Shown here piece after piece: positions 1 through 48,308 of a stretch of DNA of 48,308 nucleotides. How positions within the stretch are numbered: the first letter of the stretch is position 1; every line of letters starts with the position of its first letter. The notes below the pieces were generated by a model. It saw only the letters and a program-made list of their open reading frames with translations. It searched no databases and was not told the DNA's origin. The position numbers and the translations under genes are program-made. Source of the stretch: Candidatus Neomarinimicrobiota bacterium (GTDB lineage: Bacteria; Fidelibacterota; Marinisomatia; SCGC-AAA003-L08; TS1B11); the NCBI GenBank assembly GCA_022560655.1, contig JADFSS010000011.1, positions 1 to 48,308 of the forward strand, read 5' to 3'.

Positions 1-22
1 GGAAAAGAGGGTTTCTCGAGAG

Positions 23-96
<74 letters not shown>

Positions 97-302
97 TCGG
101 GTGGGGCTCAATATTAAGCATCCTCGCCGCCTGAATCAATCGCGCCGAGGGAGATTTCGATCTCACGTCCGCCCAGCCCTCTCATCCTGCTAACGAAGGC
201 AGCCACCTGGCCGCGAGGCAGTCGCACCCCTGCGTCGATCCTCCGACTTCCCATCCCAATTCCAGCCCCTTACCTTCACCCCCGCTCTTTGACATATCAC
301 CT

Positions 303-361
303 CGCTTTGCCCCGCCAAAGGCGGCGGTCGGAACTTGTCCCGACCCATCGGGAGGCGGTGG
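303..361 (+). repeat. 59-bp intergenic repeat, copy A
   Basis: By eye this segment matches the reverse complement of 38210-38268 over its whole length with roughly ten differences. It contains a small palindrome (CCGCCAAAGGCGG) followed by a TTGTCCCGA...ATCGGGA hairpin and ends in GCGGTGG. Shorter copies of the hairpin half lie at 37791-37830 and 38347-38373. All four copies are outside genes. Confidence 0.75.
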
Positions 362-613
362 TTCCACCCCGGCCCCCGCGCCCAGCCGTGAGGGGTCACG
401 TTTGGGCCATCTTTGGGCCATCCTCTCCGTCGGTGACCGTAGACCCGGCCCAGGGGGGAGGGGGTCACCCCAAAAGCCTCTCACCCCGCACACCCCATGT
501 CACCCTGAGCCTGAGACCCTTATCACCCTGAGGTCTGTCCTGGGCTCGCCCAAACGGCTATCGAAGGGTGAGTGTCCTAGCCCCGCCAACGGGGCTCGTT
601 TTTGGGTCGCTAC

Positions 614-668
614 GGTATCGTTTTAGTATCACGTCGGTATCACCCCGCCCCTCGCTAGGAGTGATACC
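614..668. repeat. 11-bp-period GGTATCAC array with inverted repeat
   Basis: Three units start 11 bp apart at 614, 625 and 636 (GGTATCG, AGTATCAC, GGTATCAC). The last unit pairs with an inverted GTGATACC at 661-668, giving an 8-bp stem. The same unit in opposite orientation, also with an 11-bp period and an inverted partner, occurs at 37906-37979. Confidence 0.7.
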
Positions 669-839
669 GGCAGGAGGGATCACACCTAAAGCCCCTTTCA
701 CCTGTGCCCCCGCGCTTGGCGCAGAATCCTCACTGCATCGGCCGCGCTATTGCAGGGCAGGGCGCGGGCAATGAAGCGGGCGCGTTGCTCCCGAAACGCC
801 GTCTGCCGGGTCGGCCGAACGAGTGGGTCCAGGGCGGTA

Positions 840-2384
840 CTAGCGCAGGACGGTAAACGCCCGGACGGATGACTTGAAGCCACCGCGGGTGAGCCGCATG
901 AAGTAGATGCCTGCCGGCCAACGGTCCAGCGTAAAAGATGGCAGCGGCACGGTCACCTTCTGCCCCTCACCAAACCGGGCAATATCCAAGCGGTACAATT
1001 CCTGGCCCAAAAGATTGTAGAATGTAATGGTTTGCCCCCCTGCTGATGAGCCCGCTGCCAGGGTATATTCTATGGACAGCGCCGGCACTGCGCCCGGCCG
1101 GATGGGATTAGGATAGACATGATTAATCGCCAGCTGGACATCACTCAGTGCGGCCGAAATGAGGAGGCTGTCCTGCCCGCCGCCCACCACCAGGATGATC
1201 TCGGAGAATTGATCCAGCCCGCTCGCAAACCATTTTTGAAAGCCAATACTGTGCAGCGAAAAACCCTGGGCCTCGAGTGCCACCTGTGCCGCGTATTCGG
1301 GCGGGGCGGCCTCCACCTGTAGCTGCAGGCTGGTGGGGTGCTCCACCGCCAACGCCTGGATGGCTGTTACCCCCGGTGACAAACCGTCGAACGCCACGGT
1401 GATCTTTTCCAACACCTGCCGGTCAGCACCCTTTTCGGGGCGGGCGAGCACGGCCTGATCGGCATAAAAGTAGTGCTGCGAGCCACGGCCGTTAGCGAAT
1501 AGCCGGGCCACGAAATCAATCCAGACGCCGGTTAGGCTGCGACCCGCAGGCAAAGCCCCTGCAATAGCGCCCTGACCACCTTGAGCTATAAAGGCAGCCC
1601 AGATCTCCCTCATGATCTCAATGCCAAAATTTTGAGTAAGGTAGTGACCAAAAATGGCGATGGAAGCGCCGCCGCCCCGCGAGGGGGAGGTAACCAGCGC
1701 TTGAGTGGGCCGGTTGCCGAAGTCGGGATACCAGAACGTCCAATCATTGAGTTCCGGGTAGGCAATATCTTCGAACCAGGTTGATGCTAGCTCGTACAGG
1801 AACAGGTCGTTGCTGCGCCAACCATAGGCCAGCTGCACGGCGTGAAAATACTCGTGTGCACTGGTTACGCGGGCGGCATTCAAACCGTGGGTGAAATAGT
1901 TTTCATCTGCAGCAAAATCATTATCCATGACGATGTAGGTCACGGCGGGTTCGCCAAAAGCGGGCGTGCCGAAAAATGTCTCGCCATAAACAGTGCCGCC
2001 ATATTCCTGGAGGTAGACATCATAAATGCCGTCCCCGTCCGGCAGGGCAGGAACATAGCCTAGGTCCAGTAACAGGCGTCTGGACGAGTCCAGTGCGGCC
2101 GCCACACTCACGATCCAGTCGGGCACGCCGTCGGGACGGGTGGATGTCAGGTCGGGGCTGTTAGGGCCGGTGGTGTCGTAGTGCACCGCGAAGGTGCTGT
2201 CGGGAGTGATGTAAGTTGCATCAAGGTCAGGCGGTTGGGCTCGTGTGACAGCGAGGCGCTGTAGCCCTTCAAATTCTGGCCGACCCCATCCGCATTTGAT
2301 CGGCTGACCATTGGCCCCCGCTGCCCCGAGCGTCAAGACTGTAGCTGCCGCAGCAACCAGGGCCCCGGAAATACCGACTCGCAT
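840..2384 (-). CDS. secreted T9SS-type zinc metalloprotease-like protein
   Basis: The 514-residue product has a hydrophobic N-terminal signal segment (about residues 5-26) and an HEYFH zinc-binding motif at about 177-181, followed by a glutamate-rich helix (YELASTWFED). This resembles the MXAN_6640-type putative metalloproteases of Myxococcus and FCB bacteria. The last 85 or so residues begin YPNPIRPG and end in a beta-rich segment with GIYFMRL, which matches a type A T9SS C-terminal sorting domain. It is probably exported through the outer membrane and anchored or released. The ATG directly abuts the stop codon of der (TAGATG), so it is translated in series with der, although the functions are unrelated. 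The protease assignment is by motif; the substrate is unknown. Confidence 0.8.
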   Translation of the reverse strand: MRVGISGALVAAAATVLTLGAAGANGQPIKCGWGRPEFEGLQRLAVTRAQPPDLDATYITPDSTFAVHYDTTGPNSPDLTSTRPDGVPDWIVSVAAALDSSRRLLLDLGYVPALPDGDGIYDVYLQEYGGTVYGETFFGTPAFGEPAVTYIVMDNDFAADENYFTHGLNAARVTSAHEYFHAVQLAYGWRSNDLFLYELASTWFEDIAYPELNDWTFWYPDFGNRPTQALVTSPSRGGGASIAIFGHYLTQNFGIEIMREIWAAFIAQGGQGAIAGALPAGRSLTGVWIDFVARLFANGRGSQHYFYADQAVLARPEKGADRQVLEKITVAFDGLSPGVTAIQALAVEHPTSLQLQVEAAPPEYAAQVALEAQGFSLHSIGFQKWFASGLDQFSEIILVVGGGQDSLLISAALSDVQLAINHVYPNPIRPGAVPALSIEYTLAAGSSAGGQTITFYNLLGQELYRLDIARFGEGQKVTVPLPSFTLDRWPAGIYFMRLTRGGFKSSVRAFTVLR

Positions 2385-3698
2385 CTACTTCCGGCGGAAG
2401 GAAAGCTTGATGGGCACTCCCGTGAAACCAAAGCGCTCCCGCAGGCGGTTTTCAAGATACCGGCGGTAGGGGATGGGAATCAGCCGGGGGTGGTTACAGA
2501 ATAAGGCGAACAGCGGTGGCTCGCGGTGGACTTGGGTAGCGTACTTGATTTGGATGCGTTTGCCCCGGGTAGCGGGCGGGGACAGATTGCGGAGGGCATC
2601 CTCCAGAAACTGGTTGAGTGCAGAGGTGGCTATATTGCGCCGGGTTTCCTCGTACACCGCCAGCGCCAGCTGCAATACTTTCCAGACCCGCCGGTTCTGG
2701 AGTACCGACACAAACACCAAGGGCACCCAGGCCAGCGGCTTGAACACTGATCGCATGTCAGTGATCCACTGCCCCATGGTGGACGAGTCCCGCTGCACGG
2801 TGTCCCATTTGTTCACCGCCACAACCAGTCCCTTGCCCTGGTCCATCACCCTGCCCATGATCTGGCGGTCCTGACGATTGAATCCCCGCTCGGCATCGAT
2901 CATCACGATGGCAACCTGGCATTCGTCAATGGACCGCAGGGTCCGAACGGTGCTGTAATATTCGATGTCGTCATCAATCTTTGCCCTGCGCCTGAGGCCG
3001 GCGGTATCAATCAGGCGCAGGCTATGCTTCATATAGTTCAGATAGGAATCGACTGAATCACGGGTCGTGCCGGGGACGGGCGTCACGATGGCCTTCTCTT
3101 CTTTCAGCACCGCATTGAGAAAGGAGGACTTGCCCACATTGGGTGCGCCAACGATGGCCAGACCAACGGCCCGCTGTGGCGCTGCCTCGTCGCTCCAGGT
3201 CCACCCCAGCTTGTCCAGCGCCGTATCCAGCATGTCCCCCACTCCCCGCCCGCTGGTGGCGCCGATGGCCACGGGGACGCCCATACCAAGCTCGTAAAAG
3301 CCGAGGACCTGTGGCTCGTGTGCGCGATCGTCGACCTTGTTGACCACCAGCAGCACCGGTTTACCCAGCCGCCTGAGACGCTCTGCGATGGCCTGATCAT
3401 CCGGTGTAATCCCGGACTGACGGTCCACCAGAAAAATGACCAGGTCGGCCTCAGCTCCGGCCAGATCGGCCTGGTGGCGAATAATCACCTCCAGCGGCTC
3501 CGCTCCGTCCGCCAAATAGCCCCCGGTATCAATGAGCTGAAAAGCGTGCCCGTTCCACTCGACAGAGCCGTAGAGGCGATCCCGTGTCACGCCGGCCGTT
3601 TCATCCACAATGGCCTGCCTCCGGCCAATGAGCCGGTTAAAGAGTGTCGACTTGCCCACGTTCGGCCGGCCCATAATAGCAAGGGTGGGTTTAGCCAT
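2385..3698 (-). CDS. der: ribosome-assembly GTPase Der (EngA)
   Basis: Der is a tandem-GTPase factor for maturation of the 50S ribosomal subunit. Two complete G domains are visible: the first with GRPNVGKS, DTGG and NKVD, the second with GAPNVGKSS, DTAG and NKWD. A C-terminal KH-like domain follows, giving 437 residues, the usual size. An in-frame extension upstream to 3734 exists, but the start at 3698 gives the family's typical N terminus (MAKPTLAIMGRPNVGKS). That ATG overlaps the stop of the upstream gene by 8 bp (ATGGCTAA), so translation is likely coupled. The gene sits directly after a DUF512 gene, a pairing also known from Clostridia. Confidence 0.97.
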   Translation of the reverse strand: MAKPTLAIMGRPNVGKSTLFNRLIGRRQAIVDETAGVTRDRLYGSVEWNGHAFQLIDTGGYLADGAEPLEVIIRHQADLAGAEADLVIFLVDRQSGITPDDQAIAERLRRLGKPVLLVVNKVDDRAHEPQVLGFYELGMGVPVAIGATSGRGVGDMLDTALDKLGWTWSDEAAPQRAVGLAIVGAPNVGKSSFLNAVLKEEKAIVTPVPGTTRDSVDSYLNYMKHSLRLIDTAGLRRRAKIDDDIEYYSTVRTLRSIDECQVAIVMIDAERGFNRQDRQIMGRVMDQGKGLVVAVNKWDTVQRDSSTMGQWITDMRSVFKPLAWVPLVFVSVLQNRRVWKVLQLALAVYEETRRNIATSALNQFLEDALRNLSPPATRGKRIQIKYATQVHREPPLFALFCNHPRLIPIPYRRYLENRLRERFGFTGVPIKLSFRRK

Positions 3699-5043
3699 CC
3701 GCCAGCCCATTGACGATGTCGAGAAAACTGTCATTGGCGACCCGAAACGGCACGCCCAGCCGCTGGCTGATCTGCGGCAGTGTCATGTCGTCCAGCGTCA
3801 GCTCGCCGGCATCGTTCAGTATGCGCTGGGTCGTGTAGACGCCGTCGCCCAGGTCTCGTCCCTCGAGCCGGGCGATGAAGTCGCGCCCCGACAGCAGCCC
3901 AGCCACCGTCACCGGAGCGCCAAATAAAGTGTTGGGGATCACCTGCAACTCCACGCGCAGATTGCCAATGGTATCCAGGCCCGGCAATATGTATTCCTTG
4001 AAGAGGTTGGCGGCCAAAACTCCGGTAGCGAGCGAAATTCGGGTGGGGCTCGGCAAAGCCCGGGGAAATTGAGGCTGCTCGGCCACAAAGCGGTCCAGGA
4101 AGGCCCGCACCTGTCCGACGCCGTTCGCCTCCATGGCCAGCCCCTCATAATAGCTGGCCGACGGCACCGCCTGGTTGGCCAGGATGTACCACTCATCGCT
4201 TAGCAACAGCCAGCGCCCGCCGCCGGTAAGCCGGTATTGGCGGTCCAATTCGGAGTAGGTAGCGATAAACTCACGGGCATAAGCAGCAGTAACAGTGGGA
4301 ATTTTCTGCAGCCCGGCGCGGTGGGCAGTGAGACCCACGGGCACAACGGCCAGGGAACGGAGGCCGGGAATCAGGGGCAGCAGGTCGTCCAGGGTCCGGC
4401 GGAGCTGCTCGCCGTCGTTTAGGCCGGGGCAGAGCACAATTTGGCCATGCAGTTCGATCCCCTGCGCGGTGAGATAGGACAGCTTGTCCAGGAGTTTGTC
4501 GTCCTTGCCATAAAGCAGCAGCTCCCGCCGAAGCTCGGGATCGGTGGCATGGATAGAGACGTACAGGGGCGAGAGGCGCTGTTCCACAATGCGCTGCAGC
4601 TCCTTGGTGCCCATGTTGGTCAGGGTGATATAGTGCCCGTAGAGGAAACTGAGACGATAGTCGCCATCACGGAAATAGAGCCCCGCCCTGAGGCCCGCCG
4701 GGTTCTGATCCACAAAACAGAAAACGCAGTCGTTGGCGCAGCTGCGGATGGCAAAATCTTCAAAGGTCACACCCAGGTCGGTGTCCTCCTCTTTGTCAAC
4801 CGCTACCACCTGCCTGCTACCATCGATCTCCAGCTCCAATTCCGGCGAGGTAACGGCAATGCGGTACTGGTAGTCCAAATGGTCCTGCACTTTCCGCTGG
4901 TTGATCTTCAGCAGGCGGTCGCCAGGCTTGAGGCCCAGGTAGGCGCCCAGACCATCAGGATCCACCGATTTGATGCGTATGCTCAAGCTGCAATTATCCT
5001 CTCTGCCCGTGGGCCTGGCGCCGGGTCCTACCCTGGGATCCAC
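3691..5043 (-). CDS. DUF512 radical-SAM-like iron-sulfur protein with PDZ domain
   Basis: The N-terminal 80 or so residues form a PDZ-like domain (IKSVDPDGLG, LGLKPGDRLLKING-type segment). A cysteine cluster CANDCVFCFVDQ follows, which marks the DUF512 / TIGR03279 family of putative FeS oxidoreductases. The family's biochemical role is not established; a role linked to Der is suggested only by conserved neighbourhood. The ORF opens at 5043, but residues before the PDZ domain look non-homologous. A TTG at 4986 preceded by AGAGAGG is an equally good start. The 3' end overlaps the der start by 8 bp. Confidence 0.85.
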   Translation of the reverse strand: MDPRVGPGARPTGREDNCSLSIRIKSVDPDGLGAYLGLKPGDRLLKINQRKVQDHLDYQYRIAVTSPELELEIDGSRQVVAVDKEEDTDLGVTFEDFAIRSCANDCVFCFVDQNPAGLRAGLYFRDGDYRLSFLYGHYITLTNMGTKELQRIVEQRLSPLYVSIHATDPELRRELLLYGKDDKLLDKLSYLTAQGIELHGQIVLCPGLNDGEQLRRTLDDLLPLIPGLRSLAVVPVGLTAHRAGLQKIPTVTAAYAREFIATYSELDRQYRLTGGGRWLLLSDEWYILANQAVPSASYYEGLAMEANGVGQVRAFLDRFVAEQPQFPRALPSPTRISLATGVLAANLFKEYILPGLDTIGNLRVELQVIPNTLFGAPVTVAGLLSGRDFIARLEGRDLGDGVYTTQRILNDAGELTLDDMTLPQISQRLGVPFRVANDSFLDIVNGLADG

Positions 5044-5186
5044 CGGCCCCTAGCGGGTTCATGGGCAGGAAGTTACTCCCGCCGGTCAATTATTGGCAGC
5101 TCTGCCGTGATCGTCTGTAAGGAGTCACCGCAAGCCCCGGGCAAAGGCATGAGCGCTGTGTGCGCGCACCCTGGGCGGGCGGGAAT

Positions 5187-5201
5187 GACCGGGAACCGGT
5201 C
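5187..5201 (-). terminator. hairpin just after the mini-rod gene
   Basis: GACCGG and CCGGTC flank a 3-base loop, and the stem abuts the stop codon of the 5202-5417 gene. No T-run follows on the minus strand, so intrinsic termination is doubtful; it may only stabilise the transcript end. Confidence 0.3.
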
Positions 5202-5417
5202 CTAGGCAAACAGGTCGAGGAGCGTGCCCAGCGTTTCGTCGGCCGCGCGGGCGACCGCGGCGCTGGCCTCAAAGCTCCGCTGCGAAGTAATCAACTCCAC
5301 CGCGTTCCGGACCGGATCGCTGTCACCGACCAGCTGGGCAATCTGCGCACCCGTACGTTCCAGTTGATCCAGGGCCGCTTTCATGCCGATAAAGGCGATG
5401 TCAAGAGATGGACTCAT
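5202..5417 (-). CDS. orphan mini flagellar rod/hook-like protein (71 aa)
   Basis: The 71 residues look like the two ends of a flagellar rod/hook protein joined without the middle. The N-terminal part (LDIAFIGMKAALDQLERTGAQIAQL) resembles the axial helix that opens FlgB/C/F/G/E. The C-terminal part (NAVELITSQRSFEASAAVAR, then ADETLGTLLDL) resembles the closing helix of the same family (typically VE-M-QR-YEAN...TADEML-TL). These paired helices normally build the coiled axial core. ATG at 5417 has a good site GGGAG 6-7 bases upstream. No other flagellar gene is in the window, so whether it serves a flagellum is open. Short stand-alone proteins of this type are known in some proteobacteria. Confidence 0.7.
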   Translation of the reverse strand: MSPSLDIAFIGMKAALDQLERTGAQIAQLVGDSDPVRNAVELITSQRSFEASAAVARAADETLGTLLDLFA

Positions 5418-5500
5418 GGTTTCTCCCGGTTTTGATGTTCGACCAGATACGCTCTATATCGGCCGAAACACGATTTGCTTGACCCACTGGGGTGAGCTGA

Positions 5501-5516
5501 TGTGACCGGGGTCACA
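5501..5516. promoter_or_regulatory. perfect CRP-like palindrome TGTGACC-GG-GGTCACA
   Basis: The 16-bp site fits the CRP/FNR-family consensus TGTGA-N6-TCACA with no mismatch; its arms are 7 bp with a 2-bp centre. It lies in the 227-bp divergent gap, 84 bp upstream of the mini-rod start and about 130 bp upstream of the peptidase start, so it could control either gene. No CRP-family regulator is encoded in the window. Confidence 0.5.
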
Positions 5517-5644
5517 GGCGCACCAGTTACGGCAGCGAGTTATGCTTTGCCTGCCCGACATGGGACTCACCTGCTCTTGGCGCATACCCCAACTCATCGT
5601 ACCTTCGGCCCGATTATTCTTTCGTCACCATGAGGGCGCCCCGC

Positions 5645-7805
5645 ATGAAACTGATCACGCTCACCCTACTCTTCACGGCTCTCCTGGGCCAGTCCAGCGA
5701 TGGGCTGCTTACGCTGGAGGACATTTTCCTGCACAAGTCTTACTCCCCGCCGCCCTACAAAGTTGATCAGTGGATAGCTGACGGCGCGGCCTTCCTGCGC
5801 ACCCAAGAATCGGACGAAGGCGAGGTGCTGCTTCGGCATGATGTTGCCACCGGCAAGGAGACCATCGTCCCGGTGGGGGCGTGGCTCAAAAGTGTTCCGG
5901 AGGGTGCACCCGCAAGCTGGGGCACTGTCCAGTTTTCGCCGGATGAACGCTGGGCACTCACCGCCGCTGACCAGCGCAAAATCTGGCGAAGGTCTTGGGA
6001 GGCAACCTATTACCTCACGATCCGTGAGTCGGGAACTACCCACCGCCTCGCCGCAGGGAACCAACCCCAATCCAATACCCAGTTTTCGCCCGACAGCCGC
6101 AAGGTCGCCTATGTCATGGGTGGCGACCTGTATGTCCATGACTTGAACAAGGACCGCACGCGCCGCCTCACCCGTGACGGCAGTGAGGCCCTGATCAACG
6201 GACAGGCCGACTGGCTTTACGAGGAGGAATTCTCACTCACGCGGGCGTTTGAGTGGTCGCCGGACAGTCGCCAGATCGCCTTCCTGCGCTTCGAGCAGGG
6301 ACACGTGCGCAGCTACGTCCTCAAGGACGACCAAGGGCAGTACCCCCGACTGACCACCATTCGCTATCCCAAGGTGGGCGAAGCGAATAGCCGGGTGCGG
6401 CTAGGCGTGATAAGCGTGCAACGGGGCAAGCCGCGTTGGCTGGACCTGGGCCCCGAGGAGGACATTTATGTCCCCCGGCTGACCTGGACCGGCCGGGATG
6501 GCGAGGTGGCGTTTATTCGTCTTGACCGGGCTCAACAGCGGTTGGAGCTGGTGCTGGCCGACGTAGGCGCTGGCAAATCTCGCGTAGCCGCCACCCAGTG
6601 GGACAGTGCCTGGGTGGACCTGACTGATGATCTGCACTTCATTGACGGTGGCAGCCGCTTCGTTTGGACCACCGAAACCACCGGCTTCCGGCACATCGAA
6701 TTGCGCGCGACCGGGGGGGCGCTGGTCCGCACCCTCACGTCCGGTGCTTGGGAGGTGACCGAGATTCTCGCCGTGGATGAAGCGGGCGGGGGGGTCTATT
6801 TCACCGGCAAGCGTGAGAGCCCCGCGGAGCAGCACGTCTACCGGGTGGGGCTGGATGGCGGCGGGATTGAGCGGCTTTCAGACCCGGGGGGCTGGACCAA
6901 GTTCTCCTTCGCGCCCGGCTTCGGCCACTACGTGCAGTGGCGTTCCGCGATCGACACGCCCATCCGCGTGAGCCTGCACGCCGCTTCCGGTGAGGAGGTG
7001 CGGGTCCTCAGGGACCATACCCACATGGCGCCGCCCATGGCAAATTTGCCCGGTTGGGAATTCTTTCGGCTCACCACCCGTGACGATGCGGAGCTCCAGG
7101 CCAAAATACTGTGGCCCGGCGATTTTCGGCCCAACAGGACCTACCCCACCCTGATATATACCTACGGCGGTCCCGGCTCCCAGACGGTAATGGACCGCTG
7201 GCGCGATTCCCCTGATCGGGACTTGTGGCATCGCTACCTGGCCCAGCGGGGCTACGTAATTCTAACCGTTGACAACCGGGGTACGGGTGGTCGGGGCAAG
7301 GCCTTCAAGAACCTGGCCTATGGCGATCTGGGAAAGTGGTCCCTCCATGACCAGATCGAGGCGGCCAAATGGGTGGGCCGGCAAAGCTGGGGCGACTCCG
7401 AGCGAGTGGGTATCTGGGGCTGGTCCGGCGGCGGCTATCTCACCGCCCTCTGCCTCACGGCTGGCGCGGAGCACTTCAAAATGGGCATCGCGGTGGCCCC
7501 GGTCACCGATTTCCGGCTCTACGACACCGCCTGGACCGAGCGCTATATGGGCTTATTGCCCCGCAACATATGATGCGGCGGATGTGCTTAGCCACGTGGA
7601 TGGCTATCGGGGAGGCCTGCTGTTGGTTCACGGTACTGGCGACGATAACGTTCACCCCCAGCACAGCTGGCAGTTCATCCAGCGGTTGACAGATCGAAAC
7701 ATGCCCTTCGACCTGATGATGTACCCCAACCAGGCCCATGCCCTGCCCGATGTTCGCTACCACCTTTACAGCAAGATGGCGGCCTTTGTGCAGGCCAATC
7801 TGTAG
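5645..7805 (+). pseudogene. dipeptidyl-peptidase IV family (S9) gene interrupted by a one-base frameshift
   Basis: This secreted prolyl-type peptidase has a signal peptide (MKLITLTLLFTALLGQSSDG), an N-terminal DPPIV beta-propeller and a C-terminal alpha/beta-hydrolase. The nucleophile motif GWSGGGY is in the first frame, which stops at 7571-7573. The rest, with the catalytic Asp region (HGTGDDNVHPQHSW) and catalytic His (NQAHAL), continues in the next frame to 7805. The frames join at the CCCC run 7559-7562: dropping one C gives a 719-residue protein with family-typical order and length. It is either a sequencing/assembly error or a real mutation; the downstream part shows no other damage. 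The start at 5645 is preferred over 5630 because AGGG lies 8 bases upstream. Confidence 0.85.
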
Positions 7806-7849
7806 AGGGCGGCAGGCTAGGCTCCTGCCCGGCAAAGGGCAGTGGCGAG

Positions 7850-8227
7850 TTACAAGCCCCCACCCGGCACCTCGCTGAGCTCAATCTCGTAGCCGCTGGG
7901 ATCGGTGATATAGACCGACCTCGATGGGCCCCAGTCCACGGTGCCATACGGCATGGAGACACCCAGAGTACGGCAGGCCTCCACCACCGCATCGAAGTTC
8001 TCAACGTGGAAACCGTAATGGTTGATCCCGGCGCCAATGTCAAGGTTGGGGTCCTCATACAGACACAGCTTGATGCTGTCATTGCCGATGATCTGGGAAG
8101 CCTGGTCCGGCTGGTCCTTGATCACCTCAAAGCCGAACAGTTGCTCGAAAAACGAGACGCTCTCAGCCAGGTTTTTCACCGTCAGATTGACGTGATCGAT
8201 GGCGGTAGCCTTGAGAGTTGCAGGCAT
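7850..8227 (-). CDS. VOC-family (glyoxalase/dioxygenase fold) protein
   Basis: The 125-residue single-module vicinal-oxygen-chelate protein has the typical opening IDHVNLTVKNLAESVSFFEQLFGF, a middle GINHYGFHVEN and the closing DPSGYEIEL. The His and Glu metal-ligand positions of the fold are present, so it may be an active metalloenzyme (glyoxalase-, fosfomycin- or dioxygenase-like). The substrate cannot be read from the sequence. ATG at 8227 is preceded by a perfect TAAGGAGG site. It is last in the NagZ/alr/kinase run, 22 bp after the fusion gene. Confidence 0.85.
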   Translation of the reverse strand: MPATLKATAIDHVNLTVKNLAESVSFFEQLFGFEVIKDQPDQASQIIGNDSIKLCLYEDPNLDIGAGINHYGFHVENFDAVVEACRTLGVSMPYGTVDWGPSRSVYITDPSGYEIELSEVPGGGL

Positions 8228-8249
8228 CTTGTCCTCCTTATCCAGACCG

Positions 8250-11099
8250 TCAGGTCTTGGCGCCTCCCCCGTCCACAATTTTTACCACGGCGTTGTGAAA
8301 CTGCTGCCGTAGCGCCCTGATGCCGCCCCCTGCCCGGCTGGGATAGACCCGGTTGGTGAACAGCACCACCACCAGTTCACGGTCCGGGTCAATCCAGATG
8401 GAAGTGCCGGTGAAGCCGGTGTGGCCGAATGCCGCTGGCGAGAACGCGTCGCCCGCATGCGCGCTGGATGAGGCCATCTGCCAGGCCAGTGCCCGGCCTG
8501 AGCCTTTGGGCATGCCCTGCGGCCGCACAAAAGCATCCACCGTTTCCTCCCGCACCAGCCGCCGGCCCGAAATGACTCCGCCGTCAAAGTAGAGCGCGGC
8601 CAGTTTGGCCAGCTGATTGGCTGATGAAAATACGCCGGCGTGGGCCGAAACACCCCCCATGAAATAGGTGTTCTCATCATGCACGGTCCCACGTACCACT
8701 GCCTTGCGAATCTCACCGTCATACTCCGTGGGCACGATGCGTTCCATCCAGTCTGCCGGTGGATTATAGCCGGTGAAGGCCAGCTTCAGGGGGGTAAAAA
8801 CCCACTGCCGTGCCAGCCGGTCCATGCTCTGCCCCGTCACCTGCTCCGCAATGGTGGTGAAGAGGATCATGCCCAGGTCGCTGTACTGATATTTGCTGCC
8901 GGGCTCGAAGTCGAGTTCCGTCTCCTGGATCAAGTCGACCACTTGCTCGGGCTTGATGCCCAGTTTCCAAAATTGCAGCAACGGTTTGAGGCCGGACGAG
9001 TGGGTGAGCAGATGACGAATTGTGACCCGTTCCCTGCCGCCCCCCTTGAAACCAGGGAGGTAGTGCCAGACCGGTTCATCCAGGACCAGGTAGCGCCCGT
9101 CCACCAGTTCCATAGCCACGGTACCACCCACCAGCACCTTGGTGACACTGGCCAGATCATAAATGGAGGACGTGGTCACCGCGGGCGCGTCCGGCTCGTA
9201 GGTGAAGCGTCCGAAAGCCGTATCGGCCAGCACTTGCCCGCGCTGGGCAATGAAGACTTGCGCGCCGGGGACCACACTGTCCGCAATGGCATTGGCAAGC
9301 ACGGTAAAAGCCGGGCCGAAATCGGGTCGGGTGGGCGACTCACCGAAGGCGTTGACCCTGGCATGACGCACCAGCCCATGACCGCGAGGGTGCTGGTCAT
9401 CCAGGGTTACGGGGAGTTTGCCGGATATGTCCGTGCGGCCAAAGATGGCGTCCGCCATGGCCCGCAGACTGACGGCCCCATAGCCATAACCGCACAGGTA
9501 GGTGGGGATCACTTTCAGGGAGGGCAGGTAGGGGCTGCCAAAACTGACGACGGTAAAGGGGATGCCAGCCTTGTTCAGGGCAACCAGCAGCTGCTGATGG
9601 GAGGCATCAATGGTGCTGACGCCCTTGTCCATACTGATACGCACCAGGGCCGTCACGAGGGTGGCCTTGGAGGACCTGGCCGCCTGCACCAGCTCTTTGA
9701 TGCGCGTGCTGGAGAGCCCGTCGTTCACGACAAAGGATTTAACGCGTCCGGCGCCATAGGTGCTTTCCACGTTGCGCGAAAAGGGGAGCAGGCGCTCCCT
9801 GAGGTCGTCATCCATGGAAATGAGAATGTGGGTGAGGGACTGCCCCCGGCCGGGTCTGAGCGGTATCAGGCCGGCATCGTCTTTCACGAGAGTGATGGAC
9901 TTCCTGGCGATGTCGCGGGCTGCGGACCGGAATTCGGCCAGCCCCACCTGCCGTTGGATACTCTCGCGGGTGAGCATGCGACGCTCCTCATACAGCCCCA
10001 GGTCGGCCTTCATTTTCAGCACCCGCCGGACAGATGTTTCGATGCGCTCTCGGCTGATGCGCCCCGATTCAACCGCCCGCACGATGGCGTCAACGGTCTG
10101 GTCTACGTACAGCGGCAACAGCACCATGTCGTTGCCCGCCTCAATGGAGAGAACGGCCGCTTCGCCCGACCAATTGCCCGCCGTAATGGCGCCCATCTCC
10201 ATGCCGTCGGTCACGATGAGGCCGTCGAAGCCGAACTCGCCGCGCAAGAGCTGCTCAATGATGATTTCCGACTGCGTTGCCGGCCGGTTGCTGGCGTCCA
10301 GACCGGGCACGGCAATGTGGCCCACCATGACCATCTTGACGCCCGCGGCGGTGGCAGCCTTGAACGGGGCGAGTTCGGTCTTGATCAGGGCATCCCTGCT
10401 CCCTGGAATCAGCGCCAGGCTGGTGTGGCTGTCGGTGGCGGTGTTGCCGTGGCCCGGATAGTGCTTGGCACAGGCCACCAGGCCATGCTCCTGCGCCCCA
10501 CGTATGAAGGCCGTTCCCATGCGCTCTACTATCGCCGGGCTATCGCTGTACGCACGGAAATTGATGATGGGGTTGTCAGGATTGTTATTCACATCCATGA
10601 CCGGCGCGAAGACGATGTGCACGCCCATGGCCCTGGCTTCGAGGGCAGTGATGCGTCCCTGCTGGTAGGCGTTATCCTCATCGAACGTGGCAGCCACGGC
10701 CATATTGGATGGAAACATGGTGGCGCCTTCGATCTGTTGACCCACGCCCCGCTCGAAATCAGCCGCTACCAGCAGGGGAATCGGCGCCAGGCGCTGAAAG
10801 CGCTGGAGGTTGGTGAAGGTACCGTCCACACTTCCGCGATAGGTGATCAGGCCGCCCACCTGGTCCTCGGCGACCCAGCGCTCTACGTCGCGACGATAAC
10901 TGTTATCGGCGCTATAGTAGTACCCTTCCACCCGCACCATGATCAGCTGGGCCACCTGCTGGCGCAGGCTGAGACTGGCCACTTGCACAGGCTTTCGATG
11001 CCAAACGGCGGGCTCCGGCGCTTGTCTGGGACCGGTGGCACAGGCACCCGCCAGCAGAGCAATCAAGATGAGAACAACCCACGACTTAATCTTCAACAT
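8250..11099 (-). CDS. lipoprotein fusion of GH3 beta-N-acetylglucosaminidase (NagZ-like) and serine beta-lactamase-like hydrolase
   Basis: The 949-residue product begins with a lipoprotein signal (lipobox LLAGAC, cysteine near residue 20). A GH3 NagZ-type catalytic domain follows, with KHYPGHGNTATDSHTSL carrying the His-Asp catalytic dyad and the nucleophile Asp in IVTDGMEMG. A GH3 C-terminal domain leads into a class C beta-lactamase/esterase-like domain with SVTK (S-x-x-K), YSD (Y-x-N-like) and GHTGFTG. NagZ removes GlcNAc from muropeptides, and the second domain could act on peptide stems or be a D-Ala-type esterase. Being lipid-anchored, it would work in the periplasm. The start at 11099 overlaps the end of alr by 14 bp and has GGAG upstream. 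Similar fusions exist in Bacteroidota. Confidence 0.9.
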   Translation of the reverse strand: MLKIKSWVVLILIALLAGACATGPRQAPEPAVWHRKPVQVASLSLRQQVAQLIMVRVEGYYYSADNSYRRDVERWVAEDQVGGLITYRGSVDGTFTNLQRFQRLAPIPLLVAADFERGVGQQIEGATMFPSNMAVAATFDEDNAYQQGRITALEARAMGVHIVFAPVMDVNNNPDNPIINFRAYSDSPAIVERMGTAFIRGAQEHGLVACAKHYPGHGNTATDSHTSLALIPGSRDALIKTELAPFKAATAAGVKMVMVGHIAVPGLDASNRPATQSEIIIEQLLRGEFGFDGLIVTDGMEMGAITAGNWSGEAAVLSIEAGNDMVLLPLYVDQTVDAIVRAVESGRISRERIETSVRRVLKMKADLGLYEERRMLTRESIQRQVGLAEFRSAARDIARKSITLVKDDAGLIPLRPGRGQSLTHILISMDDDLRERLLPFSRNVESTYGAGRVKSFVVNDGLSSTRIKELVQAARSSKATLVTALVRISMDKGVSTIDASHQQLLVALNKAGIPFTVVSFGSPYLPSLKVIPTYLCGYGYGAVSLRAMADAIFGRTDISGKLPVTLDDQHPRGHGLVRHARVNAFGESPTRPDFGPAFTVLANAIADSVVPGAQVFIAQRGQVLADTAFGRFTYEPDAPAVTTSSIYDLASVTKVLVGGTVAMELVDGRYLVLDEPVWHYLPGFKGGGRERVTIRHLLTHSSGLKPLLQFWKLGIKPEQVVDLIQETELDFEPGSKYQYSDLGMILFTTIAEQVTGQSMDRLARQWVFTPLKLAFTGYNPPADWMERIVPTEYDGEIRKAVVRGTVHDENTYFMGGVSAHAGVFSSANQLAKLAALYFDGGVISGRRLVREETVDAFVRPQGMPKGSGRALAWQMASSSAHAGDAFSPAAFGHTGFTGTSIWIDPDRELVVVLFTNRVYPSRAGGGIRALRQQFHNAVVKIVDGGGAKT

Positions 11100-12204
11100 A
11101 ATGACGCTCCACTCGGGATCCAACCCGCACCATAAGTTCATATGGGATCGTCCCGGCCAGCCGGGCCTGATGTTCAAGTCTCAGGCGCGGGTCCTGGCTG
11201 AGGCCCCACAGCAAAGCCTCTTCGCCAATGGGATACTCCTCGCCGCGCAGGTCGATACTGCAGAGGTCCATGGACAGGCCGCCAATCATGGGATAGACAG
11301 CGTGGCCCAATTCCACCAGACCCGTGTCAGAAAAACTGCCCTGGATGCCATCCGCATAGCCAATCTGCAAAATGCCCGCTGTGGTATCCTCCTCCGCGCG
11401 GAAGCGGCGATTGTAGCCCACTGGTGTTCCCCTGGGAACCCCCTTGATCATGACCAGCGGCGCCTTCAAGTCCATCACCGGCTGCACCTCAAAAGGTGGC
11501 CGCACGTATTCCGAGGGGCGCACACCGTACAGCAGGATGCCCGGGCGCACCATGTTAAATATGGCTTTGGGCTCGCGGGCCAAGGCAGCACTGTTGGCTA
11601 CATGAAAATACTTCACGTCGAGGGACAGCTTGCGGACGGTATGGACAAATTCGGTGAAGCGGGCAAGCTGATAGCGCAGGTAGCTCAAATCCTCCTCATC
11701 GGCGGTGGCGAAATGAGAATAGATACCCTCCAGCCGGATGAACGGCAGCTTCTTCACCTCCTGCAGCACCTCAATGGCAGCTGCATAGGGGACCCCCAAC
11801 CGGGTCATGCCCGTATCCACCTTAAGGTGCACAACGTAGTCGGCGCCCGTGCTATCGTGGTGGGCGGCCAAGGTCAAAACATCATCGCTGCCGTGCAGAG
11901 TCAGGCGGATATCCTGTTGAATATACTTGTCCAGCGTGGGGCGGTCGAACCGGCCCATGTGCAGAATCATCTGGCTCAGGCCAGCCGCCCGCAGGTCGAG
12001 CGCTTCCTGGAGCAGGGCTACGCCAAAGCCATGCACGCCGGCCTCGGCCAACGCCCTGGAAACTGGCAGCAGCCCGTGCCCATAGCCATCGGCTTTCACG
12101 ATGGCCAACACCTTCGCATTGCCTACGTGGTTGGTAAGCGCGCGGAAGTTGGACCTCAGCCGGCCCAAGTGGATATCAGCCCGAGGTGCGAACAAGTCGC
12201 TCAC
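11086..12204 (-). CDS. alr: alanine racemase
   Basis: This PLP enzyme makes D-alanine for peptidoglycan. The 372 residues include the PLP-lysine motif VKADGYGHG near the N terminus and the catalytic-tyrosine region IGYADGIQ in the C-terminal domain. The GTG at 12204 overlaps the upstream kinase by 29 bp. A TTG three codons in (12195) has better spacing from the GGAG there, so the exact start is uncertain. It lies between a GlcNAc-type kinase and a NagZ fusion, consistent with cell-wall turnover and reuse. Confidence 0.95.
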   Translation of the reverse strand: MSDLFAPRADIHLGRLRSNFRALTNHVGNAKVLAIVKADGYGHGLLPVSRALAEAGVHGFGVALLQEALDLRAAGLSQMILHMGRFDRPTLDKYIQQDIRLTLHGSDDVLTLAAHHDSTGADYVVHLKVDTGMTRLGVPYAAAIEVLQEVKKLPFIRLEGIYSHFATADEEDLSYLRYQLARFTEFVHTVRKLSLDVKYFHVANSAALAREPKAIFNMVRPGILLYGVRPSEYVRPPFEVQPVMDLKAPLVMIKGVPRGTPVGYNRRFRAEEDTTAGILQIGYADGIQGSFSDTGLVELGHAVYPMIGGLSMDLCSIDLRGEEYPIGEEALLWGLSQDPRLRLEHQARLAGTIPYELMVRVGSRVERHYVED

Positions 12205-13159
12205 TCCAATTGTGCTTCAGGGCAGCCAGATCCACCTCTACCTCATGGAGCCGGCAGGCCATGAGTCCGGCCCCGAATACGGGGTCAATCTCGGGGGCCC
12301 GCCACTCGATTGCGGGCACGTCGTAGCACAAGGATTCCGCGAGCAGCCGCCGAAACAGGGGGCTGTTCTCAATGACGGCCCCATGCATGCCAATTACCAT
12401 GCTGTCCTGGCGCAGTCCGGCCTCCTCGATCATGCCCAGCAGGTCGTCAGCCAAACTGCGCGTCCCCTCCTGGACCATGGCCAGCGCAGCTTCGTTGCCC
12501 TCCTCGGCCAGGACGCAGACGGTTTTCCCCAGAAGGGCTGTGGCGGCCACCATATTCTCGGCAGCGCCCATCAATCGAGCCGCCTCGTCAAAGCTGTCCG
12601 CCCCGCTGGCGGCCGTAATGCGGTCGCGGAGCTCATCCAGTTGCTCGTCAGACGCGCGCTCATTCATAATCAGCTGCACCATGGCCTGCTTGCCTAGCCA
12701 GTAGCCACCACCGGGATCGCCGCCCAACTGCGGGCCACGTCCGCTGGCGCGGAAGGTCTGGCCGGCGCTGTCGCGGGCCCACCCTATGGCCCCGGTGCCT
12801 ACGCAAACCAGCACGCCCGGCGCCGTACCCCACACCGTTTCGTAGGCCGCCTCCACATCCGATGTCACCAGCGACCGGTCGGATACGCCCAAGGCGTCCA
12901 ACTCCTTGAGCAGGCGCTCCCTGGCATCCTGGTTGGATACCCCCGCCACGCCCACATTGACCAGGTCAACCCCCTCGATGCCCAGGCCGCTCTGGTCCGC
13001 TAGTTCGGCGACAAACAAGCCCAATAGCTGCTCTGCATCGGCGTCCGCGCGACTGAGCGAAGTGGCTTCGGTTTCCCGGTGCACGCTCACCGCGCCCCCC
13101 TCGGTAAACAAAACCCCCCTTGTGCGGGAGGCGCCGCCGTCGATGCTGAGGATGACCAC
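12176..13159 (-). CDS. BadF/BadG-family sugar kinase, probable N-acetylglucosamine kinase
   Basis: This 327-residue ASKHA-fold ATPase has a phosphate-1 loop DGGASRTRGVL, a phosphate-2 loop GTGAIGWA and a GGDPGGGYWLG motif typical of the GlcNAc-kinase branch of PF01869. It would phosphorylate an amino sugar released from muropeptides. The gene starts with GTG at 13159, 25 bp after polA, and overlaps alr. Its position before alr and the NagZ fusion supports a role in GlcNAc (or MurNAc) salvage. The exact substrate, GlcNAc versus MurNAc, is inference. Confidence 0.85.
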   Translation of the reverse strand: MVILSIDGGASRTRGVLFTEGGAVSVHRETEATSLSRADADAEQLLGLFVAELADQSGLGIEGVDLVNVGVAGVSNQDARERLLKELDALGVSDRSLVTSDVEAAYETVWGTAPGVLVCVGTGAIGWARDSAGQTFRASGRGPQLGGDPGGGYWLGKQAMVQLIMNERASDEQLDELRDRITAASGADSFDEAARLMGAAENMVAATALLGKTVCVLAEEGNEAALAMVQEGTRSLADDLLGMIEEAGLRQDSMVIGMHGAVIENSPLFRRLLAESLCYDVPAIEWRAPEIDPVFGAGLMACRLHEVEVDLAALKHNWSERLVRTSG

Positions 13160-13184
13160 TGGCTAGACCACCGCCCCGGCCGAT

Positions 13185-15893
13185 CTAATGCGCTTCATAC
13201 CAGCTGGGTCCAAAACCCCAGTCAACCTTCAGCGGCACGTCCAGCGTCATGGCCGACTCCATCTCTGGCACCACCATGTCCCGCAGGCGTTGCACCTCGT
13301 CATCGGGGGTCTCGAAAAGCAATTCATCATGAATCTGAAGGATCATCTTTGACCCGAAATTTTCCGCGCTCAGCCGCTTCTGTATCTGAATCATGGCGAG
13401 CTTGATCAGCTCTGCGGCGGTGCCCTGGATAGGCATGTTCACGGCAATCCGTTCATCAGCGCTGCGCAGTCGCTGGTTACCCGACTTGATATAGGGCAGC
13501 TTCCGTCGGCGGCCAAGGATGGTCTTGACATACCCGTCTGAGCGCGCCTGTTCCAGCAAATCATCGATGAACTTACGAATGCCGGGATAGGTGTTGAAGT
13601 ACCGGTCGATGAGCTCCCGGCCCTCCTGTATCGTGATGTCCAGCTCCTGGGACATGCGAAAGGGACCCGCACCGTATAGAATGCCAAAGTTCACCACCTT
13701 GGCGGTGCGGCGCTGTTCGGGCGTTATCTCCTCGGCGGGTGTCTGAAACACCATGGCAGCGGTCTGGGCATGAATATCCATCCCCGCGCGAAAGGCCTCC
13801 AGCAGGGTCGCTTCGCCGGCCATGTGCGCCATGATGCGCAGCTCGATCTGGGAATAGTCCGCCGAGAATATGCCCCAGCCGGATTCCTGGGCGCGGAAGG
13901 CCCGCCGGATTTCCCTGCCCAGCTCGGTGCGAATAGGGATGTTCTGAAAGTTAGGGTCCCGGCTGGAAAGCCTGCCGGTGGCGGCGGTGGTCTGGCTGAA
14001 GGAGCTGTGTACGCGGCCGGTGCCCGACAGTACCAGGGCTGGAAAGGCGTCCACATAGGTCGACTTGAGCTTCTTCACCTGCCGGTAATCCAGTATCAGC
14101 TTGGGCAGCGGGTGCTGGTCCTTCAGCATTTCCAGAACGGTGACATCCGTGCTACGCTTGCGCACTTCCTTCAGGGCCAACTCGTCAAACAGCACCACGG
14201 CCAACTGCTGGGGCGAGTTGATGTTGAAGGTGGCATCGGCTGCAGCGTAGATTTCCTGTTCCAGTCCCGCGATACTCTCCGCCAACTCCCCGGACATGCG
14301 CTCCAGCAGGGGCAGGTCCAGAAAGACGCCGCTGCGCTCCATTTCCACGAGCACCGGTATAAGGGGTATTTCAATGCTCCCGATTGTGTCGCTGAGACCA
14401 TCGCGCTCCAACTGCGCCTGCAGGAGTGGGTACAGGAGCCCGGCCACATCGGCGTCTTCCGTGGCATAGTGGGCGATCTGCGCCAGAGGCACGTCAGCCA
14501 TGGAGCGCTGCTCTTTGCCCCGCTTACCGATGAGCTCCTCGATGGGCACCATGGGGTAGTTGAGGTAGCGCTCGCTCAAAACATCCAATTTATAGGTGGG
14601 GGCTTCCGGGTCCACCAGGTGGGCGGCTATCATGGTGTCAAACACAATACCCCGTAGCGCGACATCGTAGCGGGTCATCACCAGTGCGTCGTATTTGATA
14701 TTCTGGCCAAGTATGGGCCGCTCGGGGTCCTCAAGCAGCGGTTTCAGCCGCTCCAACAGGTAGGGCAGTTCCAGGCCCGGTTGCTGCTCCCGTTCAGGGT
14801 ATTGAACGGGTACATACCAGCCGTGGTGCGGCCGCGTGGAGAACGACAGCCCCACAATGTCCGCCTCAAGGGGCGTTATGGAGGTGGTCTCCAGATCAAA
14901 TGAAAGCCATTCCGCCGCTGATAGCTCCTTGAGCATGGCGTCCAGCTCTGCTTCCGTCATGACGATCTCATAATCTTTTTCGGGCATCTCCACTTCTGGT
15001 GGCGCCTCTTGACCGGCCAGTGCCAGCAGATCGGCAATCATGGCCCTGATCTCCAGCTCCTTCAAGGCCTCGGCGGCGGCGGAGAAGTCCATCACCTGCA
15101 CCGACATTTCATCCAGCCCGATCTCCAGTGGCACATCGCAGTCGATGGTCACCAGCTCCTTGGAGAGCAGCGCCAGCTCGCGACCGCTTTCGAGCCCATC
15201 ACGGGCACGCTTGTTGGCCACCTCACCGGCGTGACTCAGCACATTTTCCAGAGAGCCGTACTTAGCAAGGAGCTTCCGGGCCGTCTTCTCCCCTACCCCC
15301 GGTACGCCGGGGACGTTGTCGGAACTGTCGCCCATCAGTCCCAGCAGATCAATCATCCTTTCCGGGGGCACGCCCCAACGCTCCTCGACCTTCGCCCGAT
15401 CGTAGATGGAGGCAGGCATTCTGGCACGGCCGGGCATGTAGACAAAGGTGTCATCGGAGACCAGTTGCAGCATATCCTTGTCACCGGTCACCAGGTAGGT
15501 CTGCCAGCCCTTGCCCTCCGCCCGGGTGGCCAGGGTGCCCATGATGTCGTCGGCCTCGTAGCCGGGCATTCTCAGCACCGGTACTTTCAGGGCCGCCAGA
15601 ACCTGGTCGAGCGGCTCGATTTGGGAGACCAGCTCCTCGGGCATCTTCTCCCGGGTGGCCTTGTATTCGGTGTAAATCTTGTGACGGAAGGTTTTTTCAC
15701 GCGCATCGAAGGTAATCGCCAGATGGTTGGGCGACTCCTCCCTCAGCAGGCGAACCAGGGTGGCCATAAACCCGAAGATGCCTGAAGTGACCTGCCCGGT
15801 GGAGGTGATAAGGGGATTGCGGATCATGGCAAAGTGGGCCCGGTAGAACAGGGCCGTGCCATCAAGGACAAACAGACGCTGGGGATCAGCCAT
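13185..15893 (-). CDS. polA: DNA polymerase I
   Basis: The 902-residue enzyme has all three activities. The N-terminal 5'-3' exonuclease occupies about residues 1-290. The 3'-5' exonuclease has an intact DLETTS metal-binding motif, so proofreading is probably active. The polymerase domain shows motif A (DYSQIELRIMAHM), motif B/O-helix (RRTAKVVNFGILYG) and motif C (QIHDELLFE). It fills gaps and removes RNA primers. ATG at 15893 (MADPQRLFVLDGTALFYRAH) matches the family start; the frame could open with TTG at 15917. It probably leads the kinase-alr-nagZ run. Confidence 0.97.
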   Translation of the reverse strand: MADPQRLFVLDGTALFYRAHFAMIRNPLITSTGQVTSGIFGFMATLVRLLREESPNHLAITFDAREKTFRHKIYTEYKATREKMPEELVSQIEPLDQVLAALKVPVLRMPGYEADDIMGTLATRAEGKGWQTYLVTGDKDMLQLVSDDTFVYMPGRARMPASIYDRAKVEERWGVPPERMIDLLGLMGDSSDNVPGVPGVGEKTARKLLAKYGSLENVLSHAGEVANKRARDGLESGRELALLSKELVTIDCDVPLEIGLDEMSVQVMDFSAAAEALKELEIRAMIADLLALAGQEAPPEVEMPEKDYEIVMTEAELDAMLKELSAAEWLSFDLETTSITPLEADIVGLSFSTRPHHGWYVPVQYPEREQQPGLELPYLLERLKPLLEDPERPILGQNIKYDALVMTRYDVALRGIVFDTMIAAHLVDPEAPTYKLDVLSERYLNYPMVPIEELIGKRGKEQRSMADVPLAQIAHYATEDADVAGLLYPLLQAQLERDGLSDTIGSIEIPLIPVLVEMERSGVFLDLPLLERMSGELAESIAGLEQEIYAAADATFNINSPQQLAVVLFDELALKEVRKRSTDVTVLEMLKDQHPLPKLILDYRQVKKLKSTYVDAFPALVLSGTGRVHSSFSQTTAATGRLSSRDPNFQNIPIRTELGREIRRAFRAQESGWGIFSADYSQIELRIMAHMAGEATLLEAFRAGMDIHAQTAAMVFQTPAEEITPEQRRTAKVVNFGILYGAGPFRMSQELDITIQEGRELIDRYFNTYPGIRKFIDDLLEQARSDGYVKTILGRRRKLPYIKSGNQRLRSADERIAVNMPIQGTAAELIKLAMIQIQKRLSAENFGSKMILQIHDELLFETPDDEVQRLRDMVVPEMESAMTLDVPLKVDWGFGPSWYEAH

Positions 15894-15991
15894 CGCTGGG
15901 AGCCATGTTAGTGACAATCGTCCGGCGCGACAAGTCCGCAGTCGCCCCGCTCAAGACGCGGTCGGGCCGCCTGCCGCGGGTGGTTTAACCG

Positions 15992-18493
15992 TTACAGTCG
16001 CAGTGCCAGCTCGACGAAATAGCTGCGCGTGGCCGCCGGCCAGTAGACGTCCACCCGGTACGGGCCATCATCCCAATCCCAGTAGTTGTACCCGAACGTT
16101 TCGTACAGCGCATCCAGGGCGTTGGTGACCTTAAAGCTGAGGGTCGCCGCTGATGGCCGCAAGCCGAGCAACCTGGCGGGCCGCAGCACCAGCCCAATAT
16201 TGAGCACCCGCGAGGGATCGATGGCCGCTTCCGCCGTATTCTGCCGGTCGATGAAAATCCTGCCCGTAAAGCGGGCCTCGCCCCACAGTTCCAGCCAATC
16301 GACCGTCCAATTCAGCCGCAGGCGGCCCATACTCTGGGGATGGCCCGGAATTTGGTTGCCCCCGTGGTTCACCGAGGAGTCAACCTGCCACTCGAAGGTG
16401 GTGTAGTCCACAAACCGGTTGTCGGCCACGGTCAGGGAACCGTCAAGGGCCAGCTGGTCCGTGAGCTGTTGGGAAAACTCAACCTCCAGCCCGCGGTGCA
16501 CGGTGAGGTCGGCGTTACCATGTTTCAGGACGCCGTCATCGGTGATGGTGCGATAGCTGAGGGGGATGAGCTCGTTCTGGAACCACATGTTGTATAGGCC
16601 GGTGGTCACCCGCAACCCGGGGGAGCGATACGTCCAGCCCAGCTCCAGGTCCCACAGCTCTTCGGCCTGGACCAGGGGTGTATCCAGGTCTTTACGGACC
16701 GCGGGCGCCCCGTCCAGGGCCGGCACCGCCCAGGGATCGTCGGCATCATAGATGTCGCTGTCAGCCGGTTCCCGTTGGGCCCGGGCCAGATTTACGTAGA
16801 CGGCTGTGCGCCTGCCGGTTACAACATGGAGTCCAGCCTTGGGAGCGATAAACGTGTAGGCCAATTCGTATTGATAGGGCTGCGTATAGGCCCCTATTTC
16901 TTCCTGATCAAACTGATAGCGGTGCCTCGTGATGCCTAGATCGGCCACCGCCGACAGGCTCGCCCCCAGCCGGAATACGGAGTGAACATATACCGACCCG
17001 CTGGTCTTGGCCGTCGCGTAGCGGTAGTATTCTACCGGCCCGGAAAAATCATGCCCGTCGTCCACCGGTCGCACCTCCCCGAAGTGAGTTGCCCCATAGC
17101 TGCGAAAACTGCCGCCCACCACCAGCGTGCCCCACGACCTGCGCAGGGTAGTCTGCGGGATCACCCCCCAATAGCCGTTGACCAGCCACTTCCGACGCAT
17201 GAGATCGACACTCTGGACGGTGTCCGGTAGCACATGCTTGAGATTATACTCCCACACATCGCGCCCCCCTTTGAACTGATCGTAAAAGCCGCGCCCCGAC
17301 ACTCCGTATAGGGTCACCGAGAACAGGCCCTGATCGCGCTTCACGGCGTGCTGTAGCGACAGGATGTTCTGCCTGAAAACATCCCGGTTGGCATCCTTGC
17401 TGCCCCCATTGTATTCCGGATCCGAGTAAAAATTGTAGCGGCGGGATTCACGGTCATCCAGGTCAAAATCAAATTGGGGACTGATGCCATCCCAAGAGAA
17501 GTGGGTCACTTCGGAACCGGAGATCAATTCCAGTTTGGTGCTTGAAAGGGGTCGGAGGCGCTCGGCAATGAGGTGCCCCGCGTCCTGCCGGGTGCCACTG
17601 CCCAGGCGATAGCCTGCGCTGTGGATACCGCTGTAGCGCCCATAGAGCGTGAGTGCCTGCCCCGCCAGCGGCTGCCCCGACCACTGCACCGCCAGCTTAC
17701 GGCTGGGGGAGACAAAGCCCCGGTCGGTAAAGTCTCCGTAGCCCGCCTTCATGGTTAGCCCCGGCGGGAGCGCCCGGGGGCTGGTCATCAGATTCACCGA
17801 GCCCCCCAATGAGGTTGTACCATACAGCGAATTCCCAATCCCCCGCTGTATCTGCACTTCGCCACTGCCGGCCAGAATGTCCCCGTGGTCCACCCAGTAC
17901 ACCTGGTGGCTTTCGGGGTCGTTGAGGGGGATGCCGTTGATCATCACGCCAATGCGGTCCTGATCGAAGCCACGAATTTTCAAATAGGTGTAGCCGACAC
18001 CGTTGCCGGCGTCGGAGAAGGCATACACACCGGGGACGCCGCTCAGGGCCATGGGCACGTCATCTACGCCGGCTGAGGCGAAGTCGCGCTGGCCCAGCGT
18101 CGTAAAGGCTATGGGGCTCTGGCCCGCTTCGGCTCGCGTGGCCGTTACGAACACCGGCTCCCCCAGCAGCAATCTGGCGTTCAGGGCCAGTTGCAGCGGC
18201 TCAGGGGCCGCCACGGTCTGCTGAGTCACCGGCACATCTAGAGGCTCATAGGCGATATGCGTCAGGCGCAGCACCTGGCCCGGTTCCACCGCCAAACGGA
18301 ACCACCCCTCCGGGTCGCTGATGGTGCCCACGTCGGTGCCCACGATGACCACGTTGACCCTTGCTATGCCCAGCTGGGTGTCCCTATCGGTGATGCGGGC
18401 ATGAACGCGCGAGCCCGCGCTGAGTTGCGCGGGTGCCAAGACAAGGAAAAGCGCCGAGACAATGATCCGACGCCAGATAGGATTCGATTGCAT
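15992..18493 (-). CDS. TonB-dependent outer-membrane receptor under TPP control, probable thiamine uptake
   Basis: The 833-residue product has a signal peptide, then a carboxypeptidase-regulatory-like beta-sandwich (about residues 28-110) with GTDVGTISDPEGWF. The plug domain includes LSGVPGVYAFSDAGNGVGY, IRGFDQDR, NGIPLNDPESHQVYWVDHG and SLYGTTSLGGSVNLM. A 22-strand-type beta-barrel ends in YFVELALRL. It imports a ligand with TonB-ExbBD energy. A TPP riboswitch ends at its start codon, which makes thiamine or a thiamine precursor the likely ligand; TPP-regulated receptors of this kind are known in Bacteroidota. ATG at 18493 with GGAGG five to six bases upstream fixes the start. Confidence 0.92.
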   Translation of the reverse strand: MQSNPIWRRIIVSALFLVLAPAQLSAGSRVHARITDRDTQLGIARVNVVIVGTDVGTISDPEGWFRLAVEPGQVLRLTHIAYEPLDVPVTQQTVAAPEPLQLALNARLLLGEPVFVTATRAEAGQSPIAFTTLGQRDFASAGVDDVPMALSGVPGVYAFSDAGNGVGYTYLKIRGFDQDRIGVMINGIPLNDPESHQVYWVDHGDILAGSGEVQIQRGIGNSLYGTTSLGGSVNLMTSPRALPPGLTMKAGYGDFTDRGFVSPSRKLAVQWSGQPLAGQALTLYGRYSGIHSAGYRLGSGTRQDAGHLIAERLRPLSSTKLELISGSEVTHFSWDGISPQFDFDLDDRESRRYNFYSDPEYNGGSKDANRDVFRQNILSLQHAVKRDQGLFSVTLYGVSGRGFYDQFKGGRDVWEYNLKHVLPDTVQSVDLMRRKWLVNGYWGVIPQTTLRRSWGTLVVGGSFRSYGATHFGEVRPVDDGHDFSGPVEYYRYATAKTSGSVYVHSVFRLGASLSAVADLGITRHRYQFDQEEIGAYTQPYQYELAYTFIAPKAGLHVVTGRRTAVYVNLARAQREPADSDIYDADDPWAVPALDGAPAVRKDLDTPLVQAEELWDLELGWTYRSPGLRVTTGLYNMWFQNELIPLSYRTITDDGVLKHGNADLTVHRGLEVEFSQQLTDQLALDGSLTVADNRFVDYTTFEWQVDSSVNHGGNQIPGHPQSMGRLRLNWTVDWLELWGEARFTGRIFIDRQNTAEAAIDPSRVLNIGLVLRPARLLGLRPSAATLSFKVTNALDALYETFGYNYWDWDDGPYRVDVYWPAATRSYFVELALRL

Positions 18494-18578
18494 GCTTCCC
18501 TCCGCTGGTATTATCCAGTTCAGGTTCAATGGGTGTCTTCTCAGCCGCCCGCATTTTGGAGCAGCACCCCACAGGCCC
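18494..18578 (-). promoter_or_regulatory. TPP (THI-box) riboswitch
   Basis: On the minus strand the leader shows the TPP aptamer landmarks in order: GTGGGGTGC (around 18564-18573), GGCTGAGAAGACACCC, then TTGAACCTGAACTGGAT and ATAATACCAGCGGAGGGAAGC directly before the ATG. The 3' conserved GGAGGG of the aptamer is also the ribosome binding site. Thiamine pyrophosphate binding would therefore occlude it, predicting translational repression. It controls the TonB receptor downstream. Confidence 0.95.
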
Positions 18579-18750
18579 ACAAGTTAATGACCCCAAGGCG
18601 TTTACACCATGTAATTGCACCGCTGCCGGCTTCACCGGCCAGTGGCCAAAGCCCGCCCTCTGGCAGGCCAGCGGGACGGGGCGCAAAGAGATTGTCACCC
18701 TCTTACCCTCGTGCTTACCTTTACGGCCAACTTATTTTAGAGGTTGCTTG

Positions 18751-20688
18751 ATGAAACCCCTTCCGGAAATCACGCTTAAAGCCGTTATTCTGGGGATCGT
18801 CCTGTCGATCATCCTGGCCGGCGCCAACGCCTACCTGGGGCTATTTGCCGGCCTCACTGTGTCGGCTTCCATCCCTGCCGCGGTGATTTCCATGGGCATA
18901 CTGCGCCTCTTCAGGACCTCCAACATACTGGAGAATAACATCGTTCAAACGGCCGCCTCAGCGGGCGAATCTCTCGCCGCCGGGGTCATTTTTACCATCC
19001 CCGCGCTCATTCTGATGGGCTACTGGACAGAATTCAGTTTCGCCGATCACTACTGGATCATCACCGGCATCGCCGCCACAGGGGGACTGGTGGGTGTGCT
19101 GTTTACCATTCCCCTGCGCCGCGCCCTCATCGTGGAGGAAAATCTTCAATACCCGGAAGGCGTCGCCACCGCCGAGGTGCTGAAGTCGGGCGAGTCCGGT
19201 GCCAAGGGGTTGAACTTTCTGATCCAGGCCGCCGTTGTGGGCGCCGTCTTCAAGTTTTGCGCTGAGGGTCTGGCCCTCTGGTCCGCCAAACTGTCGGCTG
19301 CCGCGGCCATTGGGCGCTCGTACTTCTCGTTCCAGATTAATCTGTCGCCGGCGCTCATCTCAGTGGGCTACATCGTAGGGCTCAATATCGCCACCCTCGT
19401 CTTTGCCGGCGGCGTTATGGGCCGGTGGCTGGCCCTGCCCATCATGGGACCCGGCCATGAGATCCCCCCTGACGTAATCTTCGACAGTGCCAACGATGCG
19501 GTTATCTATCTGCACAACAACGTTGTGAGATTTCTGGGCGTGGGCGCCATGATCGTTGGCGGCCTGTGGGCCCTGATCAATCTGCGCCACTCCGTGGTTC
19601 GGGGTATCAAAGCCAGCATGGAAGTATACCGTGAGTCGCGCCGGCCGGGCGAATCCAAGGTGGAGCGCACCGAAATGGATACACCCCTGCCCTGGGTGTT
19701 GGTCGCACTGGTGGTCGCATTAGTGCCCATTTTTGCCATCTACCTCACCGTCGTTCATAACGTCCTCATCACCGCATTAATGGCTGTGTTTATGTTGCTC
19801 GCGGGCTTTGTCTTTTCTGCCGTTGCGGCCTACATGGCCGGCCTGGTGGGATCATCCAACAACCCTATATCCGGCGTCACCATCGCCACGATCCTGTCAT
19901 CGGCGCTCCTGCTTTACATTCTCAAGGTCTACGGAAATGTGGACGTGGGGCCGGCAGCGGCCATCTTCATTGGGGCGGTAGTGGCCTGCGCGGCGGCCAT
20001 CGGTGGTGACAATCTGCAGGACCTGAAGGCCGGCTACATCGTAGGCGCCACGCCTTGGAAGCAGCAGGTCATGCAGGCCGTGGGGACGATCTCCGCCGCA
20101 TTTGTGATGATGCCTATTCTGTGGCTGTTGCACAAGCGTTACGGCATCGGCATGCAGGTCACGCCAGGCGTTGATCCCCTGGAGGCTCCCCAGGCTTCCC
20201 TCATGGCCAGTATCGCCAACGGGGTATTTAACCAGGACCTCCCCTGGAACTACATCTTTATGGGTGGGATTATCGCCGCCGCCATCATCGTTCTGGACAA
20301 GATTCTGGAAGGCAGGCAATCCCCGTTCCGCACGCCGGTGCTGGCCGTGGCCATAGGGCTTTATCTGCCCTTCCATCTGGTGGTGCCCATCTTCATCGGC
20401 GGCGTCATCGCCTATCTCACCAGCAAGTCCTGGTCACTCCACTCGGACAAAGTCAACCAGCCGGGTCTGCTCTATGCCTCAGGGCTCATCACGGGGGAGG
20501 CCTTGGTGGGCATTTTCCTGGCCTTACCGCTCATGATCAAGGAATTCAGCCCCTGGAAAAGCATACCCACTGAATACGCCCTGTTTGCAACGCCCCCCTT
20601 TGGGCCCTGGCCCGGCGTCATACTGCTGGCGGTTGTCATCTACCTGCTCTACAATGTGGCCCAGCGAAACCGCAGCGATGGGGACTAG
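18751..20688 (+). CDS. OPT-family oligopeptide/metal-chelate transporter
   Basis: The 645-residue integral inner-membrane protein has about fourteen or more hydrophobic segments. It opens with the OPT signature region (TLKAVILGIVLSIILAGANA, YLGLFAGLTVSASIPAAVIS) and NNIVQTAASAGESLAAG, which matches the bacterial OPT/YSL group (TIGR00733 type). These proteins take up peptides or metal-chelates by proton coupling; the bacterial substrate is mostly unknown. ATG at 18751 has AGAGG 8-9 bases upstream; the longer open frame back to 18529 crosses the antisense riboswitch and is not coding. It is divergent from the thiamine receptor, but no riboswitch faces this gene. Confidence 0.93.
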   Translation: MKPLPEITLKAVILGIVLSIILAGANAYLGLFAGLTVSASIPAAVISMGILRLFRTSNILENNIVQTAASAGESLAAGVIFTIPALILMGYWTEFSFADHYWIITGIAATGGLVGVLFTIPLRRALIVEENLQYPEGVATAEVLKSGESGAKGLNFLIQAAVVGAVFKFCAEGLALWSAKLSAAAAIGRSYFSFQINLSPALISVGYIVGLNIATLVFAGGVMGRWLALPIMGPGHEIPPDVIFDSANDAVIYLHNNVVRFLGVGAMIVGGLWALINLRHSVVRGIKASMEVYRESRRPGESKVERTEMDTPLPWVLVALVVALVPIFAIYLTVVHNVLITALMAVFMLLAGFVFSAVAAYMAGLVGSSNNPISGVTIATILSSALLLYILKVYGNVDVGPAAAIFIGAVVACAAAIGGDNLQDLKAGYIVGATPWKQQVMQAVGTISAAFVMMPILWLLHKRYGIGMQVTPGVDPLEAPQASLMASIANGVFNQDLPWNYIFMGGIIAAAIIVLDKILEGRQSPFRTPVLAVAIGLYLPFHLVVPIFIGGVIAYLTSKSWSLHSDKVNQPGLLYASGLITGEALVGIFLALPLMIKEFSPWKSIPTEYALFATPPFGPWPGVILLAVVIYLLYNVAQRNRSDGD

Positions 20689-20769
20689 AGCTCCTCACGG
20701 GCAGGCGCTCCAGGCCGCGGCGCTCATTGCATGCAGTCCGCCTGGCGGCGTACGTAACGTAGCGGGCGC

Positions 20770-21825
20770 ATGGAACTAGACCTGGACTTTTTCCGCCGCC
20801 TGCCCAAGGCGGAGCTGCATTGCCACCTGGACGGCTCGCTACGCCCGGAGACCATTTTCGACCTGGCAGCTCAGCAAAAAATTGAACTGCCCAGCAAGAA
20901 TGTGGACGACCTCCGTGCCCTGATCTCCATCCACGGTCGCGTGGCATCGCTGGAGCACTACATCGACCGCTTCGAGATACCTCTGCAGGTTCTACAGACG
21001 CCGGAGGCCCTTGAGCGGGCCGCCTATGAACTCTGCGAAGACGTCTGGCAGGACGGCGTGCGCTATTTTGAAGTGCGCTACTCGCCCATTCTCCATACGC
21101 GGGCAGGCATGACCAGCGGAGAATCCATCGAGGCCGTGAAGCGCGGCATGGACCGGGCGGAGGAGGATCTGGGTATCCGCACCGGGATTATCATCTGCGG
21201 CATCCGCAATATATCGCCGGAAGTGTCGCTCCGGCTTGCGGACCTGGCCGTCCAGTACAAGCATAAGGGAGTGGTGGGGTTTGACCTAGCTGGCGCCGAA
21301 GAGAATTTCCCCGCCAAGCACCACCAGGAGGCATTCTTCCTGATCCTGAGAAACAATATCAACACCACCTTGCACGCCGGCGAAGCCTTCGGCCCGGAAA
21401 GCATCCATCAAGCCATTCACTACTGCGGCGCCCACCGCATAGGCCACGGGACGCGACTCCTGGAAGACCAGGATCTCATGAACTACGTCAATGACCATCG
21501 CATCGCCCTGGAGGTATGCCTGCTCAGCAATGTCCACACCAAAACGGTCCGCAGCCTGAAGGAGCACCCCTTCAAATTCTACTATGACCAGGGCATCCGC
21601 GTCACGCTCAACACCGACAACCGCCTCGTATCCAACACCACCCTGTCCCAGGAATACCTCACCGCCAAGGAAACCTTCGGCCTGACGCTTGACGACTTCC
21701 GCGAGATTATCATCAACGGGTTCAAGTCCTCGTTTATGAGTCATCAGGAACGGCGGGAAATGATTCGCGCGGTCGTTGAGGAACTGGAAGCGGAATTCGG
21801 CATCAAGCCGCTGGCTATCTCCTGA
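20770..21825 (+). CDS. add: adenosine deaminase
   Basis: The 351-residue zinc hydrolase converts adenosine to inosine in purine salvage. It shows the metal motif HCHLDGS at residues 17-23, the HAGEAFGPESI motif, IGHGTRL and the catalytic aspartate segment NTDNRLVSNTTLSQEY. This last variant (TDNR instead of TDDP) belongs to one bacterial branch of adenosine deaminases. ATG at 20770 lies 81 bp after the OPT gene. The end overlaps the convergent propeller gene by 11 bp. Confidence 0.93.
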   Translation: MELDLDFFRRLPKAELHCHLDGSLRPETIFDLAAQQKIELPSKNVDDLRALISIHGRVASLEHYIDRFEIPLQVLQTPEALERAAYELCEDVWQDGVRYFEVRYSPILHTRAGMTSGESIEAVKRGMDRAEEDLGIRTGIIICGIRNISPEVSLRLADLAVQYKHKGVVGFDLAGAEENFPAKHHQEAFFLILRNNINTTLHAGEAFGPESIHQAIHYCGAHRIGHGTRLLEDQDLMNYVNDHRIALEVCLLSNVHTKTVRSLKEHPFKFYYDQGIRVTLNTDNRLVSNTTLSQEYLTAKETFGLTLDDFREIIINGFKSSFMSHQERREMIRAVVEELEAEFGIKPLAIS

Positions 21826-24205
21826 TCACCGCCACCTTGCCCACGCCCGCTCCGCCCGTCTCCCGGAAGGCCGCTATCAGATAGACGCCGGAGCCGACCC
21901 ACTCACCGGAGCTGTCGCGCCCATCCCACCTGGCCTGATAGGATTGGACGCCGTCTTCATTCGCGGACAGCTCCCGCACCAACCGTCCGGTAAGCGTGAA
22001 TATTTTCACCTGCGAACCCTGGCGCAACCCGGCGACCACCAGCTCCAGGCCGGGTTTTTCGGGAGGAATCCTGTAGGGACTGGGATAGATCACCAGCTCG
22101 CTGTAATCAGCCACCGTCCGCTTGAAAGGAATTTTCAGGGCCGCCAGCCCTTTGGATGTTGCCAGGTAGGCTATCCCCTCCTCGTCATCCAGAAAGATGT
22201 CCAGAATTTCGTCGGATGGCAGAGGACTGTTTCCAGTATTGAAACCATCCACACTGGGCCAGAAAGTGGTGTTGTCCAGGATGACCCATAGACCGTGCTG
22301 CGGCGTCGTTATCCATTTGTTGTTCTGGGTATCCACGCGGATTTTTGACCCTTCCACAAAGGGTATCTCGCTCAGGTAGGGCCCGAAATTCGTAAAGGGT
22401 CGCAGCACCAGGTTGGCGTCAACCGTATAGCCCATGACACCATTGGGCGTGACGGTCCACAGGACCTGGTTGTGATCAAATACCAGCGACCAAACGGTGT
22501 TGGAATGATCAGCCTGCAGGCGCGCCGATACGCGGGTCCATACATCGTCGGAGCGGTCATCCAGCGATGGGCCGTAATCCAGCACCGCTATGCCGCCCGT
22601 ACTGCCCCAGAAGCTGTTGACTTCGCTGGCCATCCACACCCTGCCACCAGCATCGAATGCGATCTCCGTGGGCGCCAGATTCAGGTTGCCCCGGCTGTCG
22701 GTCACGGAAAAATGGCTCCAGCTGCCATCCGTCTTTAGCACGGCGATCACTCTTTCCCCCAGCGGCGAAAAGGGATTCGCGATCCAGATGTTGCCCTGGG
22801 CATCGGCTGCCATGTGGCGCACGGTGATAAACACGAACCCATTGCCTGCATCCAGCAGGCCGTCCAGCCGCCCCCCAGTGGTGTCGTAGGTTTCGTAGCT
22901 GGCCACAGCACGCAGGTCGACCTTCAAAATGCCGCCAGCGGTGTGGGGGTTGCCTTTGAAACCGACCAGAATTTCACCGCTGGGCAGCTCAAGGATGTTC
23001 CAGGACTGTTTACCCCGAAAGTAAATGGTATCTGCAAGGAAGTAGCGGCTTTCGACGACCTGGGCGTTTCCGTGGATGCGGTCATCCTCCGGGCCTGAGA
23101 AAAATAGGAACCCGGGCATCAGATTGTACCACGAGGTGCCGTTGAACCGGGTGATGCCCCGCGACCCGGCGGCAACCAGATCTCCTGAAGCCAGCTTGAG
23201 AACGGCTGAGTAACCCTTGCCCGCCATGGTATTGGGGGCCAGCGGGGTCCAGCTCCTGGAAGGGTGGTGGTAGCGCGCCAGGCCCTGATCCTTGATGGCC
23301 ACGTAGCCGATATCGTCATCCTCGCCATCTGCGTAGCTCAAAACGGCGCCAGCCGCCGTGTTGGAGGCAAAGAGGCGTCCGGTGGAAGTGAGAAAGCGCA
23401 AATGCCGTGAGTACGATATGACAAAATCACCGTTTTCCCGGCGCATCAGGTGACGCAGATCACCCCCGCCGTAGGTGCGATGAACGACCCAGCCACTCGT
23501 GTCCCTGCGGTGCAGCTCGTTGGGAACCATATAGTAATGACCGCTCGAGTCCACATGGTACTGGACGATTCTGTTCTCTCCGGAGGGCGTCATCCGTTCC
23601 CACGACAGTGGGTCCTTAAGGTTTGCGCGTAGGAAATTGCTCCCCAGTACGCCCGTCGCGGTCGTCACAAAGAGGGAATCGCCCCATACGTCCAGGTCCC
23701 GAATGTCAGTGACCGTAAAGGGAAAATTGCGGTAGTTGTCGGTATAGCTGTAGCGCTGGCCATCCCAGCGCAGTTCCAGTATTCCCCCGTCCTGTCCCTG
23801 CCGGAAGGTGGCAAAGGCACGCTCGCCCAAGGCTACGATGTGGTCAATAACCTCGAGATTAAGGTCCACAAAGTGGACTTCACCGGTGAGGAGGCTCATT
23901 ATCTGGATCAGTCCCCTGGGCTTCGCGCCGCCAAGCCATAACCACTCACCGGAGATTGTCAGGGTGCTCAGATCCGTGTAGCGCAGGCCCTGGTCAACAC
24001 CCAGCTCAAAAAATTCGTCTGCCTGCACATCATAGACCAGCACACCCCCGCCGGTGGCCATATACACCCGCCCCTCATGGTAGACCAATGCCTGGGGACT
24101 AATCGTGGAGGTGAAGAGCCGCCAGTCGCCTATCCGGCTTTGGCCAAAACCCATTTGCAGAGGCAGGCCGGTCAGCGCGATGATTAAGAGGAACCGGCTG
24201 GCCAA
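21815..24205 (-). CDS. secreted beta-propeller protein with FlgD-type C-terminal domain (PorZ-like)
   Basis: The 796 residues comprise a signal peptide (LLIIALTGLPLQMGFGQ) and a long series of propeller-like repeats with segments such as VYMATGGGVLVYD, NIWIANPFSP and GVMGYTV. The C-terminal domain starts YPSPYRIPPEKPG and ends with the FlgD/Ig-like pattern VKIFTLTGRLVREL...W-GRD-SG--V-SGVY. Architecture and length recall PorZ and other two-component-propeller proteins of type IX secretion, where PorZ helps attach cargo at the cell surface. The role here is inference. The probable start is TTG at 24205, overlapping ribH by 22 bp, so it is the last gene of the riboflavin run. Confidence 0.75.
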   Translation of the reverse strand: MASRFLLIIALTGLPLQMGFGQSRIGDWRLFTSTISPQALVYHEGRVYMATGGGVLVYDVQADEFFELGVDQGLRYTDLSTLTISGEWLWLGGAKPRGLIQIMSLLTGEVHFVDLNLEVIDHIVALGERAFATFRQGQDGGILELRWDGQRYSYTDNYRNFPFTVTDIRDLDVWGDSLFVTTATGVLGSNFLRANLKDPLSWERMTPSGENRIVQYHVDSSGHYYMVPNELHRRDTSGWVVHRTYGGGDLRHLMRRENGDFVISYSRHLRFLTSTGRLFASNTAAGAVLSYADGEDDDIGYVAIKDQGLARYHHPSRSWTPLAPNTMAGKGYSAVLKLASGDLVAAGSRGITRFNGTSWYNLMPGFLFFSGPEDDRIHGNAQVVESRYFLADTIYFRGKQSWNILELPSGEILVGFKGNPHTAGGILKVDLRAVASYETYDTTGGRLDGLLDAGNGFVFITVRHMAADAQGNIWIANPFSPLGERVIAVLKTDGSWSHFSVTDSRGNLNLAPTEIAFDAGGRVWMASEVNSFWGSTGGIAVLDYGPSLDDRSDDVWTRVSARLQADHSNTVWSLVFDHNQVLWTVTPNGVMGYTVDANLVLRPFTNFGPYLSEIPFVEGSKIRVDTQNNKWITTPQHGLWVILDNTTFWPSVDGFNTGNSPLPSDEILDIFLDDEEGIAYLATSKGLAALKIPFKRTVADYSELVIYPSPYRIPPEKPGLELVVAGLRQGSQVKIFTLTGRLVRELSANEDGVQSYQARWDGRDSSGEWVGSGVYLIAAFRETGGAGVGKVAVIRR

Positions 24206-24675
24206 GCGAGTTTGGCGTTGAGACTGATCAGCTCAATGAGGCTTTCCATGGCCTCCCCGCCCTTGTTGCCAGTCTGGGGGTCTGCGCGCTCAAGGGCCTG
24301 CTCCACACTCAATGTGGTCAGCACGCCGAAACTCAGCGGCACAGGTACATCAATGGAAACTTGCAGGAGGGCGCGCGTCACCTGGTGAGCCAGCACTTCA
24401 AAATGGAGCGTGTCCCCCTTGATGATTGCGCCCAAGGTCAGCAAGCCGGCATAGTGGCCGGAAGCGCCCAAACGCCGGGCAGTGGCCGGCAGCTCAAACG
24501 ACCCCGGCACCCACACCTTGGTGAGCTTGTCCGGGTGCCCGCCATGCCCCAGGTAGGCCGCCTCGGCCCCGGCCAGCAGCTGCTCCGTCACCTTGCGGTT
24601 GAAGCGGCTCACCACGATGGCGATCTGCTGATCTTGCAGGGCAACCTCTCCGGCAATGGATGCAGCCATTCCCAC
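24184..24675 (-). CDS. ribH: 6,7-dimethyl-8-ribityllumazine synthase
   Basis: The enzyme condenses 5-amino-6-ribitylaminouracil with 3,4-dihydroxybutanone 4-phosphate in the penultimate step of riboflavin synthesis. Motifs visible are VSRFN at the N terminus, WVPGSFELP, GAIIKGDTLHFE with the catalytic His, and GNKGGEA near the end. The length of 163 residues fits the icosahedral/pentameric family. The start is GTG at 24675 or ATG at 24669. It follows ribBA after a 6-bp gap. Confidence 0.96.
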   Translation of the reverse strand: MGMAASIAGEVALQDQQIAIVVSRFNRKVTEQLLAGAEAAYLGHGGHPDKLTKVWVPGSFELPATARRLGASGHYAGLLTLGAIIKGDTLHFEVLAHQVTRALLQVSIDVPVPLSFGVLTTLSVEQALERADPQTGNKGGEAMESLIELISLNAKLAWPAGSS

Positions 24676-24681
24676 CGGCGC

Positions 24682-25881
24682 CTATTGAAGAATCAGATGC
24701 CCCAGTTTGTCCCGCTTCGTGGCCAGGTAGCCGGCGTTGCGGGCGTTAGCTGGCACTTCTATGGCTTCCCTGGAGACCAGCTCCAGGCCATAGCCATCAA
24801 GTCCAACAATTTTGCGGGGATTATTGGTAAGCAGCCGGAGCTTTTGCACCCCCAAGTCCTTCAGAATTTGGGCACCAATGCCATATTCACGCAGATCGGG
24901 CTTGAAACCGAGACGCTCATTGGCCTCCACCGTGTCCAGCCCTTCCTCCTGCAGCTTGTAGGCTTCCAACTTCTTCTTGAGTCCAATCCCACGCCCTTCC
25001 TGGCGCAGATAGACAATCACCCCCCGGCCTTCAGCATTGATGCGTGCCATGGCCTGATCCAGCTGCTGACCGCAATCGCAGCGCAAGGACCCGAAAATAT
25101 CGCCGGTCAGGCATTGGCTGTGAACCCGGACCAGGACCGGCTCGTCCCCACCCAGATCACCTTTGACCAGCGCCAGGTGGGTGTCTTGATGGATGGTGTC
25201 CTGGTAGACAAACAGTTCAAAATCGCCGGCCTGCGTGGGAAACTGGAGGGTTGTCAGGCGCTCCACCAGCTGCTCCGTGGACCTGCGATAGGCAATAATC
25301 TCGGCCACACTGACCATCTTGAGTCCATGCCGCTCAGCGATCGCGCTCAACCGTTCGCCCCGGGCCATGGTACCGTCCTCATCCACGATCTCCACCAGCA
25401 GGGCAGCAGCCTGCTGCGCACCCGCCAGCCGAGCCAGGTCGAGACCGGCTTCGGTATGGCCGGCCCGCTGGAGCACCCCGCCCGGTTTCGCGATCAGGGG
25501 GAACAGGTGGCCGGGCCGGGCCAGATCGCTCGAGGTAGTCTGCGGATCGAGAATGACCTGCAGCGTCTGCCAGCGGTCCTGGGCCGAGATGCCAGTGGTG
25601 GTGTTTTCGACCGCGTCCACGCTCACCGTAAAGGCCGTCTCATGCAGTGCGGTGTTGCGCTGCACCATGGGATCGAGACCCAGCCGCCGCGCCCGCTCCA
25701 GAGATATGGGCACGCATATCAGCCCCCGCCCTTCTCGCATCATGAAATTGATATTCTCCGGGCTGGCCTTTTCGGCCAGAATGACGAAGTCTCCCTCGTT
25801 CTCACGATCCCGGTCATCGGTCACGATGACCATTTTCCCCGCACCGAAATCAGTCAGGGCCTGCTCAACGGCGGCAAACAT
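24682..25881 (-). CDS. ribBA: bifunctional DHBP synthase / GTP cyclohydrolase II
   Basis: The N-terminal half (RibB) has DDRDRENEGDF and RAGHTEAG, making 3,4-dihydroxybutanone 4-phosphate from ribulose 5-phosphate. The C-terminal half (RibA) has the zinc motif CLTGDIFGSLRCDC and the RQEGRGIGL loop, opening the GTP ring. At 399 residues it is full-length. ATG at 25881 (MFAAVEQAL), with GGGAG upstream, is the family start; the frame extends to 25905 without support. The gap from ribE is 2 bp. Confidence 0.96.
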   Translation of the reverse strand: MFAAVEQALTDFGAGKMVIVTDDRDRENEGDFVILAEKASPENINFMMREGRGLICVPISLERARRLGLDPMVQRNTALHETAFTVSVDAVENTTTGISAQDRWQTLQVILDPQTTSSDLARPGHLFPLIAKPGGVLQRAGHTEAGLDLARLAGAQQAAALLVEIVDEDGTMARGERLSAIAERHGLKMVSVAEIIAYRRSTEQLVERLTTLQFPTQAGDFELFVYQDTIHQDTHLALVKGDLGGDEPVLVRVHSQCLTGDIFGSLRCDCGQQLDQAMARINAEGRGVIVYLRQEGRGIGLKKKLEAYKLQEEGLDTVEANERLGFKPDLREYGIGAQILKDLGVQKLRLLTNNPRKIVGLDGYGLELVSREAIEVPANARNAGYLATKRDKLGHLILQ

Positions 25882-25883
25882 GA

Positions 25884-26537
25884 TTAGCTCTCCCCGATTC
25901 CCCAATGGCGAATTCTATCCGGGTCCAGATCCCAGTGCTCGTCATCAGAATCCAATTCGAGAAACCGCTCCAGATAACGGGCGAATACATCGGTTTCCAC
26001 ATTCACGGACTCGCCCACCTTTTTTATGCCCAAGGTTGTGTGTTCCAGAGTATGGGGGATCAGCGCCACCGTGATGCCCTCTTGCGAGATGTCGGCGACG
26101 GTGAGCGATATGCCGTCCAGCGCGATGGAGCCCTTGGTGAGGCAGTAGCGCAGCCAGCGCATTTCAATGGTCACTGTTATCCGCACGTCAGCGTGATCCA
26201 CACTGATATTATTGATATAGCCCACCGTCTCTACGTGGCCCTGCACCAGGTGGCCGTGAAAGCGGTCACCGGCGGCCACGGCCCGCTCCAGATTGACCTT
26301 GTCACCCGGTTTCAGATCGCCAAGGTTGCTGCTCTTCAGGCTCTCAGGAATGACATGCACCGTAAATTCGCGGGCAGCCAATTTGTCCACCGTCAGGCAG
26401 ACACCGTTGACATTGATGCTGTGACCCACTGCCAAGTCTGAAAACACCTCTTTCCCGCCAATGACAAGGATGTCATGATCCTTGTCGGTGACCCGGCGGA
26501 TCACCCGTCCCAATTCTTCGATGATGCCAGTAAACAT
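25884..26537 (-). CDS. ribE: riboflavin synthase (alpha subunit)
   Basis: The 217-residue enzyme dismutates two lumazine molecules to riboflavin. The internal duplication of two lumazine-binding barrels is clear: MFTGIIEELG with VNGVCLTV in the first, and GHLVQGHVETVG with LDGISLTV in the second. Its stop lies 2 bp before ribBA and its start overlaps the ribD stop by one base, so the run is translated in series. Confidence 0.95.
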   Translation of the reverse strand: MFTGIIEELGRVIRRVTDKDHDILVIGGKEVFSDLAVGHSINVNGVCLTVDKLAAREFTVHVIPESLKSSNLGDLKPGDKVNLERAVAAGDRFHGHLVQGHVETVGYINNISVDHADVRITVTIEMRWLRYCLTKGSIALDGISLTVADISQEGITVALIPHTLEHTTLGIKKVGESVNVETDVFARYLERFLELDSDDEHWDLDPDRIRHWGIGES

Positions 26538-27709
26538 CAGTTGCTGCTCCTTCGCTCAGTCCGATTGACGTGGTCGGCGATGGGTAATACATCCCGTTGC
26601 GCCACCTCCAGCCGGTCGCCACCCAGCTGCTCTTCCGAAAGTACCGTCCAGCCCGCCGGCACTGACAGGACATTGCGCAGTTCCGGGATAACGTGCACGC
26701 TCTGCTCAGCGCTCCGCGCAGACGTGAAAATAACCACTTCGTCCGCCAAATCCGCCTGTAGAAATGCCCGGTGCACCGTGGGACCGCCCTCCACCATCAC
26801 ACTGGTCATTCCCCGGGCGCCTAATTCGGCCAAAACCTGTTCCAAGTTCACGCCCTCGGGTGCAGCCGCCACCCTGATTTGCTCGCCCCAGGGGGTCTCA
26901 GAAGTCGTCCCCACGGACGTCATGACGAGCGTGGGCGCGGCTCCGTCGCTGAAAAGCCGCAGCTCGGGCCGTAGCCGCATGTGGGTGTCCAAAACAATGC
27001 GCCTGGGATTTGCGCCCGGATAGTCCCGCACCGTGAGCTGCGGGTTGTCCAGCTCGGCGGTTCGCCGGCCCACCATGACACCGTCCACCTCAGACCGCAG
27101 CCTGTGTACCCGGGTTTTGGATTCCGGTGAGGTGAACCAGCCGTTCCCGGAAAGCGCGGCAGCCACGAAATTATCCAGGGTGCGGGCAACTTTCAATATC
27201 ACGTGTGGGCGCCCTGTGAGCACCCAGCTGGCAAAGCCCCTCACAAGCCGGGCGCCAACCTGGCCCATAACCCCTTCAATCACGTCGATTCCGGCTGACT
27301 CGAGCAGGCTTAGCCCGCGGCCGTTCACCCTGGGATTGGGGTCGCGGACGGCAACCACCACGCGGGCAATCCCTGCGTCGATCAGCGCTGGGGCGCAGGG
27401 GGGTGTCTTTTTGCCGTCGCCTGCGCAGGGCTCCAGGGTGACATACGCCGTAGCTCCCCGCGCCGCTGCTCCCGCCATGCTGAGGGCCATCGCCTCGGCA
27501 TGCGGACCGCCAAATTCCTGGTGGTAGCCTGCGCCCACCACCTGATCATCACGGACCAGCACGCAGCCTACGGGCGGATTGGGGCTCACCCGGCCGATAC
27601 CCCGCCGAGCCAGTGCCAGTGCCTGGCCCATGAGCTGCTCGTCGCGGTCAGCCCCGGTGGCGGCCCCGTCTGTCTCGACCAAAGTAATCTGTTGAATTAC
27701 TGCCGGCAT
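26537..27709 (-). CDS. ribD: bifunctional pyrimidine deaminase/reductase
   Basis: The N-terminal cytidine-deaminase-like domain has the zinc ligands HAE and PC-x7-PPC (EPCAGDGKKTPPC). The C-terminal reductase domain has PHVILKVA, VDGVMVG-RT and VMVEGG. It carries out steps two and three of riboflavin synthesis. The product is 390 residues with about 25 residues of extra N terminus before the conserved DEQLMGQALALAR. ATG at 27709 lies 7 bp after the M50 protease gene, leaving no room for an FMN riboswitch. Confidence 0.95.
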   Translation of the reverse strand: MPAVIQQITLVETDGAATGADRDEQLMGQALALARRGIGRVSPNPPVGCVLVRDDQVVGAGYHQEFGGPHAEAMALSMAGAAARGATAYVTLEPCAGDGKKTPPCAPALIDAGIARVVVAVRDPNPRVNGRGLSLLESAGIDVIEGVMGQVGARLVRGFASWVLTGRPHVILKVARTLDNFVAAALSGNGWFTSPESKTRVHRLRSEVDGVMVGRRTAELDNPQLTVRDYPGANPRRIVLDTHMRLRPELRLFSDGAAPTLVMTSVGTTSETPWGEQIRVAAAPEGVNLEQVLAELGARGMTSVMVEGGPTVHRAFLQADLADEVVIFTSARSAEQSVHVIPELRNVLSVPAGWTVLSEEQLGGDRLEVAQRDVLPIADHVNRTERRSSN

Positions 27710-27716
27710 ATTTATC

Positions 27717-28784
27717 TCACACCATGCGAAAAGGTACGGGAATAAAACATAGAATGAAAATAACCAGACAGGCGATGCCGATACGCAGCTCCGGCACCGT
27801 GAGCGGCAGATTAACGTCGTGAACCGGGGGGTGCTTGACGGTGCGCATGAGCACGAAAATAAGAAATCCCCAGAAGAGCCAGTTGGGCGATAACAGCAGC
27901 CCCATGGGGATCAACGCCAGGAACACCGCCCGCCCTACCCAGACCTGTCTGTCGCCCAGTAGGGCATAGGCGATGTGGCCTCCATCCAGCTGGGCCACCG
28001 GCAATAGGTTCAGCATGGTCACCAGCAGTCCGATCCACCCGGCAAATGCCACCGGATGCAGCAGCACGTCCTCTTCCGCGCCCAGACCGGGAAACATGAT
28101 CGCCGTGGCCAGTTTCATCAGCAGGCTGTCTCCCAGGAAAATGCCCGCCCCCTCTATTTGGACCACGGTTGACAGGTGCAATCCCAGGAACAGGGCCGGC
28201 ACCGCCGCCAGAAATCCGGCAATGGGACCGGCGGCGCCGATTTCCAGCAGCGCCCTGCGGTTGGGGATGGGCCCCCGCATCCTGATGAAGGCGCCCAGCG
28301 TTCCGATGAAGGTGAGCGGAGGCGGCAGCGGAATGAAGTAGGGTGCTGACACGTCCACCTTGTGGCGGCGGGCAAAATAGAAGTGGCCTAATTCGTGAAT
28401 GCCCAGAATCAGCATGAGGCTGAGGCTGAACGGCCAGCCGCTCAGCAGAGTCCAGGGCTGACGGAACACGTCGCTGCCATTCAATATGGCGCCTGCCGCC
28501 AGGGTGGTGATGACCGTCGCAACAAAGAGGATGATGTGGGTTCTTGATATTGCCCGGCTGGAGCCGTTCCTTGCGCGCATCACCACATAGCGCCGCTCAT
28601 CTTTGCGGAAATAGTCAACCGCCAAATTCAGGGGTTCCAGGGCCAGCCGGTCAGCATCCTCCCGGCTCCCGTCCAGCAGCCGATAGTAAACGACCTCACC
28701 ACTACTGAGCTGCCCCCGTTTTTCGATGACGGCTACCTGTGCCAGGGCCTCGACGCCCCGCTCGACGCTGCTTTCCGGGCTCAT
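27717..28784 (-). CDS. M50 site-2-type intramembrane metalloprotease
   Basis: This multi-pass membrane zinc protease has HELGH at residues 130-134 within a transmembrane segment and a second motif NLLPVAQLDGGHI carrying the Asp ligand. About seven hydrophobic segments are seen over 355 residues. Residues 1-80 form a soluble N-terminal part without an obvious PDZ domain, resembling the plant EGY/cyanobacterial-type S2P more than RseP. S2P proteases cut membrane-bound regulators. No anti-sigma factor is nearby, so the substrate is unknown. It is sandwiched between a secreted small protein and ribD. Confidence 0.9.
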   Translation of the reverse strand: MSPESSVERGVEALAQVAVIEKRGQLSSGEVVYYRLLDGSREDADRLALEPLNLAVDYFRKDERRYVVMRARNGSSRAISRTHIILFVATVITTLAAGAILNGSDVFRQPWTLLSGWPFSLSLMLILGIHELGHFYFARRHKVDVSAPYFIPLPPPLTFIGTLGAFIRMRGPIPNRRALLEIGAAGPIAGFLAAVPALFLGLHLSTVVQIEGAGIFLGDSLLMKLATAIMFPGLGAEEDVLLHPVAFAGWIGLLVTMLNLLPVAQLDGGHIAYALLGDRQVWVGRAVFLALIPMGLLLSPNWLFWGFLIFVLMRTVKHPPVHDVNLPLTVPELRIGIACLVIFILCFIPVPFRMV

Positions 28785-28818
28785 TTGGACCGGGTCATCC
28801 CTGGTGCGTGCAGGTTAT

Positions 28819-29379
28819 TCAGGGCAACTTGAGCGGATCGGGGCGATACCACTTGCGCTGCCTGGCCGGCTGGTCAGGGACCAGGTCACCGGGCGCCACC
28901 GGCGCGGGCGGCATGGATATGCCCTCCACGCTCACGGGAAGCTCATCGGCCAGCAGGATTGTCAGGGTGTTGACCCAGTCCCGGGACGCCTGGGTGTAAG
29001 CCGCTACCACGCTATCGGGGAAGCCCGTGGCGGCCAATGCGGTGATCATCAACGCGGAGACCACCGGCAGATAGCGGTTGGCTGGGTCCCGATAAAATTG
29101 GTCGGTCCCGCGCACCAGTTCAGCCGTCTCGAACCTGCCGAGGTAGTCGCGAAACGCAGCTTCGGCCAGACCGGAGTCAACCGCCCTGATCTGCAGGAAA
29201 TCATACGTCTTGCCATTGATCAGCCCCTGCACGTAGGCGCGTTTCATGGGTAGCCGGAACTCTGGGTATTCCCTGGTCAGGTCGTCGATTTCCAGCCAGT
29301 TGTAGCCATCCCAGAACAGCTTGGGCGACTGCCCCCACAGCAGGGTCATTCCAACCAGTGCGATAGATACATATTTCAT
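28819..29379 (-). CDS. hypothetical secreted protein
   Basis: I do not recognise the family. The 186-residue product has a short signal peptide (MKYVSIALVGMTLLWGQS) followed by an acidic, aromatic-rich region (LFWDGYNWLEIDDL) and a largely helical body. It ends in a proline-rich tail (PPAPVAPGDLVPDQPARQR). ATG at 29379 is chosen for the signal peptide; the longer frame to 29433 adds an implausible N terminus. It lies 34 bp before the M50 protease gene and may be a periplasmic partner, but nothing in the sequence shows this. Confidence 0.7.
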   Translation of the reverse strand: MKYVSIALVGMTLLWGQSPKLFWDGYNWLEIDDLTREYPEFRLPMKRAYVQGLINGKTYDFLQIRAVDSGLAEAAFRDYLGRFETAELVRGTDQFYRDPANRYLPVVSALMITALAATGFPDSVVAAYTQASRDWVNTLTILLADELPVSVEGISMPPAPVAPGDLVPDQPARQRKWYRPDPLKLP

Positions 29380-29481
29380 GCTTCGCGGAAACGTGTCGGA
29401 GTCGAACCGACCATCCATCAACCGACAGATCAACAGTTTTGAAGACTGCGGCGCCCACCGGGGTCGCGTACGCTTCCAGGG

Positions 29482-30345
29482 TTAGTCCTGCGAGACAACA
29501 AGGTAGTCTATTCCGTAGTTGTCTTTCAGCAACTCACCGGCCATCTCGGCATCCTCCCGAGATGTGAAACCTTCCACCATAACCAGATGCAAGGTCCGGC
29601 CGCCCTGTTGTGTGGATACTAACTTTACCCGGTAATTTAGCGACTCCAGCAGCGCCTGCTGTCGCTCAGCATTCGTGCGGACACTAAAGGCCCCTACCTG
29701 GAGCCGTGGGCCCTTCCTGGGCGTCGCCTGCGCGGCGGTTCGGGTTGGCGGCCGGGATTCTACGGCCGGGGGAACCTTCTCGGCAGCCGGCTCCGCCCTG
29801 TATTTCAGGGCGCCTTTCCCGGGGGCGGTCGCCCTGCCCGATTCGAGATCAAACTCAAGTTCCGGGAATTTGCGCGCAAAAACCTGGGCGTAAAACAGCG
29901 CCGTATCGCGGCTGCCCGACACCAGCAGGGCATTGAGGTAGAGCCGGATGCCCTCATAGACCAGATCGGACCGGGGATAGTGCATCGGAATGCGTCCGAG
30001 ATACTTTGCCGCCTGCATATAGAGACCGCGGGAGTACAGATACTCGCCAACTTTCAGCAGTGCATTGGGTGCCCGAGGACTGGTGGGATAGAGGCTGGCC
30101 ACCCGCTTGAACAGCTCCACGGCCACGTCACCCTCCTGCGTGATGAGGCCCTCCAGGTAGAGCACGCTGCCATCGTTGGGGTGCTGCCGGTAGAGCTCCG
30201 GCAAGGCCGCGGCCACTTCCTCGCGGTGCCCCTGATAGGCCAGCTCAAAATATCGGTCCAGATCCTGGCCCCACACCATGGCCAGCATCCAGAGGGGAAA
30301 TGAGGCGATGAGGCCGGGCTTACTCCAGTGCTTCCAGGGGATCAC
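29482..30345 (-). CDS. TPR protein with C-terminal SPOR domain
   Basis: The 287-residue product has an N-terminal signal or anchor (about residues 10-27), TPR-like helical repeats (about 28-165), a Pro/Ala-rich linker (about 180-215) and a SPOR domain at the end (LQVGAFSVRTNAERQ...LVMVEGFTSREDAEMAG...YLVV). SPOR domains bind denuded septal peptidoglycan, so a role at the division site or in wall remodelling is likely. The GTG start at 30345 overlaps the upstream TPR gene by 26 bp, which implies coupled translation. Confidence 0.85.
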   Translation of the reverse strand: MIPWKHWSKPGLIASFPLWMLAMVWGQDLDRYFELAYQGHREEVAAALPELYRQHPNDGSVLYLEGLITQEGDVAVELFKRVASLYPTSPRAPNALLKVGEYLYSRGLYMQAAKYLGRIPMHYPRSDLVYEGIRLYLNALLVSGSRDTALFYAQVFARKFPELEFDLESGRATAPGKGALKYRAEPAAEKVPPAVESRPPTRTAAQATPRKGPRLQVGAFSVRTNAERQQALLESLNYRVKLVSTQQGGRTLHLVMVEGFTSREDAEMAGELLKDNYGIDYLVVSQD

Positions 30346-31483
30346 TGCTGGGGTCCAACCAACTCATGGGGGTTGCCGAGGAGTCCCGCTGGCTGTTACC
30401 AGCATGGGCCGCCAGACGTATGGCGTCCACCAGACGATCCAGCCGCGGGAGGAGGTTCTGGTCGGCGTCCCGCCGATAGCTGAGCTTGAGCTGTATGGCC
30501 TGGATCAGCGGGTCGTTGGCAGCTACATCCGGGATCGTGCCCAAAAGCTGCTCTGCCCGGTCCAACTCTCCTTTGCGCACGTAGAAGTTGGCGAGACTTG
30601 CCAGGCCATCCAGATTGTTGGAGTCCTTGTCCAGAATCTTCCTCAGAAACGGCTCCATGTCGTCAAAGCGCTGCAGGTAGAAAAGGGTCTCCTCCACCTG
30701 CGGCAGGATCATGGCGGTCTCTGCGGGAGACAGTTCTGCGAAAGAGGCCCAGTGAGACACAGCCTGAGAGTAAAGCTGGTCGACCTCATCCTGCCCGGCT
30801 GCCGGGGTGCGCCCGGGCTGACTACCCAGGCCATCGCCATTGGTAGACTGCCTTGAGCGACGGGCGGCCGCTTCATCGGCATAGGAGACCGCGAGGTAGT
30901 AGTGTGCCGGAGCAAAAGTTGCATCCAGTTTGAGAGCCTGTTGATAGTGCTCACGCACCGCATCGGGAGGGTCGTCGTTGCGGCGGTCGTAACCCTGCCG
31001 GAAGCGGCACCAGGCCTGCAAACTTGAGTCCTCCTTGTCGGTAACTTTCTGCCACTGTGCCAGATATTTGCCCGCCGATTCCCAGTCGCCCTGCTTGCGG
31101 TAGAAGCTCACCAGATGGCGCAGGGCCCAGCGATCGCGTTTGTCCAGTTTAAGAATGGCCAGGCCGCACTTTATGGCCCGATCGTACTGTCCCAATTCCA
31201 GGTGGTCAAGTGCCAGATGCTTGAGCAGTTCCACCCGCTCGTAAGGGGTGGGATTAGGCCGTGCCAGCAGGCTTTCGTGGAGCTTGAGCGCGCGGTCCGC
31301 AGCCCCGCCTTGCCGCATGACCTGCCCCAGTTTAAGGTAGGCCGCTGTATGGTCGGTGTCGCTCTCGACGACGCTTTTGAAACATTCAAAAGCCTGTTTG
31401 AGGTTCCCGCTCAAGAGGTGGTCGAGCCCCTCCGTGTAGAGGGCCTGAACGTCCCGCTTGTTGCGCGTGAAAGGCCACATCAT
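30320..31483 (-). CDS. LapB-like TPR protein
   Basis: The 387 residues are almost wholly tetratricopeptide repeats (for example AAYLKLGQVMRQGGAADRAL, HLALDHLELGQYDRAIKCGL, LASLANFYVRKGELDRAEQL). Next to lapA this corresponds in position to lapB (yciM) of enterobacteria, which steers LpxC degradation and LPS assembly. Unlike E. coli LapB I see no N-terminal transmembrane helix and no paired CxxC rubredoxin motif, so the function may differ. The N terminus MMWPFTRNKRD is basic and short. It starts 78 bp after lapA. Confidence 0.75.
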   Translation of the reverse strand: MMWPFTRNKRDVQALYTEGLDHLLSGNLKQAFECFKSVVESDTDHTAAYLKLGQVMRQGGAADRALKLHESLLARPNPTPYERVELLKHLALDHLELGQYDRAIKCGLAILKLDKRDRWALRHLVSFYRKQGDWESAGKYLAQWQKVTDKEDSSLQAWCRFRQGYDRRNDDPPDAVREHYQQALKLDATFAPAHYYLAVSYADEAAARRSRQSTNGDGLGSQPGRTPAAGQDEVDQLYSQAVSHWASFAELSPAETAMILPQVEETLFYLQRFDDMEPFLRKILDKDSNNLDGLASLANFYVRKGELDRAEQLLGTIPDVAANDPLIQAIQLKLSYRRDADQNLLPRLDRLVDAIRLAAHAGNSQRDSSATPMSWLDPSSDPLEALE

Positions 31484-31561
31484 GGCAGCCGGTTGCCGTC
31501 CGTTGAGGAGTGGCAGGACCAGGCAAGGGACCCCGCCGGCGGGCAGCGGAACGGGTCCGGC

Positions 31562-31930
31562 TCAGCCACTTTGCTGCTCGGACGATGCGTCCGGCTCGCC
31601 CGCATCTGCAGGTTCCTCGGGACCGGAATCGAACAGGTCAACGGTAAGCGGAGAATGGCGCAGCGTATTGAGTTCAGTGCGCAGCTTTTTCAACTGTTGC
31701 GCCTGCCGCCGCACCTCGACCTGTTGGGACATGATCTGTACCAGCCCGATCAAAAAACCCAGCAGAATACCCAGAGCGAGCGTGCCGACCAGAGCAGTCG
31801 CCAGACTTTTTTCCGCCAGTGTAACTCCCGGGATCAGCCAGATGTTCACCGTCTGGCTCCCATTCTGGTTAAGCCAGTAGGCCAGCCCGAGCACGATGAA
31901 CAGGCCAATCAATACTTTAAGCAACCGCAT
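31562..31930 (-). CDS. lapA: LapA-domain inner-membrane protein
   Basis: The 122-residue protein has two transmembrane helices (about residues 4-20 and 42-64) separated by a short loop (NQNGSQTVNIWLIPGV, typical of the LapA family PF06305). A coiled-coil-like basic segment (RRQAQQLKKLRTELNTLR) and an acidic tail follow. In enterobacteria LapA works with LapB in controlling lipopolysaccharide synthesis, and here the next gene is a TPR protein in the same order. ATG at 31930 has a strong AGGAGG site and overlaps miaB by 14 bp. Confidence 0.88.
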   Translation of the reverse strand: MRLLKVLIGLFIVLGLAYWLNQNGSQTVNIWLIPGVTLAEKSLATALVGTLALGILLGFLIGLVQIMSQQVEVRRQAQQLKKLRTELNTLRHSPLTVDLFDSGPEEPADAGEPDASSEQQSG

Positions 31931-33260
31931 GATAAGCCTCCTGATCGGACTGCAAGGCAGGGGACAGGATATGGCCCTTGAGGGCAACGCCGGGGGCGCA
32001 ATCGATATGGACCTGGACGAAGTCCTTGATTGCGGCACTCCCCTTGTCGAAGACGACCCACTTGTTGCCGTCGGTGCGCCCGGCCCACTGAGCCGTTGAT
32101 TTCTTGCTCTCCTTTTCCACCAGTACCTCTAACACGCGGCCCACATACCACTGGTTCCGCTCCCGGGCTTTGGCCAGTTGGAGGGCAATGAGGCGTTCCA
32201 GCCGCTCCTGCTTCACGGCCTCAGGCACCGGGTCACTGTACTCCGCGGCCTTGGTTCCGGGCCGGGAGGAATACTTGAACATGAACGCGGAATCAAAACC
32301 TACCTCGGCCACCAGCGACAAGGTCTCACTGAATTCCTCTTCCGTCTCGCCGGGAAAACCCACGATAATATCGGTGCTGAGCGTACAGTCGGGCAGGGCG
32401 GCGCGAATTTCCGCCACCAGCCGAAGATATTCGGCCCGCGTATAGGTACGGTTCATCCGCCTCAGAATGCGGTCGGCGCCGGCCTGAAGCGGCAGGTGGA
32501 TGGCGTTGCAAACATTGTCATGGGCCGCCATCTCCGCAAGCAGTGCCCCATTCACGTCCGAGGGATGGGGCGAAGTGTAGCGAATCCGCCGCAGTCCGGG
32601 CACCGCCGCCACAGCCGCCAGTAATTCGGGAAACCGGTGGCTATCGTGGCGATAGGAATTCACGTTTTGCCCCAGCAACGTCACCTCGAGAAAGCCCTCT
32701 TCCACGGCTACCCGGGCCTCCCTTAGAATACTATCCACGGACCGGCTGCGCTCACGGCCACGGGTAAAGGGCACCACGCAGAAAGTGCAGAACTTGTCGC
32801 AGCCGCGCATGATGGAAATCCATGCGTTGATCCCGGCCGCGCGGGACGGAAAAAGATCCTCGTAAACCTCGAAGCGCGACAGGCGGGTATCCACGATATG
32901 ATCGCTCGTGGTCAGGCGCTGTTGCAGAAGTTGGGGCAACCGGCGATAGCTGTCCGGACCGAGCACCAGATCAACATAGGGATGGGATTCCAGCAGACTG
33001 TCGGCCAGGTTCTTGGCCATGCAGCCCAGCAACCCGATGAGAATCGACGGGTCGTCGCGCTTGAGGTGTTTCAGCTGCTCCAGGCGATGCCGCACCGTCT
33101 CCTCGGCCTTCTCCCTGATAGCACAGGTGTTCAGCAGCACAACCCGAGCCTCTTCCACGCGCAGGCTGCGCTCGTAGCCCGCAGCTTCGAGCAGGCCGGA
33201 GATCAGCTCCGAGTCTGCCACGTTCATCTGGCAACCGTATGTTTCCAAATAATAGCGCAT
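31917..33260 (-). CDS. miaB: tRNA-2-methylthio-N6-dimethylallyladenosine synthase
   Basis: This radical-SAM methylthiotransferase modifies A37 of tRNAs reading U-starting codons. The N-terminal UPF0004 domain has the three cluster cysteines (YGCQMN, NTCAIREKA, LLGCMAK). The radical-SAM cluster is CDKFCTFC, and a C-terminal TRAM domain follows. The 447-residue product from ATG at 33260 is family-typical; the frame extends 76 codons upstream without homology. It overlaps lapA at its 3' end. Confidence 0.96.
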   Translation of the reverse strand: MRYYLETYGCQMNVADSELISGLLEAAGYERSLRVEEARVVLLNTCAIREKAEETVRHRLEQLKHLKRDDPSILIGLLGCMAKNLADSLLESHPYVDLVLGPDSYRRLPQLLQQRLTTSDHIVDTRLSRFEVYEDLFPSRAAGINAWISIMRGCDKFCTFCVVPFTRGRERSRSVDSILREARVAVEEGFLEVTLLGQNVNSYRHDSHRFPELLAAVAAVPGLRRIRYTSPHPSDVNGALLAEMAAHDNVCNAIHLPLQAGADRILRRMNRTYTRAEYLRLVAEIRAALPDCTLSTDIIVGFPGETEEEFSETLSLVAEVGFDSAFMFKYSSRPGTKAAEYSDPVPEAVKQERLERLIALQLAKARERNQWYVGRVLEVLVEKESKKSTAQWAGRTDGNKWVVFDKGSAAIKDFVQVHIDCAPGVALKGHILSPALQSDQEAYHAVA

Positions 33261-33357
33261 GGGCGAACCGGGGGATCGATCCAAAGTTACAACGCGCTCT
33301 GAAGGGGACGTAATATTTTCCCCCGCACGCGCCGCTGTTCTGGGCCGGAGCCGGACG

Positions 33358-34287
33358 CTAGAAGAAATTGACGGGATTCTGGGGTTGGTTGTAGTGCCGC
33401 ACTTCGTAATGCAGGTGCGGTGCCGTGGCGCGACCGGTGTTGCCCGATTCCCCGATGGCCTCGCCGCGCTTGACCAACTGACCTTCATTCACACGAATCA
33501 GCCGCAGGTGCCCATACAGGGTATGGAAGCCATTGCCGTGGTCAATCTTTACATACAGGCCCAGATTGCCTCCCCAGCGGGCGGCGATCACTTTGCCGTT
33601 GGCGGTGGCGTGGATGGGAGTTCCGACCCGCAGGGAAATATCCTGGCCGCGATGGAAATCATAACGCTTGCTGTACGGATCCCGGCGCAGCCCGAATCCG
33701 CTGGTGTATTCCCCCATGGCCACGGGCCGGATCGAGGGGGTTGCCCGCAGCCGGCCCAGATCATCCTTAAGGGCGTCCCGCATGGCCTCGTAGCTGAGCT
33801 GCTCCAGATTCAGGCCTCGATGCAGGGCGTCGAGGCGCTCCGTGATTTGAGCCAGAGATATGTCATCCGACGGCAAGAGGTAGTCCATATCCGTCTTGAC
33901 TTCCACCATGCTGCCCCCGATGCCCACCGCACGAATGCCGGCGGGTATAGCGGGCAGATTGGCGTGCTCGCGAAGGTTTTGGTCCAGGGTCGAAAGGTTG
34001 GTCACCTCGTGCTCCAGGTTGTCAATACGCCCCTGAAACTGGACCAGCAACTGCTGAAGGGCCACATTGTCTCGACGCAGTTTTGCCACCCGGTGGCTAT
34101 AGGCTGTTTCAAGGAGCAGGTGCGCCCCCAGGTAAAGCAAGATGGGCGCCAGGACGATGAGGGCCATGAGTAAACGGAAGGCGGATTTGCCCGACAACGC
34201 GAACTCGCGCAGCCCTGATCGCCCTTCCTGAAGGACGAGTATTTTCAGATTTCGCAGAGAGGCTGTCAGATGATACTTGCGTCGCAT
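33358..34287 (-). CDS. M23 (LytM) murein endopeptidase with membrane anchor
   Basis: The 309-residue product has a cytoplasmic basic N terminus, one transmembrane helix (about residues 36-58), a coiled coil (about 65-110) and a C-terminal LytM domain. The zinc/active-site residues are intact: HRGQD at 212-216, YGH ending at 260 and HLH at 291-293. It should cleave peptidoglycan cross-links in the periplasm, as in the MepM/Csd1-like shape or division factors. It opens the long envelope-riboflavin run, 97 bp before miaB. Confidence 0.92.
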   Translation of the reverse strand: MRRKYHLTASLRNLKILVLQEGRSGLREFALSGKSAFRLLMALIVLAPILLYLGAHLLLETAYSHRVAKLRRDNVALQQLLVQFQGRIDNLEHEVTNLSTLDQNLREHANLPAIPAGIRAVGIGGSMVEVKTDMDYLLPSDDISLAQITERLDALHRGLNLEQLSYEAMRDALKDDLGRLRATPSIRPVAMGEYTSGFGLRRDPYSKRYDFHRGQDISLRVGTPIHATANGKVIAARWGGNLGLYVKIDHGNGFHTLYGHLRLIRVNEGQLVKRGEAIGESGNTGRATAPHLHYEVRHYNQPQNPVNFF

Positions 34288-34376
34288 ATTCTCACGGCAA
34301 TCAAATCCCGCATGGCAGTGAACATTTTAGCCACTAATGCCCTCTGCATGCAACAGGAAACATTGTCGCATGAAGA

Positions 34377-34420
34377 CCCGTGCAGCTGCCGTCCTGTAGC
34401 ACCCCCCAGTGCTGCACGGG
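34377..34420 (-). terminator. 10-bp perfect stem after the histone-like gene
   Basis: CCCGTGCAGC (34377-34386) and GCTGCACGGG (34411-34420) form a perfect 10-bp stem beginning 2 bp downstream of the stop of the histone-like gene. On the minus strand only a short TCTTC follows, so it is a weak intrinsic terminator or an mRNA-end stabiliser. Confidence 0.5.
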
Positions 34421-34422
34421 AC

Positions 34423-34956
34423 CTAGTTTTTGGCGGCGCTTGCCTTCTTGGCCGGCTTCCCGGCGGCGGCCTTCCCGGTGGAAGTAGCCCGCTTACGAAC
34501 TGGGGTTGCTTTGGCCTTGCCCGCGGCGGGGGTCTTCTTCGCCCTCGTGGTAGCCGGCCTGGCCGCCGGTTTTGTGCCCGCAGCGGGTTTCGGCTTGGCA
34601 GCCGCCTCACTTTTGGCTGCATGCTCAAGATCCGAGGCCTTGGCGAGCTCTTTTTCTTTGGCCGCGATTTTCTCCCCAAGGCTAGCGACCCTCAACCGCA
34701 GGTCCTCGACCCCCGGCAACTCTTTCAGGGACACGCCCTGGTCCTGCTCCAGCGCCTTATAGGCCAGGATGCCCAACTCTGCATGCAGCCGTCCCCGCTC
34801 CCGCTGAAGCTGATAGATCTCCATCTTCAATCGGCCAATCTTGCTCAGTTCCCCAGCCTTGTTGGCGGCCACCCGCGTGAAGTGCCCCGCTTTCTCTGCG
34901 GCGGTGCTGGTCCAGGTCTTGATCTGTTCGCCCAGACTGTCCCAAATAGTGCTCAT
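34423..34956 (-). CDS. histone H1-like Lys/Ala/Pro-rich protein
   Basis: The 177-residue product has two parts. Residues 1 to about 105 are helical with a coiled-coil section (KMEIYQLQRERGRLHAEL, SLGEKIAAKEKELAKA). Residues 106-177 are a low-complexity basic tail of KPAA, TKKTPAAGK and GKPAKKA units, like eukaryotic H1 and the bacterial AlgP/Hc1-type proteins. A nucleoid- or nucleic-acid-binding role is probable from the tail; the N-terminal helices could oligomerise. ATG at 34956 follows AAGGA. A strong hairpin closes the gene. Confidence 0.8.
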   Translation of the reverse strand: MSTIWDSLGEQIKTWTSTAAEKAGHFTRVAANKAGELSKIGRLKMEIYQLQRERGRLHAELGILAYKALEQDQGVSLKELPGVEDLRLRVASLGEKIAAKEKELAKASDLEHAAKSEAAAKPKPAAGTKPAARPATTRAKKTPAAGKAKATPVRKRATSTGKAAAGKPAKKASAAKN

Positions 34957-35025
34957 GTAAGGTCATCCTTCCTTATAGTGGACCCCGTCAAATTTATCAG
35001 GGCCGTGGGGGCCTAACAAAGACAA

Positions 35026-35181
35026 TCAGACCCAGCGCCGCTGTACGTATGCGGCCAAGTAGAACAGGGCCGCACCGATGGCCAGGCTCATGAGTTCCAG
35101 CCCCATATCCCGGTGTTTTACCCCGCTATAGAGCCCGGACAGCACCGAGAGCAGCGCCAGCACCTGCAACGAGCGCACCAC
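35026..35181 (-). CDS. small two-helix membrane protein (51 aa)
   Basis: This short open frame ends in TGA at 35026. It encodes one hydrophobic stretch (VVRSLQVLALLSVLSGLYSG), a polar turn (VKHRDMG) and a second hydrophobic stretch (LELMSLAIGAALFYLAAYV) ending in QRRW, a convincing hairpin membrane protein with a positive end. Start choice is open: GTG at 35181 (GAGAGGA 12 bases upstream) or a CTG at 35193. It begins just after the FAD oxidoreductase stop and is probably co-transcribed. No family recognised. Confidence 0.55.
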   Translation of the reverse strand: MVRSLQVLALLSVLSGLYSGVKHRDMGLELMSLAIGAALFYLAAYVQRRWV

Positions 35182-35198
35182 GGCCCAAATCAGTCCTC

Positions 35199-36248
35199 TC
35201 AGCGCCGCCCCCTCAAGTGCGACCAGCCCGAGATCAGCCGCTTGCCCAGCGAGGGCCGGGAAACGCGGTGCAAGACTGCCCAGGCCGTGCCGCTGCTCAT
35301 GAGCCGCGCCGCCAGGAGCGACCGGGGAGCAGCGCCCAGACGCTCATACCAGCCCCGGTTAACCCAGGAACTTGCCATCCGCCCCACAAGTTCCTTGCGG
35401 GCCAGGGCGGCATACTGGTCGCCGTGGATCAGCGCCCGGGCAGCCAGGACGCCAGACCGGATGGCGTAGTTCATGCCGAATCCGAACAGGGCGTCCTGGA
35501 AGCCGGCGGCTTCCCCCACCAGGAGGGCGCCGCTCTCCATGGATGTGGGTCTGGGCGCGTAGCTGCCGAAGGAGCCAAACTTGACCGGGTCCTCCATGCT
35601 CAGGCCCAGCACATCCCGAAAGCGGGTCACCGCTTCACTCAGTACGTCCCCCGACGATGATGCGCCCACCCGGTAAGCGCTGGCGATGGTGCCCCGACCG
35701 CTCCAGATGATGCAGTAAGCATAGCCCGCTGGGGCGACCGTTCCGCCCAGGAGCAGATAGACCCCGTCCGGGGCCGGCGTGCTGAAGGTGAGCCCCTCAA
35801 CGTACGCCTTTGCCCGCCGGGGACCGCCGGCGAAGATAGCCACCTCAGCTGCGCTGCGCTTCGAACCAAAGCGGAGCTGCACACCCGCCGCCTCCGCGGC
35901 TAGCTGGAAGGTCCGGTCCAGGCTGCCCGGCTCGGCACCGCGCCGCAGCAGGTAAAAGTAGGGGCGCTGAGCGGTGGTGCTATGGACCTGGCCGCGGTGA
36001 TCGATGAAGTGGAAGGTTCGCGCGGGATGGTGGTCAAAGCTGGTGGGCAGCCCCTGCGACTGCAGGTAGTCAAGCGGATCCTGAGGGAAAATCCAGGTTT
36101 CCAGACCTTCCACATCGTTGTGCCGCTGGGCACCGCAGACCGCACCCTTTTCGTGAACCACCACTTCGCGCCCGGCGTTGGCCAGGGTGAGGGCTGCCGC
36201 CAATCCGGACAGGCCGGCCCCGGCAATGGTGATGGCGTCATGACTCAT
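35199..36248 (-). CDS. FAD-dependent oxidoreductase, geranylgeranyl-reductase-like
   Basis: The 349-residue flavoprotein opens with the dinucleotide-binding motif ([18 protein letters not shown], then VVVHEK) and has the second FAD motif near the end ([20 protein letters not shown], then NYAIRSG). This layout fits the geranylgeranyl reductase / digeranylgeranylglycerophospholipid reductase group, which hydrogenates isoprenoid double bonds; the true substrate is not visible. The ATG at 36248 overlaps the gatB stop by 11 bp. No transmembrane helix is evident. Confidence 0.82.
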
Positions 36249-37719
36249 CCAATATCCGCGGCAGCAGCTGCTTAACGATTTTGGGATCACCCCGCCCCCG
36301 AGTGGCTTTCATCACCTGGCCCATGAAAAAGGCCAGCAGCTTGGTCTCGCCCCGGCGGTAGCGGCCCAGCTCGTCAGGGAGGCCGGCCACGACGCCGCGC
36401 ACCGTCTCCTCAAGCGCCCCCGCATCAGACACCTGCGCCAATCCGTCCCGCTCCACGATCTCCCGCGCCGGCAGCCCCTCGGCCACCATTTTGTCAAACA
36501 CGTCCCTGGCGGTGGAACGGTTGATGCTGCCAGCGTCAACCAGGGCGATGAGCTGGCACAGCGCCTCGGCGGGCAAGGCGAAGTCAGCGATCTCCTGCTG
36601 CTGGGCGTTGAGCACCCGCAGCACGTCCCCCTGCACCCACTGGGCAGCGGCCGCAGGGGCGGCCCCAGCCTGCACCAGCGCCTCAAAGTAGCCCGCCAGC
36701 GCCCGGGTGCGGGTGAGCACCTGCACGTCCTGGACCTTCAGGCCGTAGTCGTCCATGAAGCGCTGCTCCATCTGGGCGGGCAGCTCCGGCAGGGCGGCAC
36801 GGATGCGCTCGATACGGTCCGCAGAAATCGTCAAGGGCACCAGGTCCGGCTCGGGGAAATAGCGGTAGTCGTGGGCCTCCTCCTTGGTGCGCAGGAGGCG
36901 GGTCTGGCCGGCGGCATCGTCCCAGGTCAGGGTGTTTTGCTCTACCTCGCCGCCACCCTCCAGCACCTCGATCTGCCGGACAATCTCATAGCTCAGCCCC
37001 CGCTCCACACCACGAAACGAGTTAAGGTTTTTCATCTCGGTGCGGGTGCCCAAGGCGGCCTGCCCCCGGGGACGGACGGAAACGTTGGCGTCGCAGCGCA
37101 GCTCCCCCTTCTCCATGTCGGCATGACTGACGCCGGTATATTGCAAGGTCTGCTTGAGGCGCGTCAGATAGCGGTGGGCCTCCTGGGGTGAGCGGATGTC
37201 GGGTTCACTGACGATCTCGATGAGCGGCGTGCCGCAGCGATTGAAGTCCACGTAGCTGCCGTCGGCGGAACTACCGGGCAGGCCGTGGATGGTCTTGCCG
37301 GCGTCCTCCTCCATGTGGATGCGGGTGATGCCCACCTTGCAGGTGGCGCCATCCTCCATGACAAACGACAGACTGCCCCCCTCGCAGATGGGCTCGTCGT
37401 ACTGGGAAATCTGATAGCCCTTGGGCAGGTCGGGGTAGAAATAGTTCTTGCGTGCGAAGCGTGTCAGCGGCCGGATGCGGCAGCCCACCGCCAGCCCCAT
37501 GCGGATGGCAAATTCCACCGCCTGTTCATTGAGCACCGGCAGGGCGCCGGGGTAGCCCAGGCAGACGGGGCAGGTGCGGGTGTTGGGGGGCGCGCCGTAG
37601 ACCCGCCGGCAGCCGCAAAACATTTTGGACTCGGTGGCCAGCTGGGCGTGCACCTCCAGTCCGATGACCGGCTCCCACAACTCCAGCTGGGCCGGGGTGA
37701 GGGGGGCCGCTACTGCCAT
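36238..37719 (-). CDS. gatB: Asp-tRNA(Asn)/Glu-tRNA(Gln) amidotransferase subunit B
   Basis: GatB is the kinase/tRNA-binding subunit of GatCAB, which makes Gln-tRNA and Asn-tRNA by transamidation. The N-terminal cradle shows [18 protein letters not shown] and [19 protein letters not shown] with the zinc cysteines, then [22 protein letters not shown]-terminal YqeY-like domain follows. The length of 493 is slightly long. No Shine-Dalgarno is visible before the ATG at 37719. gatA and gatC are not in the window. Confidence 0.96.
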
Positions 37720-37790
37720 GCGTCAGGAGGCTGCATGGCGGAAGTTAAGCTTGCCGGGGCGGTCCGGGGCGCCCGCGCCCCGCCTGGCGG

Positions 37791-37830
37791 CCACCGCTTC
37801 CCGACGTATCGGGACAAGTTATGGCGGGGC
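37791..37830 (-). repeat. intergenic hairpin repeat, copy C (partial)
   Basis: It begins CCACCGCTTCCCGACGTATC and continues through GGGACAAGTT, which is the reverse complement of the right half of copy A (303-361). TCCCGA and TCGGGA form the stem. The left half with the GCC/GGC palindrome is mostly missing. Confidence 0.65.
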
Positions 37831-37905
37831 AGGTATTACGCTCACCGACGGAAGTGGTGACCGGCTCGCCGTGGCGTCTACGCCGAGGCCCCTCCCACCC
37901 CCGGT

Positions 37906-37979
37906 GGTATCACCCTCACCGACGGGAGGGGTGATACCAAAGTGATACTGAAGTGATACCGAAGTGATACCAAAGTGAC
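37906..37979. repeat. 11-bp tandem GTGATACC(R)AA array with inverted repeat
   Basis: Four full 11-bp units start at 37931, 37942, 37953 and 37964 (GTGATACCAAA, GTGATACTGAA, GTGATACCGAA, GTGATACCAAA) with a partial fifth unit. GGTATCACCC at 37906-37915 pairs with GGGTGATACC at 37929-37938. The 11-bp period places each unit on nearly the same DNA face, as in protein-binding iterons. A sister array lies at 614-668. Confidence 0.8.
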
Positions 37980-38040
37980 CCCCAGGAGGGCCAGCGGGCT
38001 GGACGAGTCCAGGAGACCTCACCCCGCTCACTTCGTGAGG

Positions 38041-38062
38041 CCCCTCTCCTTGAGGAGAGGGG
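38041..38062. repeat. perfect 10-bp hairpin CCCCTCTCCT-TG-AGGAGAGGGG
   Basis: The arms are exactly complementary with a 2-base loop. It is preceded by another short inverted pair (CCTCACCCC and CGTGAGG). Hairpins of this sequence type are widespread intergenic elements in diverse bacteria. No gene ends next to it, so it is not an obvious terminator. Confidence 0.6.
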
Positions 38063-38209
38063 AGGAGAAGCAAGCAGGGCCGGTTGTCAAAGAGCCGGAG
38101 GCCGCCGCCGTTGGCCACCGCCGTTGGCGGGACTAAGCGGGGCGAAGGAAGGTAACGGGAGGCCGGCGCTCAAGGAAGGACGAGGATTGACGCGGGTGAG
38201 AGGGCCGGG

Positions 38210-38268
38210 CCACTGCTTCCCGATGGATGGGGACAAGTTGCGGCCGCCGCCTACGGCGGGGCAAAGTG
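38210..38268 (-). repeat. 59-bp intergenic repeat, copy B
   Basis: This is the reverse-oriented full-length partner of copy A at 303-361, including both the CCGCC/GGCGG palindrome and the TCCCGA hairpin half. It differs at roughly ten positions, some of them in the stem. Confidence 0.75.
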
Positions 38269-38346
38269 GGGCGATGCGGGACAAGCCAAAAAGAGCTTGG
38301 GAAGGGAGCTACTTCAGCAGCACCCCCGTATTCTGCGGGACAAGGG

Positions 38347-38373
38347 CCACTGCCTCCCGATGGATCGGGACAA
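38347..38373 (-). repeat. intergenic hairpin repeat, copy D (partial)
   Basis: CCACTGCCTCCCGATGGATC followed by GGGACAA is the hairpin half of copies A and B; the rest is absent. Confidence 0.65.
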
Positions 38374-38797
38374 AGGCGCTTGATGGACATGAGAAATCCT
38401 GGCAGTGACAATCTAAGAAGGTGGATGGATGAGGAACCTGCCGGCCACCAACCGATGAGTCCGGCCTCCGAAATGGTATGGTGATGGCCAAGCCGCGGCA
38501 TTAGACTGATGAACTAACTACTTCAGAAGCACCTTCTGATGGCCCGCGCATGTCCCGGGCAACTGCTACTGACTCCTCTAAAACCGTCTCCATGACTCTT
38601 TTGCAGCACGTTCAACTTAGCTAAAGTGTCTCTTAGCACAATCACACGCATGATCCACAATGCTCAGACGCCGAACAATTCCGAGGCTTCACTGGCGACT
38701 TAGCCTTTCCCATCACCGGCCTGCAAAAGTGGTGTGGCTGCAGCGAAGCGAAAGCCGCGTAGCTTTTGAAAATCCCCTCGATGGCATTGTTATATTT

Positions 38798-39934
38798 TCA
38801 TTGATTTATGAAATTACTATCAAGGTTACTCAACTTCTTCCTTGTATTAAATGATGTTCTGTTTGCCATTATTACGGATGCCAAGCCGAGATCAGGATAG
38901 ACCCTCATTTCACTGTGATAACCTGCTCCACCCCCTTCTTTATAATAATATTTGACGCCGCTGATTTCCCCAACATGCCAGCCTAATGTCATCTCAATAT
39001 TTTCACCTGAGTTAGTCTTTTGTTGTGAATAAAGCCCTCGCATTGCATTTTTTTCTAGTAAAGCTGAGTTTTCAGCTATTAAATCCTGCAGCACACGACT
39101 AAACGCTTTGGCAGAGCCGATGGCACCTCCAAATGCAGGGCCGTTGGCGTATACATTTCTTATATGAAGCCAGCCTCCTTCATACCCAGCCCAAACTTCT
39201 CTATCAGTTACGAAGGACTTAATTAAATTCATAAATGAGTATTTTTTCAAATACCCTTTTGCATGATTATCTTCATTATTTATCCGGAACCCAATTTCAC
39301 TCGGCGTTAGACCCAACGGCTCAAAGATATTTTCGTTTATGTAGTCACTATATTCCCGATCACTTATTTTTTCGATAATTCCCCCAAGCAACCAATAGCC
39401 AATATTTGAATATCCGTATTTTCCCCCTGGTAAAGCGTCCCGCTTGGGATTAGCTGCAAGGACTTGTGAGAGAGCCTCTACTTCACTAAAACTATCATGG
39501 CTGTTTGCCAAATGAACCCATTTCAGTGGGATTGGGTTTGGAATGCCAGATGTATGGCTCAGGAGATGCCTTATAGTAATTTCGGAATTATAAGGGTGCT
39601 CTACATATTGGGATGCTTGACTATCTAACTTTATTTTCCCCCGTTGCACTAGCTGCAATACAGCAATAGCCGTCAGCGTTTTAGTCATTGAAAATGCAGC
39701 CATGGTATGAGCAAGACTTAATGGGGTTTTGTTCTTAATGTCAGCCATCCCAAAACTATGCTCGAAAACCACAGAGTTTTTATCTACAATAACGTATTGA
39801 ATTCCTGGATCACTAGGCGAGGATAGCTCGGCTATCAGTTGAATTACATGTTCGTTTTTAGACACCACTTCTCCGTCTGAAGATACTGGAGAAAAACTTA
39901 TCAAGGTCAGCAGCAATATTAACGATGTTTTCAT
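38798..39934 (-). CDS. serine hydrolase, beta-lactamase/penicillin-binding fold, AT-rich
   Basis: The 378-residue secreted protein has a signal peptide (MKTSLILLLTLISFSPVSS). The class C beta-lactamase-like catalytic elements are SMTK (S-x-x-K), YSN (Y-x-N) and a late EGGGAGYHSEM segment in the usual KTG/HTG position. It may be an esterase or D-aminopeptidase; true beta-lactamase activity is unproven. ATG at 39934 has GGGAGG six to seven bases upstream. Its base composition and codon use (many A/T third positions) differ strikingly from all neighbours, which suggests recent horizontal transfer. It stands alone between gene-free stretches. Confidence 0.88.
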   Translation of the reverse strand: MKTSLILLLTLISFSPVSSDGEVVSKNEHVIQLIAELSSPSDPGIQYVIVDKNSVVFEHSFGMADIKNKTPLSLAHTMAAFSMTKTLTAIAVLQLVQRGKIKLDSQASQYVEHPYNSEITIRHLLSHTSGIPNPIPLKWVHLANSHDSFSEVEALSQVLAANPKRDALPGGKYGYSNIGYWLLGGIIEKISDREYSDYINENIFEPLGLTPSEIGFRINNEDNHAKGYLKKYSFMNLIKSFVTDREVWAGYEGGWLHIRNVYANGPAFGGAIGSAKAFSRVLQDLIAENSALLEKNAMRGLYSQQKTNSGENIEMTLGWHVGEISGVKYYYKEGGGAGYHSEMRVYPDLGLASVIMANRTSFNTRKKLSNLDSNFINQ

Positions 39935-40460
39935 TTCTATCCTCCCGGCCGTGTTGCCCATTGAAAACGTAACGGCTGCGAGTTTGCGTTGCCGTTTCAC
40001 AGTTTTGACGCTACCCTGCCCCCAGAACCGCCTGGAAAACTAGGCGACGCATCAGCTCGATAAGCAAGACGGGGAGTCTGGATCGTTCGGACATAAGTTG
40101 GCGCAGTAGGCTACCCAAATATACGTGCAACGTGACGGGATAGCAAAAGCCCCCAAGGCGCCAGACAGACGGCCACGCGACCGACCGACAGCAGGATTGG
40201 TGGCGTGTCCGGCAGGTATTCGGGCGGAAGGCTATTTCAGGCCTGAAAGGCGGGCTTTTCGTGGCTCAGATCAGCCCATTATCACCGCTGGCCGGCGGGA
40301 CGAGGCCGGCTGGCTAATAATGGCATGCAGCGGACGATCCCGGCCACGGGGGCCCAGGTCGGTTGGCGAGCGGGTATTTTACTGAAAGTGGTTTTGGGCT
40401 TTTTGCTCAAGCATGATCTGGGACGTGAGTTGAAACTGCAGGTCGTCCATGCTAGGCGAG
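39935..40460. other. gene-free stretch with palindromes and one copy of the 36-bp repeat
   Basis: No gene is supported. It holds a perfect 14-bp palindrome TTTCAGGCCTGAAA (40235-40248), the 36-bp repeat (40268-40303) and several GCCGGC/CCGGCC short inverted repeats up to about 40355. Composition returns from AT-rich to GC-rich at about 39940. Confidence 0.6.
40268..40303 (+). repeat. 36-bp direct repeat, left copy
   Basis: It is identical to 45032-45067 except at two positions; the last 27 bases (from CATTATCACCGCTGGCC) are exact. Together the two copies bracket about 4.7 kb. Adjacent GCCGGC inverted repeats suggest a REP-like element, and an attachment or recombination scar is an alternative. 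Confidence 0.75.
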
Positions 40461-41207
40461 TTATGGGTAGCCACGAAACAGCTCCGAGCGGATACGCTCC
40501 GGCGGAACGCCCAGGGCCTCAACCAGTTGCCCGAGCTCAAACACCAAGCTGGGTGGGCCCGCGAGGTAGTAGATGGCGTCGCCCCCGCCTGCAACCACTT
40601 CATCCAGCAAGTCCCCATCTATGCGGCCGACGCGATGATCCCAGGTTAGTTCCGGCGCAGGCTGGCTAACAGTGTAGACGATTCGGAGATTCCCGTTTGT
40701 TTGTGCCAACTCATCAAGCTGCTCCTTGTAGGCCACCTCATCCGGACTCCGATTGCCGTACACCAGGGTCAGGGGCGTAGGCAGTCCCGAGTCAGTGGCA
40801 TACTCAATAATACTCTTGAACGGCGTGATCCCGATGCCACCGGTTATGAAGATCCCCGGGCGGTCGGATTCGAGGAAAAAATGCCCAATTGGGCCGCTGA
40901 CGCGAATTTCGTCACCCGGTTTGAGCAAATAGAAAGCGCGCTTGAAAGGGCTCTCTGAATTGCGGATAGCGAACTCCAGGTAGTCCCTCGTCTGAGAGCT
41001 TGCGATCGACAGTATGTGCCAGTCCCGCCCCTCCTCCACATCCAGCGTAAGTTTCATGGCCTGGCTTACCTGGAAAGAAAAGCCGGCGGGCTTGGTAACC
41101 CGGATGGATCGGATCGTCGGCGTCTGATCCTTTGTTTCGAGGATCGTCACTGATTTGCTGTGCTCCCCCGGCGCGGCGGGCTTCTGCCGTAGATCATGTT
41201 GAGCCAT
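40461..41207 (-). CDS. ferredoxin-reductase-fold FAD/NAD(P) oxidoreductase
   Basis: The 248-residue protein has an N-terminal flavin-binding barrel (about residues 15-110) and a C-terminal NAD(P) domain with GGIGITPFKSII, LVYGNRSPDE and the closing LAGPPSLV...ERIRSELF. It has no 2Fe-2S domain, so it would be a stand-alone reductase passing electrons to a separate partner. The usual flavin motif RxYS is HILS here, an atypical binding site. ATG at 41207 has TAGGAGT upstream. It follows the HtrA-like gene after 179 bp. Confidence 0.88.
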   Translation of the reverse strand: MAQHDLRQKPAAPGEHSKSVTILETKDQTPTIRSIRVTKPAGFSFQVSQAMKLTLDVEEGRDWHILSIASSQTRDYLEFAIRNSESPFKRAFYLLKPGDEIRVSGPIGHFFLESDRPGIFITGGIGITPFKSIIEYATDSGLPTPLTLVYGNRSPDEVAYKEQLDELAQTNGNLRIVYTVSQPAPELTWDHRVGRIDGDLLDEVVAGGGDAIYYLAGPPSLVFELGQLVEALGVPPERIRSELFRGYP

Positions 41208-41386
41208 CTGATACTCCTATCACGATAATGCTATGAACACGTGCGCTCCGTCTGGTTACAGGTCGTAAGCTTCATGGTGCTGACCTTAGCACGCTCTCAA
41301 GCGATGCTTCGCAGGGCTTGCCGGCATCAGGATCGAGCACGCTGATCAACCCTCAGCCATGCTTATCCGGATGAATACGGCCACAG

Positions 41387-42430
41387 CTACTCTACATCCC
41401 CAGCCTGCGACTCCTCAGGAATGATGTCCACGGATAATTTTTGGGAGCGCCGGAGGAGGGTTATGGTGGACTTTACCCCAGCCAGCTTTTCAGTCAAGAG
41501 CGGGTACAGGTCGTCAATACCGGCAACCGGTTGCCCGTCAAAACCTATGATGATGTCTCCCTCCCGCAAGCCCGCCCGGCTCGCCGGGCTATCCTGCTCA
41601 CTGGTAATGACCAAAACGCCTTTTTCAGTGGACAGGCCATGCAATCGCACGATTCGTCGTGGAATGGGAACATTGTGACCCGCGATACCCAAATAGCTGC
41701 GTCGTACTCGGCCATCTTTAATGAGTTGCCCTGCTACCAGTTGAGCGGTGTTCATTCCGATAGCGAAACAAATACCCTGCGCCGGCAGAATAATGGCTGT
41801 GTTAACGCCGATGGCCTCGCCACGCGTGGAGATCAAGGGCCCGCCTGAGCTGCCGGGATTAAGAGCGGCATCGGTCTGAATAACGTTCTCTATCAGGCGT
41901 CCCGAACGGGACCGGAGCGAACGCCCCAGTGCGCTCACGACCCCCGTTGTGACTGTGCACTGGAAGCCATACGGATTACCAATCGCAATGACCAACTGTC
42001 CTACCCGAATGGATTGTGAGTTGCCCATGGGCACGGGCACCAAGTCTGGGGCATCGATTCGGATGACAGCTAGATCTGTATCCAGATCATCGCTCATGAG
42101 ATCAGCCTGAAATTGTCGTCCATCCGGGAAAGTGACCTCGATCCTGGTGGCTCCGTGCACGACATGGCTGTTGGTGAGGATAAATCCATCCGGAGTGAAA
42201 ATAAAGCCCGAGCCACTCCCCTGTCTTCCCCAGGGAGGTAGCGGAGTTCGCATCCGCCGGCGCCCTGGTCGCTGAAGAACGTCAATTTTAACCACAGCTG
42301 GGCTGACTTTTTCCGCCGCCCTGATCACGGCCCGTGAAAAGGCGTCCAGAAGATGATCATCGGAGGCAGCCTCACTCTCTGACATGCTGCCTGACGTCTC
42401 GGTTGAGACCCTCTCAAGAACTTCATTCAT
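41387..42430 (-). CDS. HtrA/S1C-type serine protease with one PDZ domain, no signal peptide
   Basis: The 347-residue trypsin-like protease has an intact triad: His89 in TNSHVVH, Asp119 in DLDTDLAV and Ser195 in NPGSSGGPL. One PDZ domain follows (about residues 245-335; SRAGLREGDIIIGFDGQPV). The N terminus (MNEVLERVSTETSGSMSES) is acidic and has no signal peptide or membrane helix, unlike DegP/DegS, so it would act in the cytoplasm unless the start is wrong. ATG at 42430 has AGGG upstream. It lies 37 bp after the methyltransferase gene and may be translated in series with it. Confidence 0.92.
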   Translation of the reverse strand: MNEVLERVSTETSGSMSESEAASDDHLLDAFSRAVIRAAEKVSPAVVKIDVLQRPGRRRMRTPLPPWGRQGSGSGFIFTPDGFILTNSHVVHGATRIEVTFPDGRQFQADLMSDDLDTDLAVIRIDAPDLVPVPMGNSQSIRVGQLVIAIGNPYGFQCTVTTGVVSALGRSLRSRSGRLIENVIQTDAALNPGSSGGPLISTRGEAIGVNTAIILPAQGICFAIGMNTAQLVAGQLIKDGRVRRSYLGIAGHNVPIPRRIVRLHGLSTEKGVLVITSEQDSPASRAGLREGDIIIGFDGQPVAGIDDLYPLLTEKLAGVKSTITLLRRSQKLSVDIIPEESQAGDVE

Positions 42431-42467
42431 GTCTGCATCCCTTCAGCCTAAGTGGTCTTCCACATCG

Positions 42468-43064
42468 TCAGATCCTGGTAATGGACACCAGCCAGGCAAG
42501 GGCACCTTCCGCATGAATATGGGTTTCAAAGCGGGCTTCCTGAATCTGATCAATCCGCCAGCCATCCCGGAAGGCCGACCGGATTACATTCCGGCTCACC
42601 CGGTGGGGACCGCTCGTCCCCGGCTCCCGGTCACTGAAACACAGCATGAAATACTTGCCACCGGGAAGCAGGACGGATCGCAATTGGTTCACAAACACAG
42701 GTCGTTCCGCAGCACTGAAAACGTGAAAAAGGCCACAGTCCACAACCGTATCGAAGTGCTGGTCTAATTGATCCAATTTCATGGCGCTGGCTATCTTAAA
42801 GCTGACCTGCAGCGGACGCTGGTTGGCTTTTGACCGGGCTTGCCGGATGGCCTCTGGAGCAGAGTCAATGCCCCAGACGTCATAACCTTTCTCCGCGAAG
42901 AAGAGCGCCAGCTCGCCCGTACCGCAACCGACATCCAGGACGGAGCCCGTAATCTTACCTGCCGCCTCTAATGCCAGCAATGCTGGTTGCGGACGACCGA
43001 TGTCCCAGGGCGGCTGACCTTCATAGGCCGCGTTGAAAACAGCCGAGCGCTCATCCTCACTCAT
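42468..43064 (-). CDS. class I SAM-dependent methyltransferase
   Basis: The 198-residue Rossmann-fold methyltransferase has motif I VLDVGCGTGELALFF and motif II-like GIDSAPEAI. FDTVVDCGLFHVFS and LLPGGKYFMLCFSD fit the TehB/thiopurine-methyltransferase-like group. PPWDIGRPQPAL at the N terminus is typical of small-molecule methyltransferases that detoxify thiols, tellurite or halides. The ATG overlaps the pirin remnant by 8 bp. Confidence 0.9.
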   Translation of the reverse strand: MSEDERSAVFNAAYEGQPPWDIGRPQPALLALEAAGKITGSVLDVGCGTGELALFFAEKGYDVWGIDSAPEAIRQARSKANQRPLQVSFKIASAMKLDQLDQHFDTVVDCGLFHVFSAAERPVFVNQLRSVLLPGGKYFMLCFSDREPGTSGPHRVSRNVIRSAFRDGWRIDQIQEARFETHIHAEGALAWLVSITRI

Positions 43065-43500
43065 GGCGGCACTCCGAGTCGTTCGTCGTTCTGCGACGAC
43101 GCTTCAAAGCTCCCAGGGTTTGCACCCTAAGTCCATGCGTTGGGGACAGTTCTGAGTGCAAAAACTCCATAACGCATTTGTCGAAGTACTGATCCAAGGT
43201 GCCGCTCCAATCATCCACGCAGGCTGGGCGCAGCTGCTCTTCCGTATTCAGGACCAAAGGGCCTTGCTGCGCGATGGGTTCATTCAGGCGTCCGGCGGCG
43301 ACCACGAGCGAGCATGCGCCCTCATTCCCGGTCATCACCTGGATGAGCTCACCCCTTCCAAAGATCAACACTTTGCTGGTAAGGCCTCCGCCTGGATCCG
43401 CGGCGGGGTATTCACTCTTGAACTCATCCCGTTGGAGCAAGGGGTCCAGTTCATGCAGCCGGCGTGTCCCCCTCCGCGCTGTTTTTGAGCCCAGGACCCT
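43057..43500 (-). pseudogene. pirin-family remnant with internal deletion
   Basis: On the minus strand the frame reads GTRRLHELDPLLQRDEFKSE, which matches the pirin N terminus (RR...L-LDPFLL-DEF). It then jumps to KVLIFGRGELIQ and AGRLNEPIAQQGPLVLNTEE, the pirin C-terminal cupin (G-PL-EP--Q-GPFVMNT-EE). The middle, with the metal-binding HPHRGFETV region and about 150-180 residues, is missing. The remaining frame lacks an ATG (TTG at 43440 at best), and an in-frame stop lies upstream near 43530. It follows marR by under 30 bp; MarR-pirin pairs are common, so this was probably the regulator's target gene. Confidence 0.72.
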
Positions 43501-43527
43501 GCCGAACCGGAACTGTCGCGGCCTAAT

Positions 43528-43998
43528 TCATCCTGTTCTGACTGGGTCAGTTGGCTGTCCCCTACCAAGTTTCTTGCAAAGGATTCCAAGCGTTTCCCGC
43601 TCGCCTAAGGTGAGCACTGCGAGAGCATGGGTCAGCGCCTCTACATGGATGGGCAGCAGCTGCTCAGTGACGGCCTTTCCGGCAGTGGTAAGGTGGACCT
43701 TAATAACGCGACGGTCCTTGCGGCTGCGTCGCCGCTCAACCCAGCTATGCTTCTCCAGATTATCGACCAGCAGGGTCACATTACCCCCGCTTACAAGCAA
43801 CTTCTGGCCAATGACGGTCTGATTGAGGGTCCCAAGATGGTAAAGCATCTCCAGAACGCCAAACTGGGCGCTGGTGACCCCGTGCTGACCCAGACAAGGC
43901 TTGAGCATACGGCCAACTGATTCCTTAGCCCGGGACATCTTGACCCAAGTATCGAGGGCCAGGGTCTGTTCCAAGGTGCCCTTGAAGTGGGTTCCCAT
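43528..43998 (-). CDS. MarR-family transcriptional regulator
   Basis: This 156-residue winged-helix dimer-type regulator has the recognition part GVTSAQFGVLEMLYHLGTLN, then VSGGNVTLLVDNLEKHSWVE and the wing RRRSRKDRRVIKVHLTTAGK. A single cysteine near residue 35 (LKPCLGQHG) could in principle sense oxidants or electrophiles, but this is inference. ATG at 43998. Two AT-rich palindromes directly upstream are probable autoregulatory operators. It heads the minus-strand run pirin remnant, methyltransferase, protease and oxidoreductase. Confidence 0.93.
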   Translation of the reverse strand: MGTHFKGTLEQTLALDTWVKMSRAKESVGRMLKPCLGQHGVTSAQFGVLEMLYHLGTLNQTVIGQKLLVSGGNVTLLVDNLEKHSWVERRRSRKDRRVIKVHLTTAGKAVTEQLLPIHVEALTHALAVLTLGERETLGILCKKLGRGQPTDPVRTG

Positions 43999-44005
43999 GA
44001 TATTT

Positions 44006-44021
44006 AATTTAAGATTAAATT
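44006..44021. promoter_or_regulatory. MarR operator-like palindrome 1
   Basis: AATTTAA-GA-TTAAATT has 7-bp perfect arms and starts 8 bp upstream of the marR ATG. MarR proteins typically bind such AT-rich inverted repeats. Confidence 0.65.
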
Positions 44022-44037
44022 GTTTAAGCCTACAAGT

Positions 44038-44049
44038 TTTAAGTTTAAA
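44038..44049. promoter_or_regulatory. MarR operator-like palindrome 2
   Basis: TTTAA-GT-TTAAA shares the core TTTAA-N2-TTAAA of site 1. Its centre lies exactly 30 bp from that of site 1, about three helical turns, so both dimers would bind the same DNA face. Confidence 0.6.
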
Positions 44050-44348
44050 TTACCACCGCGAGTCCACGTTCGTCCGAAGAGCAGGCCTCATTCCGTTTAT
44101 CTGTGGTAACCGCAGACTGGAACTATTAACTGTTTGGGAACAACTCAAGAGGGACTCACCCCAGGAACATTTGTTGGGAATGTGCCTGGCAGCCACCGGT
44201 GGGCAGAAGTGGCCACCCTTTAAGAACGTACTTCATGGCGCGGCGGCCTGTAGCCGTGAAAGATGAACTATTCATGAGCCTCAAGGCTTGCTAATACGAT
44301 AACGGATGACGATGCCACAATGACCAAAATAAGACCTCAAGGAGAACA
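44050..44348. other. divergent intergenic region between marR and the DUF6069 gene
   Basis: About 300 bases without a credible gene. The AT-rich left end carries the operator-like sites. I cannot assign a confident promoter for the rightward gene. Confidence 0.5.
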
Positions 44349-44813
44349 ATGATGACAACCACAACGAATACAGCCAGCAGTTCTACCCAAGGTGAACAGA
44401 TCATCCCGATGGGTAAACTGTGGCGGGTCGGGCTGATTGCGGCGGCCGGTGCATCCTTTGCCAATCTTGTTTTATTCTGGATTACCAAGGGACTGTTTGG
44501 GATTCCATACATTATCCCCATGGGAGGTCCCAGCGGCCCATTGGAGCCTATGCCGGCGGGGGTAATTATCTTTTTGAGTGTTGTTTCTGCTGTTGGAGCG
44601 ACGATACTCCTGGCGCTGCTGGGTAAATTTCGAGCCCGTCCCATTCGGCTGTTTTGGATTATTTCGGGTGTCCTCTTCGTATTATCGTTCCTATTCCCCC
44701 TGACCCTACCAGCCGGTGTTGCCACCTCAACTAAAATTGGCCTTGGCCTGATGCACCCGATCGCATGGGGGGTGATTGCCGGGGTACTGACCACGCTGGG
44801 CCGTGAGAAGTAA
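44349..44813 (+). CDS. DUF6069-type four-helix membrane protein
   Basis: The 154-residue product has four transmembrane segments (about residues 24-48, 67-92, 100-120 and 130-150) after a Thr/Ser-rich N-terminal tail. The opening WRVGLIAAAGASFANLVLFWI and the late GLMHPIAWGVIAGVL resemble the DUF6069 family of small membrane proteins of unknown function. ATG at 44349 follows GGAGAACA. It is divergent from marR across the operator sites and so may be under the same regulator. Confidence 0.75.
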   Translation: MMTTTTNTASSSTQGEQIIPMGKLWRVGLIAAAGASFANLVLFWITKGLFGIPYIIPMGGPSGPLEPMPAGVIIFLSVVSAVGATILLALLGKFRARPIRLFWIISGVLFVLSFLFPLTLPAGVATSTKIGLGLMHPIAWGVIAGVLTTLGREK

Positions 44814-45165
44814 AACGATGCCTTGGACAGTTCCGGTCAAGGAGCTCAGACCGGTGCCTGCCTGACTTGTCAAGGCCCCTCATCGGATCGGTTTCTGATG
44901 AATTTCGAAATTGGAAACGCACCTTTCACGTTGCCAATGAGTAGCTGACGCCTCAACTGAAGCACCCTGAGACCGGCAGCCTAGAGCCCCATACGAGCGG
45001 TCTAGATGAGGGGCTGGTAGTGCACCGTCCGAGATCGGCTCATTATCACCGCTGGCCGGCGGGACGATCCCGGCCGGCTCGACGCCGCCGATGCAGATGA
45101 AGTATTTGGTACCCCGGCAAGGCAATTTACGCGAAATTCAGCCGTCCAACGGGGGGGTAAACGGT
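44814..45165. other. gene-free stretch with the right copy of the 36-bp repeat
   Basis: No gene is supported. A short stem CCGGTC...GACCGG (44833-44854) follows the membrane-protein gene and may act in termination. The 36-bp repeat lies at 45032-45067, followed by GCCGGC-type inverted repeats. Confidence 0.55.
45032..45067 (+). repeat. 36-bp direct repeat, right copy
   Basis: It is the partner of 40268-40303 in the same orientation with two mismatches. Here the repeat continues into TCCCGGCCGGC, which can pair with its own GCCGGCGGGA to form a REP-like hairpin with one bulge. Confidence 0.75.
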
Positions 45166-46068
45166 TTGAATATTCTCGTCTCAGGTGCCAGCGGATTTAT
45201 CGGTTCGGCACTCGTCGCTCATCTGGAAGGCCAGGGGCATCGCGTGACCCGTCTGGTCAGGCGCGACACTGACGCCGGTCCGGGCACCGTATTTTGGAAT
45301 CCCGCCGAGGGGAGCCTCGATCCTGCCGGCCTTGAAGGGCTTAACGCGGTGGTACACCTGGCGGGCGAATCCCTGTCCAGCGGACGGTGGACCAGGCTCA
45401 AAAAAGAGCGCATTCTCACGAGCCGCGTGGCCGGCACCGCGCTGCTGGCCCAAACCCTGGCCGGGCTGGAACAGCCACCCAAGGTGCTGGTGTCGGCCTC
45501 GGCCATCGGTTACTACGGTGACCGGGGCGACGCTGAGCTGGGTGAGGACGCGGCGTCGGGGCGGGGTTTTCTGGCTGAGGCCTGCCGAGCCTGGGAGCAG
45601 GCGGCGGCCCCCGCCCGGGCGGCCGGCATGCGGGTCGTGCACCCCCGCTTTGGCCTGGTGCTGGGCCGGGGCGGCGGCGCAGTGGGCAAGATGCTGCTGC
45701 CGTTCAAACTGGGGCTGGGCGGCCGCTTGGGCTCTGGTCAACAGGTGTGGAGCTGGATCAGCCTGCATGACCTCGTCCGGGCGCTGGAGCATATTCTCAC
45801 CCAGGAAGCACTGGAGGGGCCCGTGAACCTGGTGGCACCCAACCCAGTGAGCAACCGCCAGTTCACCAAGGTGCTGGGTCAGGTCTTGCACCGCCCCGCC
45901 GTGCTCCCCCTGCCCACAGCGCTGCTACGGCTCATGTTTGGTGAGATGGCCGATGAAATGCTGCTGGCCAGCACTCATGTGGTGCCCACCAAACTGCTGG
46001 CGTCGGGCTTCGAGTATGCTCATCCCGACCTCGCGGAGGCTCTCCGCCAGGCACTGGGGAGCAGCTAG
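45166..46068 (+). CDS. TIGR01777-family NAD-dependent epimerase (SDR39U1/YfcH-like)
   Basis: This 300-residue extended short-chain dehydrogenase fold has the nucleotide-binding motif NILVSGASGFIGSALV at the start, VHLAGES and the YYGD active-site region (SASAIGYYGDRGDAEL). A C-terminal DUF1731-type segment follows (PLPTALLRLMFGEMADEMLL, then ASTHVVPTKLLASGF). The reaction is not established for the family; E. coli YfcH has no firm function. TTG at 45166, with a G-run 8 bases upstream, gives the family's usual N terminus. The frame opens at an ATG at 45091 that would add 25 unrelated residues. Confidence 0.9.
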   Translation: MNILVSGASGFIGSALVAHLEGQGHRVTRLVRRDTDAGPGTVFWNPAEGSLDPAGLEGLNAVVHLAGESLSSGRWTRLKKERILTSRVAGTALLAQTLAGLEQPPKVLVSASAIGYYGDRGDAELGEDAASGRGFLAEACRAWEQAAAPARAAGMRVVHPRFGLVLGRGGGAVGKMLLPFKLGLGGRLGSGQQVWSWISLHDLVRALEHILTQEALEGPVNLVAPNPVSNRQFTKVLGQVLHRPAVLPLPTALLRLMFGEMADEMLLASTHVVPTKLLASGFEYAHPDLAEALRQALGSS

Positions 46069-46159
46069 CGGCTAGGCCCCGATTGGCATTCCAGTTCAGC
46101 CACGCCAAATTGCCGGGAGCCATGCCGCAGCCGTAAGTTCCCGGCTGCAAGTACGCACA

Positions 46160-47383
46160 GTGACCCGCGCCCGCTACACACCTCTGCCCCCTGAGACCTT
46201 CGACATCCCGGTCCACGAGATCCGCCGCGGCTACCGCTCGGACGTCTATTTCTGGCGCAGCAAGGTGGCCCTGGAAAATGCCGGGATGAAGACATCCGTG
46301 CTGATGCAGGTATTCCAGAAGAAGAAGGCCGTCCTGTGCGGCGTGGATGAGGCCCTGGCCATCCTGAAACTATGCACCGGCACCTATACCGATCGCCAGG
46401 CAGCCTATGAGCTCTTCGACGAGTACATCAGTTTGAAAAAGAAAATCCGGTCACTTTACTACAGCTCGAAGGAGGAGATGCTGAAGGCCCAGCGCGAACG
46501 ATTGGAGGCTGAACACGCCCTGGACCGGCTATGGCGGAGTACCCCTGACGAGCTGGCCGTGCACGCTCTGCGGGACGGCGACGCCATTGAACCGTGGGAG
46601 ACGGTCATGACCATTGAGGGCCCGCTATACCAATTCACCCATCTGGAAACACTCTATCTGGGGATATTGGCCCGCCGCACCAAGATCGCCACCAACGTGC
46701 GCCAGGTCGTTGAAGCGGCAGCGGGGAAACCCATCCTCTACTTTCCTGCACGCTTCGACCACTGGTTCATGCAGGGCGGTGACGGCTATGCTGCCAAAAT
46801 TGGCGGCGCACGGGAGGTGTCCACCGATGCCCAGGGTGAATGGTGGGGCAAGGCCGGGGCCGGCACGATCCCCCACGCCCTCATCGCCGCCTGTGATGGC
46901 GACACCCTTAAGGCCGTCCAGCTCTATGCGGAGAACTTCCCCGACACCAACCTCATTGCGCTGGTGGACTTCGACAACGACAGTGTGAACACGGCTCTGA
47001 CGGTAGCGCGGGGATTGCAGGAGCGGCTATGGGGGGTGCGCCTGGATACGGCCGCCACTCTGGTAGACGAGTCGGTGCTCCCGGGCATGGGTACGTTCAG
47101 CCCCACGGGCGTCAACCCCCAGCTGGTGGAGAACGTGCGCCGGGCTCTGGATGCCGAAGGTTTCGACCATGTAAAGATCGTGGCGTCAGGTGGTTTCGAT
47201 GCCCAGCGCATCCAGGCGTTCGAAGAGGCCGGCGTACCCGTAGACGCCTACGGTGTAGGCTCGGCACTGGTTGTGGGGAAGGCCGATTTTACGGCTGACG
47301 TGGTGATGGTAAAGGGGCAACCCCGGTCAAAGGTGGGTCGTCGCTACCAGGCTAACCCGCGCCTGGAAAGATTCGAACTTTGA
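46160..47383 (+). CDS. pncB: nicotinate phosphoribosyltransferase
   Basis: The 407-residue enzyme converts nicotinate and PRPP to nicotinate mononucleotide in NAD salvage. Recognisable parts are GYRSDVYFWRSKVALE, EGPLYQFTHLETLYLGILA, AGTIPHALIAACDGDTLKA, VKIVASGGFD and AYGVGSALV. The pattern is closest to the Thermoplasma-type nicotinate phosphoribosyltransferases rather than E. coli PncB. The start codon is GTG at 46160 with no obvious ribosome site, so it could be slightly different. pncA follows 50 bp later, giving a deamidating NAD-salvage pair. Confidence 0.92.
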   Translation: MTRARYTPLPPETFDIPVHEIRRGYRSDVYFWRSKVALENAGMKTSVLMQVFQKKKAVLCGVDEALAILKLCTGTYTDRQAAYELFDEYISLKKKIRSLYYSSKEEMLKAQRERLEAEHALDRLWRSTPDELAVHALRDGDAIEPWETVMTIEGPLYQFTHLETLYLGILARRTKIATNVRQVVEAAAGKPILYFPARFDHWFMQGGDGYAAKIGGAREVSTDAQGEWWGKAGAGTIPHALIAACDGDTLKAVQLYAENFPDTNLIALVDFDNDSVNTALTVARGLQERLWGVRLDTAATLVDESVLPGMGTFSPTGVNPQLVENVRRALDAEGFDHVKIVASGGFDAQRIQAFEEAGVPVDAYGVGSALVVGKADFTADVVMVKGQPRSKVGRRYQANPRLERFEL

Positions 47384-47433
47384 CCCCGCGCCCGCTTATA
47401 ATGCTGCGGTGACCTCATCCATGGAGCGGATAC

Positions 47434-47982
47434 ATGCTTAAGCAGGCCCTGATCATTGTCGACCTGCAAAACGACTTTTGTCCCGGGGGCTCGTTGGCCG
47501 TCGCCGAGGGCGACCAAATTGTGCCGCTGGTGAACGACCTTATCGAGCAGTTTGCCCGCGCTGGGCAGCCTATTTTTGCCACCCGGGACTGGCACCCCAC
47601 AGGGCACATCAGTTTTGAGGCCCAGGGCGGCATCTGGCCGCCCCACTGCGTGCAGCAGACCCACGGCGCGCAGTTTCACCCTGACCTCCGGCTGCCCTCT
47701 GACGCAACCGTCGTTACCAAGGGAGACCACAAGGAGCGGGATGCCTACTCCGGCTTTGATGGCACCTCGCTGGCGGAGCAGCTACGTGCGGCGCAGGTGG
47801 AGCAGCTGGTGGTGTGTGGGCTGGCGACCGACTACTGCGTGCGAGCCACCAGCCTGGATGGACTCAAGGCGGGCTTCCAGGTCACGGTCATGGAGGATGC
47901 GGTGCGGGGTGTGAACGTTGCCCCGGGCGATGCAGCCAAGGCTCTGGCGGAAATGCAGGCGGCCGGGGCCGCGCTGGCCTGA
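47434..47982 (+). CDS. pncA: nicotinamidase
   Basis: The 182-residue cysteine amidohydrolase makes nicotinate from nicotinamide. The catalytic Asp is in VDLQNDFCPGGSL, the metal ligands in TRDWHPTGHISF, the catalytic Lys in VTKGDHKERDAYSGF and the nucleophile in GLATDYCVRATSLD. ATG at 47434 has GGAG 8 bases upstream. With the preceding pncB it supplies NaMN from nicotinamide. Confidence 0.96.
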   Translation: MLKQALIIVDLQNDFCPGGSLAVAEGDQIVPLVNDLIEQFARAGQPIFATRDWHPTGHISFEAQGGIWPPHCVQQTHGAQFHPDLRLPSDATVVTKGDHKERDAYSGFDGTSLAEQLRAAQVEQLVVCGLATDYCVRATSLDGLKAGFQVTVMEDAVRGVNVAPGDAAKALAEMQAAGAALA

Positions 47983-48009
47983 ACCCGGCCCCTGCCAGAG
48001 GAAAACGCT

Positions 48010-48308
48010 TCATACCACCCTGGGGCACAGTCTAACTTTTTCGCCGGCCACCAGACCAGCCTGCCGAGGTGGTGAAATTGGTAGACGCGCCGGACTCAAA
48101 ATCCGGTGTCCGCAAGGACGTGGGGGTTCGAGTCCCCCCCTCGGCACTGACGAGGCCCCCGACGAGAAACCAGGGGCTTCTTGCTTACCCGCTATTGGTC
48201 TGGATGGGTCTGGTTCTGTCTCCAAATTGCAACCTAATTGCAACCTGCTGCTGAGCAGGTCATCAAACTTTTCGGCGTACTCCACGCGCAATGATTCAAT
48301 CATGCCAG
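48010..48308 (-). CDS. possible C-terminal end of a gene entering from the right edge (integrase-like?)
   Basis: An open frame on the minus strand runs from the window edge through about 48150 and on through the antisense of tRNA-Leu to a stop at 48010. The part beyond the tRNA reads MIESLRVEYAEKFDDLLSSR, then LQLGCNLE, which looks like a plausible helical protein tail. The part across the tRNA is chance coding. Tyrosine recombinases integrated at tRNA genes often end this way, but too little of the gene is present to be sure. Confidence 0.22.
   Translation of the reverse strand, partial: GMIESLRVEYAEKFDDLLSSRLQLGCNLETEPDPSRPIAGKQEAPGFSSGASSVPRGGLEPPRPCGHRILSPARLPISPPRQAGLVAGEKVRLCPRVV
48063..48146 (+). 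tRNA. tRNA-Leu (CAA)
   Basis: This 84-nt class II tRNA has a long variable arm (TGTCCGCAAGGACGT). The acceptor is GCCGAGG/CCTCGGC with discriminator A, the anticodon stem CCGGA/TCCGG encloses loop CTCAAAA, and the T arm is GGGGTTCGAGTCCCC. Anticodon CAA reads UUG. The CCA end is not encoded. Confidence 0.96.
48155..48185 (+). terminator. possible terminator after tRNA-Leu
   Basis: GCCCC (48155-48159) and GGGGC (48173-48177) pair and are followed by TTCTTGCTT. The stem is short, but the position 9 bp after the tRNA fits. Confidence 0.4.

Follow-up and report, generated by a model that had tools for sequence, protein, structure and literature searches.

A TonB-dependent receptor gene in the window (the whole 48,308-nt stretch of DNA analysed here) probably encodes a thiamine receptor of an apparent thiamine auxotroph, held under feedback by a TPP riboswitch that comprises the aptamer only and acts by direct occlusion. 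In the proposed mechanism, the TonB-driven outer-membrane receptor would take in thiamine for a bacterium apparently unable to make it. Thiamine would then cross the inner membrane through a sodium:solute symporter encoded beside thiamine pyrophosphokinase (TPK), and the TPK step would yield TPP. The mRNA would begin at or just before the TPP aptamer, which would end with the ribosome site. At low TPP, lower P4, held weakly by its three CCU:AGG pairs, would open and the 30S subunit would bind GGAGG. When TPP is plentiful, P4/P5 would be locked against P2/P3, GGAGGGA would be buried and translation would stop. Such feedback would need neither an anti-P1 strand nor an expression platform of its own.

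The aptamer was located by a covariance search of the whole window (cmscan). The match to the TPP model RF00059 covers the full length of the model (positions 1-105) and scores 63.0 bits against a cut-off of 54.3 (E = 4e-10), on the minus strand and at the place where a sequence-only reading of this DNA had put a TPP aptamer (Table 1). The aptamer retains CUGAGA, GAACCUG and GCGGAGGGA. The CUGAGA strand, the thiamine pocket in thiM structures, and the GCG of the P4/P5 arm, the pyrophosphate arm, are conserved in the covariance alignment and in the sequence. Further TPP switches, which the same reading had proposed to look for, are absent from the 2.33-Mb, 95%-complete genome, where this aptamer is the sole TPP match. 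The host belongs to Candidatus Neomarinimicrobiota, a marine phylum that has received little study.

Table 1. Coordinates of the riboswitch and receptor features in the window.
Feature	Position	Strand	Basis
-10-like hexamer TAACTT, 10 nt upstream of P2	18581..18586	minus	consensus match
TPP riboswitch aptamer	18478..18581	minus	full Rfam match, RF00059
P2 (GGGG/ACCC), P3 and CUGAGA thiamine-pocket strand (18544-18539)	18531..18570	minus	covariance alignment and fold
P4/P5 arm: CCU (18524-18522) pairs AGG (18501-18499); P5 CUGG/CCAG	18497..18524	minus	Rfam structure line; minimum-energy fold of short transcripts
GGAGGGA, 3' strand of aptamer P4 plus junction, also Shine-Dalgarno	18497..18503	minus	sequence
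TonB-dependent receptor of 833 aa, proposed to bring thiamine across the outer membrane	15992..18493	minus	Pfam barrel and plug
Hairpin spanning +20 to +44 (codons 7-15; about -11.5 kcal/mol), with UUUCCUUG after it	18450..18474	minus	fold; function inferred

The conserved 3' tail of the aptamer doubles as the Shine-Dalgarno sequence (SD) of the receptor gene, as had been claimed. The SD is made up of the lower 3' strand of P4 and the conserved GGGA, and the receptor ATG (18493-18491) is separated from the last conserved aptamer A by AGC. The earlier statement that the aptamer ends exactly at the start codon is thus correct to within 3 nt, without exact abutment. No intergenic sequence remains at the receptor locus for a separate expression platform. 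A GTG start at 18580 in the list of open reading frames was rejected as over-extended. The protein matches TonB_dep_Rec_b-barrel (PF00593, 1.1e-16) and Plug (PF07715, 1.7e-12), both above cut-off, and has sub-threshold CarboxypepD_reg-like matches near its N-terminus.

The same layout recurs across the phylum. A TPP match is present in 172 of 245 phylum genomes (exactly one in 162 of the 172) and 73 genomes have none. Among 164 inspected matches, 138 precede a TonB receptor gene whose start lies 0-10 nt past the aptamer (median 6), whereas the distance from GGGA to the start is 51, 48 and 97 nt in E. coli thiM, thiB (tbpA) and thiC, which carry the same aptamer family. This receptor-proximal layout was found in 137 of 145 inspected genomes, a recurrence that makes it more than chance, and the 145-genome comparison points to the simplest arrangement: a promoter, an aptamer that is also the ribosome site, and the gene. 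In a search by anti-SD duplex confined to the stretch between aptamer tail and start codon, the SD shares at least 3 nt with AGGGA in all 138 phylum loci. With G at aptamer position 79, which gives GGAGG, the start lies within 5 nt in 28/48 loci vs 11/90 otherwise (p = 2e-8, uncorrected for relatedness), which points to selection on the SD. It is extremely improbable that the window's aptamer is a non-functional remnant with a fortuitous SD overlap. The mismatch in its short P1 and the G-G at the base of P4 would suit a remnant, but the phylum-wide recurrence and the nearer start with G at position 79 speak against one, as does the retention of the switch in all 11 genomes of the window's family, 9 of them over cut-off. 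G007, G215 and G221 carry a second TPP match 5' of thiamine biosynthesis genes that share its contig, at 87, 56 and 54 nt from the first called ORF; the receptor copies in G007 and G215 start 3 and 7 nt from the aptamer. THI elements overlapping ribosome sites may have been described by Rodionov et al. in 2002. Among the papers listed by searches for Marinimicrobia/SAR406 work on riboswitches and thiamin auxotrophy, no title or abstract opening states this layout or a dependence of the phylum on dissolved thiamine.

The promoter region bears on the length of the leader. In 132 of 143 loci a TANNNT element begins 24 to 15 nt upstream of P2; six other windows of 10 nt gave 35-49 of 143. This hexamer immediately upstream of the aptamer suggests a 5' UTR that is probably little more than the aptamer. 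Because the element adjoins the aptamer, little P1 5' strand is left, and in the family the real P1 strands pair no better than shuffled ones do (p = 0.15), with a slight gain in the remaining loci (p = 0.03). For these two reasons P1 cover of the start codon, part of which is paired in Rfam, appears weak and was rejected.

Classical strand exchange, the mode of E. coli thiM and tbpA, would have an anti-P1 strand or a coding-region anti-SD compete with the aptamer, so that the switch would only seem to lack a platform. The usual account of TPP switches is one of strand exchange through an expression platform distinct from the aptamer, and a 2024 review groups them in this way (PMC10907184). 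Its direct-occlusion riboswitches, in which the ribosome site lies within the aptamer and no separate platform is used, are SAM-II/V, SAM-III, SAM-SAH and preQ1-I/II; the list as given omits TPP (PMC10907184). In tbpA, TPP has been reported to sequester the SD, and an anti-P1 stem has been described for tbpA and thiC (PMC11487190). In the window, codons 4-8 (UCCUAUCUG) pair CGGAGGGA in the minimum-energy folds of a longer transcript from 18576 and of a longer leader. The transcript that starts at 18576 and takes in coding sequence as far as 18434 leaves each SD base an unpaired probability of at most 0.17, and the longer leader at most 0.19. A long transcript begun 3 nt later, at 18573, regains the aptamer fold, with the SD bases still mostly paired (at most 0.41 unpaired). 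The computed apo state is thus not clearly open, and these folds vary with the assumed start and length of the transcript. The window fold had suggested a coding-region anti-SD, as had CCU triplets spotted by eye within codons 4-6 in several copies from the family. It was rejected because a synonymous-shuffle test gave no sign of selection on codons complementary to the SD (mean z +0.28 in the family, +0.16 in the rest). These values, the poor P1 pairing, the little room for a P1 5' strand and the fold from 18573 make strand exchange unlikely; no conserved P1 set against a rival anti-P1 or anti-SD strand was found. Direct occlusion of the ribosome site fits these comparative data better than P1 strand exchange. 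Both the locus and the geometry across the phylum show the embedded ribosome site without a separate platform that defines the direct-occlusion layout, and the window switch shares this site with the listed riboswitches while differing in ligand and fold. The earlier proposal of occlusion without a platform therefore gains comparative support in a refined form, in which the SD inside P4 and the junction is the robust part and P1 cover of the start the weak one. The aptamer-only layout makes the extent of regulation by an aptamer alone directly testable.

A control element in the coding region could be present besides the embedded SD. The hairpin at codons 7-15 may be a pause or terminator and form a second control layer. 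In such dual control, TPP would block translation, and the hairpin with its U-rich run (18474-18442), normally melted by the ribosome, would then end or pause transcription of the untranslated message. Hairpins of differing sequence lie near the same place in most of the 12 family copies. Their synonymous-shuffle mean z is -1.38 (28-nt windows from +17 and +20), none of 20,000 profile shifts was as low, and the excess holds with one copy per genus (p = 0.00015). The same windows in 18 other family genes gave mean z of +0.26 and +0.10; these controls were chosen for strong SDs, the start sites of non-TPP receptors being too uncertain for the purpose. Stronger terminator-like forms occur at +40 to +43 in G062, G069, G070 and G071, and E. 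coli tbpA has been reported to control mRNA level as well, with 12 codons being enough (PMC11487190). However, when fold energies were simply set beside those of the 18 control genes, the difference was not significant (p = 0.16; p = 0.11 with the 12 signal-like ones). Inspection by eye shows a good U-run in just 3 or 4 of the 12 family copies and no hairpin in 2 of 12, and signal peptide codons are expected to be U-rich anyway. A general coding-region terminator was rejected, as the positional signal is not significant in the 126 genes outside the family (z -0.20, p = 0.80), which confines the hairpin claim to the family plus a small number of further lineages. Some hairpin with a T-run is found in 77 of 141 loci, just 14 of the 77 at -8 kcal/mol or stronger. 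Dual control is on balance a doubtful reading of the window. A wider proposal is offered tentatively, with the balance somewhat against it: a phylum-wide, aptamer-only TPP class that would start at the aptamer, dispense with P1, use the P4 strand as SD and act by direct occlusion. Its members would mostly be the sole TPP switch of their genome, in a phylum living almost entirely by scavenging thiamine, and a signal-peptide hairpin would in some lineages couple the translation block to transcription.

The cargo has been approached through the thiamine genes. All 11 family genomes have the TPP switch and TPK, and none has a match to ThiC, ThiE, ThiN or the PnuC/PnuT family, an outcome of the suggested check on thiamine genes that fits salvage. 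Across the phylum, ThiC was found in 6 of 245 genomes (4 of 94 near-complete ones) and a strong ThiE in 5 of 245. The apparent auxotrophy is drawn from Pfam searches for ThiC, ThiE and ThiN; against it, one member of the Marinimicrobia is listed with a THI4 thiazole synthase (PMC8454699). An SSF symporter adjoins TPK in 11 of 12 family TPK loci. In 12 other genomes, across both groups of TPP-linked receptors described below, a homologue of it lies directly 3' of the TPP-receptor gene, followed in 4 of them by TPK. Linkage of the receptor to these salvage genes is thus seen in other phylum genomes, and the gene adjoining the receptor in the window is polA. From this neighbourhood, the SSF symporter is probably the inner-membrane thiamine carrier.

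The earlier reading had left the cargo as thiamine or a precursor. Thiamine itself is the most likely cargo on present gene content, and the precursor half of the claim fares poorly. A receptor for a precursor or another TPP-linked compound (HMP, thiazole or TPP itself) would be compatible with a TPP switch, which by itself does not fix the cargo, and in G178 a weak second TPP match precedes an ORF that resembles a THI5/NMT1-type protein. Since ThiE and ThiN, which would join HMP and thiazole, are absent from all 11 family genomes while TPK is present in all, such a cargo is decidedly unlikely; import of TPP itself is possible. With thiamine as the cargo, a substrate is proposed for a TonB receptor family and its likely inner-membrane partner is named, the SSF symporter beside TPK. 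It is also predicted that most Neomarinimicrobiota (SAR406) rely on dissolved thiamine.

The pairing of a TonB receptor with a TPP switch is already known from Bacteroides and Caldithrix; what appears new is an aptamer-only version of it that recurs within one phylum. In B. thetaiotaomicron, mutants support thiamine transport by OMthi (BT2390), a TonB receptor behind a TPP switch (PMC5613172). The OMthi transcript is reported there to show no significant response to thiamine, so that control may be translational; the mechanism is called uncertain, and a single deletion of OMthi had no growth effect (PMC5613172). By description, OMthi resembles the window receptor as a TonB-dependent outer-membrane receptor under a TPP switch, but its host has the inner system pnuT-tnr3 and also makes thiamine, whereas the window's family has no PnuC/PnuT, ThiC or ThiE match. 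Caldithrix abyssi Cabys_3975-3977 has been described with the same set of parts as the Neomarinimicrobiota system: a TPP switch, a BT2390-like TonB receptor, a sodium-solute symporter and a thiamin pyrophosphokinase (PMC5317091). The Caldithrix switch lies 163 nt upstream of its gene, which leaves room for a platform (PMC5317091), compared with 3 nt in the window. Relatives of the window receptor occupy 62 loci, of which 55 carry Neomarinimicrobiota or Marinimicrobia in their titles. The TPP-linked receptors, for which a single origin is possible, split into two groups (28 and 20 of 48 sampled rows) in a rapidly built, long-branched tree.

The TPP covariance model (RF00059) matched the minus strand 5' of the TonB-dependent receptor gene over its full length, as the sequence-only reading had proposed. 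Its further statement that the aptamer ends exactly at the start codon holds to within 3 nt; three bases lie between GCGGAGGGA and the ATG. A covariance search of the source genome for other TPP switches returned this copy as the single match. Relatives of the receptor were found in 62 loci, 55 of them titled Neomarinimicrobiota or Marinimicrobia and the remainder including an FCB-group bacterium and one Eisenbacteria; the solved structures are only distant relatives (colicin I receptor, 5e-5). One cluster of next-gene proteins, polA-like by eye, is present in 8 other genomes.

Features of the TPP aptamer, the receptor gene and its neighbours
Feature	Position	Strand	Evidence
TPP aptamer, full length	18581-18478	minus	63.0 bits, cut-off 54.3
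-10-like TAACTT	18586-18581	minus	sequence
P2	from 18570	minus	sequence
CUGAGA	18544-18539	minus	sequence
GAACCUG	18527-18521	minus	sequence
P5 CUGG/CCAG, then GCGGAGGGA	between GAACCUG and receptor ATG	minus	sequence
Receptor start ATG	18493	minus	sequence
TonB-dependent receptor, 833 aa	18493-15992	minus	Pfam
Hairpin (about -11.5 kcal/mol), then UUUCCUUG	18474-18450 (+20 to +44)	minus	computed fold
polA, directly downstream of receptor	13185-15917	minus	
OPT transporter, upstream of receptor, divergent	18736-20688	plus	

The layout recurs across the phylum. TPP matches were found in 172 of 245 genomes (over the cut-off in 156); 162 of the 172 hold exactly one, and the matches total 192. Inspection covered 164 of these in 145 genomes and was later extended by five matches of the window's family; the other 23 were left out. 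A downstream open frame was present for 149 of the 164 and started within 12 nt in 141. Of these near-start frames, 138, in 137 of the 145 genomes, matched a receptor profile that was assembled in iterative rounds from the window protein's relatives. At these 138 loci the last conserved aptamer A lies 0-10 nt (median 6) from an ATG (133) or TTG (5) start; the E. coli K-12 yardsticks are 51 (thiM), 48 (thiB) and 97 nt (thiC).

Of the 26 other inspected matches, several of them truncated at contig ends, eleven are copies in a single genome, G062. The rest are the second matches of G007, G215, G221 and G178, both matches of G022, G023 and G223, the G221 receptor copy, which runs off its contig, and single matches in G056, G098, G143 and G168. 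The eleven extra G062 copies (L099, L103-L112) are mostly degenerate, and most have no long open frame. Several are followed by a hairpin and T-run (CCTCTTC...GAAGGGGATT), like the start of the G062 receptor gene; they may be dispersed 5' fragments of that gene or a spreading regulatory element. Match pairs in G022 and G023 (L132, L087, L115) lie from a few hundred bases (G022) to about 3,400 (G023) apart, with an ordinary terminator-like hairpin, judged by eye, 3' of three of the four. The weak G178 match (L101, 45 bits) ends one base 5' of a 289-aa frame, which looks like a THI5/NMT1-type protein, and is possibly another aptamer-Shine-Dalgarno (SD) fusion.

That the conserved aptamer tail serves as the SD is supported by start spacing. 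Where position 79 (thiM numbering) is G, giving GGAGG, the start lies within 5 nt in 28 of 48 loci, and otherwise in 11 of 90 (p 2e-8, loci treated without correction for relatedness). A nearer start would be expected there if SD-start spacing is conserved. A duplex search limited to the aptamer tail and the bases up to the start gave, in 138 of 138 loci, an SD that overlaps AGGGA. In three genomes a second match shares its contig with thiamine biosynthesis genes and lies 5' of them (L094, L075 and L114): ThiC in G007, and ThiC with ThiE in G215 and G221. In the order G007, G215 and G221, 87, 56 and 54 nt separate this match from the first called frame, and G215 and G221 have a separate ribosome site, AGGAGG. 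The receptor copies start at 3 nt (G007) and 7 nt (G215), and the truncated G221 copy reads GGGAGGTTATAATG. Judging from these sequences, two TPP-switch architectures occur within one genome.

The aptamer probably makes up nearly all of the leader. In 132 of 143 loci a TANNNT hexamer begins 24-15 nt upstream of P2, most often at -18 and -17 (52 and 30 loci); six other windows of 10 nt each gave 35-49 of 143. If this is a -10 element, transcription would start about 4-6 nt before P2, so P1 would comprise only a few pairs. P1 pairing gained nothing over shuffled partners in the window's family (p 0.15) and was marginally better elsewhere (p 0.03). P1-based strand exchange has been described for E. 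coli tbpA (PMC11487190, available text); with a P1 that is probably short and weakly paired, such exchange would have little to work with here. Both short transcripts and the long one from 18573 were computed to adopt the aptamer fold with a three-pair lower P4 (CCU:AGG). In the apo fold of the long transcript from 18576 the SD pairs with codons 4-8 instead, a pairing for which the comparative test did not support selection. A fully open SD was seen in none of the computed apo folds. The best reading, as proposed from the sequence, is direct occlusion of the ribosome site without an expression platform, which the probably short leader, weak P1 and SD within the aptamer fit. The available part of a 2024 review names SAM and preQ1 classes in the direct-occlusion group, and not TPP (PMC10907184).

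A coding-region hairpin may add a second layer. It occurs at about the same place, with differing sequence, in most of the 12 family copies (two are without it). The synonymous-shuffle test took in 138 of 146 genes, eight being too short or containing N. The family mean z was -1.38 (windows of 28 nt that begin at +17 and +20), with 0 of 20,000 circular shifts as low; p was 0.00015 with one copy per genus. The same windows gave no such signal in 18 other genes of the family (z +0.26 and +0.10), and in the other 126 tested genes taken together the effect was absent (z -0.20, p 0.80). Comparing fold energies directly with the 18 control genes gave no significant difference (p 0.16; 0.11 when only the 12 signal-like ones are used). 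Strong terminator-like versions are found at +40 to +43 in G062, G069, G070 and G071. It is doubtful that the window's hairpin works as a terminator or pause. The 18 non-TPP control genes, a small sample, show a mild local-structure excess at about +47 to +50 (z -0.79, -0.90).

The window's family combines the TPP switch (11 of 11 genomes) with thiamine pyrophosphokinase (TPK, 11 of 11); searches of these genomes for ThiC, ThiE, ThiN and the PnuC/PnuT family found none. Control matches in 14 reference genomes were ThiC 13, ThiE 11, ThiN 5, PnuC 5 and TPK 7. No known route joins the two halves of thiamine without ThiE or ThiN. Since neither was found, and TPK is present and able to use thiamine, intact thiamine is the expected cargo; of the earlier proposal of thiamine or a precursor, the first part is favored and the second is not. 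TPP itself, imported via the receptor, could also be the cargo. Across the phylum, where many genomes are incomplete, ThiC was found in 6 of 245 genomes (4 of 94 near-complete) and ThiE in 46 at E 0.001, strongly in only 5. A THI4 thiazole synthase from a Marinimicrobia member is listed in the available text of PMC8454699.

A sodium:solute symporter (SSF) lies 3' of TPK in the source genome (Pfam 8.9e-29 over the available 401 aa), with homologues at 11 of 12 TPK loci of the family. The same symporter family lies directly 3' of the TPP-receptor gene in 12 genomes from two other families of the order (E 2.6e-51 to 1.7e-89 against the source protein), which include members of both receptor tree groups, G179 and G180 belonging to one and G160 and G166 to the other. 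In another family TPK takes that position in 4 genomes. The counts were taken over 98 complete-receptor loci, of which 61 had a same-strand frame within 250 nt; one representative each of SSF and TPK was checked with Pfam. The second receptor group, which accounts for 20 of the 48 sampled rows and falls outside the clade of the window's receptor, is under the same kind of switch in several families (e.g., L145, L139 and L187), with SSF directly 3' in some.

The same set of parts (TPP switch, TonB receptor, SSF and TPK) is described for Caldithrix (PMC5317091, available text). Mutants of Bacteroides OMthi support thiamine transport, although single deletion left growth unaffected and the mechanism is called uncertain (PMC5613172, available text). 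The association of TonB receptors with TPP switches is already known; the candidate new part is the aptamer-only layout, its phylum-wide recurrence and its thiamine-salvage context. The observation stands, with comparative rather than experimental support for its interpretation. The window also holds a selenocysteine tRNA (29387-29477, minus strand, 65.2 bits), so the organism probably makes selenoproteins.
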